Of a stretch of 64,000 nt of DNA, positions 1 to 64,000 are shown one piece after another. The notes below the pieces were generated by a model. That model worked only from the letters and a program-made list of their open reading frames with translations. It did no database searches and was not told the DNA's origin. Made by a program: the position numbers and the translations under genes. Source of the DNA: Nitrosococcus halophilus Nc 4 (GTDB taxonomy: Bacteria; Pseudomonadota; Gammaproteobacteria; Nitrosococcales; Nitrosococcaceae); assembly GCF_000024725.1 (NCBI RefSeq), contig NC_013960.1, positions 3,458,001 through 3,522,000 on the forward strand, given 5' to 3'. Position 1 is the first letter of the stretch. Each line of letters starts with the position of its first letter.

Positions 1-739
1 ATCGATCGCAGGCTTCTCTTAGTAGAGACAAATAAACCGGATCGTACATCCGCATATTGCCGGCACATTGAACCAGCGGCTCCACAATAACGGCGCAGGT
101 CTCCTCAGCATAGCGCTCTAGCGCCCTTTCCATATGAACAAACTGGCGCCGACAATAATCGGCTTCGCTCTCCCCTTTCTCCCGGGAAAAACAATCCGGG
201 GAGGGCACCGTAATCACATCCATCAAAAGGGGGCAATAGGTCTCTTTATACAAGGCCACATCCCCTACCGCCAAGGCGCCAAGGGTTTCGCCATGGTAAC
301 TATTGGTAAGAGAAATAAAGCGGGTTTTGCGGGGCTTTCCAACATTACGCCAGTAATGGAAACTCATCTTAAGCGCCACTTCTATCGCCGAGGAACCATT
401 ATCAGCGTAAAAACAACGACTCAATCCCGGCGGAGTAATCTCCACCAATTGCTCGGAGAGGCGAATCACCGCCTCGTGGGAAAACCCGGCCAAAAGCACA
501 TGCTCAATTTCATTCAACTGCTTTCCAATCGCCGCGTTGATCCGAGGATTGGCATGGCCAAAGAGGTTCACCCACCAAGAGCTGATAGCATCCAGGTAAC
601 GCCGTCCTTCGAAATCCTCCAACCATATCCCCTCCCCCCGGCGAATGGGGATAAGAGGCAACTGCTCATGGTCTTTCATTTGGGTGCAGGGATGCCAAAC
701 CACCCCCAGATCCCGCTGGGTCCATTGTTGATTATTCAT
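1..739 (-). CDS. bioA: adenosylmethionine-8-amino-7-oxononanoate aminotransferase (5' part, runs off the window)
   Basis: This is the N-terminal ~246 residues of a class III PLP aminotransferase that makes 7,8-diaminopelargonate in biotin synthesis, using SAM as amino donor. The reading frame is open from an ATG at 739 to the window edge. Visible landmarks are the BioA hallmark WHPCTQM near the N-terminus, the substrate-site SSWWVNLFGHANP, FYADNGSSAIEVALKM for the PLP phosphate, and NSYHGETLGALAVGD. The PLP lysine lies beyond the window. It is divergent from the export operon starting at 920. No strong ribosome site is seen. The cytoplasmic function is well supported by these family motifs. 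Confidence 0.93.
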   Translation of the reverse strand, partial: MNNQQWTQRDLGVVWHPCTQMKDHEQLPLIPIRRGEGIWLEDFEGRRYLDAISSWWVNLFGHANPRINAAIGKQLNEIEHVLLAGFSHEAVIRLSEQLVEITPPGLSRCFYADNGSSAIEVALKMSFHYWRNVGKPRKTRFISLTNSYHGETLGALAVGDVALYKETYCPLLMDVITVPSPDCFSREKGESEADYCRRQFVHMERALERYAEETCAVIVEPLVQCAGNMRMYDPVYLSLLREACDR

Positions 740-919
740 ATTGCTCGTTTATCTCTGTCTCTAGTGCAGCCGAAAATTTTAACAGCTTACCGAGGGAGAG
801 CGTGAATGGGCAGTGGAATGACGAAGAAGTCGCTCAATATTGGAGTCGTGGATCTTTGCTCCCACCTGTAGTCCCCCTTAAGCTAAGCACTTCAGGAACT
901 TAATTAATTACACATAACA

Positions 920-2071
920 TTGAGTCGACGTCTGATAGGTTTACTTTTGGTTCTCACCGGGATCAGTTTCCTGGTCTGGTATCTCAACCGGCCAGAGCCA
1001 ATCCCCGTTGCCTTGTCTACTGTTGAGCGGGGATTAGTGGAGGCGACGGTGGTCAATACCCGTGCGGGGACCATCAAGGCTTGCCGGCGGGCCGGGCTCT
1101 CTCCCCCGGCAGGAGGTCAGGTGGATCAGCTTACGGTCAAAGAGGGTGATCAGGTCAAGGCAGGGCAACTCTTGCTAGAATTATGGAATAATGACTTGGA
1201 GGCTGAAGTCCAGCTTGCTGAAAAACAGGCCAAAGCCAGTACCGCCCAAGCCGAAGAAGCCTGTGTCCGAGCCCGGGTGGCGGAAAAAGAAGCTCAACGA
1301 CTGTTGCAACTGCAAAAGCGCTCCCTGATTTCCGAGGAGCTGGTCGATCGGGCCGTAGGCGATGCCCAAGCCCGTCGCGCAGCCTGCCACGCCGCCCAAG
1401 CTCGGGCTGAAGTCAGCGAGGCTCAAATGGCCGTCAACCGCGCCGTCTTAGCCCGAACCCTCTTATATGCCCCTTTTGATGGCATCGTTGCCGAAGTCAA
1501 TGCAGAACTGGGCGCCTTTGTGACTCCTTCCCCTACGGGCGTGCCGACCCTCCCCGCCATTGATCTTATCGACCGCTCCTGTCTCTATGTCAGTGCCCCC
1601 ATTGACGAAGTCGATGCCCCCACTATCCGCCCCGGAATGCCCACCCGCATTACCCTGGATGCCTTCCGAGACCGAGTCTTTCCAGGGGTGGTGCGGCGAG
1701 TGGCCCCCTATGTACTGGATATAGAGAAACAGGCCCGCACGGTGGATGTGGAAGCAGAATTTAGCCGCCCCCAGGATACCGAACGGCTACTTCCCGGCTA
1801 TAGCGCTGATGTGGAGGTGATTTTAGAGCGCCACGAGGATGTACTCCGGGTCCCCACCCACGCCCTGCGGGTAGGACATCGGGTTTTGCTTTATCAACCG
1901 GAGACCGGCCGCTTGGAAGAGCGGCAAATCGAGCCTGGCCTTGCCAACTGGGAATTTACGGAAATCCAATCCGGCCTCAAGGCGGGGGATTCCATTGTCC
2001 TATCCATTGATCGAGAAGGCATCGAACCTGGCGCCCTAGTCCGTCCGGAAGAAAAAAATTCTCTCCCATGA
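920..2071 (+). CDS. periplasmic adaptor (HlyD/MacA family) of an ABC export system
   Basis: A 383-residue membrane-fusion protein expected to link an inner-membrane ABC transporter to an outer-membrane channel. It has one N-terminal membrane anchor (about residues 6-24), a lipoyl-like half (GGQVDQLTVKEGDQVKAGQLLLEL), an Ala/Glu-rich coiled-coil hairpin (about 95-175), the second lipoyl half (LYAPFDGIVAEVNAELGAFV) and a C-terminal beta-barrel region. The chosen start is a TTG because it lies just before the hydrophobic anchor; no clear ribosome site precedes it, so the start is uncertain. It overlaps the following ATPase gene by 4 bp (ATGA), so the four genes to 5145 form one operon. Substrate unknown. 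Confidence 0.88.
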   Translation: MSRRLIGLLLVLTGISFLVWYLNRPEPIPVALSTVERGLVEATVVNTRAGTIKACRRAGLSPPAGGQVDQLTVKEGDQVKAGQLLLELWNNDLEAEVQLAEKQAKASTAQAEEACVRARVAEKEAQRLLQLQKRSLISEELVDRAVGDAQARRAACHAAQARAEVSEAQMAVNRAVLARTLLYAPFDGIVAEVNAELGAFVTPSPTGVPTLPAIDLIDRSCLYVSAPIDEVDAPTIRPGMPTRITLDAFRDRVFPGVVRRVAPYVLDIEKQARTVDVEAEFSRPQDTERLLPGYSADVEVILERHEDVLRVPTHALRVGHRVLLYQPETGRLEERQIEPGLANWEFTEIQSGLKAGDSIVLSIDREGIEPGALVRPEEKNSLP

Positions 2072-2742
2072 TTGTCCTTGAGCACCTGAGCCGACGCTTT
2101 GAGGTAGGGGGACAGGAGATCAAGGCCCTAGATGAGGTTTCGTTATCCATTGATGGAGGCGATTATGTTTCCGTAATGGGGCCTTCTGGATCGGGAAAAT
2201 CCACCCTGCTCCATATTATCGGTTTGTTGGATAGGCCCAGCAGTGGACGCTATTTGCTAGAGGGGGAGGATGTCACCACCCTCAACGACAATACCCTATC
2301 CCGGCTCCGGCGGGAGAAAATGGGTTTTGTCTTTCAATTTTTCCACTTGGTCCCGCGCTTAACTGCCGCCGAGAATGTGGAACTTCCCCTGATTCTCGCC
2401 GGGATACCGCCTAGGGAGCGGCGAGAGCGAGTCCAACATCTTCTTGATGAACTAGGGCTAGGAAAGCGGGCCCAACATCGCCCCAGCGAGCTTTCTGGCG
2501 GGCAACGCCAACGGGTCGCTATCGCCCGAGCGACGGTGATGGAACCAGCCGTGATCCTGGCGGATGAACCCACTGGCAACCTGGATCGAACTTCTGGTTA
2601 TGAAGTACTCGATATCCTGGAGGCCCTCAATGCCAGGGGTATGGGCCTTATCGTGGTGACCCATGACCCAGAGATTGGCAAACGTAGCCGACGCCATATT
2701 CACATGGTGGACGGCCGCATAGGCCTAGAAGAATCTTCATGA
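2068..2742 (+). CDS. ABC transporter ATP-binding protein, MacB/LolD type
   Basis: A 224-residue ATPase of the MacB/LolD/FtsE group that powers mechanotransmission-type export in the inner membrane. Walker [10 protein letters not shown] sits at residues 38-46, the signature [14 protein letters not shown] near 142-155, and Walker [13 protein letters not shown] just after it. The Q-loop reads [17 protein letters not shown], typical of this subgroup. The start codon overlaps the adaptor stop and its own stop overlaps the next permease start (ATGA both times), indicating translational coupling. Whether the complex exports a lipid, a peptide or a drug cannot be told from sequence. Confidence 0.93.
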
Positions 2743-3944
2743 GCTTCCGGGATGTACTGTGGTTTGCGGCGGCTGCTCTCCGGGGCCATCGTCTGCGCAC
2801 CGGCCTCATGCTCCTGGCCATGGCCATTGGAGTGGCGAGCGTGGTGGTACTCACGGCCCTGGGAGAGGGCGCACGGAACTATGTGGAAGGGCGTTTTACT
2901 AGTTTGGGCACCCATCTACTCATCGTCCTGCCCGGGCGTTCTGAGACCAAAGGAGGACCGCCCCCACTGTTAGGCGAAACCCCCCGGGATCTGACCCTGG
3001 ATGACGCCCTGGCGCTCCATCGCAGTCCGGCTGTCGACAAAGTGGCGCCCTTGGTCCTGGGCAATGCGCCGGTGGCTTGGAAACAGCGGGATCGGGATGC
3101 CCTGGTGCTAGGGTCTACTGCTGATTTGCTACCGGTACGACATCTCACCTTGGCTCAAGGACAATTCCTCCCTGAGACGGATCCACGGCGATCGCCGCCG
3201 GTCTGTGTGCTGGGGGCAAAACTCCGCCATGAGCTGTTCGGCCCCAGCCCGGCCCTAGGGGAATGGGTCCGCCTCAGCGAATACCGTTTTCGCGTTATCG
3301 GCGTGCTTGCCGAGCAAGGACGCTCTATTGGGGTAGACTTAGACGAAGTGGTGATCATCCCCGTGGCCAGCGCCCAGCGGGTATTCGATGCCCCTTCCCT
3401 GTTTCGGATTCTGGTCTCCGCCTCCTCCAGGGAGATGCTCGCCCGTACCAAACAGGATATTCTGGACATCATCCGCAGCCGCCATGAGGGGGAAGACGAT
3501 ATCACCGTCATTACCCAGGATGCCGTACTGGCGACTTTCGATCGGATTCTCCAGGCCCTGACCCTCGTGGTGGCCGGGATCGCGGCCATCAGCCTCATCG
3601 TCGCCGGTATTCTCATCATGAATGTGATGCTGGTGGCCGTCACCCAACGGACGACGGAAATTGGCCTACTTAAAGCCCTGGGAGCCTCATCACACACCGT
3701 GTTGACCTTGTTTCTGACGGAAGCGGGCCTACTCTCCTTATTCGGCGCTTGCCTAGGCCTGGCTGTGGGTCAAGGTACAAGTTGGCTCTTTCGACAGCTC
3801 GTGCCAGAATTTCCCGTACAGGCCCCCCTTTGGGCCATCGCCAGTGCCCTGGGAATCGCCCTCGTCACCAGCATACTATTTGCCCTGTTGCCCGCCCGCC
3901 GGGCGGCCCAATTGGACCCGGTCCAGGCATTAAGCCAGCACTAA
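2739..3944 (+). CDS. FtsX/MacB-type ABC permease, first copy
   Basis: A 401-residue permease with the MacB_PCD plus FtsX layout: one N-terminal membrane helix (LRTGLMLLAMAIGVASVVVL), a large periplasmic domain (about 45-265) and three C-terminal helices ending in LLPARRAAQLDPVQAL, the usual FtsX-family tail. It overlaps the ATPase by 4 bp and is followed after 4 bp by a second, related permease. Two separate half-permeases suggest a heteromeric transporter rather than the MacB homodimer, in which ATPase and permease are fused. Substrate unknown. Confidence 0.9.
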   Translation: MSFRDVLWFAAAALRGHRLRTGLMLLAMAIGVASVVVLTALGEGARNYVEGRFTSLGTHLLIVLPGRSETKGGPPPLLGETPRDLTLDDALALHRSPAVDKVAPLVLGNAPVAWKQRDRDALVLGSTADLLPVRHLTLAQGQFLPETDPRRSPPVCVLGAKLRHELFGPSPALGEWVRLSEYRFRVIGVLAEQGRSIGVDLDEVVIIPVASAQRVFDAPSLFRILVSASSREMLARTKQDILDIIRSRHEGEDDITVITQDAVLATFDRILQALTLVVAGIAAISLIVAGILIMNVMLVAVTQRTTEIGLLKALGASSHTVLTLFLTEAGLLSLFGACLGLAVGQGTSWLFRQLVPEFPVQAPLWAIASALGIALVTSILFALLPARRAAQLDPVQALSQH

Positions 3945-3948
3945 CACC

Positions 3949-5145
3949 ATGAGACCGTTAGACTTTCTGAGCCTGACTACTCGCGCCCTAATTACCCGCC
4001 CCCTGCGAAGTGTGCTCACCCTCATGGGAATTGCCGTCGGCATTGCCACCGTGGTGTTGCTCACTTCCATAGGCGAAGGTATCCATCAGTTCGTGGTAGC
4101 AGAGTTTACTCAATTTGGAACCCATATTATTGCCATTAATCCCGGCCGCACCACCACCACCGGGATTCCAGGGATCGCCCATACAGTACGGCCACTCACC
4201 CTGGCGGATGCCGAAGCCCTGCGTCGGCTGCCGCAGGTACTGAGTGTCACCCCCATAGTGCAAGGCAACGCGGAAGTAGAAGCGAGGGGGAAATCCCGCC
4301 GTACCAACATCTATGGGGTAGGCGCCGAATTTCCTGAAGCGCTACAGTTTGAGGTGGCTTTGGGACGCTTCCTGCCCTCAGATGAAGCCCAAGCAGCCCG
4401 CGCCTTTGCCGTCCTAGGCAGCCGCCTACGGCAGGAATTGTTCGGGGATACCAATCCCCTAGGACAACGGATCCGGGTGGGCGGAGACCGATACCGGGTG
4501 CTAGGAGTCATGGAGTCCAAGGGGCAAGTGCTCGGCTTTGATATCGATGACGCCGTTTATCTACCGGCGGCCAAGGCGCTGGAGCTGTTCAATCGGGAAA
4601 GCCTGATGGAAGTGGATGTCCGCTATGCCGAAGACGCCGTTGAAGAGCAGATAGTGAAAAGTATCCACAATCTTCTCCTGGCTCGCCATGGCTTGGAGGA
4701 TTTTACCATCACTACCCAACAACAGATGCTGGATATTTTGGGTTCGGTATTGGACATGCTCACTTGGGCGGTCGGGGCCCTGGGAGGAATCTCACTGCTA
4801 GTCGGCGGAATCGGTATTGTCACGATCATGACCATTGCCGTCAGCGAACGCACCCATGAAATCGGGCTGCTACGGGCCTTGGGCGCTGAACGTCGGCAGA
4901 TCCTGGCTTTATTCTTGGGTGAGGCCTTGGTACTGGCTATTGTGGGGGGACTCGCCGGGCTCTTGTTTGGAATCGGAATGATTCAGCTGCTTGCATTCTT
5001 GCTACCGGCGCTGCCGACCCATACCGCCTGGAACTATGTGGGGCTAGCGGAACTTCTTGCTGCCGGAATCGGCCTAGCCGCCGGCGTATTTCCCGCCCGC
5101 CGGGCAGCCCATCTGGACCCCCTTGAATGTTTGCGGGCAGAATAG
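3949..5145 (+). CDS. FtsX/MacB-type ABC permease, second copy
   Basis: A 398-residue permease with the same architecture as the gene before it: N-terminal helix (LRSVLTLMGIAVGIATVVLL), periplasmic domain, then three membrane helices with GGIGIVTIMTIAVSERTHEIGLLRALGA, a conserved FtsX-domain segment, and the tail FPARRAAHLDPLECL. The two permeases are clearly homologous but diverged, consistent with an old duplication and a heterodimeric transmembrane channel. It is the last gene of the operon; a hairpin at 5368-5403 may end transcription. Confidence 0.9.
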   Translation: MRPLDFLSLTTRALITRPLRSVLTLMGIAVGIATVVLLTSIGEGIHQFVVAEFTQFGTHIIAINPGRTTTTGIPGIAHTVRPLTLADAEALRRLPQVLSVTPIVQGNAEVEARGKSRRTNIYGVGAEFPEALQFEVALGRFLPSDEAQAARAFAVLGSRLRQELFGDTNPLGQRIRVGGDRYRVLGVMESKGQVLGFDIDDAVYLPAAKALELFNRESLMEVDVRYAEDAVEEQIVKSIHNLLLARHGLEDFTITTQQQMLDILGSVLDMLTWAVGALGGISLLVGGIGIVTIMTIAVSERTHEIGLLRALGAERRQILALFLGEALVLAIVGGLAGLLFGIGMIQLLAFLLPALPTHTAWNYVGLAELLAAGIGLAAGVFPARRAAHLDPLECLRAE

Positions 5146-5459
5146 GGGCTGCAAAAATACTGGATGATATTGCCGCCTATGATCAAGCCGTTGTCGCTGT
5201 CGAAGAAGAAATCCCCCGCGGTGTGGTAAAAGGGTAGAAAACCTGACTAAAATTTGACAAACCTACTGTAAGCTTACTCATCAGTAACCCGTTGAGAAAA
5301 CCGGGTTGAACCAATCTTTACTTGCCATGCTTGAAAAAAATAGCGGAAAGGGATGACTTGAGAAAGCCGGTCGCTACCCCCGGCTATCGGCGGATAGCGA
5401 CCGTCTTATTTAGAATTTAGGCTTCAGATCCTAACTAAACAGCTAAATTTGAAATAAGG
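5146..5459. other. intergenic stretch with a hairpin and a possible gene fragment
   Basis: About 310 bp after the permease operon. A short open stretch at 5148-5237 (+) reads like the C-terminal tail of a protein (AAKILDDIAAYDQ then an acidic run and a stop) but has no start or recognisable family. At 5368-5376 and 5395-5403 the arms CGGTCGCTA/TAGCGACCG form a 9-bp perfect stem followed by TCTTATTTA, a plausible terminator for either flanking gene. No other signal is seen. Confidence 0.4.
5368..5412 (+). terminator. candidate terminator hairpin after the export operon
   Basis: Perfect 9-bp stem (CGGTCGCTA at 5368-5376 with TAGCGACCG at 5395-5403), 18-nt loop, followed by a T-rich tail TCTTATTTA. 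The tail is imperfect and the site lies over 200 bp past the last permease stop, so it is only a candidate. Confidence 0.4.
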
Positions 5460-5651
5460 CTAGCTGCAGCTATACGCCTTACTTTGCTGCAGTTGCTGGC
5501 CAATTAGTTCGCGCATACGGTTTTGGATTTGCAAGAAAACTCCAAAAATCGCCAGAATAAACCAAGCAAAGAAGACAAAGCCCCACTGCAACGGCGCCAC
5601 AAACAACTCTTCCATGAACCAGAAGGTGTGACCCCATTCATTCAACCCCAT
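5460..5651 (-). CDS. small single-pass membrane protein, function unknown
   Basis: A 63-residue product with one strongly hydrophobic segment (LQWGFVFFAWFILAIFGVFL, about residues 21-40) followed by a basic/amphipathic tail. I do not recognise a family. A shorter start at the internal Met (MEELFVAP) would still keep the helix. No convincing ribosome site is visible for either start, so the assignment rests on the membrane-helix composition and on its place downstream of rnk on the same strand. Confidence 0.45.
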   Translation of the reverse strand: MGLNEWGHTFWFMEELFVAPLQWGFVFFAWFILAIFGVFLQIQNRMRELIGQQLQQSKAYSCS

Positions 5652-5746
5652 TGGACTACAACTCTACTGTTTGCAAACATCATCACAACCCCGATTCGAT
5701 TGATCAAATGCGATTTATGGAATGGATCCGCCTGCCTTTCCCGCTG

Positions 5747-5833
5747 CTAGGCTGATCCTCGCCTCTGGCCCCTTTGCGCTAAAGCGATTTTGAAGAGGGC
5801 CTCAGCTTCCGCGGTAGAAGTATGGTCATGCAA
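5747..5833 (-). CDS. possible 28-residue peptide with a near-perfect ribosome site
   Basis: A very short frame begins at a TTG (5833-5831) seven bases after GGAGGAGGTGA (complement of 5840-5850), one of the strongest Shine-Dalgarno matches in the window. The product would be a 28-residue charged peptide (MHDHTSTAEAEALFKIALAQ then RGQRRGSA). It lies 55 bp downstream of rnk on the same strand. An ATG at 5829 in another frame would give only 16 residues. It may be a small protein or a translated leader; no family is recognised. Confidence 0.27.
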   Translation of the reverse strand: MHDHTSTAEAEALFKIALAQRGQRRGSA

Positions 5834-5888
5834 TTTTAATCACCTCCTCCAATTTCTTTTTATGAAGCAGCTATTCTTTTCCTCGGCA

Positions 5889-6278
5889 TTAGCTTGCTTT
5901 GGCTAGGTGGCTATAGGGGGGTTGGAATAAAATCCGTTCCACACGGAGAGAACGCACCTCGCCCGAAGGGAATACCCAATCGGTTGCCTGGCCGACCGAG
6001 AGGCCGAGGAGAGCGGATCCAATAGGGGCCAAGACCGAAATTTTCCCCGTGTCGCTATTGGCCTCTTTGGGGTATACCAGCTCCACTTCCCGACGTATTC
6101 CTGTTTTCCCATCAAGGTAGATAACACGGGAGTGCATGGTAACAATATTGCTTGAAATATGTCCCACTGGAACGACAATAGCATAGTCAATCTTATGCGC
6201 AAGCATGGTCTCTAGCGGGAGCTTTCGAATCCGGTGAGCATCGAGATCAGTAAGTATAAAATTTTCTTTATTAAGCAT
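5889..6278 (-). CDS. rnk: regulator of nucleoside diphosphate kinase (Rnk, GreA/GreB C-terminal family)
   Basis: A 129-residue protein of the Rnk group, relatives of the GreA/GreB C-terminal domain that bind RNA polymerase. It contains VTMHSRVIYLD, ELVYPKEA and ISVLAPIGSALLGLSVGQ, matching the conserved core of E. coli Rnk (136 aa). The N-terminal coiled-coil is short, as in Rnk rather than GreA. The ATG at 6278 has a good ribosome site (GGAGG about 5 bp upstream). It is transcribed away from the SDR gene at 6662. Confidence 0.88.
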   Translation of the reverse strand: MLNKENFILTDLDAHRIRKLPLETMLAHKIDYAIVVPVGHISSNIVTMHSRVIYLDGKTGIRREVELVYPKEANSDTGKISVLAPIGSALLGLSVGQATDWVFPSGEVRSLRVERILFQPPYSHLAKAS

Positions 6279-6661
6279 TTTTCCTCCATTACAGCATAGG
6301 TATAGCCGCTGTTACGGATAGATGCTAGCAATACAGCCCCCGGGAGATAAGTACTTATAGAGCAACAATATTGTTGCCTATTAATCTACAATTGATTTCG
6401 CTATAGCGGGCAAGTACTTATGGAGTCAAAGGGAATGTTGCCCTAGGATTGTCCTATAAGTATCTCAGCAAAAATCTTGGGGAAAATGGGATTGGTTTGG
6501 CATCCCCTTGAACCCGATACCTCTTCCTTTCGCCGGCGTGGGGAACAATCTGGATGATGCCATCCACGATTCCCCTTGAGATATTCTTCGGAAAGAAGGT
6601 ACGTTACACTAAACTCCATTTGAGGGTTGTACGTTAAATTTTGATCTGGGAGGCACTCTAT
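6279..6661. other. divergent intergenic region with small palindromes and repeats
   Basis: About 380 bp between the divergent rnk and SDR genes. It holds a perfect 16-bp palindrome GCAACAATATTGTTGC (6362-6377), two copies of AAGTACTTAT(A/G)GAG (about 6349 and 6412), and two GTACGTTA copies 30 bp apart (6599-6606, 6629-6636) just ahead of the SDR start. These are plausible operator or promoter elements, but no regulator can be assigned. No gene is seen. Confidence 0.4.
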
Positions 6662-7360
6662 ATGCCAAGTTTACTGATTACCGGCGCTAACCGAGGGATT
6701 GGGCTAGAATTCGCCAAACAATACGCCAAAGCGGGTTGGCGCGTACTCGCTTGCTGCCGCCACCCCGATAAAGCGGAAGCACTAGAACAGCTAGCATCCC
6801 AGCATGAGGGCTTGTTAAATCTGCACGCCCTGGATGTGGCTAACTTTGATCAAATTGACAGCCTAGCCGCTGATCTTGCCGATGAAAAAATCGACTTGTT
6901 AGTGAATAACGCAGCTATCTACCCCGATACTGACCAACGCGGTTTCGGCAGCACTGATTACCAGGCATGGATGCACGCCTTTTGCGTAAACAGCATGGCC
7001 CCCTTGAAAATGGCAGAAGCCTTCGTCAATCAAATTGCATCCAGCCAGCAAAAAAAGATTGTTTGTATCACCAGCAAGATGGGCAGCATCGCCGATAATA
7101 CCCGTGGTGGCTGCTATCTTTACCGATCCAGCAAAGCCGCCCTGAACATGGTGGTAAAAAGCCTTTCCGTTGATTTGGCACCCCAGGGCATCATTGCAGC
7201 GTCGTTGCATCCAGGCTGGGTAAAAACCGATATGGGGGGTCCTCATGCATTGATTACGACGCAAGAAAGCGTGGCGGGCATGCGCCAAGTGATTGAGCAA
7301 CTTACCCCCGCCCAGAGTGGAAAATTTTACGCTTATGATGGTCAAGAAATTCCTTGGTAA
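6662..7360 (+). CDS. short-chain dehydrogenase/reductase, C-factor-like
   Basis: A 232-residue SDR oxidoreductase. The cofactor motif TGANRGIG is at residues 7-14, NNAA follows in the middle, and the catalytic YRSSK (Tyr-x-x-x-Lys) lies near residue 152, then HPGWVKTDMGG. The ATG at 6662 is preferred over the upstream TTG at 6641 because GGGAGG (6648-6653) is ideally spaced. The HPGWVKTDMGG motif is typical of the CsgA/C-factor and carbonyl-reductase-like subgroup. It stands alone; substrate unknown. Confidence 0.88.
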   Translation: MPSLLITGANRGIGLEFAKQYAKAGWRVLACCRHPDKAEALEQLASQHEGLLNLHALDVANFDQIDSLAADLADEKIDLLVNNAAIYPDTDQRGFGSTDYQAWMHAFCVNSMAPLKMAEAFVNQIASSQQKKIVCITSKMGSIADNTRGGCYLYRSSKAALNMVVKSLSVDLAPQGIIAASLHPGWVKTDMGGPHALITTQESVAGMRQVIEQLTPAQSGKFYAYDGQEIPW

Positions 7361-7438
7361 GGGCTCAGAACACTGGAGCTGGGCAGTGGCTTCATGCAGG
7401 CGCTGCCGTTTCTTTTCATAGCCGCTTCTCGTCATCCT

Positions 7439-7921
7439 TCATAATCGGCCTATTTCTTGAAGCGCTTGCCGCAATGCTTCCCGGTCCATCTCCTCAACAG
7501 GCAAATCAACCAGGGCCTGCACGCGGGTTTCCAGCTGATTGCAAATGCGAGTAAATTCTGCCTGGGTTTCCTCTTCCGAGCCTTGGAATTTGGCGGGATC
7601 GGACACCCCCCAATGGGCTTTTAAGGGCTCACCCGGAAAAGCCGGGCACGATTCACCCGCCGCCGCATCGCAGACGGTGATGACGATATCCATCGGCTGA
7701 TGGGTAAATTCATCCCATGGCTTGCTACGATAACCTGCCACCCCTATCCCCTTTGCTTGCAGCGTCGCCAGACTCACAGGATGCACTTCCCCTGTGGGAA
7801 AGCTCCCGGCGCTATAGGATCGAAAGCGTTGGCCGCCGTAATGGGAAAACAAGGCTTCGGCCATAATGCTACGGCAGGAATTCCCTGTGCAAAGAAACAG
7901 CACGGAGACGGGGGTAACCAT
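7439..7921 (-). CDS. arsC: arsenate reductase, LMW-phosphatase (thioredoxin-type) family
   Basis: A ~160-residue arsenate reductase of the low-molecular-weight phosphatase fold. The catalytic P-loop CTGNSCRS (Cys-x5-Arg) is at about residues 11-18, followed by SAGSFPTGEVHP and a VCDAAAGESCP segment carrying the additional redox cysteines that pass electrons to thioredoxin. The start at 7921 (MVTPVSVLFLC) is chosen because it overlaps the arsI stop by one base (TAATG). It is the last gene of the arsR-arsI-arsC operon. Confidence 0.92.
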   Translation of the reverse strand: MVTPVSVLFLCTGNSCRSIMAEALFSHYGGQRFRSYSAGSFPTGEVHPVSLATLQAKGIGVAGYRSKPWDEFTHQPMDIVITVCDAAAGESCPAFPGEPLKAHWGVSDPAKFQGSEEETQAEFTRICNQLETRVQALVDLPVEEMDREALRQALQEIGRL

Positions 7922-8373
7922 TAACAGCACCCGCTGTTAACAGGGGTTTCGATGCTCGCCATTTCAGGGGCGCAACAGGCAGTGGCGTTGAGTCCTGCCT
8001 CATTGAAAAACGCGGCTTCCGCCATGGTTTGGTACGCTTCCCAAGCAATACCGCTAGGGTCTTTCACCCAGGTTTTGTCTGATTTGGCATAGCAGCAAGT
8101 GGTTTCGCCTTCGGCAAAGGTGTGCAGATCAGCCTTTTTAAGACGCTCACGCACTTCTTCCAGTTCGCCCCCTTCCTCTACCTGAATGCCCAGGTGGTCG
8201 ATACCTGCTTTTGCGCCACGGGCAGAAATAGCAAAGTTAACCTTGGGATCGTCCAGCATCCATTTGGCGTAGTCACGCTTTTGCTTTGCAGGTTCACACC
8301 CAAACAAAGCCGAATAGAAACGTATGGATTGGGACAGATCGTCAACCGAGACATGGATATGTAGCCGTTTCAT
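7921..8373 (-). CDS. arsI: ArsI-type C-As lyase / CadI family (VOC fold) metal-resistance enzyme
   Basis: A 150-residue vicinal-oxygen-chelate protein. In characterised ArsI enzymes a non-heme Fe site (His, His, Glu) splits methyl groups from trivalent organoarsenicals and a vicinal cysteine pair binds the arsenic. Here a His at 5 or 7, His60 and Glu112 match the metal ligands, and ETTCCYAKSDKTWVKDPSG carries the Cys93-Cys94 pair. The C-terminus has further CC pairs (TACCAPEM, NSGCC). The ATG at 8373 has AAGGAG upstream and overlaps the arsR stop (ATGA). The sequence shows the family; lyase activity on methylarsenite is inferred. Confidence 0.86.
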   Translation of the reverse strand: MKRLHIHVSVDDLSQSIRFYSALFGCEPAKQKRDYAKWMLDDPKVNFAISARGAKAGIDHLGIQVEEGGELEEVRERLKKADLHTFAEGETTCCYAKSDKTWVKDPSGIAWEAYQTMAEAAFFNEAGLNATACCAPEMASIETPVNSGCC

Positions 8374-8732
8374 CCACAACACTCCTTTTCTGTAAAAAAT
8401 TCGATGATTTCTTTTGCGCCCTGGGCATCCACACGGCAGGAAACCGAATCCGCCTGGCAGCAGTTCTCCACCATGAAGCGGATAAGATCGCGGGTGAACT
8501 GAAAATTAGCCGAGTAAATCACACTGCGGCCTTCTTTGCGTGATTGGATAACTCCGGCATTGCTCAGATGCGAAAGATGGAAGGACAGCGTATTATGCGG
8601 CACCTCAAGCCGCTCACTCATTAATCCGGCAGGCAACCCTTTCGGCCCGGCTTCTACGAGCATCTTAAATGCCTTGAGCCGCGTTTCCTGTGCTAATGCA
8701 GCCAATGCTTTAATGGCGGTATTTGTATCCAT
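8370..8732 (-). CDS. arsR: ArsR-family metalloregulator
   Basis: A 120-residue winged-helix repressor. The HTH region reads LEVPHNTLSFHLSHLSNAGVIQSRKEGRSVIYSAN. There is no classic CVC in the recognition helix. Instead cysteines cluster at the C-terminus (Cys91-Cys92, Cys99 and a final CC), the arrangement seen in the Acidithiobacillus-type ArsR that binds As(III) through C-terminal cysteines. It is the first gene of the operon, coupled to arsI by ATGA. An AT-rich inverted repeat just upstream (8741-8760) is the likely operator for autoregulation. Confidence 0.9.
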   Translation of the reverse strand: MDTNTAIKALAALAQETRLKAFKMLVEAGPKGLPAGLMSERLEVPHNTLSFHLSHLSNAGVIQSRKEGRSVIYSANFQFTRDLIRFMVENCCQADSVSCRVDAQGAKEIIEFFTEKECCG

Positions 8733-8740
8733 ATGTCCAG

Positions 8741-8760
8741 AATAATAGAAATATATTATT
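8741..8760 (-). promoter_or_regulatory. candidate ArsR operator
   Basis: AATAATA (8741-8747) and TATTATT (8754-8760) form a perfect 7-bp inverted repeat with a 6-bp spacer, 9 bp upstream of the arsR start codon. AT-rich dyads in this position are typical ArsR-family operators overlapping the promoter. No binding evidence beyond position and symmetry. Confidence 0.5.
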
Positions 8761-8939
8761 TATGCAAGACAGTCTTTTTCCATGGGGAGAATAAAGTTTG
8801 TGCCGAGGAGCGTCGCGAAGAGATTTAAGAAGGTTTGGACAATGACCTAGCTACGTCGGAACATACAGGATGTTCTGACAAATGACTTTAAAGCGGCCGG
8901 CTCAACTAAGTACCTATGAATAAAATATGAGGTGTTTTA

Positions 8940-9039
8940 GGAGCGAGCCGGTGGTGTTCCGCAAACCCGTTTTTCCTCCCTGAAAAAAGGGTTTGTGGGG
9001 ACTTCCCTGTCCCCTGGCTCCACACCACCGGCTCGCTCC
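8940..9039. repeat. nested inverted-repeat element, ~100 bp
   Basis: A perfect 18-bp outer repeat (GGAGCGAGCCGGTGGTGT at 8940-8957, its complement at 9022-9039) encloses a second inverted pair (AAACCCGTTTTT / AAAAAAGGGTTT). The whole stretch can fold into one long cruciform or RNA hairpin. There is no coding capacity or obvious target duplication. It could be a small non-autonomous mobile element or a REP-like unit marking the edge of accessory block 1. Confidence 0.65.
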
Positions 9040-9083
9040 AGGAATACTTCAAAACTTTCACTGGGATACTTATAGACTGAACC

Positions 9084-9260
9084 CTAGAAAAGCTGATCCA
9101 GCCGCCGCGCCCCGTGAATGACGCGAACCAGTTCAATGCCGTGGGCGATCTCACAGTACAGGAGCTGGTAACTACCTACCGGCAGGTAACGAAGCTCAGG
9201 CGCAATATCGGGGCGGGCCGCGCCTAAGCGGGGATGCTCGGCAAGCAGGCGGCAGAAGAA
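9084..9260 (-). pseudogene. RelE/ParE-type toxin, C-terminal remnant
   Basis: Only the C-terminal ~58 residues of a RelE/ParE-superfamily toxin remain: HPRLGAARPDIAPELRYLPV, then the typical YQLLYCEIAHGIELVRVIHGARRL and a stop. The N-terminal helices and any antitoxin are missing; the upstream sequence in the same frame does not look like this family. It resembles, but is not identical to, the ParE tail at 10.9 kb. Interpreted as a decayed toxin. Confidence 0.65.
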
Positions 9261-9473
9261 AGCTGGAGCTATTTGCCCGCCGGAAAAACTGGGGGGTGCA
9301 AGGCGCAAGGGCGGAGCCCTTCGCAATCAAATGTTTGAAGTTATCGAATACTCCTGGGTTAATAAGTCGTTATTAACCTGACTCTAGAAATAAGACCAAA
9401 AAGCAATGTCATATTTATATTACTTTTAATAATTAATAGCTTAACATTGTTTATTAACCCCAAAGTGAAAAAT

Positions 9474-9488
9474 TGGCACATTAGATGC
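9474..9488 (+). promoter_or_regulatory. possible sigma-54 (-24/-12) promoter
   Basis: TGGCAC-N5-ATGC (9474-9488) has the invariant GG-N10-GC spacing of RpoN promoters (GG 9475-9476, GC 9487-9488), with a one-base mismatch in the -12 block. It sits about 90 bp upstream of the small leader-peptide gene at 9579, in an otherwise AT-rich non-coding stretch. Such matches can occur by chance. Confidence 0.35.
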
Positions 9489-9578
9489 CTAAAGCGTGGT
9501 GAGAGTGGGAACAAAGCTCGCCCCCTCAAAGATAAATGCTGAAACAGGTAACGTGTAGCTGGTTGAGGAGAACGAAAA

Positions 9579-9887
9579 ATGGCTACTATTGTGATTCATG
9601 ACCTTGAACGGGAGTATGAACTAGACAAGCAGGCACTGAAAAGAATAGCGGGTGGCTCTTTGGGTGGTTATAACTGGCAGGGTAATTTTTATGCTCCCCT
9701 GATGGGTAGCATGCAATTCTCCCCTCAAGCACTCGCCTATGGCCAAGCGATGGGAAATTATTGGGGTTCCCGGCTCAGTGCCGCTCAGCATTATGGGAGT
9801 AGCAGCCTTGATTTTCTCGGTACCCTTCAGGATATTGTTTCATGGGCAAGCAGCCCGATTGTAGTCAATGGGCAGCGGATTTATTAG
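9579..9887 (+). CDS. small protein with a double-glycine leader (bacteriocin/RiPP precursor-like)
   Basis: A 102-residue product whose first 26 residues look like a double-glycine leader: MATIVIHDLEREYELDKQAL then KRIAGG, with the ELDxQALxxIxGG pattern of exported peptide precursors cleaved by C39-peptidase ABC transporters. The rest is rich in Gly, Ser, Tyr, Asn and Gln, has no Cys and no enzyme motif. The ATG has GAGGAG about 8 bp upstream. No transporter, peptidase or modifying enzyme is nearby, so this is an orphan precursor. The export role is inferred from the leader pattern only. Confidence 0.6.
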   Translation: MATIVIHDLEREYELDKQALKRIAGGSLGGYNWQGNFYAPLMGSMQFSPQALAYGQAMGNYWGSRLSAAQHYGSSSLDFLGTLQDIVSWASSPIVVNGQRIY

Positions 9888-9903
9888 TAATACCCATTCG
9901 CGA

Positions 9904-9984
9904 AAATATGTGGATCAGGATGAATTTGTGCCACAGCTTGTGGCACAAATTCCTTGAGGGCATAGTGCTTTTGGTGACGAGAAG
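9904..9984 (+). pseudogene. fragment of a DUF1016/YhcG-type PDDEXK nuclease gene
   Basis: The frame reads KYVDQDEFVPQLVAQIP, stop, GHSAFGDEK, which aligns with YADQDDFVPQLVAQIPWGHNALIVEK of the nuclease gene at 22556-23610. DNA identity is high (both include the palindromic TTGTGCCACAGCTTGTGGCA). It lacks both ends and has an internal stop, so it is a relic of a second copy. It lies on the opposite strand to the larger copy. Confidence 0.75.
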
Positions 9985-10039
9985 ACGGACATACGTATCG
10001 ATCTCATCGGCTCTGTAATTCCAGCCAGAGGAAAAGCCA

Positions 10040-10261
10040 ATGATTGAACTCCGCTCGACTCTGACCTGTCCACATTGCGGCCATCGGGAAACCGAAACCA
10101 TGCCGACCGACGCCTGCCAGTTTTTCTACGACTGCAAGAACTGCGGGGCAGTGCTGCGGCCCAAGCCAGGAGATTGCTGCGTGTTCTGTACGTATGGGGA
10201 TATCCCTTGCCCGCCCATCCAGCAAGCGCGTGCCAGCGGCAATCCCTGTTGTTCCGGGTAG
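10040..10261 (+). CDS. GDCCVxC-domain small cysteine-rich protein
   Basis: A 73-residue protein with two CPHC/CKNC-like cysteine pairs (LTCPHCGHRE, YDCKNCGAVL) and the diagnostic PGDCCVFC motif, ending in CC. GDCCVxC proteins are small metal- or redox-related proteins often found near mercury or arsenic genes; some family members use selenocysteine, but all positions here are ordinary TGC/TGT codons. A GAGG ribosome site precedes the ATG. Exact role unknown. The arsenic operon 1.7 kb away may be related context. Confidence 0.78.
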   Translation: MIELRSTLTCPHCGHRETETMPTDACQFFYDCKNCGAVLRPKPGDCCVFCTYGDIPCPPIQQARASGNPCCSG

Positions 10262-10320
10262 TGTCTTCCGCAAAAGCATGCGTCCGGGGTAAATTTTTTC
10301 CGCTCATCGGTCTATGACAT

Positions 10321-10359
10321 AATAACAGTAATTGACATTTGCTGTTATTCTTCCATAGT
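10321..10359 (+). promoter_or_regulatory. candidate parDE promoter/operator
   Basis: AATAACAG (10321-10328) and CTGTTATT (10342-10349) form an 8-bp inverted repeat that encloses a consensus -35 box TTGACA (10332-10337), with a weak -10 (CATAGT, about 10354) 16 bp on. A dyad over the promoter fits ParD autoregulation. The assignment is by position and symmetry. Confidence 0.45.
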
Positions 10360-10381
10360 GGAAGCAAAGGAGGTCACGGCC

Positions 10382-10657
10382 ATGAACGTATCGCTCACCC
10401 CCGAACTGGAAGCCTTCGTCAAAGACCGGGTGCAAAGCGGCCGCTACTATTCGGCCAGCGAGGTCATCCGCGAAGGTCTGCGCCTGCTGGAAGAGCAGGA
10501 AAAACTGCGCCAGTGGCGGCTGGAAGAGTTGCGCAAGGAGATTCAAAAAGGGCTGGACAGCGGCCCGGCTGAGCCGATGGACATGGAAGAGATCATTACC
10601 GAGGCACGCCGGGAGCTGGCCGGGCAACAAGGAAAGCTGACGGATCAGGATGCCTAG
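10382..10657 (+). CDS. parD: ParD-family antitoxin
   Basis: A 91-residue CopG/ribbon-helix-helix antitoxin: MNVSLTPELEAFVKDRVQSG, then RYYSASEVIREGLRLLEEQE, the canonical ParD DNA-binding segment, and an acidic C-terminal tail that neutralises the toxin. The ATG at 10382 has AGGAGG at ideal spacing; an upstream Met at 10358 is less likely. The parE start lies inside its end (8-bp overlap). It appears intact while its toxin is frameshifted. Confidence 0.88.
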   Translation: MNVSLTPELEAFVKDRVQSGRYYSASEVIREGLRLLEEQEKLRQWRLEELRKEIQKGLDSGPAEPMDMEEIITEARRELAGQQGKLTDQDA

Positions 10658-10953
10658 GATCGTCAGACGGCCCCAGGCCCGAAAAGACCTGAAAGCCATC
10701 TGGCGTTATATCGCCAGGGACAATCCGGGGGCCGCCGATGCGATGCTGCACCGTATTGACCGGGTTATTCACCAAGCTGGCCGATTTTCCCCGGATAGGG
10801 CTAAGCTGCGAGGAGCTGGCCCCCGGCCTGCTCAGCTTTCCGGTAGGCCATTACCTGGTTTTCTACCTGGAGACTTCCGACGGCATCGAGGTGGTGCGCG
10901 TCCTGCACGGGGCGCGGGACATCCCCGCCATTCTGGAAGAGCCCGCCCGGTAA
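10650..10953 (+). pseudogene. parE: ParE-family toxin, frameshifted
   Basis: The first ~43 codons (MPRIVRRPQARKDLKAIWRY to HRIDRVIHQ) and the remaining ~57 (LADFPRIGLSCEELAPGLLS to RVLHGARDIPAILEE) together make one complete ParE/RelE toxin, but they lie in frames 0 and +1. The shift falls at about 10770-10780 (CACCAAGCTGG). Without it the protein would be about 100 residues, the normal family length. Either the toxin has been inactivated, leaving parD, or this is a one-base sequence error. Confidence 0.8.
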
Positions 10954-10985
10954 GCGTAAACGGATAAACCCGCATGATTCGCAAA

Positions 10986-12160
<1,175 letters not shown>

Positions 12161-12201
12161 TCCCAGTTATTATGTGTCCTAAGGACACATAATAACTGGG
12201 A
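12161..12201. promoter_or_regulatory. perfect 41-bp palindrome upstream of abiE
   Basis: Two 20-bp arms (TCCCAGTTATTATGTGTCCT and its exact complement at 12182-12201) around a single central base. The core GTGTCCTAAGGACAC shares TCCTAAGGA with the palindrome at 12257-12299. It is the distal of two operator-like sites; AbiEi antitoxins are known to repress their own promoter by binding inverted repeats. Confidence 0.7.
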
Positions 12202-12244
12202 ATTAAATAACTGTCAAGAGAATCATTTTAAGCTGTTAGAAGTA

Positions 12245-12299
12245 TTGACAGTTGGTGCAATACCATATATACGTCCTAAGGACGTATATATGGTATTGC
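12245..12299 (+). promoter_or_regulatory. abiE promoter with overlapping 43-bp palindrome
   Basis: A consensus -35 TTGACA (12245-12250) is followed, 17 bp later, by TATACG (12268-12273), which lies inside a perfect palindrome (12257-12277 with 12279-12299, one central base; core CGTCCTAAGGACG). A smaller repeat AACTGTCAA (12209-12217) / TTGACAGTT (12245-12253) links this site to the upstream palindrome. Binding here would directly block transcription. Confidence 0.6.
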
Positions 12300-12308
12300 T
12301 TCTACCTC

Positions 12309-13229
12309 ATGGATATTCGCACCGCTCTGACTCTGGAACTGGGTGATCTCCATCAGCCCGTTGTGACTAGCTATCATCTCGGGCTTCTGGTGTTTCGCCT
12401 ATACAAAACCAAAACCTACCGCGGTGAACCGATTGCCCGTTTGAGCAAGTCCTACCCAGAGCGGAGCGACTATCGCCGGTTTGTCGGCAGTTTGGAACAT
12501 TCAGGTGTGCTTCGGAACACCACAGCAGTGCCTAATAAAGAGGTTTTCATTCTTCTTGGCAAAGATATTTCCTCGGCCGAGGAAATTGCCTGTTGCGTCG
12601 ATCCCTTCGCCTATGTTTCGCATCTGAGTGCTATGGAATATCACGGACTCACCGACCGTTTTCCAAAGACTCTCTTTATAACCGCCCCTCCACCCGTTCG
12701 TTGGTCACAGCTGGCAGTGGAGAAAATGCGAAAGGATATAGGAGGAGAATTTTATTCTTCATATCTTGACGCTAATCTTCCCCGGTTGCGGCGTTTGCGT
12801 TTACCAAAAATCAATCGCAAGACCGTCAGCCTATTCACGACCGTTCATTACGATCCCGGCGCTTATCTGTCAATTCAGGGAAAGACTTTGCGAGTCTCGA
12901 CCATCGGGCGTACGTTTCTTGATATGATCCGGGAGCCTGATCTATGTGGTGGCATCTATCATGTGCTGGACGTATTTGCTGAGCATGCGCCCCGCTATCT
13001 GCGTTTGATCGTAGATAAGGTTGACCGCCATGGTAGTCCCATTGACAAGGTGCGCGTTGGATATATTCTTGAAGAGCGTCTTAAGCTCGAACATCCTACC
13101 ATCGCGACATGGCGGGCCTATGCCAAACGAGGCGGTTCACGAAAGCTTTTAGCACAAGCTGACTACAGCCCGCGCTTTTCCGAAACCTGGTGCTTATCCA
13201 TTAACATCGATGAACCTGAGGAGGCCTGA
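12309..13229 (+). CDS. abiEi: AbiEi-family antitoxin / transcriptional repressor
   Basis: A 306-residue type IV antitoxin and autoregulator of the AbiE system. The N-terminus contains a winged-HTH-like segment (TSYHLGLLVFRLYKTKTYRG), followed by the AbiEi middle region (DPFAYVSHLSAMEYHGLTDR, the usual YVSHLSAL-like motif) and a C-terminal domain with TIGRTFLDMIREPDLCGG. The ATG at 12309 is preferred over a GTG at 12252 because the latter lies upstream of and reads through the operator palindrome. Stop and toxin start are adjacent, so the two genes are co-translated. Confidence 0.85.
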   Translation: MDIRTALTLELGDLHQPVVTSYHLGLLVFRLYKTKTYRGEPIARLSKSYPERSDYRRFVGSLEHSGVLRNTTAVPNKEVFILLGKDISSAEEIACCVDPFAYVSHLSAMEYHGLTDRFPKTLFITAPPPVRWSQLAVEKMRKDIGGEFYSSYLDANLPRLRRLRLPKINRKTVSLFTTVHYDPGAYLSIQGKTLRVSTIGRTFLDMIREPDLCGGIYHVLDVFAEHAPRYLRLIVDKVDRHGSPIDKVRVGYILEERLKLEHPTIATWRAYAKRGGSRKLLAQADYSPRFSETWCLSINIDEPEEA

Positions 13230-14090
13230 TTGCAAAAATTCGATATCAAAGAGTGGGTCAACCAGAATTCAGAGCATCGCCCCTTTCGCCAAGCCGTTCA
13301 TACTATCCTCACCGCGATTGCAGGTACACCCAGCCTACAAACCGCCATGATTATGAAGGGCGGCGTCCTGCTTGCTCTCAGCTACAGAAGCCCGCGTTAT
13401 ACCTCGGATATCGACTTTTCGACAGCAACGAAGCGGCCTGATTTTGACCTTGATGATTTCCAAAGAAAACTTGAAGCGAGTTTGATTGATGCCGTTGAAA
13501 ATTTGGGATACGGACTCGATTGCCGCATTCAGCGTTGCAAGATGAAGCCCTCTCACGATGAGGCTACCACGCCGACGCTTCAGATCAGCATTGGTTATGC
13601 CTATAAAGACCAGCACAACGCTTATAAGCGTCTGTTAGCAAGCCGGGCAATTACTGTCATTAGCCTCGATTATAGCCTAAACGAGCCAGTTGAAGAAATT
13701 GACATCTTCGAGCTGGAAGGCGGGAATATTATTCATACCTATAGCCTGGTGGAGATGGTGGCGGAGAAGTTCCGCGCTCTCTTGCAACAGGAAGTCCGCA
13801 AGCGGGCACGGCGTCAGGATATTTATGATCTGCACTATGTCCTGAGCGATCATCCCCTGCGCGACGACTCGGATACCAAAGCCCGTATTCTCAAAAGGCT
13901 GATTGAGAAATCACGCATTCGTGATTTATCGGTACATTCAGATTCTATGTCCAACCCCGAAATTCGAAATCGCACAGCGCTTGAATATTCCAAGATGGCC
14001 CCGGAAATCGAAGGCGATCTTCCACCATTCGATGAGGTTTATGCCATGGTCGAGGCCTTTTATCGATCCCTTCCTTGGGAAAAGGTCTGA
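13230..14090 (+). CDS. abiEii: AbiEii nucleotidyltransferase toxin
   Basis: A 286-residue AbiEii/AbiGii-type nucleotidyltransferase, the toxin of AbiE, whose activity causes abortive infection in characterised systems. It has the polymerase-beta-like motif KGGVLLALSYRSPRYTSDID (GG...S-x-D-x-D), and further on SLVEMVAEKFRALLQQ and RRQDIYDLHYVL, conserved in the family. It starts at TTG immediately after the abiEi stop, with GAGGAGG 8 bp upstream. The frame and motifs are complete, so the pair is probably functional. Confidence 0.86.
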   Translation: MQKFDIKEWVNQNSEHRPFRQAVHTILTAIAGTPSLQTAMIMKGGVLLALSYRSPRYTSDIDFSTATKRPDFDLDDFQRKLEASLIDAVENLGYGLDCRIQRCKMKPSHDEATTPTLQISIGYAYKDQHNAYKRLLASRAITVISLDYSLNEPVEEIDIFELEGGNIIHTYSLVEMVAEKFRALLQQEVRKRARRQDIYDLHYVLSDHPLRDDSDTKARILKRLIEKSRIRDLSVHSDSMSNPEIRNRTALEYSKMAPEIEGDLPPFDEVYAMVEAFYRSLPWEKV

Positions 14091-14219
14091 TTCCCTGTAT
14101 CACTATTTGCTTCATCGTTTCGGCCAAAATATCTACTTGGGCAGATTCGCATAGGCTTCTGGTCTGCTCCTGGAGGGCAGTACACTGCTGGCACGAATCA
14201 CCCCGACGGAGCGGACTGA

Positions 14220-14471
14220 ATGAGGGCGGCCTACCTGGAGAAGCGTGACTTGGAGAAGCGGCAGTTTCGCTTCTACCGCATTATCATCACTCAGACCCTC
14301 TTCGGCCCCTGGGCCTTGATCCGGGAATGGGGACGGATTGGCAGCCCCGGCACCGTTCGGGAAGTCTGGTATGACAGTGAGCAGGAAGCCTTGGCAGCAG
14401 GTGAAAAGCTCATGAAGCAGAAAACGAGGCGGGGATACCAAGCCATCGAGCAACAGAGAAGCTATCGCTAA
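14220..14471 (+). CDS. WGR-domain protein
   Basis: An 83-residue protein that is almost entirely one WGR domain: FRFYRIIITQTLFGPWALIR, then EWGRIGSPGTVREVWY (the WGR triad) and a C-terminal helix EQEALAAGEKLMKQKTRRGY. WGR domains occur in PARP and DNA-repair proteins; stand-alone bacterial versions have no firmly assigned role. Its stop overlaps the herA stop by 3 bp tail-to-tail. Confidence 0.82.
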   Translation: MRAAYLEKRDLEKRQFRFYRIIITQTLFGPWALIREWGRIGSPGTVREVWYDSEQEALAAGEKLMKQKTRRGYQAIEQQRSYR

Positions 14472-16528
14472 TTTTTTGAAACAACGGCATTATTTTCTGG
14501 TATATCCTCAGTTATTAGGGCAGGAAGATCGATCTCTACGGGCGTATCTTCCGCTCTAAACCAAAGTTCCCGGATAGCCGCGTCATCACTCTTCGGTGCT
14601 GGACTAACATCACGCACCTTGAAGGTCGCAGGAAGGTTAACCGCATTTCCAAAAATTAATGCGTGTTGCTTTGGCAAGGACGGCAGGCGCTTTATCACCA
14701 TGTCAGAAACAAGCGGGGTCATATGGCGGATATGTGCAAGATCATCTGGATTCTGGATGCGATGAATGATGAAGTTGGAGCACTGAGATAATACCGTCCT
14801 CGATAACTCGCTCGGGCGCTGCGAGGCAACCATAAGGAACATGCCGTATTTTCTTCCTTCCTTTGCTATACGCTCAAAAATCCAGCTTGCACCTCTAGCA
14901 TAGCCTGATGGGTATTCCGCTATATAACGATGCGCTTCTTCTAAGATAAGATTCACTGGGAGGCGATTGCGCGGCTCCGTCCGGCGGAGTCTATCAAATA
15001 TAAGCCGTGCCATAACCGCCGATGCAACTTCGACCGCTTCATCAGCGGCCTCATTCATATCAAGAATGATAATCTGAGCTGATTTAAAAAAACGGCCATC
15101 GCGCCTTTCTAAGCCAAGGAATCTTTCAACAAAAACATCAAGTCGTGTTTCGTGTTCCTGTAGGTCATCAGCAGAAACTCTTAAGAACGCAAACTCTTCA
15201 CGTTCCTTTACCCACTTGAACCGCGTGAGCATCTGAGCACAATAGTCCCTGATCTGCCGATTCCCATGGGATTCCTCGTAAAGAATAGCAAGGTCAAGTG
15301 CTGCTCCAAGATGATCGAAGTCAAATTGGTCATGAGCATAGCTTGGAAGCGATACGTCTTCGATAATGAAAACTTCTAGGAATTTCATTAGCTCATCTGT
15401 CTCCTTCCCTCCACCGAAACTAACCTCTATCTTTTCTTCCAAAATATTGAGGTTAATCTCGCTTGTTGAGAAGGAGGAAAGTAGTGCAATTATCCGATCT
15501 CTCTTAGCCGCGCTTCCGATGTCTCCTTGCCAAATAGTGCGGATACAAGATGCGAGAATATGGTTTCTTATTCTTTCAAGTTCCCCGTCTTTATTACTGG
15601 CAAACAAGGAAGCCAACCCTAGTGCAGTGCGTAGAACCGGCTGCTGTGTTCGTTCACTGGCACGCAGCAACAATTCCCATTCTTCAACCGACATAAACCA
15701 ATGAGGCAATCGGAATACCGCAGTGTCTTCGGCCTCATCTAAAGGCGTGGGCGGCGCGTCAGAGGGATTCTCAGCAACACGGAGGTAAATCCTTTTGATC
15801 TTTTCGGGAAGGTTGGCGAAAGCTTTGCGATATTCCCCATTAACATCCAGCAAAATGAATGTCGCACCATGGGCTGTATATTCATTTTCTTTTTCGAATA
15901 GCGACTGAAGCACAGTTGCAACGGTACACGACTTACCGCTTCCAGTATTACCGAGTACAGCGGCATGGCCGCCAAAAAATTCATCAATACGTACTTTCAG
16001 ATCATAGTCTTGAAAGACGGTGGACGTACCAATAGGTAGTGCTTTATAACGGGTCGCCGTATCATCACTATTGCTTGGGACGGGCTCGCTCCAGCCTGCT
16101 ACTTCAAAGATACGGTCGAGTTCGTTATCAACGGTGTAAAGTGCATCGGCATAGAGAGACGGAAAAGTAGATACTCCAAACCGGAAGTCGCCATCACGTT
16201 TTTGCTGGAGCATTCCGACAGGGACAAGATCAAGGAATTTAGCTGATGAGACCTTATCAAGTTCACTGTTATCTCCTGGAGTTGTACGATTCGCCGCTGA
16301 TTCCTTCTCACGGAGTCCAATGACTTCGGCAACGACGTACTCGGACTGAACTGGAATCATTACGAACGAACCGATCCGGGCGACATAGTGGATATCATCA
16401 AATCCAACTACCATGAAATTGTCGTTTCCACTCAGAAGCTCGACAACTAGCCGCTCGGAAGAGACTGATATAACTTTGCCAATAACTCTACGCCGATCAT
16501 CAGAGGCCATTACCTTCGCCCTTGCCAT
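14468..16528 (-). CDS. herA: HerA-type ATPase/translocase of a SIR2-HerA defence pair
   Basis: A 686-residue FtsK/HerA-superfamily ATPase. An N-terminal beta-barrel (HAS-type, about 10-75) precedes Walker A GNTGSGKS (193-200); the later Walker B LILEEAHRY and sensor VASQRPSELSRTVLSQCSN are typical HerA/DUF87. HerA pumps DNA as a hexamer; in SIR2-HerA systems it assembles with the SIR2 protein and the complex depletes NAD on infection. It overlaps the SIR2 gene end by about 29 bp; an internal ATG at 16510 is an alternative start. Last gene of the res-mod-SIR2-herA operon. Confidence 0.9.
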   Translation of the reverse strand: MARAKVMASDDRRRVIGKVISVSSERLVVELLSGNDNFMVVGFDDIHYVARIGSFVMIPVQSEYVVAEVIGLREKESAANRTTPGDNSELDKVSSAKFLDLVPVGMLQQKRDGDFRFGVSTFPSLYADALYTVDNELDRIFEVAGWSEPVPSNSDDTATRYKALPIGTSTVFQDYDLKVRIDEFFGGHAAVLGNTGSGKSCTVATVLQSLFEKENEYTAHGATFILLDVNGEYRKAFANLPEKIKRIYLRVAENPSDAPPTPLDEAEDTAVFRLPHWFMSVEEWELLLRASERTQQPVLRTALGLASLFASNKDGELERIRNHILASCIRTIWQGDIGSAAKRDRIIALLSSFSTSEINLNILEEKIEVSFGGGKETDELMKFLEVFIIEDVSLPSYAHDQFDFDHLGAALDLAILYEESHGNRQIRDYCAQMLTRFKWVKEREEFAFLRVSADDLQEHETRLDVFVERFLGLERRDGRFFKSAQIIILDMNEAADEAVEVASAVMARLIFDRLRRTEPRNRLPVNLILEEAHRYIAEYPSGYARGASWIFERIAKEGRKYGMFLMVASQRPSELSRTVLSQCSNFIIHRIQNPDDLAHIRHMTPLVSDMVIKRLPSLPKQHALIFGNAVNLPATFKVRDVSPAPKSDDAAIRELWFRAEDTPVEIDLPALITEDIPENNAVVSKN

Positions 16529-17831
16529 CAGTTTCTAGGCGGCGCATCATCAATGTCTGGAGCACCTTATCAACAGCGGTATCTACCCTGTCGCCTGGTG
16601 GCTCCGGCATGAATTCTTCAATAAACGTATCGAAAAAGTGAGCATAGCGGCCACTTGATGGCCCGTCACCGCCAATCAACCAGATGCGAGGGTCGCCCAG
16701 ATCCTTGAGTTGGGTAACAACCCCTTCTAAATCGGTAGGCACGAAAGCAACCATACGAAAGGTTGGTATGGTAAGTGCCTGAAAAATTATATTATTTATA
16801 TGTTCATCAGAAAAACTATAGCCGAGCACAAACAGCACGCTTTGGTCACGCACAATCCGCGATTGGAATTCCCGGAAGAGATCGGAATAAGGAGAGCCAA
16901 AACTGGCATTCTGCTTGGCAGGTGTGGGATAGATCATAACACGTCCTGCACCTTCGTCTGCTTTCTGTATTTCCCGGATGGGAAATAACCCTTTGGCTTC
17001 CTCTATCCAATTTACCGAACCATGCAGCTTGCATAGATAAACAAAGCTGTCCACCGCTGTCCATTTCCGGCTAGAAACATCAAGCTGTTCTGCGAGGGAA
17101 CAGCGGAAAGTTGCGGGATTAAACCGGCGCTCGACTGTCCCAGAAAACCCATTGCAATATGGGATTCCAAGCCTATCCATCGCCGTTTCATTAAACAGAT
17201 CATAATTTGTTGTGAAAACCCAAGGCCTCGGTAAAGCGCGGTCGCGGTAAACAAGCTTACGGTAAAAGGCCTGATACAAATTACAGACGGTTTCATCGCC
17301 CCTGGTGAAAGCCCCTTTAGTACAGCTTCTTAGGACATAGCGGGTAATTTTTGAGATTACAGCTTCAACGGTTTCACAAAGCTCTGTTAAGTTATTATTT
17401 TTGCTGCACTTAAGAGCGAACTTAAAACTGTAGAGCACCTCCATAAGATGCTCCAGATTCGAAGTATAATTATTCTCAGTTATATCGAGGCCAAGGTTGT
17501 CTAGCAGGGTATCTCGCTCGTTTTCGGTTACGAAGAATTCATTATCTTCATCACCTATTCTATTGATAAATTCTTCTGCCATCGGCTTCATCGTTGGAAT
17601 GCCGAGCTGACTTTCATCATCAAGCAATGACGAACATCCCGAGCCGAGCAGAAAAGAGACGTTTCTTGCACACAGTGCGTCGCTGAGACTTTCACGTACT
17701 GTCGCCGCCGCCTGTTCCCAGTTAAACATTTTTCCATTCTTTGATGCGGCAACATCATCGGCACCCTTAAAGAAAGAAAATGCAGGTGCATCTACCTCCT
17801 CGTAATCGCTAGCAGCCATACTTTCTCTCAT
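16500..17831 (-). CDS. SIR2-family NADase of a SIR2-HerA defence pair
   Basis: A 443-residue SIR2-like protein. NAD-site features are visible: LLGSGCSSLL near residue 60, VFTTNYDLFNETAMDRLG (TxNYD), and YLCKLHGSVNW with the catalytic-type His, then VLGYSFSDEHINNIIFQAL and VAFVP. This arrangement belongs to bacterial defence SIR2 proteins that hydrolyse NAD rather than deacylate proteins. The start ATG overlaps the mod stop (ATGA), and the end overlaps herA, so stoichiometric expression with both is likely. Linkage to HerA supports the anti-phage role; activity is inferred. Confidence 0.9.
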   Translation of the reverse strand: MRESMAASDYEEVDAPAFSFFKGADDVAASKNGKMFNWEQAAATVRESLSDALCARNVSFLLGSGCSSLLDDESQLGIPTMKPMAEEFINRIGDEDNEFFVTENERDTLLDNLGLDITENNYTSNLEHLMEVLYSFKFALKCSKNNNLTELCETVEAVISKITRYVLRSCTKGAFTRGDETVCNLYQAFYRKLVYRDRALPRPWVFTTNYDLFNETAMDRLGIPYCNGFSGTVERRFNPATFRCSLAEQLDVSSRKWTAVDSFVYLCKLHGSVNWIEEAKGLFPIREIQKADEGAGRVMIYPTPAKQNASFGSPYSDLFREFQSRIVRDQSVLFVLGYSFSDEHINNIIFQALTIPTFRMVAFVPTDLEGVVTQLKDLGDPRIWLIGGDGPSSGRYAHFFDTFIEEFMPEPPGDRVDTAVDKVLQTLMMRRLETDGKGEGNGL

Positions 17832-19780
17832 GCCGTATGCAGGTTATCTTTGAATGCGGCTTGAAGAGCCCACTTTTTAGTGGTGTCGAGGGCACGACTT
17901 GAGACAATCAGTTGTTCATCGCTGTGCTGAGCAAGGGCCTCTATGGTTTCCTCATTGAGGGTAGCATCGAGGCATAGCAGGGCAGCCTTATCATTGCCTC
18001 TCAGGCGATAAACAGCATTGCTGGTGAAAGCAGCTAGTTTCTCCAGCTCATAAAACAGGCCGTAACCATTTTTGAGGGCAATTTCGGTAACTACTTCATC
18101 GAAGTCCTCGTTACCGAACAGCAAGTGCTGGCGGCTGGCCTCTAGATGCTCTTCTAGTGCAGCTACGTTCTCGGCCTCAGTCTTATTCGGGTCAGGAGTA
18201 TAGAAATTTTGCGGGAAGTAGCTGTCAGTGAGACGATAAACACGGAAACCCGTATCGATCTCAGCATCTGGATGCTCTTCACGGGTTTTCTGTCCGGCTA
18301 GTCTCACTCGCTCAATACATAAAGAAGAAATCGTAGACAACCCTTCCTTGCTAGCAAGGCTGTCTTTAGCTGTAATTTCAGGAACTTGGACAAGAATAAA
18401 TTTTCTCTTTTTCCCATCTTCTGCATTAACTTGGAAAACAGCATGAGCCGTAGTTCCTGATCCCGCAAAAAAGTCCATAACAATGGATTCTTCGTCTGTT
18501 GCCATACGAATCGCATCTGCAATCAGGTCAACAGATTTTGGGGATTGAAATATTTTCTCCTTTTTTTCAAAGAGGCGATTAAATTCAGTTTGTCCTTTTT
18601 CAGTATGATATTTCTTGTCACTCCATATGGACTTCAGTTTTTTTACAGGAGCATTTCCAGGTTCTGCCGCATATGCTTTGCGGAATATCTTCCATCTACC
18701 GGAAACTTTCCGGGCAACAATTTTATCAAGATCCTGCCGTGCTCTATCTTTTCCCCATGTCCAACATCCTTCGAAGCCATCATCCCAATTCGGGTAAATT
18801 TCTTCATCCCCATCTTTTGGATCAAGTGATACTTTTCCAGTGCTCGATACATAAAATGGATAATAAAGATTAGGACGGTTATGCCGCCCGAACTCACGGT
18901 GAGTATTGCGCAGCTCCAATTCACGATAAACTCCACCTTCATCCCGAAGAGGAAAATTTTTTTTCACCTCATCAGTGGACTTAGGAACGGATACAGCTCC
19001 ATTCTCTAACGGGGATTTTGAGTAAATCAGAAGAAACTCATGACAGTTCGCAAGATATTTGTCCTGCGACCGCCCCTTTGGATTGCATAATACCGTGACT
19101 TGACCGATAAAATTTTCAGCACCAAATATATCTGATGCAAGCAATTTTAAGTGGGCAACTTCATTGTCATCAATACTAATGAAGATTATCCCATCATCTC
19201 GCAACAACTGACGGGCCAATAAAAGCCTGGATTGCATCATATTCAACCAGTTAGAATGGCGTCGCCCACTAGCTTCGGTAACGGCAGTGAGCCTCACTCC
19301 ATCCTTGATAGCACCGCTTCTCTTCCAATAGGCCGTCTTGGTTTCTCGGTAGTCATCTGGATAGATAAAGTCATTCCCGGTGTTATAGGGAGGATCGATA
19401 TAGATGCATTTCACCCGCTCAAAGTAGGTCGCTTGAAGTAGCTTCAGCACTTCCAGATTATCGCCTTCGATGATAAGGTTTTCCGTGCTCTCGAAATCTA
19501 CGCTACGGGTCGGATCAGCCACCAAAGTGGCCCGGCTCGGGGTGAAAGCATACCGCTTTGACTGCTGCTTGCCTGCCCATTCAAAGCGGAAGCGCTCGTT
19601 CAAAGCCAATCCGTCAGGCGATACCAAGGCACGCAGGGCCTTCTCATCCAGATTGCCCTCGCCATCGAACAGGTCAGGAAACAGGCGCTTCAATTCATTA
19701 AGGCGTGCTTTCTGCTGATCGGGGCTGGTGATGGCTATCGGCTTCGGCTCTTTTACTTCCCTTAAGGCAGTCTTGGTCAT
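17828..19780 (-). CDS. mod: type III restriction-modification methyltransferase (Mod)
   Basis: A 650-residue N6-adenine methyltransferase of the beta class. The catalytic motif DPPYNTGND begins at residue 129, ahead of the SAM motif FFAGSGTTAHAVFQ near residue 440, as in type III Mod proteins. Between them lies the variable target-recognition region. It follows res by 15 bp and is coupled to SIR2 by ATGA. The order res then mod is the reverse of the common mod-res arrangement. The target site cannot be read from sequence. Confidence 0.92.
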   Translation of the reverse strand: MTKTALREVKEPKPIAITSPDQQKARLNELKRLFPDLFDGEGNLDEKALRALVSPDGLALNERFRFEWAGKQQSKRYAFTPSRATLVADPTRSVDFESTENLIIEGDNLEVLKLLQATYFERVKCIYIDPPYNTGNDFIYPDDYRETKTAYWKRSGAIKDGVRLTAVTEASGRRHSNWLNMMQSRLLLARQLLRDDGIIFISIDDNEVAHLKLLASDIFGAENFIGQVTVLCNPKGRSQDKYLANCHEFLLIYSKSPLENGAVSVPKSTDEVKKNFPLRDEGGVYRELELRNTHREFGRHNRPNLYYPFYVSSTGKVSLDPKDGDEEIYPNWDDGFEGCWTWGKDRARQDLDKIVARKVSGRWKIFRKAYAAEPGNAPVKKLKSIWSDKKYHTEKGQTEFNRLFEKKEKIFQSPKSVDLIADAIRMATDEESIVMDFFAGSGTTAHAVFQVNAEDGKKRKFILVQVPEITAKDSLASKEGLSTISSLCIERVRLAGQKTREEHPDAEIDTGFRVYRLTDSYFPQNFYTPDPNKTEAENVAALEEHLEASRQHLLFGNEDFDEVVTEIALKNGYGLFYELEKLAAFTSNAVYRLRGNDKAALLCLDATLNEETIEALAQHSDEQLIVSSRALDTTKKWALQAAFKDNLHTA

Positions 19781-19795
19781 AATCTGGCTCTTTGC

Positions 19796-22471
19796 TTACA
19801 TATCAAAAAAAGTCTGGCCGATGCGCTCACGGGCGCGGGTATCGAAGCTCTTCAAGCTATCCACCGGGGCCAGATAGGCCGCAAGGCCAATGGCCTCGAA
19901 GTGCTTCACCGCACATTCAATCTTTAGCTTTTCATCAGATTTTAGCTTCTCCCATTCGGTAGTACCTTTGGTCTCTACAGTAAAATAAAAGCGCTGCTCA
20001 GCGGCAGGATTATCCAAGTCCTTTTTTTCAATCACCAGTGCAAAATCGGGGTTATAGTTCCCGATTGGTGTCGGGATTTTATAACTGGCTGGTAGTTTAA
20101 TAAGGACACGCACTGCATGGTGGTTGTCGAGTTCACCGGCGAAGTGCTTCTCCACGTCGGAATCATGGATGATACGATCATAGAGGCCATGCTTCGGCGT
20201 GGCTGTAGTTTCCCGTTTGGTCTCGATCACGGTCTCGAACAGGTCGAGAGGGTGAGATTCCTCAATCGGCTCGTATTTCACCAACCGCACCATTTCCCGT
20301 TCCAGCACCCGGCGCACTTTTTTAGTGGCCTCGGCAAGAAACTGCATGGGGTTCTTGGCAAGCTGGCGTTTCTGCACCTCTGCCATCCCATCTAGAATGG
20401 AGGCGGCTGTCACGTCAGATAGAGCCGTATTCCGGGCGAATTCGTCCACCACATCAACCCTGGAAAGGTGCGGACTAAGAGCAGCACGGGTTGAGCCTTT
20501 CCCTTGCCCCTCGATCCCGTCTGCTTCAGTCATTCGGCTCCAGTAGGTCAATGACACTTCCAACCGGTTCTCATCCACGGCAATATCCGCCAGGGCGGCA
20601 ATACTTTTCTCGATCAACTCGTCTTCCCGGAAATGCACCCGGCACCGGGTTTTACGGGCGATCCGCTTCCAAAGATTCTTAAAGTCGTCTGAGGTAAAAC
20701 GCTCAGAATTGAGATGAAGTTTTACAAGTTTGCGATTATTGTCGCGCACCGGCGGCGCTTTGGCATGAATACCAAGCTCTTCATGCAGCTCCTCTTGATA
20801 GCTACTGACGAAAGCATAATAGCTCTGATTGGCTACAACAGTGAGCAGGTTCACTTCCTCGTTTTCTTTCACCGATTCCGGATCACGATAGCGCCTGCCC
20901 TGTTGATCGACGCACAGGCGAAGGCCCCGCCCTATCTCCTGCCGCTTCTTGATGATGCTTTCAGTCTCATTCAAGGTGCAGATAGTGAAGACATTCGGGT
21001 TGTCCCACCCTACCCCCAAGGCCGAGTGCGAGAAAATGAACTCAAGGGGCTCATCAAAGGAAAGCAAGGCTTCCTTAGCCTTTAGAATTTTTTCGTAAAT
21101 TTCAGCATTGGTCGCCATGGACTTGGCGTTATCGGTGTAATCGCCGCTGCTAGTCTTAGCGAAATAACCACCATGCACTTCATGAGCATTGGGCGGGTCT
21201 TCTTTATGGGCCTTACGGTAGAACGCCTGATATTCTTCCAGGAACAGGCGGCGAATCAGCCCGTCCTCATCCATATAGTTGGCCACACGGTCAATAAAGA
21301 ACAGGGCAAGAGGCTTGATGCCTATTGGTACAAGCTGCTTCTTGCGCTCAAAATGATTGTGGATGGCGCGGCGAATTTGCTCGCGAAAGATAGCTTCCTG
21401 ATCGCTGCCATGCTTTGCGCCTTCACCGATCTGCTCACCGTTGGTGAACTTCACATAGCCTTCACCACCGTAGAGATCGGTGGTGCCAATATCCTCAACA
21501 ATCCAGCCATGGTAGACAGGGTTGCCGGTCTTTTTCTCCAGGTCGTCGCCACGCTTCACAGTGATAAGCTTGGCTTTGAGATCGCCGCCCTTCAGGCGGA
21601 CATTAAGCTGTAGCCGGGCAGTTGGATCGGCCGCGCTCAGGTTAAGCTTTCTGAACTCTATGGCTACATTGCTTTGCGTATTCGTCTCGTGAATCGAGAG
21701 CACGGCAATCTTTTTCACCAGTCCACGATTGTACGCATCGAAGGGAGTGAGGCGGTAAATAATGTTCTTTAGTTCGCGGTGGGTGGCAGAATAGCGCAGC
21801 TTAAACAGCGGATTGAAGGCGGCGATCCGGGCCTGCATATTGGGGGTGTCCATGCCCTCCTGCGGCTCATCCATAATGATGATCGGCTGCACCTGGCGCA
21901 GCATCTCCATTAAATTACCGCCGTCTCGGTTCTCGTCATTGATGATCTTGGCATCGCTGTCGAAGGCCTGCTTATTCATGACCATGATGGAAAGATGATT
22001 GGAGACGCAGAAACTCCGCACCTGAGTCAGATTCTTGCTATCATACTCAGTGACTTCGGCTTCGGTTGCGTAGATTTCCCGGAAATGCCCTTTGGTGAGG
22101 CATAGCTGGGCCAGTGTGCCCTCGCGGATCGCTACGCTCGGTACGACGATAATGAACTTGTGCAAGCCATAGCGCCGGTGCAATTCAAAGATGGTGCGGA
22201 GATAGACGTAGGTTTTCCCCGTGCCGGTCTCCATCTCAATGGTAAAATCCCGCTCGCTGGTCGGTGCATAATCCTCTATGCCATTCTCAGCGGCAATGGC
22301 AGCAACATTAGCCTGCCAATATTCGGCGGGTAACTTCAGGATATTGCTGGAAACTTCACCGCTCCAAAAGCGCTCTTCTGGCCGTGTATAGGGTGCACCC
22401 TCAAATACACGAACAATCGCCGAAACGGCTTCACTCTGGTGCTTTAGATTGGGCTCGAAGTGGATTCTCAT
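19796..22471 (-). CDS. res: type III restriction-modification endonuclease (Res)
   Basis: An 891-residue SF2 helicase-nuclease. Walker A lies in METGTGKTYVYLRTI (GTGKT at 83-87), the DEAD-type box is IIIMDEPQEGMDT, and later helicase motifs include SHSALGVGWDNPNVF and QEIGRGLRL. The C-terminal nuclease reads NPDFALVIEKK...FTVETKG (PD-x-ETK). All key motifs are present and the frame is unbroken, so the enzyme looks active with mod. It is likely the first intact gene of the operon, 84 bp after the broken nuclease gene. Confidence 0.92.
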   Translation of the reverse strand: MRIHFEPNLKHQSEAVSAIVRVFEGAPYTRPEERFWSGEVSSNILKLPAEYWQANVAAIAAENGIEDYAPTSERDFTIEMETGTGKTYVYLRTIFELHRRYGLHKFIIVVPSVAIREGTLAQLCLTKGHFREIYATEAEVTEYDSKNLTQVRSFCVSNHLSIMVMNKQAFDSDAKIINDENRDGGNLMEMLRQVQPIIIMDEPQEGMDTPNMQARIAAFNPLFKLRYSATHRELKNIIYRLTPFDAYNRGLVKKIAVLSIHETNTQSNVAIEFRKLNLSAADPTARLQLNVRLKGGDLKAKLITVKRGDDLEKKTGNPVYHGWIVEDIGTTDLYGGEGYVKFTNGEQIGEGAKHGSDQEAIFREQIRRAIHNHFERKKQLVPIGIKPLALFFIDRVANYMDEDGLIRRLFLEEYQAFYRKAHKEDPPNAHEVHGGYFAKTSSGDYTDNAKSMATNAEIYEKILKAKEALLSFDEPLEFIFSHSALGVGWDNPNVFTICTLNETESIIKKRQEIGRGLRLCVDQQGRRYRDPESVKENEEVNLLTVVANQSYYAFVSSYQEELHEELGIHAKAPPVRDNNRKLVKLHLNSERFTSDDFKNLWKRIARKTRCRVHFREDELIEKSIAALADIAVDENRLEVSLTYWSRMTEADGIEGQGKGSTRAALSPHLSRVDVVDEFARNTALSDVTAASILDGMAEVQKRQLAKNPMQFLAEATKKVRRVLEREMVRLVKYEPIEESHPLDLFETVIETKRETTATPKHGLYDRIIHDSDVEKHFAGELDNHHAVRVLIKLPASYKIPTPIGNYNPDFALVIEKKDLDNPAAEQRFYFTVETKGTTEWEKLKSDEKLKIECAVKHFEAIGLAAYLAPVDSLKSFDTRARERIGQTFFDM

Positions 22472-22555
22472 GAATGCTTTTTATTTTTTACATCGTGTAA
22501 TTTGCGGCGAAATTCGGAAATTCTGCTCCTAAGATAACGCTTTTTACATAGTTCA

Positions 22556-23610
22556 TCACTGACGGTCATCCTCACCAGCCCTGTTTCTGCCAAACTCCGC
22601 CTCCACCTCCTCCACCGTCGGCAGATTGGCTTTCAGCTCTTCGGGCAATGTCCCGGCCAGTTCATAGCGGGAAATCCCAATGGGCTTGCCCACATCCCGC
22701 AGGGAATACTCCGCCACCACGTTGTTGCGATCCTTGCAGAGGATCAACCCAATGGAGGGGGTATCCTCGGCCATCTTCACCTGCTCATCGAGGGCAGTGA
22801 GATAAAAATTCAGCTTTCCTGCGTATTCGGGTCGAAACGGCCCATTCTTTAGCTCAATGGCCACATAACAGTGCAGCTTGAGGTGATAGAATAGCAGATC
22901 AATGTAAAAATCATCCCCGCCCACCTCCAGGTGATATTGCTTGCCCACAAAGGCAAACCCCTTGCCCAGCTCCAGCATGAACCGGGTGATGTGATCCACC
23001 AAGGCCTGCTCTACTTCCCGCTCGTGAGCCTCTTCCCCCAGGTCGAGAAAGTCGAACACATACGGGTCTTTCAGCGTTTCTTTGGCCAGATCGGAATTCG
23101 GCGCAGGCAGACGCTCGGCAAAATTATCGATCTTGGGCTGAGCCGCCTGGCGCTCATAGAGCCGGTTTTCAATTTGAAGGCTTAAAACATGGCGCGACCA
23201 GTTGTTCTCCAGGGTCTTGCTGACATACCAAAGGGCCTGCTCGGGCGCTTTAATCTTCTCTACTATCAATGCATTATGCCCCCATGGAATTTGTGCCACA
23301 AGCTGTGGCACAAAATCGTCCTGATCCGCATAGAAGCTGTACCATTGCTTGATCCGGTAGAGATTGCGCCGGGAAAACCCCTTTACGCCGCCCAACTCCT
23401 GGGTCAGGTCGTGGGCGATCTGGTCAATGACGGCATCCCCCCAGCCGCTCGCCTGCTGTTTTTCGGTAATCAGTCGGCCCAGCCCCAGTACAGGCTAATC
23501 AGCTCGGCATTTACCGCCCGCGCCGCTTTGAGCTGAGCGGTCTGCACCTTCTGTTTGAGGGTGGCAATAAAATCTCGGTAATCGGGGGTTTGAACAAGCG
23601 CCTGGATCAT
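22556..23610 (-). pseudogene. DUF1016/YhcG-type PDDEXK nuclease, frameshifted
   Basis: The full gene would start at ATG 23610 (MIQALVQTPDYRDFIATLKQ) and run to 22556, about 351 residues, the normal length. After ELISLYWG the frame shifts near 23482-23486 (TACTGGGGCTGG): adding one base restores LGRLITEKQQASGWGDAVID and then GFSRRNLYRIKQWYSFY, the DUF1016 core. The C-terminal nuclease motif (DDFYIDLLFYHLKL, VAIELKNG) is intact. A truncated protein could start inside at 23395. It lies directly upstream of res on the same strand. One-base sequencing error is the alternative. Confidence 0.82.
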
Positions 23611-24080
23611 GGCCTCGTTATTAAAGCGTTTCGGTTAATTTAGCAAATGCCTCAGGGAATCCACCCTCGGCTCCCTGCCCCTTCAATCGGTGGAAGAGAA
23701 AAACACCTCGGGAGGCTCGTGGATGATGAAATGTTCCACGGAATGTGTCGCACAGTTTGTGCGACATTTTACCCTGGCCAAGAGAAACCACCCCCAAACA
23801 TCCACCGCCCACCTCTCCCCACAGCGCGCTAAAAACCTTCCGCAAAATGGGCCTATAGCCCCCCGCCAGCGTCTCCTTTTCCCACTTCAGGCCACCGGAA
23901 ACCCCCATCTGGAGGGGCCTCGGAAGGAGAACAGCGCCAAAAGCTTGCCCCCACATCGCTTTGCGATGTATAAGTGCACACATTCAACAGCTTTCAACCC
24001 CGCTGGGTTGGTCCGTTGGACTATGTGCAAGATACATCTATATCCCCCTGCTTACTGCCGATGACCCAAGCCTAGCCACT
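23611..24080. other. stretch without a recognisable gene
   Basis: About 470 bp. A 120-codon minus-strand frame (23621-23983) has no family resemblance. A segment around 23740-23770 (AQTVRHIPWNI in one frame) weakly recalls the DUF1016 core (VAQIPWGHN) and contains GTCGCACAGTTTGTGCGAC, a near-perfect dyad, so it may be another decayed fragment. Nothing else can be supported. Confidence 0.3.
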
Positions 24081-24211
24081 TCAGGGTTCGTCCGTATGAC
24101 TCAACGCTAACGCCGACCGGTCGAACGTATAGAACGCGGTCAGTGCCAGCCCAGTCTGATCAGCAATAGCGCGCGATTTATGAACGAGCAAAGCATCGGC
24201 GAAATCCACGC
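24081..24211 (-). pseudogene. PIN-domain toxin, C-terminal remnant
   Basis: In the +1 frame relative to the preceding AbrB antitoxin the sequence reads VDFADALLVHKSRAIADQTG, then LALTAFYTFDRSALAL and a stop: the last ~43 residues of a VapC-like PIN ribonuclease, including DFADAL and the final FYTFDRxAL motif. The start and first catalytic acidic residues are missing, apparently by a deletion that also truncated the antitoxin. The remnant is on the same strand and directly follows its partner. Confidence 0.78.
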
Positions 24212-24445
24212 TAGGGATCCCTCATTGGTCACCGAGGTATCGCCTTTCAGATGTTTTAACAGCCCCAAGCTCGCACCTCGCTCCTTTTTAATCACGGTAA
24301 TTCGGCCTTCATACTCGAAAATTTCCACCCTATCACCGGGTTGGATACCGGATTTGGCGCACAGATCTTTGGGGAGGGTGATTTGCCGCTTCGGTCCCAC
24401 TTTGTGCATCATTAATTGCAGAGTATTCAACCGCCTGCTTTCCAT
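24140..24445 (-). CDS. AbrB/MazE-type antitoxin with altered C-terminus
   Basis: A 101-residue frame. The first ~75 residues are a SpoVT-AbrB DNA-binding domain (MHKVGPKRQITLPKDLCAKS, GIQPGDRVEIFEYEGRITVI) plus a short linker. The last ~25 residues are out-of-frame sequence of the PIN toxin remnant, so the C-terminus is artificial. The ATG lies only 2 bp after the doc stop, so it is translated with that pair. DNA binding may persist; the toxin-binding tail is probably lost. Confidence 0.7.
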   Translation of the reverse strand: MESRRLNTLQLMMHKVGPKRQITLPKDLCAKSGIQPGDRVEIFEYEGRITVIKKERGASLGLLKHLKGDTSVTNEGSLAWISPMLCSFINRALLLIRLGWH

Positions 24446-24447
24446 GC

Positions 24448-24843
24448 TTATGGGCCTACCCCTAGCGTATTGTCACGCAGCCAAACGGCGAAGGTGGCTT
24501 CATCAATATCGCCCGCGGCAAGCGCCCTCATCATGTACGTGGCTTTGTCCTCCGGGGCCGTGAGACGGAGGCCGTTGCGCGCCAGAAAGACATAGGCCGC
24601 CATGAAGGCCGTGCGTTTATTGCCATCTACAAAAGGATGGTTCCGGACGATTCCAGCCGCATAGGCAGCGGCCAGCGCGCACAGATCCGGATCGTCGTAA
24701 GTCGCTAAATGCTGTGGCCGGGCCATGGCAGATTTCAGAAGTGCCCCGTCGCGAAGTCCGGCGGCGCCGCCGTGCTCGGCCAGTAAGCGGTCGTGCAGCG
24801 CTTCAATGACGGCAAGCGCTATCCAGGCCACCTCTCTCGCCAT
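24448..24843 (-). CDS. doc: Doc-type (Fic-fold) toxin
   Basis: A 131-residue Doc/death-on-curing protein. The Fic motif HPFVDGNKRTAF (HxFx-D/E-GNKRxx) is present in full; the N-terminus EVAWIALAVIEALHDRLLAE and LRDGALLKSAMARPQHLATY are typical of the Doc branch. Characterised Doc toxins phosphorylate EF-Tu. The start at 24843 has GGAGGAGG upstream and lies 10 bp after the AbrB-type antitoxin. The frame is complete, so this pair looks functional. Confidence 0.9.
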   Translation of the reverse strand: MAREVAWIALAVIEALHDRLLAEHGGAAGLRDGALLKSAMARPQHLATYDDPDLCALAAAYAAGIVRNHPFVDGNKRTAFMAAYVFLARNGLRLTAPEDKATYMMRALAAGDIDEATFAVWLRDNTLGVGP

Positions 24844-24853
24844 GCCTCCTCCG

Positions 24854-25078
24854 TTACTTGGCAAGCGCGCGAAGGGTATTGCGATAGGCCGCCATACCTT
24901 CCTCAGCGAGTTGCATCTGGCGCTCGAACTCAGGATCATAAGGCGTGATGCGGTAGCCATCTGGAGTTTCAGTGAGGAACACGCGCTCTCCTTCCCGTAG
25001 TTTCAAGCGATCAAGCGCTTCGCGCGGGAATACGGCACCGAGGGAATTGCCGATCTTGCGGATCTTCATTTCGATCAT
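24854..25078 (-). CDS. AbrB-type antitoxin partner of Doc
   Basis: A 74-residue SpoVT-AbrB (MazE-like) swapped-hairpin DNA-binding protein: MKIRKIGNSLGAVFPREALD then LREGERVFLTETPDGYRITP. The C-terminal helix (FERQMQLAEEGMAAYRNTLRALAK) is the likely Doc-neutralising segment. AbrB-type antitoxins paired with Doc are a common alternative to Phd. GGGAGGGA lies upstream of the ATG at 25078; an in-frame ATG at 25069 is possible. Confidence 0.87.
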   Translation of the reverse strand: MIEMKIRKIGNSLGAVFPREALDRLKLREGERVFLTETPDGYRITPYDPEFERQMQLAEEGMAAYRNTLRALAK

Positions 25079-25274
25079 GTTGCATCCCTCCCTTTGTTAT
25101 AACTTGTGTAATAACATAAGTGTTTTCCTCTGAAAATGTCAAAGTCCGTCACCTCTGTGATAGGTCATGATTTAATAATCCTTGCAGCGCTTATCTGAGG
25201 GTCGGCACCGATTCTGGGATGAAGAGCCACAGGACCGCTACAATCCAGTAATTTCTTAACGGCTTCCAAAGGAT

Positions 25275-26030
25275 ATGGACGAAAAACACGACACCCTCCC
25301 GGTCATCACTCCCCAATGGCCTGCTCCGAACAATATCCGGGCCTATACCACCACCCGCAGGGGCGGAGTCAGTTCCCCCCCCTATCATTCCCTCAACCTT
25401 GCCGACCACGTGGGAGATAGACCGGAGGCTATAGAAGAGAACCGAATTCGCCTTCAGCAGTTCCTCTCTTTGCCCAGCGAACCATGTTGGTTAACACAAG
25501 TCCATGGCAGTGAAATCGTCTCTGCCAGTAAGGGTCCTGGACAACGGGGCGATGCTAGCATTGCTTATGGACCCGGTCCGGTGTGCGCCATACTCACCGC
25601 CGACTGCCTACCCTTGCTGCTCTGCGACCAAGAAGGAACAAGGGTAGCAGCTGTTCACTGTGGCTGGCGGGGTTTGGCCTCGGGCATCATTGAGGCCACG
25701 GTCAGCGCCTTGAAAGTTCCCGGAAAGCATTTGCTGGCTTGGCTGGGCCCGGCCATTGGTTCCCAAGCTTTCGAGGTCGGCCCCGAAGTAAGAGAGGTTT
25801 TTTTAGACCAAGACAGTCGCCATGCCTCGGCCTTCACTGCTTACCGCCAAGGGCGCTGGCTAGCAGACATTTACCAACTGGCGCGCCTAGCGCTTGCAAA
25901 GCAAGGGGTCCGATGGATTTATGGTGGTCAATACTGCACCGTTGCCGACCCCGATCGTTTCTATTCTTATCGACGGGATGGGGAAACGGGGCGTATGGCA
26001 ACGCTCATTTGGCTGGCAAACTCTGGTTAG
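25275..26030 (+). CDS. pgeF: polyphenol oxidase/laccase-domain protein, PgeF (YfiH) family
   Basis: A 251-residue Cu-oxidase_4/DUF152 protein. Family members act as peptidoglycan editing factors that remove wrongly incorporated amino acids, or as purine nucleoside-phosphorylase-like enzymes. The metal-site motifs are TQVHGSEIV, TADCLPLLLCDQE and VHCGWRGLASGI. Length is typical. It opens the block that returns to core genes after accessory block 1, and is followed after 40 bp by a glycosyltransferase on the same strand. Confidence 0.9.
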   Translation: MDEKHDTLPVITPQWPAPNNIRAYTTTRRGGVSSPPYHSLNLADHVGDRPEAIEENRIRLQQFLSLPSEPCWLTQVHGSEIVSASKGPGQRGDASIAYGPGPVCAILTADCLPLLLCDQEGTRVAAVHCGWRGLASGIIEATVSALKVPGKHLLAWLGPAIGSQAFEVGPEVREVFLDQDSRHASAFTAYRQGRWLADIYQLARLALAKQGVRWIYGGQYCTVADPDRFYSYRRDGETGRMATLIWLANSG

Positions 26031-26070
26031 TCCAGTATAATCCGAGCTTTTCCCCGGCCCCTTCCAAAAC

Positions 26071-26979
26071 ATGCGTAAAGTATTGTTCATTACTCTAAGC
26101 AACATTGGTGATGCGGTGCTCACCACCCCGGCCCTAGAGACCTTGCACCAATGCTTTCCCAAAGCCTCTATTGACTTGATGGCGGACCAGCGCTCGAGCC
26201 TGCTCTTTACCCATTGCCCTTATCGGGGCCGCATTTTACACAAACACAAGAAGGCTGGCTGGCGAAAACTGATGGGTCTGATTCATCAGTTACGCCGCAC
26301 GTCTTACGATTTGGTGGTCGACCTTCGCACCGATGGCCTCGCCTACCTCTTAAGGGCCCGAAAACGGCTGACTAAACGAGGGGTCAGACCTGTCGGTCCC
26401 CATGCCGTGGAGCACCATATGGCCGTGGTGGCCCCCCTGCACCCCCCCCTTGCCCCCATCCCTCCTTGCCGGATTTGGTTACAGGCAGAGCAGATGCAAT
26501 TTGCTAAAACGCAACTCTCTCCTTTGCCGGGACGCCGTTGGCTTGCTTTGGGACCGGGGGCCAATTGGGCTCCTAAAATCTGGCCTGCTCCTGCATTTAC
26601 CGCCCTGGTCAATGAGGTCAAGCATGACTTCGATGGGGTGGTCCTCGTCGGTGGTCCTCAGGATCGGGAACGAAGCCAGGCGGTTGGCGCAAGCCTGCCC
26701 TTACCCTGTGTGGATCTGTGTGGATGCACTGATTTATTACAAGTGGCTGCGATACTCCAACAGGTCAGTGTCTTTGTGGGCAATGACTCTGGCCTGGGGC
26801 ACCTGGCGGCGGCGGTGGGCACCCCCACCTTAACCCTATTTGGCCCCGGTCAGCCGGAGCGTTATCATCCCTGGGGAAATCATAGCGCCTATGTGTTGGC
26901 GCCCAATCGCCAGCTCGACCAACTCTCAGCGGCTACTGTGGCTCACCGCCTCCGTCAACTGCTGGATAGGGCGCAATGA
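26071..26979 (+). CDS. glycosyltransferase family 9 (heptosyltransferase-like), first
   Basis: A 302-residue GT9 enzyme. The N-terminal MRKVLFITLSNIGDAVLTTP is the ADP-heptose-transferase signature; LALGPGANWAPKIWP and FVGNDSGLGHLAAAVGTPTLTLFGPGQPERYHPWG form the donor-binding half. GT9 enzymes add heptose to the LPS inner core at the cytoplasmic side of the inner membrane. It overlaps the next glycosyltransferase by 4 bp (ATGA). Which linkage it makes cannot be told. Confidence 0.86.
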   Translation: MRKVLFITLSNIGDAVLTTPALETLHQCFPKASIDLMADQRSSLLFTHCPYRGRILHKHKKAGWRKLMGLIHQLRRTSYDLVVDLRTDGLAYLLRARKRLTKRGVRPVGPHAVEHHMAVVAPLHPPLAPIPPCRIWLQAEQMQFAKTQLSPLPGRRWLALGPGANWAPKIWPAPAFTALVNEVKHDFDGVVLVGGPQDRERSQAVGASLPLPCVDLCGCTDLLQVAAILQQVSVFVGNDSGLGHLAAAVGTPTLTLFGPGQPERYHPWGNHSAYVLAPNRQLDQLSAATVAHRLRQLLDRAQ

Positions 26980-28043
26980 TTCGTTCCCTCCATCTTATCG
27001 GAAGCCGGCAATCAGGTGGCGCAGAGCGCTTCTACTGTCGCCTAGTCAACGCCTTGCATGAAACTACAGGAAACATCCTGGCGACCTTGCCACCTCAAAG
27101 CACACTAAGAGAGGCCCTCAGTCCCCCAGTCCCCCAAAAACCGATCCCCATGAGAAATATCTGGGACCCTTGGGCCCGCTGGCAAATTAGGCAACTGATC
27201 CGGCATTATCGGCCTGACATCGTGCAAACCTATATGGGCCGAGCCACACGCTTGACTCGCATTCCAGGCAAACACGGGCCAGTCCATATTGCTCGCCTGG
27301 GGGACTATTACAACCTCAAAGGCTATCGCCATGCCCACGCTTGGGTTGGCAACACCCGTGGGATCTGTGAGTACTTAGTGCAACAGGGGCTACCTGCGGC
27401 GCGGATATTCTATATTGGTAACTTTGTCGACTCCCCCCTCCCAGCAAAGCCAGAGCGATTTCACCAGCTCAAAGCGCAGCTCGCCATTCCAGAGGATGCC
27501 TGGGTGCTCCTTGCTGTCGGCCGGCTTCATCCTGTTAAAGGTTTCGAAGATCTCCTAGCCGCCTTCGCCCGCCTGCCAATACACATTTCAGAACGGCCAG
27601 TGCACTTACTCATTGCTGGCGATGGTCCCCTCAGGAAGGAACTCCAGGCGGAAGCTACTAGGCTGGGTCTGGAGGGACGAATACATTGGTGTGGCTGGCA
27701 ACAGGATCCCAGCCTTTTCTATCAGCTGGCTAATATCTTCATCTGCCCTTCACGGCATGAGCCGTTAGGGAATGTAATCTTGGAAGCTTGGGCCCATGGT
27801 AAACCGGTTATTGCTACCGAGACCCAGGGAGCCAAGGAGCTCATCACGCCAACCGAAAATGGATGGCTCACTCCCAACGCCGATCCCAAAACCCTGACCC
27901 AAGCGATTGCCGTCCTCCTCGCTGACGAGACCTTGCAGACCCAGTTAGGAAAAAACGGCCTTGCTACCCTCCAGCGTCATTATTCCCAGGAAACCATCGT
28001 TTCAGCCTACCTGAAGCTCTATCGCCATTTGCTGGAAAGCTGA
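26976..28043 (+). CDS. glycosyltransferase family 4 (GT-B fold)
   Basis: A 355-residue retaining GT-B enzyme. N-terminal GSRQSGGAERFYCRLVNAL is the acceptor half; AVGRLHPVKGFEDLLAAF, IAGDGPLRKELQAEA and CPSRHEPLGNVILEAWAHGKPV (the E-x7-E region) make the nucleotide-sugar half. It is translationally coupled to the GT9 gene before it, so both probably act on LPS core. It ends convergently against the GT9 gene at 28082. Confidence 0.88.
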   Translation: MIRSLHLIGSRQSGGAERFYCRLVNALHETTGNILATLPPQSTLREALSPPVPQKPIPMRNIWDPWARWQIRQLIRHYRPDIVQTYMGRATRLTRIPGKHGPVHIARLGDYYNLKGYRHAHAWVGNTRGICEYLVQQGLPAARIFYIGNFVDSPLPAKPERFHQLKAQLAIPEDAWVLLAVGRLHPVKGFEDLLAAFARLPIHISERPVHLLIAGDGPLRKELQAEATRLGLEGRIHWCGWQQDPSLFYQLANIFICPSRHEPLGNVILEAWAHGKPVIATETQGAKELITPTENGWLTPNADPKTLTQAIAVLLADETLQTQLGKNGLATLQRHYSQETIVSAYLKLYRHLLES

Positions 28044-28081
28044 CTGCAGAATCATCTAGGCTTATCTGCCGTAATCCGGCT

Positions 28082-29077
28082 TTAGCCTAGCATTCCATCC
28101 TGCTGCAAACGTGCCAGCACTTCCCCTGGCTGCAACTGCGCCAAACAACGGTGAGCATTCTGTGGGGGACATTCAGGAAGATAGCAGGGACTGCAAGCCA
28201 CCGAATGCGTAAGCACTCGCTGTTTTTGGCCAAGGGCATGGCTGCGCCGCCAATCGGTGGGTCCAAACAAAGCATAAACGGGGATATCGGCAGCGGCAAT
28301 AGCATGCATAGGGGCCGAGTCTGTGGTCACGGCAAAACGGGCGTGACGGGCCAACTCGGTGAGTTCCAAAAGGGAGAAGGCCCCGCTGGCATCAATCCCG
28401 GCGGTTTGAGAAAGAACCTGATTTAATTGAACATCCTCCGATCCCCCCACCCAAACGACCGTGATCCCCTGCTGCTCCAGCACCGTTGCCAGGGTAACAA
28501 AATGGGCGGTAACCCATCGCTTGCTCTCCCAACGGGTGCTGGAACCCGCATGGATCAATACGATCTCCCGATCCAATAGACCTTGCTTCCCTAACCAATC
28601 CCTCACTTTTAGACGTTGTTCTTCACTGGCCTCAAGATAAGCGCCGGCCTGCACCGCTGCCAAACCCGCCGTTTCCAATAACCTGTTGAGACGACTAAAG
28701 CTATGGACCTCGCCGTTGACGATTCCCTTATTGGGAGGACAATGGGTGTAGGGAAAACCCGGTCCTAAGCCGTAGCGTCGAGTGGCCCCGGAGAGGGCGG
28801 TCATCATTTTGCTGCGATCGCTCCCTTGCAAATCAAAGACCACCTCAAAACTCTGACTTCGTATCCATTGTAGGGGGGCAAATAGGGACTGGAGCCCTTT
28901 CCTCGGAAAGGGCTTTACCCCCAAATTGGGATGCTCTTCGAACAGGGACGCAAACTCCGGCGCAGTGAGCAGCCAAATCTCGGCCTCAGGATAACTTCGG
29001 ACGATTTGCTTAATATGGGGGGTTGCAATGATGATATCTCCTAAAGCCCCTAATTTGATAATCAGGACACGCTGCAT
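28082..29077 (-). CDS. glycosyltransferase family 9 (heptosyltransferase-like), second
   Basis: A 331-residue GT9 enzyme: MQRVLIIKLGALGDIIIATP at the N-terminus, HAGSSTRWESKRW mid-protein and TTDSAPMHAIAAADIPVYALFGPT with DWRRSHALG in the donor half, followed by the CSPCYLPECP cysteine segment common in heptosyltransferases. It is the last gene of the leftward LPS cluster that starts near 33430, separated from the ligase gene by 77 bp that contains a small hairpin (29104-29124). Confidence 0.87.
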   Translation of the reverse strand: MQRVLIIKLGALGDIIIATPHIKQIVRSYPEAEIWLLTAPEFASLFEEHPNLGVKPFPRKGLQSLFAPLQWIRSQSFEVVFDLQGSDRSKMMTALSGATRRYGLGPGFPYTHCPPNKGIVNGEVHSFSRLNRLLETAGLAAVQAGAYLEASEEQRLKVRDWLGKQGLLDREIVLIHAGSSTRWESKRWVTAHFVTLATVLEQQGITVVWVGGSEDVQLNQVLSQTAGIDASGAFSLLELTELARHARFAVTTDSAPMHAIAAADIPVYALFGPTDWRRSHALGQKQRVLTHSVACSPCYLPECPPQNAHRCLAQLQPGEVLARLQQDGMLG

Positions 29078-29103
29078 GGAAGCCTCACGTGGATGTTAGG
29101 TTA

Positions 29104-29124
29104 GGCGACCCCCTAGGGAGGTCG
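29104..29124. repeat. small hairpin between ligase and heptosyltransferase genes
   Basis: GCGACC and GGTCGC (29104-29109, 29119-29124) pair around CCCTAGGGA, which is itself palindromic. There is no T-run on either side, so it is more likely an mRNA-stability or attenuation hairpin in the leftward LPS operon than a terminator. Confidence 0.35.
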
Positions 29125-29154
29125 CAAAGTGAAAAAGCTGAAAGTTACCAGCAG

Positions 29155-30363
29155 TTATTGGCTTGCTGGCTCAAGAAACGTTTGCTGTATTTTCCCATGG
29201 AAAACCGTCAACCCAGCAAGGAGCACCATCAAATAGACACTGACTAAGCTGGAGGCATAGGATGGCCCTAGCTGGGCGGCAGTCAGAATGGCCGCACTGG
29301 CAGAGAGCAGAAGGCCGATCTGTCGCCGATCCTCGGCGGTTGATTTTCGCCAATCGCGCCATGCCCTGGTCAAGATAAACACCAGCCATCCCGTCATGGC
29401 GACAAGACCAAGCAACCCGGTTTCATACCAGGCATCCACAAATAAATTATGGAAATGGCGGACCTGCTGGCCCTCGCTGATGGTTAAAGCTTCTTCTGCA
29501 TAACGGGCATTGCCCATTCCGACCCCGGTCACCACCGATTCAGGCGGGTACACAAAAGCCTGGCGCCAGAGAGCCGTCCGCCCGCTACTGATCCGGTCCA
29601 CAATGTCAGTCCAAGTTTCCTTCTCCTTCGCAGGGGCTTCCACATGGACGACGGTCACCATCCCGATTAAGGCTATGGCCGCCACCGTTCCCGGCAATAA
29701 CAAGGTTCTCAGACGCCATCCCACCACCAGCACTCCGTAGAGCACCAAGGCGACCATCAACGCCAGTAAGGCCGCCCTGCCCTCGGAAAGCACGACATAA
29801 AATAATACACTCAGCAATAAAGCGCCTCCTAGGAAAAGGCGGTATTTCCTGCCCTCTACCCACTGCAGCCCATAAAGGAGAAAGGGCAACAGAAAGGGCA
29901 GATTGTCTTCCTTGAGTTGCTGGGCAGGGGTAAATTCAGCGCTGGTCCACAATACATAGGCCAAATGCAAGTAAAGGACCCCTATTAACCCTATCCCCAT
30001 CCCTGCAAGGGTCCGACAAAGACGCTCGAAATTGTCTTGTCCTTGTTGCAGGGCCACCAGCGTGAACACAAAACTCATGGAATAGACCAGAAATTTAAGC
30101 CATTTGTGCCACGCTCTTGCCACATCCTCTGCTCCCGGAACACTCATGAGAAAGGCCAGCAGCAGGGCAACAAACAACCCTAAGAGGGGACGTTCTACGT
30201 TTTTTTTCCGGCCATACAGACTGATGCTTCCCCACAAAAAATAAGACACAATCAAAATACTAAACACCGCCCGGCCTAGCACCTGAGCGATAGGCAACAC
30301 CGTGGGCAACAACCACCCCCAAGAAAAAAAGGCGCTTTGTAACCGCCTATGCAGAACCACCAT
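29155..30363 (-). CDS. O-antigen ligase / polymerase family membrane protein
   Basis: A ~402-residue polytopic inner-membrane protein of the Wzy_C (WaaL/O-antigen ligase) family. It has about ten or more hydrophobic segments and a large periplasmic loop containing GRTALWRQAFVYPPESVVTG and GMGNARYAEEA...VRHFHNLFVDAWYETGLLG, whose HN(x)F motif is the family hallmark. The frame is open further upstream, but the ATG at 30363 is preferred: it has a GGAG site and overlaps the previous gene by only 17 bp. It likely joins O-chain to lipid A-core. Confidence 0.85.
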   Translation of the reverse strand: MVVLHRRLQSAFFSWGWLLPTVLPIAQVLGRAVFSILIVSYFLWGSISLYGRKKNVERPLLGLFVALLLAFLMSVPGAEDVARAWHKWLKFLVYSMSFVFTLVALQQGQDNFERLCRTLAGMGIGLIGVLYLHLAYVLWTSAEFTPAQQLKEDNLPFLLPFLLYGLQWVEGRKYRLFLGGALLLSVLFYVVLSEGRAALLALMVALVLYGVLVVGWRLRTLLLPGTVAAIALIGMVTVVHVEAPAKEKETWTDIVDRISSGRTALWRQAFVYPPESVVTGVGMGNARYAEEALTISEGQQVRHFHNLFVDAWYETGLLGLVAMTGWLVFILTRAWRDWRKSTAEDRRQIGLLLSASAAILTAAQLGPSYASSLVSVYLMVLLAGLTVFHGKIQQTFLEPASQ

Positions 30364-31357
30364 CCAATACTCCGCTATTACGCAATTCAGCCGCCACATA
30401 GGCGGGGGTAATGGCCTCCATACCGGTACCGCCCGATGGAGGGACGAGGCAACGGATATGCCGGGAATGATGTAGCGGCGGTGAAGCCCCAAACAACCCC
30501 CAAGCAGGCGCTCCTGCTGCGGCCGCCATATTCAATACCCCGGTATCATTGCCCACATAAACGGTGCACATTGCCAGCAGGGCCGCCGTCTCCTCCAAGG
30601 GCAAAGCGAGCGCCTCTCCCGTCGAGACTCCCCACCGTCTCACCTGGGCGCTAATCCGCTGCCCCATGGCCTGCTCCCCTACCCCACCTACCACGAAGAC
30701 AGACCCCAAAGACTGACCTAGATGCTCCAGCAATTGGATGAAATTGGCTTCGCCCCACTGTTTGTAGGGCTCACTGCTGCCAATGCCGAAAGCAATCCAG
30801 GGCTGGGGAAACCCTTGATAGCGGTCAACCACAGTTTGTCGAGCGATAGGATCAATGACTAATTGCGGTTCCTCTTCTACAGGAGGAATATGGCTTCGCT
30901 CTAACAAGCGATTCGCTAGCGCTATGGGGTGACCACGGGTTTGGTCAGGCGGTAACTTCACCGGATGATTGAGAAAGCACCGTTGCAGTCCTCGCCCATA
31001 GCCAATCCGCTCGGGGATACCCGCTAACCAGCAGGCGAGGGCATAGCGTGGACTCCCATGCAATATCCAGACTTGACGAAAATACTGCTGCCGTAAAAGC
31101 TTCGCTAACCGTCCTATACCCAGCAAGCCGTCGTGTCGGCCTGGATTACGCTCCAACCAGAGCACCTGCTGGATGGAAGGGTCCGCCTTCAGCAAACGAT
31201 CCGCCTGGCTGCGGGGTTTGGTCAACACCGTGACCGCCCCCTCCGGCGAGGCCGCAGCAATGGCATGAAGAATTGGCAGGTGCCAAATCATATCCCCAAT
31301 GCCCGGCAGAGGCTGAATAATTAAAATGCCCTTAGAGGAGAGGGAACGCGCACCCAT
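30347..31357 (-). CDS. glycosyltransferase family 9 (heptosyltransferase-like), third
   Basis: A ~336-residue GT9 enzyme: KGILIIQPLPGIGDMIWHLP at the N-terminus, FGIGSSEPYKQWGEANFIQL mid-protein, and VYVGNDTGVLNMAAAAGAPAW GLFG-like donor motif near the end. The ATG at 31357 (MGARSLSSKG) is chosen because a GGGGTGGG stretch lies upstream and it follows the preceding gene by 25 bp; the frame extends farther but would overlap. Acts with neighbours in LPS core assembly; specificity unknown. Confidence 0.84.
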   Translation of the reverse strand: MGARSLSSKGILIIQPLPGIGDMIWHLPILHAIAAASPEGAVTVLTKPRSQADRLLKADPSIQQVLWLERNPGRHDGLLGIGRLAKLLRQQYFRQVWILHGSPRYALACWLAGIPERIGYGRGLQRCFLNHPVKLPPDQTRGHPIALANRLLERSHIPPVEEEPQLVIDPIARQTVVDRYQGFPQPWIAFGIGSSEPYKQWGEANFIQLLEHLGQSLGSVFVVGGVGEQAMGQRISAQVRRWGVSTGEALALPLEETAALLAMCTVYVGNDTGVLNMAAAAGAPAWGLFGASPPLHHSRHIRCLVPPSGGTGMEAITPAYVAAELRNSGVLDGGSA

Positions 31358-31382
31358 TATAATCCCACCCCAACGCAAAAGC

Positions 31383-32507
31383 TCAGGGCACAGTCCCCCA
31401 GAGGGTGCCATAACACTGCAAGGTTTGCTCTAGCATGGACTGCAAAGTGTAGAGCTGCTGTTTCGGTACTACTGGCGGCGCCTTGATAAACTGGGTGACA
31501 CGCTCATATAAGCCCTTTGAATTTGCCAAAGAAACCCGCCCTTCCGGGAATAGATCCCCGAGAATTTCCCCCACGCCCCCGTGATCATAACCCACTACGG
31601 GCACGCCCAAACTCAGGGCTTCAAGCACCGTGCGGCCAAAGGATTCTGGTTTTCTAGACAGTGACATCACCACATCGGAGAGGGCATAGATTTCCCGTAA
31701 ATCACTGCGGTGCCCGGTTAGAGTCACCATTTCCTGCAACCCCTTATGGATAATCTGCTGCCTGATTTCCTCCGCATAGCGTCGCCGGCGAGGGTCCTCG
31801 CCACCGACAATTAAGCCATGCACCGGGTACTTCCCCTGCCGCAGTTGCCCCAGGAGTTCGATAAAATCTTGGTGCCCCTTAAGCCGGGTCAAACGACCTG
31901 GCAAGGTGAGAATTTTCTTTCCTCGAAGCTGAGGATAAGCGGCCTCCCAGCGGGCTAACCATTCCCTATCCGGCTGATATCCATAGGGATAAATTTCAGG
32001 ATCGACACCCCAGGGGATCACTTCCACCCGATCTAATGCCACCTCAGGATAATTTTCGAGTACATAATGGCGCGCGCTCTCGGACACGGCAATGACCTTT
32101 TCCCCCCAAGTCATGATGCGGCTGTAACGATTCACCGAATAAAGACCATGCACAGTGGTGACAAAACGGGGCTGCTGTGGCCCTGCCATGCTCCGCCAAG
32201 CCAACCAGGCTACCCAAGCGGGTACTCGGGAGTGGGCGTGGAGGATATCCACTTGCTGCTGGGAGAGGAAACGCCGCAGCCGGGGGACTAAGCCTAAAGT
32301 CCAGGGGGATTTAGCGCCGATAGGCCAAGTGTAGTGCTCGCTCCCCCCTTCCCTAAGGGCTTCGACAAGACGCCCGCCTGCCGAGATGACCATAGAACGA
32401 TGCCCCCGCCGGGCTAATTCCGCCGCCACCTCTAGGGTTCCCTGTTCCACTCCCCCCGACTCTAAGGCCGGCAGAACCTGTAGCACGGTCAGTGGCCGCT
32501 GAACCAT
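31383..32507 (-). CDS. glycosyltransferase family 4 (GT-B fold), LPS cluster
   Basis: A ~374-residue GT4 enzyme: VLQVLPALESGGVEQGTLEV (acceptor-side loop), LHAHSRVPAWVAWLAWRS, LPGRLTRLKGHQDFIELL and the donor motif SRKPESFGRTVLEALSLGVP (E-x7-E). The start at 32507 overlaps the ELM1-like gene by 19 bp. The ExxE motif and LPGRLTRLKG place it with sugar transferases acting on LPS or exopolysaccharide. Confidence 0.87.
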   Translation of the reverse strand: MVQRPLTVLQVLPALESGGVEQGTLEVAAELARRGHRSMVISAGGRLVEALREGGSEHYTWPIGAKSPWTLGLVPRLRRFLSQQQVDILHAHSRVPAWVAWLAWRSMAGPQQPRFVTTVHGLYSVNRYSRIMTWGEKVIAVSESARHYVLENYPEVALDRVEVIPWGVDPEIYPYGYQPDREWLARWEAAYPQLRGKKILTLPGRLTRLKGHQDFIELLGQLRQGKYPVHGLIVGGEDPRRRRYAEEIRQQIIHKGLQEMVTLTGHRSDLREIYALSDVVMSLSRKPESFGRTVLEALSLGVPVVGYDHGGVGEILGDLFPEGRVSLANSKGLYERVTQFIKAPPVVPKQQLYTLQSMLEQTLQCYGTLWGTVP

Positions 32508-33430
32508 CGTTCCACCAGAATGCGAGCACAACGGTCGGCTTCATTAAATTGCTGCCGAGGTGGAATAAGCTTCTGCCCCTGGCACCAGGCAGTAAAGGTG
32601 GTGACCACTCTTTTCTCCGCGAGACCATCCAACCCCCGCACCACCCGACCCCAAGCTTTACAAGGGACATTGAGGACCCCTACTGCCGCCCCGGAGGTAA
32701 GGGCTTCATAAACCATGGAAACACTGTCTTCCGACACCCATACCCGCCCGGCAAGGGCCAACTGCTCCGCGACCCAGCCAGGAGAGGTTATTTGGCAGGC
32801 AAACACCTTCAAATTCGGAAATTTCAGACCTTGAAGGGCAGCCAGCATAGGTGACGGCGTCCGCCGTGAGGTGCTCAGCACCCACTGACATTCCTGCTCC
32901 TGTTTCACCAGACTTTGTACTTGCCATAAAATGTTTTGGGGGTCCCAATTATAATGTCGCGACGGTCCTCCCAAGAGGATCAATCCCCGAGCTGGGTCAT
33001 GGACTCCTCCCGAAACAACCGGATTGAGCACCCCCCGGGTGAGCACAATATTGGCGGCGGCAGCTATCCCATCATGCTCCGGGACCAAACATAGATCATA
33101 CCAAGAGAGTGGCAGACTAGGCCGCATCAAGACTACCGCCCGCCCTCCACGGGCGCGGCGCGCAGCCAGCAGCGGAATATGGGTTCCATGACCTGCACCG
33201 ACGATCATATGGGGAGCGGGGAGCTCCTTGGCACTGAGGAAAACCCCCAACCCCCACCACCCAAGGGCACGTAGCCCAGAAGATACCCGTATTCGGTGGG
33301 CCTGCACAGGCACTTGGCGAGCCAGCGCTTCCAACAACCCGATACTTTGGTTCTCATGTCCGGGTTTACCATCCGTCAGATACCAGGCAATCACAGGCGG
33401 CGCTGAACTCTGGGGGCTATTCCTACTCAC
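32489..33430 (-). CDS. ELM1/GtrOC1-like putative nucleoside-diphosphate-sugar epimerase/transferase
   Basis: A 313-residue protein of the mitochondrial-fission ELM1 family (DUF1022), common in gammaproteobacterial LPS loci. Landmarks are YLTDGKPGHENQSIGLLEAL at the N-terminus, GAGHGTHIPLLAARR, LLGGPSRHYNWD and VWVSEDSVSMVYEALTSGAAV, which resembles a GT-B donor half. A glycosyltransferase-like role is inferred from fold and context; none is proven for bacterial members to my knowledge. It is coupled to the GT4 gene downstream and starts 17 bp after speE. Confidence 0.82.
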   Translation of the reverse strand: MSRNSPQSSAPPVIAWYLTDGKPGHENQSIGLLEALARQVPVQAHRIRVSSGLRALGWWGLGVFLSAKELPAPHMIVGAGHGTHIPLLAARRARGGRAVVLMRPSLPLSWYDLCLVPEHDGIAAAANIVLTRGVLNPVVSGGVHDPARGLILLGGPSRHYNWDPQNILWQVQSLVKQEQECQWVLSTSRRTPSPMLAALQGLKFPNLKVFACQITSPGWVAEQLALAGRVWVSEDSVSMVYEALTSGAAVGVLNVPCKAWGRVVRGLDGLAEKRVVTTFTAWCQGQKLIPPRQQFNEADRCARILVERWFSGH

Positions 33431-33447
33431 CGTTAAGAGCCCTCAAC

Positions 33448-34284
33448 TTAGCGCAAAAATTCTGGAACCGCCAAGGAAGCCCGGTGAATATCCACATTGT
33501 AATAGCGGGTCGAGAAGGTTTTAGCCGCTGCCTCCTGCTCTCGAAACGAGGATAAGGAGTCCCCCGCCAAAGTGGCACTCCACCAACCCGAAGGATAAAC
33601 GCACTGGGGGTAAGTCAAGGTCCGCACCTGGGGAAACCCTCCCTTTTTCATCTCGGCCCGCATCTTATTGAGGAGGTCCAAATGAATCAGGGGAGATTCA
33701 CTTTGGTGAACGAGAACGCCCTTGTCCCCCAATAGTCGCCGACAATCAGAATAAAAGGGAGCTTGAAAAAGCCCCTCTGCAGGGCCAATCGGATCGGTGC
33801 TATCAATGATAATGACATCCACACTATTTGCCGGCGCTTCGGCCACAAAGCGAAGCCCATCACCGAAGTGGAAGTGAGCCCGCGGGTCATCGTTACTTTC
33901 ACACAGCTCTGGAAAATATTTTTCCGCCAAGCGGGTCACCCGCTCATCAATCTCCACCTGCCGGACTTCCTTAACCCTGTCATGCTTGAGCACTTCTCGC
34001 AAAGTTCCACAATCACCTCCCCCGATAATCAGTACTCTCCGGGGATGAGGGTGGGTAAACAGGGCTGAATGGGCCATCATCTCATGATAGAAAAAATTAT
34101 CCCGCTCCGAGAGCATAATGAAGCCGTCGATGACCATGAGCCTGCCGAAAGCCTCGGTCTGATAAATCTCAATATGCTGATAGGGAGTCGTCTCTTCATG
34201 AAGTTTCTCCTTGATGGCAAGGGAAAAGGCTAGACCGCCCTCCTGGCAAACCTCGGTAAACCATGTTTTCGGATCCAGCTGCAT
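33448..34284 (-). CDS. speE: spermidine synthase
   Basis: A 278-residue aminopropyltransferase making spermidine from putrescine and decarboxylated SAM. It has YQHIEIYQTEAFGRLMVIDG, the nucleotide loop GGGDCGTLREVLKH (usually GGGDGGT), and the catalytic-site segment IIIDSTDPIGPAEGLF. C-terminal YPSGWWSATLAG is family-typical. It lies back to back with speA across 391 bp, so two polyamine genes diverge from one regulatory region. It may also lead the LPS cluster transcript. Confidence 0.95.
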   Translation of the reverse strand: MQLDPKTWFTEVCQEGGLAFSLAIKEKLHEETTPYQHIEIYQTEAFGRLMVIDGFIMLSERDNFFYHEMMAHSALFTHPHPRRVLIIGGGDCGTLREVLKHDRVKEVRQVEIDERVTRLAEKYFPELCESNDDPRAHFHFGDGLRFVAEAPANSVDVIIIDSTDPIGPAEGLFQAPFYSDCRRLLGDKGVLVHQSESPLIHLDLLNKMRAEMKKGGFPQVRTLTYPQCVYPSGWWSATLAGDSLSSFREQEAAAKTFSTRYYNVDIHRASLAVPEFLR

Positions 34285-34333
34285 ATTGCTTCTCCAACCG
34301 ACGCTATAATTAGCCTGAATAATTCATGAGATC

Positions 34334-34475
34334 ACCACAAAGACACGAAGAGCGCAAAAAAATCAAAATCTTAAATAGATTAAAATAGTTGACTTCATGA
34401 GCGACGAGCATCTCCATATGTTTCTCCCAACCGAGTGAGATTCCTTCACCTTTGTGTCCTTTGTGTCTTAGTGGT
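34334..34475. repeat. MITE-like element with 25-bp imperfect inverted ends
   Basis: The left end ACCACAAAGACACGAAGAGC (34334 on) and the right end (34451-34475, complement ACCACTAAGACACAAAGGAC) match at 20 of 25 positions. The interior is AT-rich and non-coding. The ACCACxAAGACACAAAG motif recurs in many unrelated bacterial genomes as a mobile intergenic repeat; that statement is from general knowledge, not a search. Confidence 0.6.
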
Positions 34476-34557
34476 AAAAATCCAGGTTAGCGATTTGATA
34501 TTTGATAAAAGATAAAATCAGGCGATAATAGCCGCCCCATATTACCCTGACAAGCAC

Positions 34558-34578
34558 CCCTTCGTTGGGAACGAAGGG
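34558..34578 (+). repeat. strong hairpin in the speA leader region
   Basis: CCCTTCGTT, loop GGG, AACGAAGGG: a perfect 9-bp stem with a 3-nt loop, about 100 bp before the speA start. No T-run follows, so it is not a terminator. It may be part of a regulatory leader. Confidence 0.45.
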
Positions 34579-34675
34579 AGCACCCACAGAACACACTGAA
34601 GGGTGAGCCCCAGGGAAGCAGACTAACAAGCAACCCCCCTAGAACCTCGATATCCCCTGGAATAAAAACGCCATT

Positions 34676-36565
34676 ATGTCAACAAATTGGAGTATCCACC
34701 ACGCCCAAGAGCTCTACAATATCGCCCAATGGAGCGAAGGTTATTTCGATATCAACGCCCAGGGCCACCTCATGGTTCGCCCCCAAGGCCCAAACAGCCC
34801 GACCACAATCGACCTCTATGAGGTCGGTCAGGCGCTCCTAGAGGCAGGGCTGTCCTTACCGGTCCTAGTGCGCTTTTCCGGAATCCTGCACCATCGTGCC
34901 AAGAGCCTACAAACCGCCTTTACCGAGGCAATGGCCGCTACCCATTACCAAGGCTCCTTTAACGCCGTCTATCCCATCAAGGTGAACCAACAACGGCAGG
35001 TGGTCAAGGAAATCCTAGCAGCAGACCCGGAACACATGGGATTAGAAGCAGGAAGCAAACCTGAATTACTGGCTGTCATGGCCTTATCTCGGCCTGGGGC
35101 CCCGGTCATTTGCAACGGCTATAAAGACCGGGAATATATCCGCCTGGCCTTGATGGGGCGGCAATTAGGTCTACGAATTTATTTGGTGGTCGAAAAACCC
35201 TCGGAGCTGGAACACATTATTCGTGAAGCACGGGCTTTAAAGGTAAAGCCCCTCCTAGGGGTGCGAGTCCGCCTCGCCTCTATAGGAAAGGGAAAATGGC
35301 AAAACACGGGAGGCGAGAAGGGTAAATTTGGCCTTTCCTCCGCGCAGGTGCTCACCATGCTCCAGCGGCTCCGCCAAATGGAGATGATTGATTGCCTGAC
35401 CCTGCTGCATTTTCATATGGGCTCGCAGCTTCCCAATATTGCAGATATCCAACGGGGCATCCGGGAAGCGGGACGCTATTATGCCACCTTGCGCGAGCTC
35501 GGTGTCCCCCTGCGCAGTGTGGACGTGGGCGGGGGGCTAGGCGTGGACTACGATGGAACCCATACCCGGGGATTCTGCTCCACTAACTACACCCTCTCGG
35601 AATATGCCCATAAAATCGTCCACGGGCTGTGGGAAATTTGCGATGCTCACCAACTCCCCCACCCGGAGATCATTACCGAAGCAGGGCGGGCCATGACAGC
35701 CCACCATGCGGTCTTGATCAGCAATATCATCGACACGCAACCAGCCCCTGGCAAAGGAGAACCACCGGCCCCCATCGCCGATGATCCCCCCGTCATCCAA
35801 GGATTATGGCAGAGCTATCAAGGACTCACCCGGCGCTCGGCCATTGAAGCCTACCATGATGCCAGTCAAGGCATCGCTGATGCTTTAGAAATGTTTAATT
35901 ATGGAATCCTGAGCTTGGAACAACGGGCCCAGGCCGAACAACTCTATTTTGCCCTCTGCCGCCGGATTCGCTCTTTCCTCAATCCCCAAGTCCGGGCCCA
36001 CCGGGAAATCTTGGATGAGCTAGAAGGAAAGCTCACGGCAAAGGTTTTTTGCAACTTTTCCCTGTTTCGCTCCATGCCTGATGCCTGGGCTATTAATCAG
36101 ATTTTTCCTATCGTGCCCCTGCACCGCTTAGCGCAACCGCCCACCGAGCGAGTCTGGATCGAAGACCTGACCTGCGACTCCGATGGCCGCATTGATCTTT
36201 ATGTGGATGGGGAAGGGATTGAAACCAGCCTGCCTCTGCACCCCTTCACTCCAGGCGAACCCTATCTATTAGGTTTTTTTCTGGTGGGTGCGTACCAGGA
36301 AATCCTCGGTGATATTCATAACTTATTCGGCGCCACCGACTCGGTCCACGTAGAAGCAGATGGGCAGACAGGCTTCCGTTTGTTGCATCCCCTGAAAGGA
36401 GACACGGTAGAATCGGTTCTCCATCAAGTGCGCTTCGATGCCACAGAAATAAAGGAACATTTACATACAAAACTTGACCAAGCAGCCCTCGATGACAGCC
36501 AACGCTGCCTGTATCTTCAGGAATTAGAAGCAGGGTTGAGCGGATACACCTACCTAGAGGACTAA
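34676..36565 (+). CDS. speA: biosynthetic arginine decarboxylase
   Basis: A 629-residue PLP-dependent decarboxylase (group IV, alanine-racemase fold) converting arginine to agmatine, the first step toward putrescine. The PLP lysine lies in VYPIKVNQQRQVV (about residue 105). Other marks are LEAGSKPELLAVMAL, LGVRVRLASIGKGKWQNTGG, HFHMGSQLPNI, VDVGGGLGVDYDGT and, near the C-terminus, CDSDGRID, which holds the second active-site segment. Length matches the ~630-660 aa family. Divergent from speE. Confidence 0.95.
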   Translation: MSTNWSIHHAQELYNIAQWSEGYFDINAQGHLMVRPQGPNSPTTIDLYEVGQALLEAGLSLPVLVRFSGILHHRAKSLQTAFTEAMAATHYQGSFNAVYPIKVNQQRQVVKEILAADPEHMGLEAGSKPELLAVMALSRPGAPVICNGYKDREYIRLALMGRQLGLRIYLVVEKPSELEHIIREARALKVKPLLGVRVRLASIGKGKWQNTGGEKGKFGLSSAQVLTMLQRLRQMEMIDCLTLLHFHMGSQLPNIADIQRGIREAGRYYATLRELGVPLRSVDVGGGLGVDYDGTHTRGFCSTNYTLSEYAHKIVHGLWEICDAHQLPHPEIITEAGRAMTAHHAVLISNIIDTQPAPGKGEPPAPIADDPPVIQGLWQSYQGLTRRSAIEAYHDASQGIADALEMFNYGILSLEQRAQAEQLYFALCRRIRSFLNPQVRAHREILDELEGKLTAKVFCNFSLFRSMPDAWAINQIFPIVPLHRLAQPPTERVWIEDLTCDSDGRIDLYVDGEGIETSLPLHPFTPGEPYLLGFFLVGAYQEILGDIHNLFGATDSVHVEADGQTGFRLLHPLKGDTVESVLHQVRFDATEIKEHLHTKLDQAALDDSQRCLYLQELEAGLSGYTYLED

Positions 36566-36746
36566 CAAGCCGTTTTGAAAATGCCCTTTAGCGCCGATAC
36601 GGTGTTGAGGCACGTTTTGTGATGCTCATCTATGAACCCCATACACTGCGCTTCTCAAACGCACCTCGCCGAGTCTCAGCACAAAATTGCTATCTTTAAA
36701 ACGGCTTCTCAGCTCAGTGCCTCGATTAACCAGATTGCCCGCTATT

Positions 36747-37100
36747 TTACCAACGAAACAGCACCCAACTGGGGATGAGCATGCCGGAATCGACGGGCCC
36801 TTCAAAGCGTTTATCAAAGTCCCCGTCACCATCCGCATCCACAAGGTAATAGGAGGGACCAATGCTAGGGGTCACCTTGATCTGATAGAGCTTTCCATTG
36901 AGGCGATATTCTTCCACCAGGTCCTCCCCCCTTTGAATAATTCTAATTTCAGGCTCAATGACTTCGGACTGCTCAGGCAAGGAGGGCAGATCAGGGAGAG
37001 GCACAAGGTCTTCCGGCTCCTCCGTCAAAACCGGCGTAGAGACGAGTAGAAGCCATAAGAAATTTATATAAACCAAAATCTTATTATAAGAAATAGGCAT
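36747..37100 (-). CDS. DUF2782-domain periplasmic protein
   Basis: A ~117-residue protein: an N-terminal hydrophobic signal (KILVYINFLWLLLVSTPVLT), an acidic Pro-rich linker (EEPEDLVPLPDLPSLPEQSE), then the DUF2782 core EIRIIQRGEDLVEEYRLNGK and YYLVDADGDGDFDKRFEGPV, a calcium-loop-like DxDxDGDFD pattern. The start at 37100 (MPISYNKI) follows the LOG gene by 22 bp; the longer frame would overlap it. DUF2782 genes usually sit beside polA in this group, as here. Function unknown. Confidence 0.8.
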   Translation of the reverse strand: MPISYNKILVYINFLWLLLVSTPVLTEEPEDLVPLPDLPSLPEQSEVIEPEIRIIQRGEDLVEEYRLNGKLYQIKVTPSIGPSYYLVDADGDGDFDKRFEGPVDSGMLIPSWVLFRW

Positions 37101-37122
37101 AGGCTGATCTCTAAAATGTTGC

Positions 37123-37848
37123 TTACAGGTCGAGCAATCGTTCACGCTCTTCCGCCGAGGGCTCAAAGCCGCGACTCTCATAATAGCTAAAGATAGCATC
37201 CACGACCTCCTGGGGCTCGTCTAACACCTTAAATAAATCCAGGTCATGGGAATCGATCATCCCCTCCTCTACCAGGTGTTTTTTAAACCAGTCGATCAAT
37301 CCCGCCCAAAAGGATGAACTCACCAGCAGGATAGGGATCCGCCGCGACTTACCGGTCTGCACCAAAGTTAGAATCTCCGCCAATTCATCCAGGGTTCCAA
37401 ACCCTCCCGGTAACACCACGTAGGCCGAGGCATATTTCACGAACATCACCTTACGGGAGAAAAAATGGCGAAAATTGACTGCAATATCCTGATATTCGTT
37501 AGCCACCTGCTCATGGGGCAGGCTAATATTGAGTCCGACACTGGGGGATGCTCCCATGAAAGCTCCCTTATTGGCAGCCTCCATAAGGCCAGGACCACCG
37601 CCACTGATGACGCTAAAGCCCGCATCGGATAGGGCCCAAGCAATCTCCTCAGTCAGCTGATAATAGGGATCTCCAGGGACCGTACGTGCTGAACCAAAAA
37701 TACTGACTGAGGGCCTGATAGTGGCTAAACGTTCAAACCCTTCCACGAATTCAGCCATGATTTGGAATACTTTCCAGGACTCCCGGGTAAGCAAAGAGTC
37801 ATTGACAGCCGTTCGCTCGGCAAAAGAACGTTTATTGTGTTTGTCCAT
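37123..37848 (-). CDS. LOG-family (TIGR00730) nucleotide 5'-monophosphate phosphoribohydrolase-like protein
   Basis: A 241-residue Rossmann protein. SVSIFGSART opens the fold, SGGGPGLMEAANKGAF binds phosphate, and VVLPGGFGTLDELAEILTLVQTG carries the PGGxGTxxE catalytic motif of LOG enzymes, which split nucleoside monophosphates to base and ribose-5-phosphate. A second, longer family member is encoded at 56748. It is divergent from polA and upstream of the DUF2782 gene. Confidence 0.9.
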   Translation of the reverse strand: MDKHNKRSFAERTAVNDSLLTRESWKVFQIMAEFVEGFERLATIRPSVSIFGSARTVPGDPYYQLTEEIAWALSDAGFSVISGGGPGLMEAANKGAFMGASPSVGLNISLPHEQVANEYQDIAVNFRHFFSRKVMFVKYASAYVVLPGGFGTLDELAEILTLVQTGKSRRIPILLVSSSFWAGLIDWFKKHLVEEGMIDSHDLDLFKVLDEPQEVVDAIFSYYESRGFEPSAEERERLLDL

Positions 37849-37912
37849 TAAAGTGTCCTGATCTCAGGGTATTAATCCTTGCTATTTTGATCAACCTTAT
37901 TTAAAAGTAAAC

Positions 37913-40618
37913 ATGGTAAAAAATTCAGTTCTTATTCTAATCGACGGCTCCTCCTATCTCTTTCGCGCTTTCCACGCGCTGCCTCCCTTAACCACTTCTA
38001 AAGGCCAACCTACAGGGGCAGTCTACGGAGTCATAAATATGCTGCGCAAGCTGCTCGATGAGCACCAACCCCACTACGTCGCGGTCATCTTCGATGCCAA
38101 GGGCAAAACATTTCGCGATGAGCTGTTTGAACAGTACAAGGCCCATCGCCCCCCCATGCCCGAGGAACTTGCCTGCCAGATCCCCCCCCTCCACGATCTC
38201 ATCCGGGCCCTCGGTTTACCTTTGCTCTGTGTGGAGGGAGTTGAAGCCGACGATGTCATCGGCACCTTAGCGCAACAAGCCAGCGGGCAGCATCTAGAGA
38301 CCCTGATTTCTAGTGGCGATAAAGACTTGGCTCAACTCGTCAACCACCACGTGAGCCTGGTGAACAGCACGAACCAGTCCAAATTGGATCCCGCCGGCGT
38401 AAAAGCCAAGTTCAACGTTTCCCCAGAACAAATCGTCGACTACCTGGCGCTGGTGGGCGATCCGATAGACAATATCCCCGGCATCCCCGGAATAGGCCCC
38501 AAAACGGCCGCCAAACTGCTTGACCAGTACCACGATCTAGACCAAATCATGGCCCACGCCCAGGAAATCAAAGGCAAGGTGGGGGAAAATCTACGCCTCC
38601 ATCTGGCCCAACTTCCCCTAGCAAGGCAATTGGCCACCGTTCGCCGGGATCTCCCCCTTGAGCTAGGCCCTAAAGACTTGCAATGCCAGCCACCCGATAT
38701 CCCCACGCTACGGGAACTATATGGCACCCTGGAATTCAAGACTTGGCTGCGGGAACTCTTGGAAAAAGAGAAAGATCGCGCCTCGTCCCCTAACACCTCA
38801 ACGGACTCCTCTCCCTCCTATGAGACAGTACTTTCCGAGGAAAGCTTCGAGCGCTGGGTAAAACGCTTGGAAACCGCCGAACTATTCGCCTTTGATTTGG
38901 AAACCAACAGCTTGGACTACATAGAAGCTGAAATTGTCGGTCTCTCTTTTGCTATCAAGCCAAAGGAGGCCGCTTATGTTCCACTCGCTCATGACTATGA
39001 TGCCGCGCCCCTCCAGCTAGCCCGTGAAGGGGTTTTAGCACGGCTCCAGCCCCTGTTACAAGATTCGAACCGGGGGAAAGTGGGACAAAACCTCAAGTTC
39101 GATCGCAATGTGCTGGCTAATTATGGGATTGAGCTAGAGGGCATTCGCCACGACTCCATGCTGGAGTCCTATGTCCTTCACAGTACCGCCAGCCGTCACA
39201 ATATGGATTCTTTAGCCCTCAAGTACCTCCAACGGAGCACCATTTCCTATGAAGAAGTGGCTGGCAAAGGAGCCAAGCAACTGCCCTTCAATCAGGTTCC
39301 CATTGACAAGGCCACCCGCTACGCGGCGGAAGATGCCGACATCTGCCTCCAACTTCACCACTACTTCTGGCCCCGCCTCCAACAGGAGGAGGCCCTCTGC
39401 CGTCTTTACCAAGAGCTGGAAATCCCCCTCATTCCGGTGATTTCACGCATGGAGCGCAATGGGGTCCAGATAGACGCGACCCAGCTTAAAGCCCATAGCG
39501 CGGAACTCACGGCCCGCCTGGAAAAAATTGAGCAAGAAGCCTTTGAACTTGCCGGGGAGCCTTTTAATCTCGCCTCGCCCAAGCAAATTCAGGCCATCCT
39601 CTACGATAAGCTGAAACTGCCGATTACCCGCAAAACCCCCACCGGACAACCCTCCACGGCAGAGACGGTATTACAGGAATTGGCCCTGGATTATCCCCTC
39701 CCCCAATTGCTCCTCGAATATCGCGCCTTAAGCAAGCTCAAGTCTACCTATACGGATCGCTTGCCTTTGCAAGTCAACCCCCGTACAGGGCGCGTCCATA
39801 CCTCCTACCATCAAGCCGTCACCGCCACCGGACGGCTTTCCTCCTCGGATCCCAACTTACAGAATATCCCCATTCGCAGCGCTGAAGGCCGACGGATTCG
39901 CCAGGCCTTTATCGCCCCGCCAGGCTATTGCCTCCTGGCCGCCGACTACTCCCAGATTGAACTGCGCATTATGGCCCATCTTTCCGACGATGAAGGCCTG
40001 CTTGCCGCCTTCGAAGCGGGAGAGGACATCCACCAACGGACTGCCGCCGAAATTTTCCGCACTCCCTTAGAAGGAGTGACCCCAGAGCAGCGGCGCAGCG
40101 CCAAGGCCATCAATTTTGGCCTGATCTATGGGATGTCAGCCCACGGTCTTGCCCAGCAGCTAGGAATCAGCCGCAGCGCCGCGCAACACTACATAGAACG
40201 CTATTTTCACCGTTACCCCGGCGTTAAGGCCTACATGGATGCCATATGCCAGCAAGCCCGCCAAAAGGGATATGTGGAAACCCTATTCGGCCGGCGTCTT
40301 TATCTCCCTGAAATCCACTCCCGGCAAGCGCAACGACGCAACCAGGCCGAACGCATGGCGATTAATGCCCCCATGCAAGGCACGGCGGCAGATATCATCA
40401 AGCGAGCCATGCTCCGTGCGGATCAGTGGCTGCAAAAACAGGGAAGCAATGCCCGCATGATCATGCAGGTTCACGATGAATTGGTATTTGAGGTTGCCGA
40501 AGCTGAATTGGACACCACCACCGCAGCCATCCGGGAAAACATGGCCGGAGCCGCCCAAATTAAGGTGCCGCTCATAGTAGAGATGGGTAGCGGCGCCAAC
40601 TGGGACGAAGCCCATTAA
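37913..40618 (+). CDS. polA: DNA polymerase I
   Basis: A 901-residue polymerase for Okazaki-fragment processing and repair. The 5'-nuclease domain (1-~290) has LIDGSSYLFRAFHALPP and GVEADDVIGTLA. The 3'-5' exonuclease domain (~310-500) retains FAFDLETNSLDYIEAEIVGL, so proofreading residues seem present. The polymerase domain shows TATGRLSSSDPNLQNIP-like, DYSQIELRIMAHLSDDE (motif A), RRSAKAINFGLIYGMSAHGL (motif B) and VHDELVFEV (motif C). Length is normal. Followed by a pair of hairpins, the second a good terminator. Confidence 0.97.
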   Translation: MVKNSVLILIDGSSYLFRAFHALPPLTTSKGQPTGAVYGVINMLRKLLDEHQPHYVAVIFDAKGKTFRDELFEQYKAHRPPMPEELACQIPPLHDLIRALGLPLLCVEGVEADDVIGTLAQQASGQHLETLISSGDKDLAQLVNHHVSLVNSTNQSKLDPAGVKAKFNVSPEQIVDYLALVGDPIDNIPGIPGIGPKTAAKLLDQYHDLDQIMAHAQEIKGKVGENLRLHLAQLPLARQLATVRRDLPLELGPKDLQCQPPDIPTLRELYGTLEFKTWLRELLEKEKDRASSPNTSTDSSPSYETVLSEESFERWVKRLETAELFAFDLETNSLDYIEAEIVGLSFAIKPKEAAYVPLAHDYDAAPLQLAREGVLARLQPLLQDSNRGKVGQNLKFDRNVLANYGIELEGIRHDSMLESYVLHSTASRHNMDSLALKYLQRSTISYEEVAGKGAKQLPFNQVPIDKATRYAAEDADICLQLHHYFWPRLQQEEALCRLYQELEIPLIPVISRMERNGVQIDATQLKAHSAELTARLEKIEQEAFELAGEPFNLASPKQIQAILYDKLKLPITRKTPTGQPSTAETVLQELALDYPLPQLLLEYRALSKLKSTYTDRLPLQVNPRTGRVHTSYHQAVTATGRLSSSDPNLQNIPIRSAEGRRIRQAFIAPPGYCLLAADYSQIELRIMAHLSDDEGLLAAFEAGEDIHQRTAAEIFRTPLEGVTPEQRRSAKAINFGLIYGMSAHGLAQQLGISRSAAQHYIERYFHRYPGVKAYMDAICQQARQKGYVETLFGRRLYLPEIHSRQAQRRNQAERMAINAPMQGTAADIIKRAMLRADQWLQKQGSNARMIMQVHDELVFEVAEAELDTTTAAIRENMAGAAQIKVPLIVEMGSGANWDEAH

Positions 40619-40740
40619 TAAAAAAATCGTTGTCTGGAAATTTTGTTGAACTTTCTATTCGGCGGTTGGTCTTTATCTTAGTGAGTGCACCATAAAAAGG
40701 TCGCACTCTCCCGCCCTCCTCCCTGGGCGGGATGATCCTT

Positions 40741-40806
40741 TGGTCCGGAGCCCCCTAAGCCGGACCAACGATTGCCCCGGTTTTCCCCTTGAACCGGGGC
40801 TTTTTT
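40741..40806 (+). terminator. double hairpin terminator after polA
   Basis: First hairpin TGGTCCGG / CCGGACCA (40741-40748, 40760-40767). Second is a classic intrinsic terminator: GCCCCGGTT (40774-40782), loop, AACCGGGGC (40792-40800), then TTTTTT. It ends rightward transcription about 185 bp after the polA stop and abuts the end of the convergent engB gene. Confidence 0.85.
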
Positions 40807-41434
40807 ATGGCGGTGACTCATCCAATTCAAACCACCTGTCGAGCTGAGCCTGGATAGCCTCAACCCCCATCCGATTGTGGGCAGAAAATAGCTGCGCCCG
40901 CGCCGAGGGAAAAGCCTCCTGTAGATGCGCGGTGACTTTCTCCAAGGCCTGTTTGGCCGCCCCTCGCTTTAATTTATCGCTCTTCGTCAACAATATGCAG
41001 ACCGGCAAACCCCGCGCGCGGCACCATTCCAGCATCTGGAGATCAAAGGGTTGGAAAAGGCGCCGAATATCCATAACCAACACGATGCCACACAGGGATT
41101 GGCGCCACTCTAGATAATTGCTTAGAGTCTGCCGCCATTGGCGTTTTACCGCCTCAGGCACCTTGGCATAGCCATAACCGGGGAGATCCACCAGGCAGCG
41201 GCGAGCATCTAGCTGGAAAAAATTGATCATTTGGGTGCGCCCCGGAGTCTTGCTGGTTCTCGCCAATCCCTTGATATTGGTAATGGCATTGATAGCGCTT
41301 GACTTTCCGACGTTGGAGCGTCCCGCAAAAGCCACCTCCATCCCCCTATCTGGAGGCAACTGGGATAGAGTGTAAGCACTTCCCTGATAATGGGCCTTAT
41401 GGTAAAGAGAATTTATCGCCATTCTCCGGTTCAA
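40805..41434 (-). CDS. engB: ribosome biogenesis GTPase YihA/EngB
   Basis: A 209-residue TRAFAC GTPase needed for 50S assembly. G1 GRSNVGKSS, G2/switch region RTSKTPGRTQ, G3 DLPGYGYAKVP and G4 LLTKSDKLKRG are present, and G5 FSAHNRMG is recognisable. The longest frame begins at TTG 41434; an ATG four codons on (41422) is the alternative, but GGAG lies too close to it. Convergent with polA, a conserved gammaproteobacterial neighbour. Confidence 0.93.
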   Translation of the reverse strand: MNRRMAINSLYHKAHYQGSAYTLSQLPPDRGMEVAFAGRSNVGKSSAINAITNIKGLARTSKTPGRTQMINFFQLDARRCLVDLPGYGYAKVPEAVKRQWRQTLSNYLEWRQSLCGIVLVMDIRRLFQPFDLQMLEWCRARGLPVCILLTKSDKLKRGAAKQALEKVTAHLQEAFPSARAQLFSAHNRMGVEAIQAQLDRWFELDESPP

Positions 41435-41589
41435 AAAAAAGCACCGCTCTCAAAAGGCATGGATATTGCCTTTAGGTCACTGCGGCAGGCTAGAAAAATA
41501 TTTCCAGGCAGTGTAGCATGCACACCAATTTTGAAGATGCTTTGGCGTGGTCATCTTTGCAAATATTACCAAGAACTGAGGATCTGTTA

Positions 41590-42213
41590 ATGATGTTAAA
41601 ACGTTTCGCAGTTGCCGCTGCCTGTATCCTATTTGCCTCCTCCTCTGGCGCTGTCATGGTGACTGGCGATCCGGAAGCTGGCGCAGCCACAGCCATGCCC
41701 TGCCAAAGCTGCCATGGCCTTGACGGCAACAGCCCCAGCCCCGAGTGGCCCAAACTTGCCGGCCAGCATGCGACTTATCTCAAAAAACAATTGCAGGATT
41801 ATCGGTCTGGGGCTCGAGTGAATGCGATTATGTCATCGATGGCAGCCAGCCTTAGCGATGAAGATGTGGCCAATTTGGCTGCCTATTACTCTAGCCAAAC
41901 CACCGCCGAAGGCGCTACCCCTGAGCAATATGTTGAGCTGGGAGAGAAAATGTACCAGCAAGGCAACAAAGAAAGCGGCGTTCCTGCTTGCATGGCCTGC
42001 CACGGGCCGGGGGCTCAGGGTAACCCGGCGGCAAGCTGGCCACGCCTTTCAGGGCAACATGCCCAATACATAGAGACCCAACTCAAGAGCTACCGCAGCG
42101 GGGAACGTGCCAACGACCCGAACGAGATTATGCGGGGGGCGGTAAAGAAAATGACCGATGAGGAAATCACTGCGGTTTCCCACTACGTGTCGGGTCTGCA
42201 CGTAGCAGAGTAG
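41590..42213 (+). CDS. cytochrome c4-type diheme protein
   Basis: A ~207-residue exported diheme cytochrome. An N-terminal signal (LKRFAVAAACILFASSSGAV) is followed by two c-type heme sites, CQSCH near residue 38 and CMACH near 136, each followed by the WPKLAGQHATYL / WPRLSGQHAQYI repeat and a distal Met in IMSSMAASLS / IMRGAVKKM. Cytochrome c4 passes electrons to terminal oxidases in the periplasm. The ATG at 41590 has GAGG upstream. It is 35 bp ahead of dsbA. Confidence 0.92.
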   Translation: MMLKRFAVAAACILFASSSGAVMVTGDPEAGAATAMPCQSCHGLDGNSPSPEWPKLAGQHATYLKKQLQDYRSGARVNAIMSSMAASLSDEDVANLAAYYSSQTTAEGATPEQYVELGEKMYQQGNKESGVPACMACHGPGAQGNPAASWPRLSGQHAQYIETQLKSYRSGERANDPNEIMRGAVKKMTDEEITAVSHYVSGLHVAE

Positions 42214-42248
42214 CATTAGGCTTCTTCACTGTGAGGGACTCTTAAAGT

Positions 42249-42905
42249 ATGTCGCGATTGACCCATTGGTTGCTCCTGTCGCTCTCCCTGCTGCTTATCT
42301 CTCCAGCGGTAGCCGCGGCGGAATCATCTTTCACCGAGGGGGTGCACTATAAAGCGGTGACCCCTCCCCTCCATCCCCTTCAACCGGGGAAAGCCGAGGT
42401 GGTTGAGATGTTTTGGTATGGCTGTCCCCACTGTTACCGTTTCGAACCTCTCCTGGAACAGTGGGCAGAAGCGCAACCGGAGCAGGTGGCCTTTATCCGG
42501 GTCCCTGCGATATTTCGGGACTCATGGCTACTTCACGCCCAAGCCTTCTATACCGCCGAAGCATTGGGGGTGCTGGACAAAGTTCACCGCCCCTTGTTTG
42601 ATGCTATTCATCTGGAAAAACGCCCGCTCAAAACCAAACAAGAGGTGGCAAACTTTTTCGCGACCCTAGGAGTGCCAAAGGAAGACTTTTTGCAGACCTT
42701 CGAGTCTTTCGCCGTCCAGGGCAAGGTTCAGCAAGCCGTCGTTATTACCCGGACCTCTGGAATTACCGGCGTTCCTGCCATGATCGTCAATGGTAAATAC
42801 CGCACCGACGCCAACATGGCGGGCAGCTTTGAGGACATGCTTAAAGTCGTCGACTACCTCATCGCCCAAGGGGGTCCTTCAAGCCAGGCTGCGGCTGCTA
42901 AATAG
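42249..42905 (+). CDS. dsbA: thiol:disulfide interchange protein DsbA
   Basis: A 218-residue periplasmic oxidoreductase that introduces disulfide bonds. It has a signal peptide (about 1-24), the CPHC active site in EMFWYGCPHCYRFEPLLEQW near residue 58, and the cis-Pro loop SGITGVPAMIVNGKY. Length and motifs are standard. Placement after cytochrome c4 is common in gammaproteobacteria and fits a shared role in periplasmic redox. Confidence 0.95.
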   Translation: MSRLTHWLLLSLSLLLISPAVAAAESSFTEGVHYKAVTPPLHPLQPGKAEVVEMFWYGCPHCYRFEPLLEQWAEAQPEQVAFIRVPAIFRDSWLLHAQAFYTAEALGVLDKVHRPLFDAIHLEKRPLKTKQEVANFFATLGVPKEDFLQTFESFAVQGKVQQAVVITRTSGITGVPAMIVNGKYRTDANMAGSFEDMLKVVDYLIAQGGPSSQAAAAK

Positions 42906-43153
42906 GTGGCTTTCACTGCGCTCACTCCCAAACCGACCGACAGGGGCAAGGAAAATAGATAGGGGAGGACCCTCTAGATTTGGCTTTTTAGCCGCAAATG
43001 CACGCGAATAAACGCTAATGAAATGAAAAGAGAAGCCCCCACTCTAAAGATCCTAAGGGCTTCTTAGCTCACCAGAGCCAGAAGTGCGCTTCTGGCCCTC
43101 CCTGCGCATCACTTGGTGTTCGCTGCCTATAGCAGGTATTCTATATAAGTGAA
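42906..43153. other. dsbA-tRNA spacer with hairpins
   Basis: No gene. It contains a repeat-like stretch CGCAAATGCACGCGAATAAA near 42994, a hairpin pair AGAAGCCC (43031-43038) / GGGCTTCT (43057-43064) that may end the dsbA transcript, a second hairpin CCAGAAG/CTTCTGG near 43079, and a TATATA-like -10 at about 43143 just before the tRNA. Confidence 0.45.
43031..43066 (+). terminator. candidate terminator after dsbA
   Basis: Perfect 8-bp stem AGAAGCCC (43031-43038) with GGGCTTCT (43057-43064) and a short T-containing tail. About 125 bp after dsbA and before the tRNA. The tail is weak. Confidence 0.45.
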
Positions 43154-43245
43154 GGAGAGGTACCGAAGCGGTCACAACGGCACCGACTCGAAATCGGTTG
43201 GGGCTATTGCAGCCCACGCGGGTTCGAATCCCGCCCTCTCCGCCA
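43154..43245 (+). tRNA. tRNA-Ser (anticodon CGA)
   Basis: A 92-nt class II tRNA with encoded CCA. The acceptor stem GGAGAGG (43154-43160) pairs with CCTCTCC (43235-43241); the anticodon loop CTCGAAA in the ACCGA...TCGGT stem gives CGA, reading UCG. A long variable arm (GGGGCTATTGCAGCCC-like) and the T-loop GGTTCGAATCC are present. The type I restriction island begins 355 bp downstream, and tRNA-Ser 3' ends are frequent integration sites. Confidence 0.95.
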
Positions 43246-43599
43246 TTGTTTGATAATAAGTTATTGATTAATAATCAATAAATCACTTTCATCCTGCTCA
43301 GGTCTTATTTTTGGTCTTACAGCAGTGTGCAGTTTCCCACCTGCGAATTGATGGTTGTCTGCTCCCGGTACCCACCCTCAGCACTTCGCCAGCTTTTCTC
43401 TTTACCGGCGGATATCCTTGAGCTTTTATTCCAGTTCCCCCTGGCTCAACTCCTTCAAGTCACCAAGAAAGTAGCGATGCTACCTTCAGGAAACACGAAA
43501 ACAAAAAGGATGAACTGTAATGAGTCTTGTCCTCTAGGACTCGTTTAATGGGCTTCCCGCCAGCACCCACGGGGTTGCAAAATGCAAGGAGTTTGATGC
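43246..43599. other. tRNA-hsdM spacer
   Basis: About 350 bp. AT-rich just after the tRNA with ATTGATTAATAATCAAT, a perfect dyad (43263-43279). No open frame resembles an integrase, though a minus-strand segment next to the tRNA (GKLHTAVRPKIRPEQDESDL) could be a relic of an integrase gene end. AAGGAG ahead of hsdM is the ribosome site. Confidence 0.35.
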
Positions 43600-46324
43600 A
43601 TGACCAAGAAGCTGACTCTGAGCCAGCTATCGAATTTGCTGTTCCGTGCCTGCGACGACCTGCGCGGCAATATGGATGCCTCGGAGTACAAAGAATACAT
43701 CTTCGGCATGCTCTTCTTGAAGCGACTTTCAGATCTCTTCGACCAGGAACGGGAGCAACTCGCCAAGGACCTGAAGGCCAGGGGCATGGCGGATGAAGTG
43801 ATCGAGACTCAGCTCGACAATCCGGACAAATACACCTTTTGGGTGCCACCTGAGGCGCGATGGGACCCCAAGGATAAAAATGGTGAGCGGCCCAAAGATA
43901 AGGAAGGCAAGCCTCTGGGGGTCTCCCACCAGAAAACCAACGTGGGCACCTATCTCAACAAAGCCTTGGAGGCGCTTGAAGACGCCAACCCGGACGCGTT
44001 GCAGGATGTTCTCAAGCATATCAACTTCAACCGCAAAATTGGCCAGCGCACCCTCGACGACGATACTCTGTCTAACTTCATCCAGAACTTCGAGAAAATC
44101 CCGCTCCGGGACGAGAACTTCGAGTTCCCCGATCTGCTCGGCGCGGCCTATGAGTACCTTATCAAGTATTTCGCCGACTCCGCGGGCAAGAAGGCTGGTG
44201 AGTTCTACACCCCAGCCGATGTCGTTCGAGCGCTGGTTGAGATCGTCGATCCTCAACCTGGCATGAGCATTTACGATCCCACTTGTGGGTCAGGCGGTAT
44301 GCTGATTCAGACTCGGGACTACATTCGTGAGTGTGGTGGCGATCCCCGTGATATGACCTTGGCAGGCCAGGAAAGCATCGGGACCACCTGGTCTATTTGC
44401 AAGATGAATATGCTTCTGCACGGCATCCCCCATGCGGATATCCGGCAGGAAGACACCCTCCGCCGACCCCAGCACAAGGACGACAACGGGGAGCTGCGGC
44501 GCTTCGACCGGGTCCTTGCCAACCCGCCGTTTAGTCAGAACTACATCAAAAAGGACATGGAGCCCCCAGGCCGCTTCGCCGTCTGGCTGCCCGAGAAGGG
44601 CAAGAAAGCCGACTTGATGTTCGTCCAGCACATGCTGGCGGTACTCAAGGGCAACGGCAAGATGGCCACGGTCATGCCCCACGGCGTGCTGTTCCGTGGC
44701 GGCGAGGAGCGCGAGGCCCGGCGTCATTTTATCGAGCGGGGCTGGCTGGAAGCCATCATCGGCCTGCCAGCGGGGTTGTTCTACGGCACCGGCATTCCCG
44801 CCTGTGTCCTGGTGATGAACAAGCAGGATGCACAAAACCGCAAGCAGGTGGTGTTCATCAACGCCGACCGGGACTACCGGGAAGGCAAGGCCCAAAATTT
44901 CCTGCGAGCCGAGGATATCTCCCGCATCGTCCATGCCTACCGCACGCTCGCAAGCGGTAAACGGGACGAGATTCCTGGCTATGCCCGATGCGTGCCCATC
45001 GAAGAGATCGAGGGCGAGGACTTCAACTGCAATATCCGCCGCTATGTGGACAATGCCCCCCCCCCGAGCTTCACGATGTGCGGGCCCATCTACACGGCGG
45101 CGTACCCAAGGGCGAGATCGATACCCTCGAACACTTCTGGATCAACTACCCGGACCTTCGCCAGCGCTGTTTTCAGCCACGGCCGGACACTGAAGCTTAC
45201 CTGGACTTCACCCCAGAGGTGACTGATCGCCGCGCGCTGGCCGGCATCGTCAATAATGATAAGAGCGTGGCTGCTGCCCACGAGCGCTTCATTAGCATGC
45301 TGGAGCGCTGGTGGCGGAAGCATCTGCCCCATATCGAGGCGCTGGCCCCGGACAACGGCAAGAAGGGCAATGTCTACGGGCTGCGACGCTTGCTGCTCGG
45401 GTCCATCGAAAAGGCGCTAGCTGATCAACATTTGTTGTCAGACCATCAGGTGCGTGGCGGTTTGGCATGCTACTTCGAATATTTTAAGCCGGAATTCAAG
45501 TCCATCGCCTTCAGTGGTTGGGGCCCGGAGCTAATCCCCGACGACGAGATTCTGCAAAGCCAATTCCCCGAAGTGCTGGCCGCCATGGAAGCCAAGCGCA
45601 CCCGCCTCGCGGAGCTGACGGCCCTCTTCACTGCGGCCGACGAGGAGGACTACGAAGACGAGGACGACACCGGGGTGTTGCCCAGCGACCAGGTTATAAA
45701 GCCCTCAAGGAAGAACTGAAGGCGCTGAACGCCACCTGGAAGGAGGCCCTCAAGGAGCTGAAGGCCCTCGCTACCGATCTCTTCACCGAAATGAAGGTGG
45801 CGGGGGTGCTCCCAAATGGGGTCAAGAAAGGCGACGTTACGCGGGGAATGTCGGCCAAGGAGGCCAATTTCAACGCGGGCCAGGTTATCCTCGACTTGGC
45901 CGCCGAGGCCAACTTCACCTCGGAGCGGATCGAGGCGATCCGGAAACACATGCAGGATGGTCGTGAAGCGCTGGAGCGGGCCCAGGCCTGTGAAACTCGA
46001 CTAGCGCGGCACAAGGCCCTCGAAGATGAATCCAAGCAGCTCAAGGCGGATTTGCGGGCCATTGAGAAAAAGCAGGACGAGCTGGTGGCCGCCGCGCGGG
46101 AGAAGATCGACCCGGATGAAGCGCGGAGGGTCATTATTGACCGCCTCCACCGGCTCCTGGTGCAGACCTACGAGTCCTACCTCCGTGCAAATCAACGGGC
46201 GTGCCTGGTGGCGCTGGAGAACCTGCACGCCAAGTATGCGGTCACGGCCGAGGATATCGAGCAGCGGCGAGATGCGGCGATAGCAAAGCTCAAAGGGTTT
46301 TTGGGGGAGTTGGGGTATGTGTGA
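43600..46324 (+). pseudogene. hsdM: type I restriction-modification methyltransferase (HsdM), two frameshifts
   Basis: Read through two shifts this is a ~908-residue HsdM: N-terminal helical domain, SAM motif [12 protein letters not shown], catalytic NPPF ([11 protein letters not shown]), [12 protein letters not shown], and a long C-terminal coiled region. Shift 1 is at a run of ten C (45056-45065); an eleventh C would give [20 protein letters not shown], the expected continuation. Shift 2 lies at about 45680-45698, between GVLPSDQ and KALKEELKALNATWKEAL. Each shift is -1. The first fragment (to 45222) contains all catalytic motifs. Sequencing error at the homopolymer is the alternative for shift 1. 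Confidence 0.88.
45056..45065 (+). repeat. poly-C tract (10 C) in hsdM
   Basis: Ten consecutive C bases inside the hsdM coding sequence, exactly where the frame breaks. Eleven would keep the frame. Long G/C homopolymers are classic slipped-strand phase-variation sites in restriction-modification genes. Confidence 0.85.
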
Positions 46325-47612
46325 TTGGGCTGAAGAGCAACTCGGCCGTCTGGCATCCATTGAGATCGGTGGGACCCCTGCTCGTGAAGTAGCAGAGTAC
46401 TGGGCACGAGAGGAGGACGAGGGGCATCCATGGGTATCGATCGCGGACCTTGGCCCCAGAATTGTCTTCGACACGAAGGAGCGAATCACGAACGCCGGCA
46501 TCCTCAACTCGAACGCCAAGAGGGTGCCGAAGGGAACGCTCATGATGAGCTTTAAGCTCACCATCGGCCGAGTCGGAATTGCTGGGAGAGACCTCTATAT
46601 AAATGAGGCTATCGCAACCATTATCCCAACAGATGGCCGGCTCGATGGGAGGTTTCTCTATTATGCATTACCCGATACTGCCCGGAGTGCAATCACCGAC
46701 ACTGCTGTAAAAGGCGTCACCCTGAACAAACAGAAGCTAGGTGGCCTTCTGATCCGGTTCCCAGAGAGGCTTGATGAACAACAACGCATCGCCGAAATCC
46801 TCTCCACGGTGGATGAGGCCATCGAGCACACCGAAGCGCTCATCGCCAAGATGCAGCAGATCAAGGCCGGCCTGATGCACGACCTCTTCACCCGAGGCGT
46901 CACCCCGGATGGCCAGCTCCGGCCCCCTCGCGAGGAAGCCCCACGGCTCTACAAAAAGTCGCCGCTTGGTTGGATTCCGAGGGAGTGGGACACTGAGCTA
47001 TTGGACAACATTGCCCTCCGGGGGAGCGGTCACACGCCGAGCAAAAATCATCCGGAATACTGGAACGGCGAAATCAAGTGGATTTCATTGGCTGACTCGT
47101 GGCGATTAGACCGAGTTCACATTGTGGACACGGATCACAAGATCACACAGGCTGGCATTGAGAACTCCTCGGCGGTTGTTCATCCGGCAGGAATCGTGGT
47201 CCTCTCTCGTGATGCCGGTGTTGGTAAAAGCGCTGTAACTACGTGCGAAATGGCGGTTAGTCAGCATTTCATGTGCTGGCGTTGTGGTCCTCGTCTTAAC
47301 AACTATTACCTCTATTACTGGTTACAGTACCGCAAGTGGGAGTTCGAAAACATCGCGACCGGAAGCACGATCCCAACCATCGGCCTTCGGTTCTTCCGGC
47401 ACTACCGAATCAATATCCCCCTTGAGGTCTCAGAACAAGAACACATCGCTGCAACACTGCTCGCTGCCGATGAAAAGGTATTCAGTCTGGAAGACGATGT
47501 AGGCAAACTGAGGCAGCTGCGTGCGGGCCTCATGCACGACCTTCTCACCGGCCGTGTGCCTGTTTCCGCGGCAGATGCTGCCGAATCCAAAAAAATCGCC
47601 GCGAATGTCTAA
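46317..47612 (+). CDS. hsdS: type I restriction-modification specificity subunit (HsdS)
   Basis: A 431-residue protein with two target-recognition domains, each followed by a conserved helical spacer: EQQRIAEILSTVDEAIEHTE / KAGLMHDLFTRGV and EQEHIAATLLAADEKV / RAGLMHDLLTGRV. TRD1 covers about 1-160 and TRD2 about 215-370, so a bipartite target is expected. It overlaps the last hsdM frame by 8 bp and looks intact, although its partners are broken. Its stop overlaps the ATG of the first hsdR-start copy. Confidence 0.93.
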   Translation: MCDWAEEQLGRLASIEIGGTPAREVAEYWAREEDEGHPWVSIADLGPRIVFDTKERITNAGILNSNAKRVPKGTLMMSFKLTIGRVGIAGRDLYINEAIATIIPTDGRLDGRFLYYALPDTARSAITDTAVKGVTLNKQKLGGLLIRFPERLDEQQRIAEILSTVDEAIEHTEALIAKMQQIKAGLMHDLFTRGVTPDGQLRPPREEAPRLYKKSPLGWIPREWDTELLDNIALRGSGHTPSKNHPEYWNGEIKWISLADSWRLDRVHIVDTDHKITQAGIENSSAVVHPAGIVVLSRDAGVGKSAVTTCEMAVSQHFMCWRCGPRLNNYYLYYWLQYRKWEFENIATGSTIPTIGLRFFRHYRINIPLEVSEQEHIAATLLAADEKVFSLEDDVGKLRQLRAGLMHDLLTGRVPVSAADAAESKKIAANV

Positions 47613-47697
47613 GTACCTCCAGGTCGAGAAGCCATTCCCCGACCCACGCTTGGTACTGGAGTGGCAGTTTACCTACCAACGTGCGGGCACACAGCTT
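47605..47697 (+). pseudogene. hsdR 5'-end copy 1
   Basis: Starting at an ATG that overlaps the hsdS stop, the frame reads MSKYLQVEKPFPDPRLVLEW then Q, which aligns with the true HsdR start at 50188 (MTEYLHVEKPF...LDALGWQ). It runs for ~30 codons and then gives way to the operator and coding region of the nucleotidyltransferase. The position, immediately after hsdS, is where hsdR would normally begin. Confidence 0.75.
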
Positions 47698-47731
47698 AAG
47701 ACCGGTAGGCATCGTCATCCGAAGTTGTTCA

Positions 47732-47768
47732 TACCCATTTTGGGTACTAATATTCCCATTATGGGTAT
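47732..47768 (+). promoter_or_regulatory. paired palindromic operator for the HTH-nucleotidyltransferase
   Basis: TACCCATTTTGGGTA (47732-47746) and TTCCCATTATGGGTA (47753-47767) are two related dyads 21 bp apart, the second overlapping the probable start codon of the gene. The paired CCCAT...ATGGG half-sites strongly suggest autorepression by the encoded HTH protein. Confidence 0.6.
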
Positions 47769-48381
47769 AAAAAACCAAGCTACCGACACGCGCCCCCTTG
47801 CACTGGCCGACGCGTTGTTTTCCTCCACCCAAAAGAGGGTGTTGGGGCTAATCTTCGGCCAGCCGGAGCGCAGTTTCTTCGCCACCGAAATCATCGACCG
47901 GGTCAGTGCCGGAACCGGTGCGGTACAGCGGGAATTAAAGAAACTGACCGACAGTGGCCTAGTGACGGTCTCCCGCATCGGCAACCAAAAGCACTATCAA
48001 GCCAACCCCGATTCACCCGTGTTTCTCGAGCTGTGTAGCCTGGTGCGCAAAACCGTGGGCCTGGCCGAGCCCCTGGGACAGGCGCTGGCGCCGGCATCAG
48101 CGGAGATCGAGCTGGCGCTGGTGTACGGCTCAATGGCGAAAGGCACCGCCACGGCCTCCAGCGACATCGACCTGCTGCTGGTCTCCAATAGTCTGACCCT
48201 GGAGGCCGTTTACGGCCTGCTGGCCGAGGCGGAGCAAACCCTCGGCCGTCCCATCAATCCCACCCTGTATACCAGAAAGGAGTTTCAGCGCCGGCTGAGC
48301 AATGGCAGCTCTTTCCTGGGACGGGTGCTGGCCGGTGACACCCTGATACTGCAAGGAAGCCTGACCCTGGAGGAAAGCTAA
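47761..48381 (+). CDS. HTH-domain nucleotidyltransferase (MNT-like) regulator
   Basis: A ~206-residue protein with an N-terminal winged HTH (LADALFSSTQKRVLGLIFGQ, then AVQRELKKLTDSGLVTVSRI) and a C-terminal minimal nucleotidyltransferase with VYGSMAKGTATASSDIDLLL, the GSx-DxD active site. Such single-gene regulators resemble MNT antitoxin-like proteins. The ATG at 47761 is favoured; the same frame is open to 47605 through the hsdR-start copy, so a fusion protein is also possible. No HEPN partner is adjacent. Role unknown, possibly regulatory within the island. Confidence 0.75.
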   Translation: MGIKNQATDTRPLALADALFSSTQKRVLGLIFGQPERSFFATEIIDRVSAGTGAVQRELKKLTDSGLVTVSRIGNQKHYQANPDSPVFLELCSLVRKTVGLAEPLGQALAPASAEIELALVYGSMAKGTATASSDIDLLLVSNSLTLEAVYGLLAEAEQTLGRPINPTLYTRKEFQRRLSNGSSFLGRVLAGDTLILQGSLTLEES

Positions 48382-48383
48382 AG

Positions 48384-48443
48384 GTAGCCGAGTACCTCCA
48401 CGTGGAAAAACCCTTTTTCATTAGTGACATCCTCTATTGCTAA
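48384..48443 (+). pseudogene. hsdR 5'-end copy 2
   Basis: Three bases after the nucleotidyltransferase stop the sequence reads [V]AEYLHVEKPFFISDILYC, stop. The EYLHVEKPF block is the same as at the true HsdR start (50188), but the third base of many codons differs, so the copies are diverged. The initiating codon is GTA, not a start, so it is a scar rather than a gene. It lies just upstream of darT. Confidence 0.72.
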
Positions 48444-48458
48444 GGATGGGCATCGTGC

Positions 48459-49112
48459 ATGAGTACCCCAATCACCTACAATCTCAATCCAGTGAAGGGG
48501 CTGATCTTCCGCATCACGCATCGCGACAATATCCTCTGGATTCTAGATCATGGTCTGCACTGTCCCAACGGGACAGTCTTCGACCATAACTTTGTACCCA
48601 TCGGCAATCCAGAACTGATTGACAGACGCCATCACCGAGAGGTCCCAATTCCGCCGGGCGGTGTGCTTGGTGATTATGTTCCATTTTACTTCACGCCCTA
48701 TTCACCCATGATGTACAACATCAAAACGGGCTATGGCGGTGTCAAAAAGAGGCGCAATGATGAAATCGTGGTATTAGTCAGCTCATTGCATCAAGTTGCT
48801 AAAGAGCAGAGGAAATTTGTGTTTACTGATCGCCACGCGTACCTACGAGCAGCAAATTTTTATAATAATATTAATGACTTGAATCTTGTTGACTTTAAAC
48901 TGCTGCGTAGCCGGGATTTTAGCCGTGACGTTGAGGATCCGGAAAAAATCGAGCGCTACCAGGCCGAAGCACTGGTCCACCAATCCCTCCCAGTACAGGC
49001 CTTATTGGGCATCGTTTGCTACACTAAGGCTGTAGCCGATGAGGTGCAGTCTGTTCTTCGAGTTCGCAAGATAACGATGAGAACGCTCGTGAAACCAAGC
49101 TGGTACTTCTGA
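48459..49112 (+). CDS. darT: DarT toxin, DNA ADP-ribosyltransferase (DUF4433)
   Basis: A 217-residue DarT-family enzyme. Characterised members transfer ADP-ribose from NAD to thymidine or guanosine in single-stranded DNA and block phage replication. It shows [20 protein letters not shown] (NAD-site region), [17 protein letters not shown], and the late [19 protein letters not shown] carrying the conserved catalytic-type Glu. It begins 78 bp after the nucleotidyltransferase stop and overlaps darG by one base (TGATG). Together with darG it is a complete pair. Confidence 0.9.
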
Positions 49113-50173
49113 TGATCGAGTATACCAAAGGTAATCTGCTGAAAGCCGATGTGGAAGCCCTGGTCAACACCGTCAATACGGTCGGCATAATGGGTAAAGG
49201 TATTGCTTTGATGTTCAAAGAAGCCTTCAAGGATAACTTTGATGCCTATGCCGCGGCTTGCAAAGCCGGTGAAGTCAAAATCGGGCAGATGTTCACGACT
49301 GAAACCGGCAACCTGATGGGACCGCAGTGGATCATCAATTTCCCCACCAAAAAACACTGGCGCAATAAAACAAAGCTGGCATGGATTGAGGAAGGCCTAG
49401 AGGATCTGCGTCGCACCATTATCAAATACGGGATTGACTCTATTGCCATCCCCCCCCTGGGTTGCGGCAATGGCGGCTTGGATTGGCGCGAGGTAAGACC
49501 ACTCATTGAAAAGTGCTTGGTAGATCTGAATGGTATTCATATTCTGGTCTATGAACCCACTCAGAAATATCAGAATGTTGCCAAACGCAAGGGTGTACAA
49601 ACATTGACCCCTGCGCGTGCCCTGATAGCCGAACTCGTCCGGCGCTATTGGGTGCTGGGCATTGAATGCAGCCTGCTCGAAATCCAAAAATTAGCATGGT
49701 TCCTGGAACGTCGTCTGGAAGAAAGCGGATTAGATAATCCACTCCAGCTTGATTTTAAAGCCAATCGTTATGGCCCCTATGCTGACCGGCTGCGCCACTT
49801 GTTGGATGCCCTGGATGGTAGTTATCTGCGCTGCGACAAGCGATTGGCCGATGCCAAACCCGAGGATACGATCGCTTTCAATGATACCCAAAAAGAATAT
49901 GTGGCAACCTACCTGAAAAGTAAAGCCAAGGCCTATCTGCCGGCGCTGGAGGCAACGACAAAACTGATTGATGGCTTCGAGTCGCCACTCGGTATGGAGC
50001 TACTGGCTACCGTCGATTGGTTGTTAGTCCGCGAGCACTGCAAACCCGAAGTAGAGGATGTTAAACGAGGCATTGCCCATTGGCCCGCTAGCCGAAGTGC
50101 CGCACTTAGGAAACAACGCATATTTGATGATCGTTTAATCAGCTTGGCACTCGAACGCCTAGCCGCCTACTGA
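49112..50173 (+). CDS. darG: DarG antitoxin, macrodomain DNA ADP-ribosylglycohydrolase
   Basis: A 353-residue protein. The N-terminal ~160 residues are a macrodomain: [33 protein letters not shown], then [20 protein letters not shown] with the catalytic-type Lys, and [15 protein letters not shown]. It removes ADP-ribose from DNA and reverses DarT. The C-terminal ~190 residues ([40 protein letters not shown]) resemble SocA/DUF4065-like toxin-binding domains; that is inference. It ends 14 bp before hsdR. Confidence 0.9.
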
Positions 50174-50187
50174 ACGGCTATGGGAGG

Positions 50188-53100
50188 ATGACCGAATACC
50201 TGCATGTTGAAAAGCCCTTCCTCGTCCAGCTCGACGCGCTGGGGTGGCAGGTCATCAATCAAGGCCAGGGAACCATCCCTTCAGACCCGGCCAAAAGCCT
50301 GCGCCTGAGCTTTCGCGAATGGCTGCTCCCGAAGGTGTTCCGGGACGCGGTTCGAGCCCTCAATCTCACGCCGGAGGGCAAGCCCTGGCTCACCGACCGG
50401 CAGCTCGATGACCTGCGTGATCAAATCCTGCGCCAGCCCAACCGTACCTTACTGGAAGCCAACGAAATGGTGCAGAGCCTATTCCTCAAGGTCCAGGTGG
50501 ATCGCAACGAGATCACGGGAGAGTCGGACCCGGTAGTCAAGCTCATCGACTTTGCCCATCCCGAGCGCAATCAGTTTCATGCCATCAACCAGTTTCGGGT
50601 GGATACGCCGGGGTGCGTTAAGAGCTTTATCATTCCGGACATCGTCCTATTCGTAAACGGCCTGCCGCTTGTCATCGTCGAGGCGAAAATCGGCGATCCC
50701 AATACCGCTAACCCGTTGCACGCCGCCTTTGAGCAACTCCTGCGCTACCGCAATGGCCGCCCCGAAACCGCCAAGGCGGGACTCCGTGAGGGAGAGCCCA
50801 GGCTTTTTTACAGCAATCTACTCCTGGTGCGCACCTGCGGCGAGAAGGCCGAGTTCGGCACCCTCACCTCCAGCCACGAACATTTCTACGCCTGGAAGGA
50901 TATTTGGCCCAAAACCAACCAAAGCTACATACCGCCGCTCGGGGTAGAGCGAGAGCAAGAAAAGCTCATCCAAGGGCTTCTAGCCCCAGCCACCCTGTTG
51001 GACGTCCTGCGCACCTGTACGGTCTTCATGGACACCGATGCAGGCCGGCGCATTAAGGTGGTCTGCCGCTACCAGCAATACCGCACCGCCCGAAAAATTG
51101 TAGAGCGTCTTCGCACCGGCAAAACCCCTGAAGCCCGCTCAGGGGTGGTGTGGCATACCCAGGGCTCCGGCAAGTCGTTGACCATGGTCTTTGTGGCGCG
51201 GATGCTGCGCACAGCGCCAGATCTTCAGGACTTCAAGATCTTGCTGATCAATGATCGGATTGACCTGGAAAAGCAGCTTGCAGGCACCGCCAAGCTCATT
51301 GGCGGCAAGATCAACGTCATTGAGAGCACCGACCAACTTCGAGAACACCTGAGTACAGAGGCCTCGGACCTCAACATGGTCATGGTGCACAAATTCGCCG
51401 AGCGCACCGAAGCGCTACCCCTAAAGGTAGCCGAAGCCCTCGGGACCTATGGATCGGTGCCCTCAAGCAAAACCTTCGGGATGGTGAACCCCTCCGAGCG
51501 AATCCTGATGATGATCGACGAGGCCCATCGGACCCAGGGCTCCGATCTGGGCGACAACCTCTTCGAAGCCTTTCCCAACGCTACCCGCATCGCCTTCACC
51601 GGGACCCCCCTCATTACCGAGCAGCACGGTAACAAGCGCACGGTGAAGCGCTTTGGCGAATACATCGACACTTACAAGCTCATGGACGCCGTCCAGGACG
51701 GCGCTACGCTCCAGATCCTCTACGAAGGACGTACAGCCGATACCGCCCTCAAGGACAAGCACGACTTCGACACCCAGTTCGAGGACCTTTTCAAGGATCG
51801 CAGCGAAGAAGAAATCCTCACCATCAAGAAAAAGTACGGCGCCACCGGCGATATTCTCGAAGCTTCGAGCCGCATCGAAGCTATTGCCAAGGACCTGGTT
51901 GACCACTATATCGACAATATCCTGCCCGATGGTTTCAAAGCTCAGGTCGTGTGCCACTCCAAGCTGGCCACCCTCCGTTACCAGCAGGCTATCCGGGAGG
52001 CGCTGCGTGACCGCATCGAGCGAGAACAGCGGCAGGCCACCCCGGACCAGGAGTTGATCCGGCGTATCGCTTTTACCAGCAGGCTATCCGGGAGGCGCTG
52101 CGTGACCGCATCGAGCGAGAACAGCGGCAGGCCACCCCGGACCAGGAGTTGATCCGGCGTATCGCTTTTCTGAAGGCTGTGGTGGTTATCTCACCAGATC
52201 CCACCAACGAACCGGCTGCCATAACCGAGGCCCGCAAGGAAGCCAAGCGCTGGAGTGCGGTGGAAAATTTCTGCAAACCCTTCGACTTTGACGATCCCGA
52301 TAAAGAACTGACGGGCATTGCCTTCCTCATTGTCTGCGACATGCTGCTCACCGGCTTTGATGCCCCCATCGAACAGGTCATGTATATCGACAAAAAGCTG
52401 CGCGAGCACAACTTGCTCCAGGCTATCGCCCGCGTCAACCGGGTAGCCCAGCACAAGCACCGCGGCTTTATCGTGGACTACATCGGCCTTGCCAATCATC
52501 TCACCTTCGCCCTTTCCCTCTACGCCAAAGAAGACGCCCAGGACATTCAGGGGGGCCTCAAGAACCTCCTTAGTGAGATGCCCATCCTCGAGGAACGTTA
52601 CCAGCGGCTTCTGCAACATTTCCGTGCGGCGGGCGTGACCGATATCGAGGCCTTCATCAAGGATGACTTGAAATCGCCAGAGGCCGAAGTGGCGGTAATC
52701 CACGGGGCGGTCAGGGCCTTAAAAGACATTAAGCGGCGGGCCGACTTCGAGGTCTACCTGAAAAAATTCCTCCAGAGCCTCAACCTTATCCTGCCTAACC
52801 CTGCGGGATACCCCTATCGTGGACCCGCCAAGCGTTTTGGCTACCTGCTGCGAATAGTGAAGGAGCGCTATAAAGACGAGTCCCTCGACATTGCCGATGT
52901 GGGCGAGAAGGTGAAGGCCCTGATTAACGCCCATCTCATCAGCTTGGGCATCAACCCCAAGATCCCGCCGATCAAACTCCTGGCCGACGATTTCCTGGTC
53001 CAGCTACAAAAGCATGCCCAGGGCGACCCCGAGGCCAAGGCCAGTGAAATGGAGCACGCCATCCGCAAACATTGCACCATTCACTTCGACGAAGACCCGG

Positions 53101-53537
53101 CCTTCTACACCAAACTCAGTGAAAAACTCGAGCAACTCATTGAACAGCACCGGAATAGCTGGGAGCTGCTCGCCGAGGAGTATGAGAAATTGCGTCAGGA
53201 AGCCATTGAAGGCAGAACTCAAGCCATTGAGGGGCTGACCAAAGAGGCCACCACCTTCTATGATTATGTGTTGCAGCTAGCCTATGCGGATGGTGAAGTT
53301 CCCTCCGGGGACCGTGCCGGGCTGAAGAAGCTGATGGCTCACATCGTAGAGTTGCTACAGGAGACCATTGGCGTGCTCGATTTCTGGAAGAAGCCCATTG
53401 AAGTCAAAAAGCTTCGAGGCAATATCGACACCGAGATCCTGCTGGCGAATATTCCCGCACTCAACGCCAAGCATGAGCGCATCGCCGTCGAGATCGTGAA
53501 ACTCACCGAGAAACGGCACGAGGAACTGATCAAGTGA
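50188..53537 (+). pseudogene. hsdR: type I restriction endonuclease subunit (HsdR), broken by a 95-bp duplication
   Basis: The N-terminal nuclease (IPDIVLFVNGLPLVIVEAK), Walker A HTQGSGKSLTM, DEAH box MIDEAHRTQ and the helicase part up to about residue 630 lie in one frame to 52152. The rest (LTGIAFLIVCDMLLTGFDAP, then IARVNRV and the C-terminal helical region) lies in another frame to 53537. The break is an exact 95-bp tandem duplication (51980-52074, 52075-52169). Removing one copy gives one continuous frame of ~1,085 codons, the normal HsdR length. Confidence 0.9.
51980..52169 (+). repeat. exact 95-bp tandem duplication in hsdR
   Basis: Bases 51980-52074 (beginning ACCAGCAGGCTATCCGGG, ending CGTATCGCTTTT) are repeated without a mismatch at 52075-52169. 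As 95 is not a multiple of three it shifts the frame and stops translation at 52152. Perfect identity implies a recent event that can revert by slippage or recombination. Confidence 0.97.
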
Positions 53538-54220
53538 AGGGACAAGAACCCAACATTGATTACGCCGTGGTCCGCAGCCGCCGCTCGACGGTGGACATCA
53601 TCATCGAGCGTGACGGCAGCGTCCTTGTCCGGGCACCGGAGTGGGTCAATGACCAACAGGTGGAGAAAGTCGTCCAGTCCAGACAATACTGGATCTACCA
53701 AAGCCTTGCGGAGTGGCGTGACTTGAATGCAACTCGGGTCCTTCGCGAGTACAAGAACGGGGAAGGTTTCCTATATCTTGGTCGTGCCTATCGCTTGCGC
53801 TTAGCGAATAATCAAGACGCGCCGCTACAGTTCCAGCAGGGCCGCTTCATGCTTCGGCGAGACCTGGTGGAGAGCGGCGACGTGGCCACTGCAAAGGCGG
53901 CTTTCAGAGACTACTATATTGCCCGCGGGCTGGATCGGATCGGTCAGCGGGTAGCCTATTTTGCTCCCAAAGTGGGCGTCGAGCCGACTGATATTGATGT
54001 CCGTGAGCTCGGCCATCGCTGGGCTTCCTGCTCCCCCACCGGCAAGCTCGCCTTTCACTGGAAGTGCATGATGGCGCCCCAAACCATCATCGACTATATC
54101 GTGGTCCACCACCACCGCGACCACACCGATGCCTTCTGGAACGAAGTGGACAAGGTAATGCCGGAGTACCGCGAGCGGAAAGAGTGGCTCCGCAAAAATG
54201 GTGCAGGGTTGGATATCTAG
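53534..54220 (+). CDS. YgjP-like (DUF45) metallopeptidase lacking the HExxH motif
   Basis: A 228-residue protein of the YgjP/SprT-like M48-type family that often ends type I restriction operons. The fold regions are present (VDIIIERDGSVLVRAPEWVN, ELGHRWASCSPTGKLAFHWK, IIDYIVVH, DHTDAFWNEVDKVMPEYRER). The expected zinc motif VVHELCHLHHRDH is VVHHHRDH here (residues 190-197): five residues, E-L-C-H-L, are missing in frame between CAC codons at 54107. The catalytic Glu and one His ligand are thus gone. It starts at GTG 53534, overlapping the hsdR stop. Confidence 0.85.
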   Translation: MKGQEPNIDYAVVRSRRSTVDIIIERDGSVLVRAPEWVNDQQVEKVVQSRQYWIYQSLAEWRDLNATRVLREYKNGEGFLYLGRAYRLRLANNQDAPLQFQQGRFMLRRDLVESGDVATAKAAFRDYYIARGLDRIGQRVAYFAPKVGVEPTDIDVRELGHRWASCSPTGKLAFHWKCMMAPQTIIDYIVVHHHRDHTDAFWNEVDKVMPEYRERKEWLRKNGAGLDI

Positions 54221-54558
54221 GCCATGGGATCTACAACTGTACCCCCTCCTGTCTATTCCCAGATTGTATAGATTCAGTCTAAACAACCACTTGAAGCCTT
54301 AATCGATTGCATTACTTGATTAAACTTTCATAAAATCAATTACTTATGAGGTGTTGGAGGAAGGTGGGTCTGATAAAGAAAATTTATTGCTAGCAAGTTT
54401 AGGGTACACAGCTTCATGTCTACGATCAGAGAGGATTGACATGAGTTATCTGCGCTAGGATGCTACTTTAATCAGAAGAGAAACACACTGGGAAAGTGAA
54501 AGGTTTTGTCATGTCCTGCAAACTAGCCCTACCAGGTAGGAGAGAGAGGTCCTAGACG
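54221..54558. other. right edge of accessory block 2, no gene seen
   Basis: About 340 bp of AT-rich sequence between the peptidase gene and the membrane-protein gene. A TTGACA (54436-54441) could be a -35 box for the latter but no good -10 is at the right spacing. No repeat of the tRNA-Ser 3' end is present, so no attachment site is identified. Confidence 0.35.
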
Positions 54559-55695
54559 GTGCTTCACGTATGGTTGGCACGATTCCTGGCGCCATTGATG
54601 ATCTTGGGACTGCCCCTATTAGGCGCCTGGCTGGATGGCCAATCCTTGGCACCTTACCTGGAATTTCCTCCCACTCCTAAAGCCTGGGACTCCAAGTCCT
54701 TTTCCTGGGCCCTATTTATGGTCACCACCCTGGTGGTGGTCGGGGCGGTCGTTCCCCTCGTCATCCGGGTGTTCAGCGCTGAACCTCCTTCCCCAGAGGG
54801 GACGGCTTATCCCGCCGATTTTCCCCGCTGGGGGTGGTGGGGCGTGGGAATCGTGGCCATTACCTGGGTTCTAGCTTGGAACCGTTTTTCCTGGTTCGCG
54901 CCCCTACAACCCTATACCTTCACCCTGCTCTGGGTGGGTTATATCTGGGTGGTCAATGGACTCACCTTCCAGCGCACTGGACATTGTCTGGTGGTGGACC
55001 GCCCTAAACAGCTATTGCTTCTATTTCCCTTAAGCGCCCTCTTTTGGTGGTTCTTTGAATACCTCAATCTGTTCGCTCAAAACTGGTACTACCTGGGAGA
55101 AAGCAGCGCACCGACTGCTGGGATAAGGGATTTTCTAACCGCTTCCTTACCGTTTTCGACGGTTCTGCCGGCGGTCCTCAGTACCCGGGATTTGCTGGCG
55201 TCTTTTCCTCGCCTCAGCGCCGGACTCGGGAATTACCATCCAGTGCCGGTTCCCTTTCCCCGCTTACTCCCCTGGATAATCTTGCTGGTGGGCGGAGGAG
55301 GATTATTGGGCATTGGCCTTTGGCCGACGTATCTGTTCCCGGCGGTCTGGGTGGCACCGATACTGTTAATCGTCGCCCTTCAGTCCCTGACCGGTGGCCA
55401 CACCTTCTTTTCCCCCTTGACGCAGGGGGATTGGCGCCCCCTCTGGTTACCTGCCCTAGCCGGGCTGATCTGCGGGTTCTTTTGGGAGATGTGGAATGAA
55501 TACAGCTTCTCCCGCTGGGTGTACACTATCCCCCAGGTGCATGGATTCTCTTTGTTTGAGATGCCCTTATTAGGCTATGCGGGTTATCTGCCTTTCGGGT
55601 TGACCTGCGTGGCTACCCTGGATTTCTTTTTGCCGACAAGATTTGATCTCCATCAATTTACTTACCGTCAGATCCTAAAAGCGACCCCCAGGTGA
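54559..55695 (+). CDS. polytopic membrane protein, function unknown
   Basis: A 378-residue hydrophobic protein with about ten predicted membrane helices (e.g. FLAPLMILGLPLLGAWL, ALFMVTTLVVVGAVVPLVI, LLLLFPLSALFWWFFEYLNL, LLPWIILLVGGGGLLGIGLW). WWFFEYLNLFAQNWYY and FFWEMWNEYSFSRWVYTIP are similar W/F-rich half motifs, pointing to an internal duplication. I do not recognise a characterised family. It starts at GTG 54559 with GAGAGG upstream and is followed after 3 bp by an SDR, so both may be co-transcribed. Confidence 0.75.
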   Translation: MLHVWLARFLAPLMILGLPLLGAWLDGQSLAPYLEFPPTPKAWDSKSFSWALFMVTTLVVVGAVVPLVIRVFSAEPPSPEGTAYPADFPRWGWWGVGIVAITWVLAWNRFSWFAPLQPYTFTLLWVGYIWVVNGLTFQRTGHCLVVDRPKQLLLLFPLSALFWWFFEYLNLFAQNWYYLGESSAPTAGIRDFLTASLPFSTVLPAVLSTRDLLASFPRLSAGLGNYHPVPVPFPRLLPWIILLVGGGGLLGIGLWPTYLFPAVWVAPILLIVALQSLTGGHTFFSPLTQGDWRPLWLPALAGLICGFFWEMWNEYSFSRWVYTIPQVHGFSLFEMPLLGYAGYLPFGLTCVATLDFFLPTRFDLHQFTYRQILKATPR

Positions 55696-55698
55696 AAA

Positions 55699-56412
55699 AT
55701 GTGGTTTAAAAAAAACCAGGATGATTTTACCGATCAAGGTGTATTGATCACCGGCGGCTCAAGAGGGATCGGCTTGGTCACCGCCCAAGCCTTTCTGGAA
55801 AAGGGTGCCCGGGTGGCCATCTGTTCTCTCAGTCCCGAGCGGCTCTCTAAGGCCGAACAACAACTGCGCCAGCAGGGAGAAATAATGGCGATACCCGCCG
55901 ATGTGCGAGATTTCCATCAACTTCAGCAATTCGTCAACCAGGCCCAGGCGCAATTTGGTCGGATCGATATCCTGGTTAACAACGCGGGTGTTGCCTGGAG
56001 CGGCGATTTTGTCGAAGAGACCATTGAAAGTATCGATAAGACCGTCGAGGTGAACCTTAAGGGGGTATTGTATGCCACCCATGCTGTATTGCCTCTCATG
56101 GTTAGGCAAAAACGCGGTACCATTATCAATGTGTCCTCGGGGGCGGGACTATCCGGCTTTGCGGGGTTGGTCAGCTACTGCGCTTCCAAATTCGGGGTAG
56201 TGGGATTTACCGAGAGCCTGGCCCAGGAAGTCGGTCCCCAAGGGATTCGGGTTTTCGGGATCTGCCCAGGGAGAGTAGCCACTGATATGCAGGAGGCCGT
56301 ATCAGGACAAAAAATCGGCCTACCCCCTGAAAAAGTTGGCCAAAAGATCGTCCAATTGGCGGGCCGCCATCCGCCGATTTCCACGGGAAAGTGTCTGGTA
56401 ATTTCTTCGTAA
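55699..56412 (+). CDS. short-chain dehydrogenase/reductase
   Basis: A 237-residue classical SDR. TGGSRGIGLV (TGxxxGIG) is at about 18-27, NNAGVAWSGDF at ~93, ISS-type motif VSSGAGLSGFAG carries the catalytic Ser, and YCASK (Tyr-x-x-x-Lys) near 155, then CPGRVATDM. It follows the membrane protein by 3 bp, so a joint role is likely but unknown. Divergent enough from the SDR at 6662 to be a different subfamily. Confidence 0.88.
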   Translation: MWFKKNQDDFTDQGVLITGGSRGIGLVTAQAFLEKGARVAICSLSPERLSKAEQQLRQQGEIMAIPADVRDFHQLQQFVNQAQAQFGRIDILVNNAGVAWSGDFVEETIESIDKTVEVNLKGVLYATHAVLPLMVRQKRGTIINVSSGAGLSGFAGLVSYCASKFGVVGFTESLAQEVGPQGIRVFGICPGRVATDMQEAVSGQKIGLPPEKVGQKIVQLAGRHPPISTGKCLVISS

Positions 56413-56433
56413 GGGATTACCACTCTAAACAAC

Positions 56434-56466
56434 CACAAGGGTACCCCCCTAAGGAGTACCCTTGTG
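56434..56466 (+). terminator. hairpin after the SDR gene
   Basis: CACAAGGGTAC (56434-56444) and GTACCCTTGTG (56456-56466) form a perfect 11-bp stem. There is no T-run on the plus side, so it is either a weak terminator or an mRNA end-protecting structure. Confidence 0.5.
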
Positions 56467-56544
56467 CGCCGAAAAGTAGGCGGAAGATATGAGATACCGG
56501 AGGTAAACAAAACACTTAAGGCTTCACCAGCCCCACTAAGTGGC

Positions 56545-56652
56545 TTAAGACGAACCCAAGCCAATTAGATTGAGGGCTAACACCACGTAGAAAACGATCA
56601 ATACAAAATTGAGCAATGAACTATTGGTTTTACGCTCTTTGCTCTGTTCCAT
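56545..56652 (-). CDS. small single-pass membrane peptide (35 aa)
   Basis: An unlisted short gene: ATG at 56652 with GAGGAG at good spacing, product MEQSKERKTNSSLLNFVLIV then FYVVLALNLIGLGSS and a stop. Charged N-terminus plus one 20-residue hydrophobic helix is the usual shape of a real bacterial small membrane protein. It lies alone in the gap between SDR and LOG genes, on the opposite strand. Function unknown. Confidence 0.5.
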   Translation of the reverse strand: MEQSKERKTNSSLLNFVLIVFYVVLALNLIGLGSS

Positions 56653-56747
56653 TCTCTGCTCCTCATCAGCTATGTTTCAGGATGGGGTCAGAATAAAGAA
56701 TGAAGCTGAAAACAAGCTGAAAAATATCAAGGATAGGTCAATTTATC

Positions 56748-57563
56748 ATGCCCCAAAGACACCGCCATTTGCCAGAAAGCTATCGGAATGAGGAATTTCT
56801 CTCTAGCCGCGAGGCACGATCACTGCGGATACTCTCCGAGTACTTGGAGCCTCAGCGTCGCTTTGCGCGCTACAAGGTGGACGATACGGTGGTGTTTATG
56901 GGCTCAGCCCGTACCGTCTCCCGCGCCCAGGCTGAAAAGGAGCTCAAGGCAGCCGAGGAAGGTCAAGGGGATATCGACAAAGCCAGGCGGCAGCTTGAAA
57001 TGTCGAAATATTATGAGGCCGCTAGGGAACTAGCGCGCCGCCTAACAGAATGGTCCAAGGGATTAAGTGATGAAGAGCGGCGCTTCGTGGTTTGCACCGG
57101 CGGCGGTCCAGGGATTATGGAAGCAGCCAATCGGGGGGCCTCCGAAGCAAAGGGGATCAACGTAGGGTTGACCATCTCCATCCCTATCGAGGAATTTGAT
57201 AATCCCTATATCACCCGCGAACTCTCGTTCCACTTCCATTATTTTTTCATGCGCAAGTTTTGGTTTGCTTATCTGGCAAAAGCCGTTATTGTCTTTCCGG
57301 GCGGCTTCGGGACTCTTGACGAATTGTTTGAACTCCTCACTCTGGTGCAAACGGGCAAAATCCGGAAACACCTTCCCATTGTCCTCTTTGGAAAAGAGTA
57401 CTGGAACGAGACTATCAACTTCGAGGCCCTAGTCCATTACGGGAATATTGATCCCCAGGATCTCAATCTGCTCTATCAGACCGACTCCGTCGATGAAGCC
57501 TATACCTTTCTCGTGGATCACCTCGCCCGATACGCCATCGAGGAACGGGGAGCGATTCTTTAA
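56748..57563 (+). CDS. LOG-family (TIGR00730) protein, long form
   Basis: A 271-residue relative of the protein at 37123. VVFMGSARTVSRAQAEKELK, CTGGGPGIMEAANRGASEAK and VIVFPGGFGTLDELFELLTL carry the fold and the PGGxGTxxE motif; an extra ~40-residue charged insertion (EGQGDIDKARRQLEMSKYYE) follows the first strand. Presumed nucleotide phosphoribohydrolase or PpnN-like nucleosidase. It ends 2 bp before kdsB, so the two are co-transcribed. Confidence 0.88.
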   Translation: MPQRHRHLPESYRNEEFLSSREARSLRILSEYLEPQRRFARYKVDDTVVFMGSARTVSRAQAEKELKAAEEGQGDIDKARRQLEMSKYYEAARELARRLTEWSKGLSDEERRFVVCTGGGPGIMEAANRGASEAKGINVGLTISIPIEEFDNPYITRELSFHFHYFFMRKFWFAYLAKAVIVFPGGFGTLDELFELLTLVQTGKIRKHLPIVLFGKEYWNETINFEALVHYGNIDPQDLNLLYQTDSVDEAYTFLVDHLARYAIEERGAIL

Positions 57564-57565
57564 AA

Positions 57566-58339
57566 ATGCCCTATAAAGTCATTATCCCCGCCCGCTATGG
57601 CTCTAGCCGCCTGCCTGGTAAACCCCTGCTCGATCTGGCCGGTAAACCCATGCTGCTCCATGTCGTAGAAAAAGCCCAAGAAAGTGGCGCGGAGGAAATT
57701 TTGGTGGCTACCGACGATAGGCGCATAGAGGCCATCGTCAAAGGCTGGGGTATCCAGGTCTGTATGACTTCAACCGAGCATAGCTCTGGGACTGAGCGAT
57801 TAGCCGAGGTGGTGGCTCAACAGGATTACTCGAACCAGACCCTTATTGTCAATGTCCAGGGTGATGAACCCCTTTTACCCCCCTCCCTAATCGCCCAGGC
57901 GGCAAAAGATCTAGAACTTCACCCCGAGGCAGATGTGGCCACCTTAAGCGTGAATATCGCCAACCGCGAGGAGTTATTTAATCCCAACATTGTCAAGGTG
58001 GTTCGGGATGCGCAAGGCTATGCTCTTTATTTCAGCCGAGCGCCCATTCCCTGGGCTAGAGAAGATTTTGCCGCTGAGAACAGAATCTGGCCGACTTCCT
58101 GGCCCTATTATCGCCATCTCGGCCTTTACACCTATCGGGCAGGCTTCTTGCGATCCTATCCTCAACTCCCTCCCTGCCCTCTGGAACAAGCCGAGCGCCT
58201 AGAGCAATTGCGGGTCTTATACCATGGGGGCCGAATCCATGTGGCTGTTGCCGATGTGATTCCCCCTCCAGGGGTGGATACCCAGGCTGATCTGGAACAA
58301 GCTAGGCAATTGCTAGCCCAGAAAGACCATCCCGCCTAA
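57566..58339 (+). CDS. kdsB: 3-deoxy-manno-octulosonate cytidylyltransferase
   Basis: A 257-residue CMP-KDO synthetase activating KDO for LPS inner core. PARYGSSRLPGKPLLDLAGK is the CTP-binding start; VQGDEPLLPP and YFSRAPIPWAR follow, and HLGLYTYRAGFL is the KDO-binding part. Length is normal. It follows the LOG gene by 2 bp. Functionally linked to the LPS genes at 26-33 kb but transcribed separately. Confidence 0.95.
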   Translation: MPYKVIIPARYGSSRLPGKPLLDLAGKPMLLHVVEKAQESGAEEILVATDDRRIEAIVKGWGIQVCMTSTEHSSGTERLAEVVAQQDYSNQTLIVNVQGDEPLLPPSLIAQAAKDLELHPEADVATLSVNIANREELFNPNIVKVVRDAQGYALYFSRAPIPWAREDFAAENRIWPTSWPYYRHLGLYTYRAGFLRSYPQLPPCPLEQAERLEQLRVLYHGGRIHVAVADVIPPPGVDTQADLEQARQLLAQKDHPA

Positions 58340-58366
58340 AGATAGAAGACCACCAAACGATTACAT

Positions 58367-58642
58367 TTAAGGGGACAAAAATTGCAAAACCCCCAGGGCT
58401 AGAAACCCAGGAGTCAACTGTCCAGAAGGATCTCGAACCCTAACTTCTAAGATCTGGGGCACACGGCGGCGCGCCTTGCCGAACTGATCAGGCTGGATTA
58501 CCCTATGGCAGACGGCCTCCTGAAGCACCAGTACTGGACCCTCCTCTAAAACCTCAATCACTTGGCAAGGAATTCCTTGATGCTGGACCTGGTGTCCAAT
58601 AAGACGTCGCAGAGATGGGATGGCGATAGAGTCGGGGAACAT
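58367..58642 (-). CDS. hypothetical protein, small beta-rich
   Basis: A 91-residue frame opposite the flanking genes (MFPDSIAIPSLRRLIGHQVQ, then IPCQVIEVLEEGPVLVLQEA and ILEVRVRDPSG). Composition and the run of short Val/Leu strands look protein-like and it fills the gap between kdsB and the phosphatase without overlap. No family is recognised. The start at 58642 lacks a strong ribosome site. Confidence 0.6.
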   Translation of the reverse strand: MFPDSIAIPSLRRLIGHQVQHQGIPCQVIEVLEEGPVLVLQEAVCHRVIQPDQFGKARRRVPQILEVRVRDPSGQLTPGFLALGVLQFLSP

Positions 58643-58668
58643 ATTAGCGTTTACAGTGGCATGAGATC

Positions 58669-59205
58669 ATGATTCTAAAAAAATGGCTCCAAAACAAACA
58701 AACTCCCTTTAACCCCACTGAGGGCAAGGTTGGGATCCTGTTTATTTGTATGGCTAACTTCTGCCGCTCTCCCATGGCCAAAGGCCTTTTCCAGCGGTTA
58801 GTAACACATCATCACCTTGACCATGCCATTTTCGTTGATGCTGCTGGCACCCATGGCCATTTTGCTGGCGAGCGTCCGGATCCGCGGGCCCGAGCATGCT
58901 GTCGACAGCGGGGTATTTGTATCGACCACTACCGCGCCCGGCAGATCCAATACACGGACTTTATTCACTTTGATTACCTTGTCGCCATGGACCGCTCAAA
59001 CTTGGCGTTGTTACAAAAACTAGCCCCGGCCAGTCAGCTCGGAAAGATCCGGCTACTTCTTGAGTTAGCGCCCCATTTGGGAAAACAAGACGTCCCCGAT
59101 CCCTATTATGGCCCTCCTGCTGAGTTTGAAGAGGTCTTAGACCTTATTGAGGAGGCCGCTCATGGCCTCCTCAAAGAAATCCGCCAGCGACACTTAAGCC
59201 CCTAA
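58669..59205 (+). CDS. low-molecular-weight protein-tyrosine phosphatase
   Basis: A 178-residue LMW-PTP. The P-loop CMANFCRSP (Cys27-x5-Arg33) and the general-acid loop [20 protein letters not shown] (DPYYG, about 142-146) are both intact. It dephosphorylates phosphotyrosine proteins, in many bacteria those controlling exopolysaccharide export, though no tyrosine kinase is in this window. It ends 4 bp into the convergent rne gene. Confidence 0.92.
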
Positions 59206-61559
59206 CCGGAAGACTCTTTCCTCACTGCGGGAGGCAACATTTGTGTCTGTTCTTCCACCACGGAGATGGGTGCAGGCAATTTTGGCGCCTCTTCGGCAAC
59301 GACCGCCCGCTCATTCGCCGCCACCACCTTTGCCGGCCCAGGAGATATCGATTCCCGGGAACCTCCCCCTTGCCCCTCCTCCGAGGAGGCTTTTTTCTCC
59401 TTGGAAACGGCTGTCTCTGGAGGCGATTTGGAGGAAGCCTCTTTTAACTCTGAAGAAAGCGCAGGGTTTTTTTCAGCATTTCCCGTTTCTTTAGGTTGCT
59501 TCCCTGCTGCCCCATCACCTCTACTCCCGCTGCTGCTGTGACGGTGCCTATTGGCTGCACTGGAGCGAGAACGGCGACCCCCCCGGCGCCCCCGGGTGGA
59601 GCTCCTTGAGGAGGTGCTTTCCCCAGATTTCTGCCTCTCCTGGGTTTCCTTGACTTCGGGTGCCGGTTGAACACTCCCCACCTCTGGAGAAACTTCCTTG
59701 CTCTGGGTATTTTCCCTGCGATTTTGCCTCCGACCCGAACTGCGTCGCCCCCTACCATGGGATCTCCCACGGCGAGAAGCCACACGCTCCTGTCTACTCG
59801 GCTCTCCAGGAGTTGCTGCAGTCTCCTGATTCGATACCTCCGGTGCTTCTGGCTCTTGCTCGCCCCCTATCAGCACCTTCCAGAAATGCCTTAAAAAGTG
59901 AGGTTGAGCAGCCGGTGCCGCTGGTTTCGGTCCAGGCGGGGGAAGCGAGGGAGAAACCCCTTTAACCAAGGGCTGATCCGGAGCAACGCTAGGTGCGGCA
60001 AACACCAGATTCTTAGACTCCGGTTCATTCGCCATCTGGTAGCTTTGCATTTCAAGCCGTTTATCCGTCCGCCCCTCTTCTTTCCCCTTGTCCTTAACTC
60101 GCTCAATTTTGAAAGCAGGGGTTTCCAGATGGGGATTAGGCACTAAAAATAAATGCACCTCATATCGCTTTTCAATGGTGGCAAGGTTGGTTCGCTTCTC
60201 GTTGAGCAAAAAGGAAGCCACTGAAATAGGAAGTTGAACCACCATGCGAGCGGTCTTTTCTTTAGCTGCCCCTTCCTCGACAAGGCGCAAAACCGATAGA
60301 CCCAGGGATTCTACCCCTCTCACATGACCCCGGCCACTACAACGGGGGCAGACCACCTGATGGGCTTCCCCTAGAGACGGTCGCAACCGTTGCCGCGACA
60401 TCTCTAGAAGCCCAAATCTGGAAATACGACCCACTTGTACCCGCGCCCGATCTTCACGCAAGCACTCCCGCAGCCGATTCTCAACCGCCCGCTGGTTACG
60501 TAAGGGGGCCATATCGATAAAGTCGATAACAATCAATCCCCCCAAATCACGTAATTTTAACTGGCGTGCTATCTCCTCCGCCGATTCTAAGTTGGTTGAA
60601 AGCGCCGTCTCCTCAATATCCTCCCCCTTATTCGCCCGCGCTGAGTTGATATCGATGGTGGTCAGGGCCTCGGTGTAATCGATGACGATTGCACCACCGG
60701 AAGGTAGCGCAACCTCATGCTGGAATGCAGTTTCGATTTGGCTCTCAATTTGAAAGCGGGTGAACAGGGAAACCTTATCTTGGTAGAGCTTAAGCTTCTG
60801 CAACTCATGGGGCATCACTTGCCGCATGAAATCATAAGCCCGCTGATAGACATCCGGGGTATCGATCAGGATTTCGCCAACATCTAAGCGCAAGTAATCC
60901 CGTAATGCGCGAATAATGACATCGCTTTCCTGATAAATGAGGAAAGGCGCTGGCCGCTCTTGAGCGGCGACCTGGATAGCCTGCCAAAGATGGAGCAAAT
61001 AATTAAGGTCCCACTGCAATTCTTCCGTGCTCTTACCTAGAGCCGCAGTCCGAGCAATAAGCCCCATGCCCTCAGGCACCTCAAGAGCACGCATTGCTTC
61101 TAAAAGCGCGCTTCGCTCTTCCCCTTCGATCCGACGAGAAACTCCCCCAGCCCTAGGGTTGTTGGGCATCAATACAAGATACCGCCCCGCCAGACTCACA
61201 AACGTAGAAAGCGCGGCCCCTTTATTACCCCGCTCCTCCTTTTCCACCTGGACGAGTAACTCTTGCCCTTCCTTGAGCACTTCTTGGACTTTAAGTCGCT
61301 CCCCAGGTTCTCCTTGATGGGGCTGAAAATAGCCGCGCGCCACCTCCTTGAGAGGTAAAAACCCCTGGCGATCAGCACCATAATCTACGAATACGGCCTC
61401 TAAACTCGGTTCAATCCGAGTAATTTTGCCCTTATAAACATTGGCTTTTTTCTGTTCCCGAGCCGGATTTTCAATATCTAAATCTTGCAAGTGCTGGCCA
61501 TCGACCATCGCCACTCGCAACTCTTCCGCATGAGTTGCATTAATAAGCATTCTTTTCAT
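59202..61559 (-). CDS. rne: ribonuclease E
   Basis: A 785-residue RNase E, the core endonuclease of mRNA decay and rRNA/tRNA processing. The S1 domain (about 38-120), 5'-sensor and DNase I-like catalytic region ([20 protein letters not shown] and [20 protein letters not shown] with the metal Asp residues) and the Zn-link CPRCSGRG are intact. The C-terminal ~280 residues are disordered, with Arg/Gly/Ser-rich RNA-binding stretches ([34 protein letters not shown]) and a Pro-rich tail, a short scaffold compared with E. coli (1061 aa). Confidence 0.95.
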
Positions 61560-62517
61560 GAATCTCGTTCCTTAATTTCCACGCATATTCACACCCGCGG
61601 CTAAACTCCCTGCCTATTCAAGAACCTGAGCACTTCAGACTCAATAAGCAGCAATCATCCGCAGATGCCTGCGAGAGAAACGAGAGTGGCGCTTAAGACG
61701 CCAGTTTTCGTATGAGGTCTATGACTTTAAGCCTGGAAAACCTCGAGAATAGGGTAGAGAAAAGTCGGGCGGCCCTGCCTGCCGATAAAAGGTACCGGCA
61801 CCACTTGCCCGCCTAGCTAACCTCCTCCAATTGAGGTGAAAATGACAGCCAATACTCAGCACGCTTAACCAAACTGCCATTACTCATCCCTTCTGCGGAA
61901 AAGCTCCGCATAAACACCTACTCGCATAACTTGCCTGCCAAAAGCTCATCCTGCGGTACATACCAATAACTTGAGTGAAGTGCATGCACTTTTTGCAGGT
62001 ACAGCAATATTCTTCACCCTTCCACCTATCAGCTTATTGCCTAAGCCTATGGTCAGCAGGATCGCCTAAACTTTTTTCAGTTCCAGCGCGGTTTATCATC
62101 ATAATAACCTCAAGGCTACTCGTTACTTCTCGCAAAACCTTGTTCTCTCGCCGCAGCCTTGACACCATCCTATGATCACCAGGAACTGGTACGGCGCGGC
62201 CTGTAAAAATCCCTCACTATGTTCTATCGGACATATAGCTTATATGTCTTACATGAAGACAAGGGCCTAGCCATGTTAAGCCCAAAAGTTTGATCTTATT
62301 TCAATCAATAGTGCCGCCCTATGGAAACCCATTGCTTAATTACAGGCGGGCAGTCACCCCCCCATGTTATACATGATTAGACAATTTTTTTTAAAAACAG
62401 TGCCTTCAAACGGGTACCTCCACTACTCACACCACGGTCTTTGGGGTGATGAAGCAACTCTTTGCAATATATCAGGCTGCCCCTTTAGCATCAAATACAA
62501 GAGAAAGAACCATAAAC
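61560..62517. other. long non-coding region upstream of rne
   Basis: About 960 bp between the rne start and the rarA stop. In other gammaproteobacteria rne has a long 5' UTR that RNase E itself cleaves for autoregulation; the length here fits that. It includes a GACATATA-GCT-TATATGTC dyad (62230-62248). A 66-codon frame at 61975-62175 has no ribosome site or family. No RNA gene is recognised, but a small RNA could be hidden here. Confidence 0.45.
62230..62248. promoter_or_regulatory. perfect dyad upstream of rne
   Basis: GACATATA and TATATGTC with a 3-bp spacer form a perfect 8-bp inverted repeat, an operator-like site of unknown factor about 670 bp from the rne start and 280 bp from the rarA stop. 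Confidence 0.35.
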
Positions 62518-63852
62518 TCAGCGAGGTTTGCGCCCTATTCGGTCCAACTCCCTCAAGCGCGCAAGCTTTTCGGCGATCTTGATCTCCAACCCCTGAGAAA
62601 CTGGCTCATAGTAGCAAGGCTGCCCCATCTCCTCGGGAAAATAATGCTCGCCCGCTGCATAGGCTTCAGGTTCATCATGGGGATAACGATACCGGTTGCC
62701 ATAACCAAGCTCTTTCAAAAGCTTAGTGGGCGCATTCCGCAAATGCAAAGGCACGCCGAGGGAGCCATAAGCCTTAGCGTCCCGGGTAGCGGCGTTCAGG
62801 GCCTTATAGGTGGCATTGCTCTTGGGAGCACAGGAAAGAAATATCACCGCCTGGGCAAGGGCCAATTCACCCTCGGGGCTACCGAGGCGTTCATAGGCCT
62901 CCCAAGCATCAAGGGCAAGGCGTAAAGCTCTGGGATCAGCATTGCCGATATCCTCGCTCGCGATTCGCACCAAGCGCCGAGCTAGGTAGGAAGGATCACA
63001 ACCCCCATCCAGCATACGGCAAAGCCAATATAAAGCGGCATCCGGCGCGGAACCCCGTACGGCTTTATGGAGCGCCGAAATTTGCTCATAAAAGGCCTCA
63101 CCCCCCTTATCAAAGCGCCGAACTCCCCCTCTTAACACTTGGTTCAGCAGTTCCTCCGGGATCGTCTTTTTCTCTGCCAGATCGCTAGCAATTTCAAGCA
63201 AGTTGAGAGCCCGGCGGGCATCCCCATCCGCCGCCTCGGCAAGCCGCTGGCATAGGGTTTCAGCCATTGTCAGCGAACGCCTCCCCAGCCCCTGCTCTGG
63301 ATCCGCCAGGGCACGATTGATCAGGGTGCAGATATCTCCCACCCGAAGGCATTTAAGGACATAAACCCGGCACCGGGATAAAAGCGCATTATTCAATTCA
63401 AAGGAGGGATTTTCTGTGGTCGCACCAATGAAAATAAAGGTGCCATTTTCCACATAGGGTAGAAAAGCATCCTGTTGGCTTTTATTGAAACGGTGCACTT
63501 CATCCACAAAAAGGACGGTCCCATACCCTTCCTCGGACCGGACTCGCTGGGCCTTATCCACCGCAGCTCGCACTTCTTTCACCCCGGCCAGCACCGCAGA
63601 AAGACTGATAAATTGGGCCTGGCAGTAGTGGGCGATAAGGCGAGCCAAGGTGGTTTTGCCAGTACCCGGAGGCCCCCACAGCACCATGGAGTGGGGACGG
63701 CCTGTTTCAATCGCCTGGCGCAGAGGCGCCCCCTTGTCCAGGAGATGACTTTGGCCAACAAAGTCATCCAATTTCTGGGGCCGCATCCGATCGGCTAAAG
63801 GGCAGCCGGCAACGTCCACAGAAAATGGGCTCTTTTCACCATGCAGAGACAT
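62518..63852 (-). CDS. rarA: replication-associated recombination protein A (MgsA/RarA)
   Basis: A ~444-residue AAA+ ATPase acting at stalled replication forks, with clamp-loader-like architecture. [17 protein letters not shown] opens the domain, Walker A is [11 protein letters not shown], Walker B is [16 protein letters not shown], and sensor 1 lies in [20 protein letters not shown]. The C-terminal tetramerisation domain includes [20 protein letters not shown]. The ATG at 63852 ([11 protein letters not shown]) lies 4 bp after the lolA stop; the frame is open upstream, but an earlier start would overlap lolA. Confidence 0.93.
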
Positions 63853-63856
63853 CACC

Positions 63857-64000
63857 CTAGGGGGAGTCTCCTCCCATGACATCCACCCCTTCTGGCGGCG
63901 TAAATACAAACAGTGAGGAGTCAAGGGATAGGTTGACCTCAACCTCAGAAAAGGAAAGACGGGTGATTTGGCCAAAACTATCGTGCAGTTCCATCTGACG
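63857..64000 (-). CDS. lolA: outer-membrane lipoprotein carrier protein LolA (3' end only)
   Basis: The last 47 codons of a gene that continues past the window edge: MELHDSFGQITRLSFSEVEV, then LSLDSSLFVFTPPEGVDVMG and a stop at 63857. The D(S/T)FGQxTRLxFSxxxxN...FxFTPPxGVDV pattern is the C-terminus of LolA, the periplasmic chaperone carrying lipoproteins to LolB. The conserved lolA-rarA order supports the call. Signal peptide and N-terminus are outside. Confidence 0.88.
   Translation of the reverse strand, partial: RQMELHDSFGQITRLSFSEVEVNLSLDSSLFVFTPPEGVDVMGGDSP

Follow-up and report, generated by a model that had tools for sequence, protein, structure and literature searches.

A type III restriction-modification operon with a SIR2-HerA pair at its 3' end: a candidate composite anti-phage operon in Nitrosococcus halophilus

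The window analysed here is a stretch of 64,000 nucleotides from the genome of Nitrosococcus halophilus Nc 4. As shown in Table 1, it contains the genes for a type III restriction subunit (res), a type III DNA methyltransferase (mod), a SIR2 protein and a HerA ATPase, which follow one another in that order. A first-pass annotation of this DNA had described the four genes as following each other closely on a single strand. The ORF coordinates confirm this, and the genes are intact. sir2 and herA are adjacent, and this effector pair is contiguous with the restriction-modification (R-M) genes.

Table 1. Features of the res-mod-SIR2-herA run and of the gene that precedes it (positions in the window)
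Feature	Positions	Strand	Remarks
YhcG/DUF1016 PD-(D/E)XK nuclease gene, frameshifted	22556..23610	-	
res: type III restriction subunit, 891 aa	19796..22471	-	heads the run; family and EcoP15I Res matches, motifs
mod: type III N6/N4 DNA methyltransferase, 650 aa	17828..19780	-	family and EcoP15I Mod matches, motifs
ATGA: overlap of the mod stop with one of the possible SIR2 starts	17828..17831	-	
SIR2 (Nezha/GAO_19-type, putative NADase), 443 aa	16500..17831	-	alternative start 17819
herA: HerA/DUF87 ATPase, 686 aa (longest ORF)	14468..16528	-	likely start 16510

Measured between the longest ORFs, res and mod are separated by 15 bp, while mod and SIR2 overlap by 4 bp and SIR2 and herA by 29 bp. 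The gap stands as originally claimed; the ATGA overlap and the overlap of about 29 bp hold for the longest ORFs only, as both hinge on the choice of start codon. A second ATG of SIR2, at 17819 (12 bases further in), would leave an 8-bp gap after mod, and it matches the variable N-termini of the relatives about as well as the ATGA start does. The relatives of HerA start at the equivalent of Met7 of the window protein (16510), which would make an 11-bp overlap with SIR2 more likely than one of 29 bp. The broken PD-(D/E)XK nuclease gene that had been noticed ahead of the cluster is indeed there, and is a frameshifted YhcG/DUF1016 gene: its first 46 codons (23470-23610) run into a stop, the remainder lies in another frame (ORF 22556-23395), and 84 bp separate its end from the start of res. 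Besides this broken YhcG gene, an AbiE pair and IS remnants are found around the operon.

The four proteins matched the families ResIII and RE_endonuc (Res), N6_N4_Mtase (Mod), SIR2_2 (SIR2) and DUF87/HerA (HerA), and the corresponding PADLOC scores were 672 bits for REase_III, 515 for MTase_III, 696 for SIR2 and 959 for HerA. The best sequence matches in the PDB were EcoP15I Mod and Res (4zcf) for mod and res, and SIR2/HerA-type chains (8yhx, 8yho) for the other two; these matches to solved chains already give the folds. All the motifs that we searched for, with patterns drawn partly from alignments, were found: those of an SF2 helicase and a C-terminal PD-(D/E)XK nuclease in Res, the N6/N4 amino-methyltransferase motifs in Mod, the catalytic Asn/His motifs in SIR2, and Walker A and B in HerA. 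Res and Mod are predicted to form a type III R-M system, with the ATP-dependent cleavage and site-specific methylation expected of its kind. Like the EcoP15I class, this system has a Mod and a Res with the usual motifs; it differs in that res precedes mod and a two-gene effector follows.

The window pair shares with the known SIR2-HerA systems (Nezha, GAO_19) the adjacent, overlapping genes, the catalytic and Walker motifs and the strong PADLOC matches. However, SIR2 reached only 139 of the 500 bits, and HerA 208 of the 800 bits, set as cut-offs for the NCBIfam antiphage equivalogs. Each of these equivalogs describes one subfamily rather than the whole kind, and we therefore place the window pair in another subfamily. 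It also differs from the known systems in lying at the 3' end of a type III operon.

The order res-mod had been called inverted relative to the usual one, and a survey of other type III loci bears this out. Among 39 loci (20 from the window's taxonomic class and 19 anchored on an alphaproteobacterial Res, with 5 incomplete), 32 of the 34 that could be evaluated have mod before res, and two (L147 and L151) have the order of the window. The inversion is therefore real and uncommon, yet has other examples. None of the 20 type III loci from the window's class, some of them incomplete, carried SIR2-HerA.

Consensus promoter and terminator scans of the operon gave no clear excess over shuffled sequences (counts of 8 versus a mean of 10.4, sd 2.8, and of 14 versus 10.4, sd 3.6). 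Because these scans yielded nothing clearly beyond shuffles, we infer the co-transcription of the four genes from their spacing. As for composition, res has a GC content of 0.68 at fourfold sites, and mod, SIR2 and herA have one of 0.43-0.50; the first third of mod lies in between (0.59). This difference implies that res may have a separate history. In the loci L063, L084, L095 and L101, discussed below, mod is also lower than res (0.50-0.70 vs 0.62-0.86), so part of the contrast is usual for such operons.

To place the arrangement in context, we collected SIR2-HerA loci with their neighbours. A SIR2 profile found 190 relatives in contigs from one genome per species, the best 80 of which were examined with their flanks; adding the window itself and loci from viral sequences, plasmids and further genomes brought the set to 111 loci with both SIR2 and herA (five of which, L197, L198, L199, L201 and L204, repeat other loci). 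A type III mod lies near the pair in 9 of the 111, namely in the window and in L063, L083, L084, L085, L095, L101, L194 and L211. In all nine it lies on the 5' side of SIR2, is co-directional with it and shares its gene run, and none of the 111 loci has a type III mod 3' of the pair or on the opposite strand, within flanks that measure 8-10 kb on each side for most contig loci and, 3' of the pair, no more than about 1-4 kb for those added later. Most of the nine loci served as seeds for the HMMs, built here, that detect mod, and detection was therefore not independent, though position was free to vary. Neighbours were called with a simple longest-ORF caller, so that their starts and gaps are approximate; their protein families were checked on representatives.

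Among R-M systems, the systematic survey centred on type III mod. An MmeI-type methyltransferase was found in 5 of the 111 loci, always 5' and co-directional: in L094, L097, L195 and L196 it belongs to one gene run with the pair, while in L079 opposite-strand genes lie in between. Of these, L094 was assigned by clustering with L097, and L196 by gene order and size. Pfam matches identify two companions in L097, a DEAD-box helicase and a GIY-YIG-type gene, the second of which they also identify in L195. The partner seen most often on the 5' side is AbiEii (31 of the 111 rows, or 29 without two repeats), always within 51 bp or overlapping. Further afield, on a distant branch, a type I R-M system ends 79 bp upstream of the pair on a L. 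plantarum plasmid (L218). Two other distant plasmid loci have N-6 methylases beginning 2 kb downstream (L213) or a non-contiguous cytosine methyltransferase some 4.5 kb upstream (L215); the other four of the seven distant plasmid loci have no annotated R-M. No type III R-M was seen at the seven close plasmid loci (three of them unannotated records scanned with the HMMs), nor any type III mod near SIR2-HerA in the scanned viral-contig loci (4 and 6), where L106 and L014 offer little flank. Among phage records, three matched SIR2, none of them with a coverage of 80%.

According to the first-pass annotation, the coupling would be incidental if the four-gene order occurred only in this strain. Taken literally, that is what we found: among the loci examined, the exact order res-mod-SIR2-herA belongs to the window only. 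The broader arrangement recurs, however, with R-M directly 5' in several separate SIR2-HerA lineages. In the window's class, SIR2 matches occur in 13 of 369 genomes including its own, the others being at most 35% identical, and a plasmid search with mod and res returned relatives under 60% identity only. The nearest SIR2-HerA kin, L025 (69% identical) and L026 (67%), show no R-M in the visible 2.8 and 3.9 kb, respectively, and L027-L032 (58-63%) show no type III mod in the 9.7-10 kb visible upstream.

We built a tree of SIR2 plus HerA from 70 representatives of 92 loci clustered at 97%. This tree came from a quick search with long-branch warnings and does not tell gains from losses. The distribution of the type III label on it requires 6 changes, of which starred branches force at least 5; a number as low arose in 87 of 500 shuffles, so that the label shows no more clustering than it does after shuffling. 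Identities across loci explain this scatter. The SIR2 proteins of L063, L084 and L194, which have type III R-M upstream, are 92-94% identical to that of L021, which has AbiE upstream (92-95% for SIR2 and HerA together). The Res proteins of the same three loci are 74-78% identical to those of L095 and L101, whereas the SIR2 proteins of the two groups are only 45-48% identical; those of L095 and L101 are in turn 80-88% identical to the SIR2 of the MmeI-linked loci L094, L097, L195 and L196. This mismatch between Res and SIR2 identities indicates that the R-M and SIR2-HerA modules have recombined while the arrangement was kept. The window stands apart: compared with the L063/L095 group, its mod shows 29-33% identity and its res 37-38%.

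We then considered what follows res in related type III operons. The Res of L063, searched at E 1e-100 or better in two genome groups, had 22 matches, spread over 10 of 205 genomes in one group and 11 of 205 in the other. SIR2-HerA follows three of these matches (G370, G372 and G743, corresponding to L084, L101 and L194), plus one scar, and the other 19 places were retrieved to compare their 3' genes. In operons of the form SNF2-DUF4391-mod-res, the gene after res differs between loci. The position holds a DUF4268/PDC-S11 protein in L242, a 941-aa protein with a partial Ppl match in L243, a DUF3644/PDC-S19 protein in L245, a Schlafen AlbA_2 protein in L246 (whose contig begins inside mod), an AAA plus McrBC pair in L247, a metallophosphatase plus SMC-like pair in L248, and Gabija GajAB, preceded by an N-terminal remnant of SIR2, in L251. 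In the window's class, an OLD-TOPRIM ATPase plus UvrD pair lies 8 bp after res in L155.

Overall, a co-directional 3' gene that lies no more than 100 bp away and encodes 150 aa or more was present in 10 of 32 evaluable type III loci (L242, L243, L245-L248 and four loci of the window's class, L145, L149, L152 and L155), meaning that the slot after res is occupied often, not always. L251 falls outside this set, as the first ORF counted there was a short one on the opposite strand. The 3' gene of L149 is an SNF2-type helicase belonging to the R-M system itself, and that of L152 is of the FAD-binding monooxygenase type and has no defence role, a point against a slot reserved for defence.

The breakpoints of three comparisons provide the strongest evidence that SIR2-HerA is here an exchangeable cargo. 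L101 and L243 are collinear, with 79-84% nucleotide identity up to the stop codon of res, except for a break inside mod. Past that stop codon L101 carries SIR2-HerA and L243 the Ppl-like gene, and an identity of 82% resumes 14 bases beyond the stop codon of herA in L101, and about 540 beyond that of the Ppl-like gene in L243. In L251, whose Res is 95% identical to that of L063, the 238 bp after res match the start region of the L084 SIR2 at 84%, and then Gabija begins. Finally, L063 and L021 have SIR2-HerA in common from 15 bases inside SIR2 onward, while the DNA upstream differs. Swaps are thus observed in the relatives. Because no swapped sister of the window's own res-mod was found among the loci examined, a similar origin of its tail may be proposed by analogy only.

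On balance, we regard the res-mod-SIR2-herA run as probably a composite anti-phage operon, with the R-M system as a first layer and SIR2-HerA as an autonomous second layer and exchangeable 3' cargo. The type III system would mark self DNA and cut unmodified phage DNA. SIR2-HerA, made from the same transcript, would be an abortive-infection effector in which SIR2, with the HerA ATPase, probably hydrolyses NAD+ once triggered during infection. Behind its last gene, a type III operon would have a slot where modules replace each other, and for SIR2-HerA the slot may also exist behind some type I, MmeI-type and AbiE modules. Coupling would then consist of shared expression and inheritance, rather than of a dedicated contact between SIR2 and Mod.

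Published work bears on the autonomy of the effector. In the available portion of a report on V. cholerae, SIR2 and HerA form a complex, mutations in the SIR2 active site abolish defence, and resistance to two ICP1 phages is kept when the island is deleted except for SIR2-herA (PMC11559045). The S. thermophilus GAO_19 SIR2/HerA pair, which the accessible text places between R/M systems or downstream of them, is protective when cloned by itself (PMC11514479). A specific tie of the pair to methylation state, as the first-pass annotation had suggested, is not borne out, given this stand-alone activity in print and the occurrence of SIR2-HerA more than 90% identical behind either AbiE or type III. 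The exchange of partners (type III for AbiE, type III for MmeI-type) makes tuning to one Mod unlikely, and it would argue against a dedicated contact through which the R-M complex controls the effector. Together, stand-alone activity and module swaps favour an autonomous second layer that shares its expression with R-M.

A different relationship, doubtful though not far-fetched, is that the type III complex restrains or triggers SIR2-HerA, and that anti-restriction would lead to NAD+ depletion, as with PrrC/EcoPrrI. The repeated presence of SIR2-HerA right after R-M of three kinds would fit such a guard; yet pairs more than 90% identical follow AbiE, not R-M, in other genomes, and the slot also holds Gabija, which is active on its own. 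The idea has a pedigree: Makarova et al. proposed in 2012 that suicide genes, possibly restrained by immunity components, are carried by immune loci, R-M among them, and the portion of their paper available lists Sir2 among the domains found at R-M loci of types I and III (PMC3506569). Precedents appear in the accessible part of a 2025 review, where PrrC and PARIS are R-M guardians (PMC12707154). Against it, two published SIR2-HerA systems act without R-M, as far as the available text of the reports goes (PMC11559045, PMC11514479).

A more sweeping version, which we find unlikely, would make the type III operon a chassis with a 3' socket, where R-M guards the effectors and lost restriction releases whichever one is fitted. 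It is equally unlikely, in our estimate, that SIR2-HerA, Gabija, the Ppl-like gene and other modules share the slot in this capacity, with the window as the version with an inverted res-mod.

It is quite unlikely that the genes are incidental neighbours in a defence island, their spacing a product of chance compaction. The four-gene order is confined to the window among the loci examined, the operon is surrounded by an AbiE pair, a broken YhcG gene and IS remnants, res is unlike the rest in composition, and most of the type III loci retrieved lack SIR2-HerA. Chance neighbourhood does not sit well, however, with the 5', co-directional position of type III mod in nine of nine cases, nor with the collinear-flank swap and the replacement scar at the slot. 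Very improbable is a hand-off of DNA, in which the HerA ring loads at the ends that type III cleavage leaves and SIR2 is turned on as a result, restriction being the trigger: HerA is among the DNA-translocase ATPases (by family match and known biology) and several upstream partners cut or modify DNA, but the commonest one, AbiE, is a nucleotidyltransferase toxin-antitoxin rather than a nuclease.

With a composite operon as the preferred reading, a single odd operon turns into a testable pattern, namely one slot in restriction operons at which suicide and defence modules interchange. The coupling of R-M and suicide was already proposed in 2012 (PMC3506569), and exchanging the modules behind a single R-M system would put it to a direct test; what is new is the type III cargo slot and its scars. 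In the available portions of the open-access literature, preprints excluded, we found no account of SIR2-HerA occupying a 3' cargo slot of type III operons. The genes after res in type III operons also offer a route to new defence genes.

Defence modules in or beside R-M operons are known as such (PMC12255303). A preprint by Payne et al. reportedly describes "genetically embedded" defences, and these, like PrrC/EcoPrrI and DarTG2/type I, resemble the window in having a second defence inside, or contiguous with, R-M genes. DarTG2, for instance, lies inside a type I R-M system, according to the available text of one report, which also cites that preprint (PMC12255303). The window differs from PrrC/EcoPrrI and DarTG2/type I in that its effector comes after the last type III gene, and in that its relatives bear swap breakpoints. 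The S. thermophilus GAO_19 pair likewise adjoins R-M genes, although what the accessible text reports is a position in an island and an R-M-free activity, not operon coupling (PMC11514479).

In the type III operon of L251, a locus from another genome, Gabija appears to have replaced the SIR2-HerA tail, the start of the SIR2 gene being left behind as a scar. When three related loci with type III restriction-modification genes upstream of SIR2-HerA (L063, L084 and L194) were compared, Res was 91-96% identical, whereas Mod was only 54-56% identical, and the break in the nucleotide match between L063 and L084 fell within mod. Judging from these sequences, we ascribe the pattern to a putative exchange of recognition domains among otherwise close operons.

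In the window operon (14468-22471), the GC content at fourfold sites was 0.68 for res versus 0.43-0.50 for mod, SIR2 and herA, so that res may have a history separate from that of the other three genes. This reading is tempered by the fact that mod lies below res in four relatives as well.

Among the loci compared, the commonest architecture in the SIR2-HerA group of the window has AbiEii, mostly together with AbiEi, immediately 5' of SIR2-HerA; a DnaQ/RNase_T-like exonuclease of ~297 aa frequently follows in these AbiEii-headed loci. The SIR2-HerA loci L035, L037-L042 and L056 are at least 97% identical across species of several alphaproteobacterial genera and, where their flanks are visible, carry a TIR-domain gene 5' and a PD-(D/E)XK and UvrD pair 3' (Pfam assignments on L035 only). 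This arrangement looks like an element that moved recently. At L211, a distant SIR2-HerA (26% identity) comes last in a series of genes, after a ResIII helicase and a type III-like Mod, then a protein of 208 aa, UvrD and a PD-(D/E)XK/RNase H protein.

IS21 IstB and resolvase fragments adjoin the defence genes of the window, which suggests past mobile-element activity beside them. The WGR-domain ORF and herA share 4 bp at the herA stop, and the type I genes sit immediately past a tRNA-Ser gene.

Features of the window and of the loci compared
Feature	Location	Components
Gabija-tailed type III operon with SIR2 remnant	L251:11983-16000	
Type III loci compared	L063:4768-6864; L084:4722-6842; L194:8002-9876	
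Gene run closed by SIR2-HerA	L211:1836-15077	
AbiEii-SIR2-HerA loci	L019-L021, L035, L037-L042, L053, L059-L062, L064-L066, L068, L072-L076, L078, L080, L081, L099, L193	
IS21 IstB fragment and resolvase fragment	window 10986-11739	
Convergent AbiEi-AbiEii pair and WGR-domain ORF	window 12252-14471	WGR-domain ORF 14220-14471
Fic/DOC family ORF	window 24448-24960	
Type I restriction-modification genes	window 43154-47612	HsdM 43600-45222; HsdS 46317-47612
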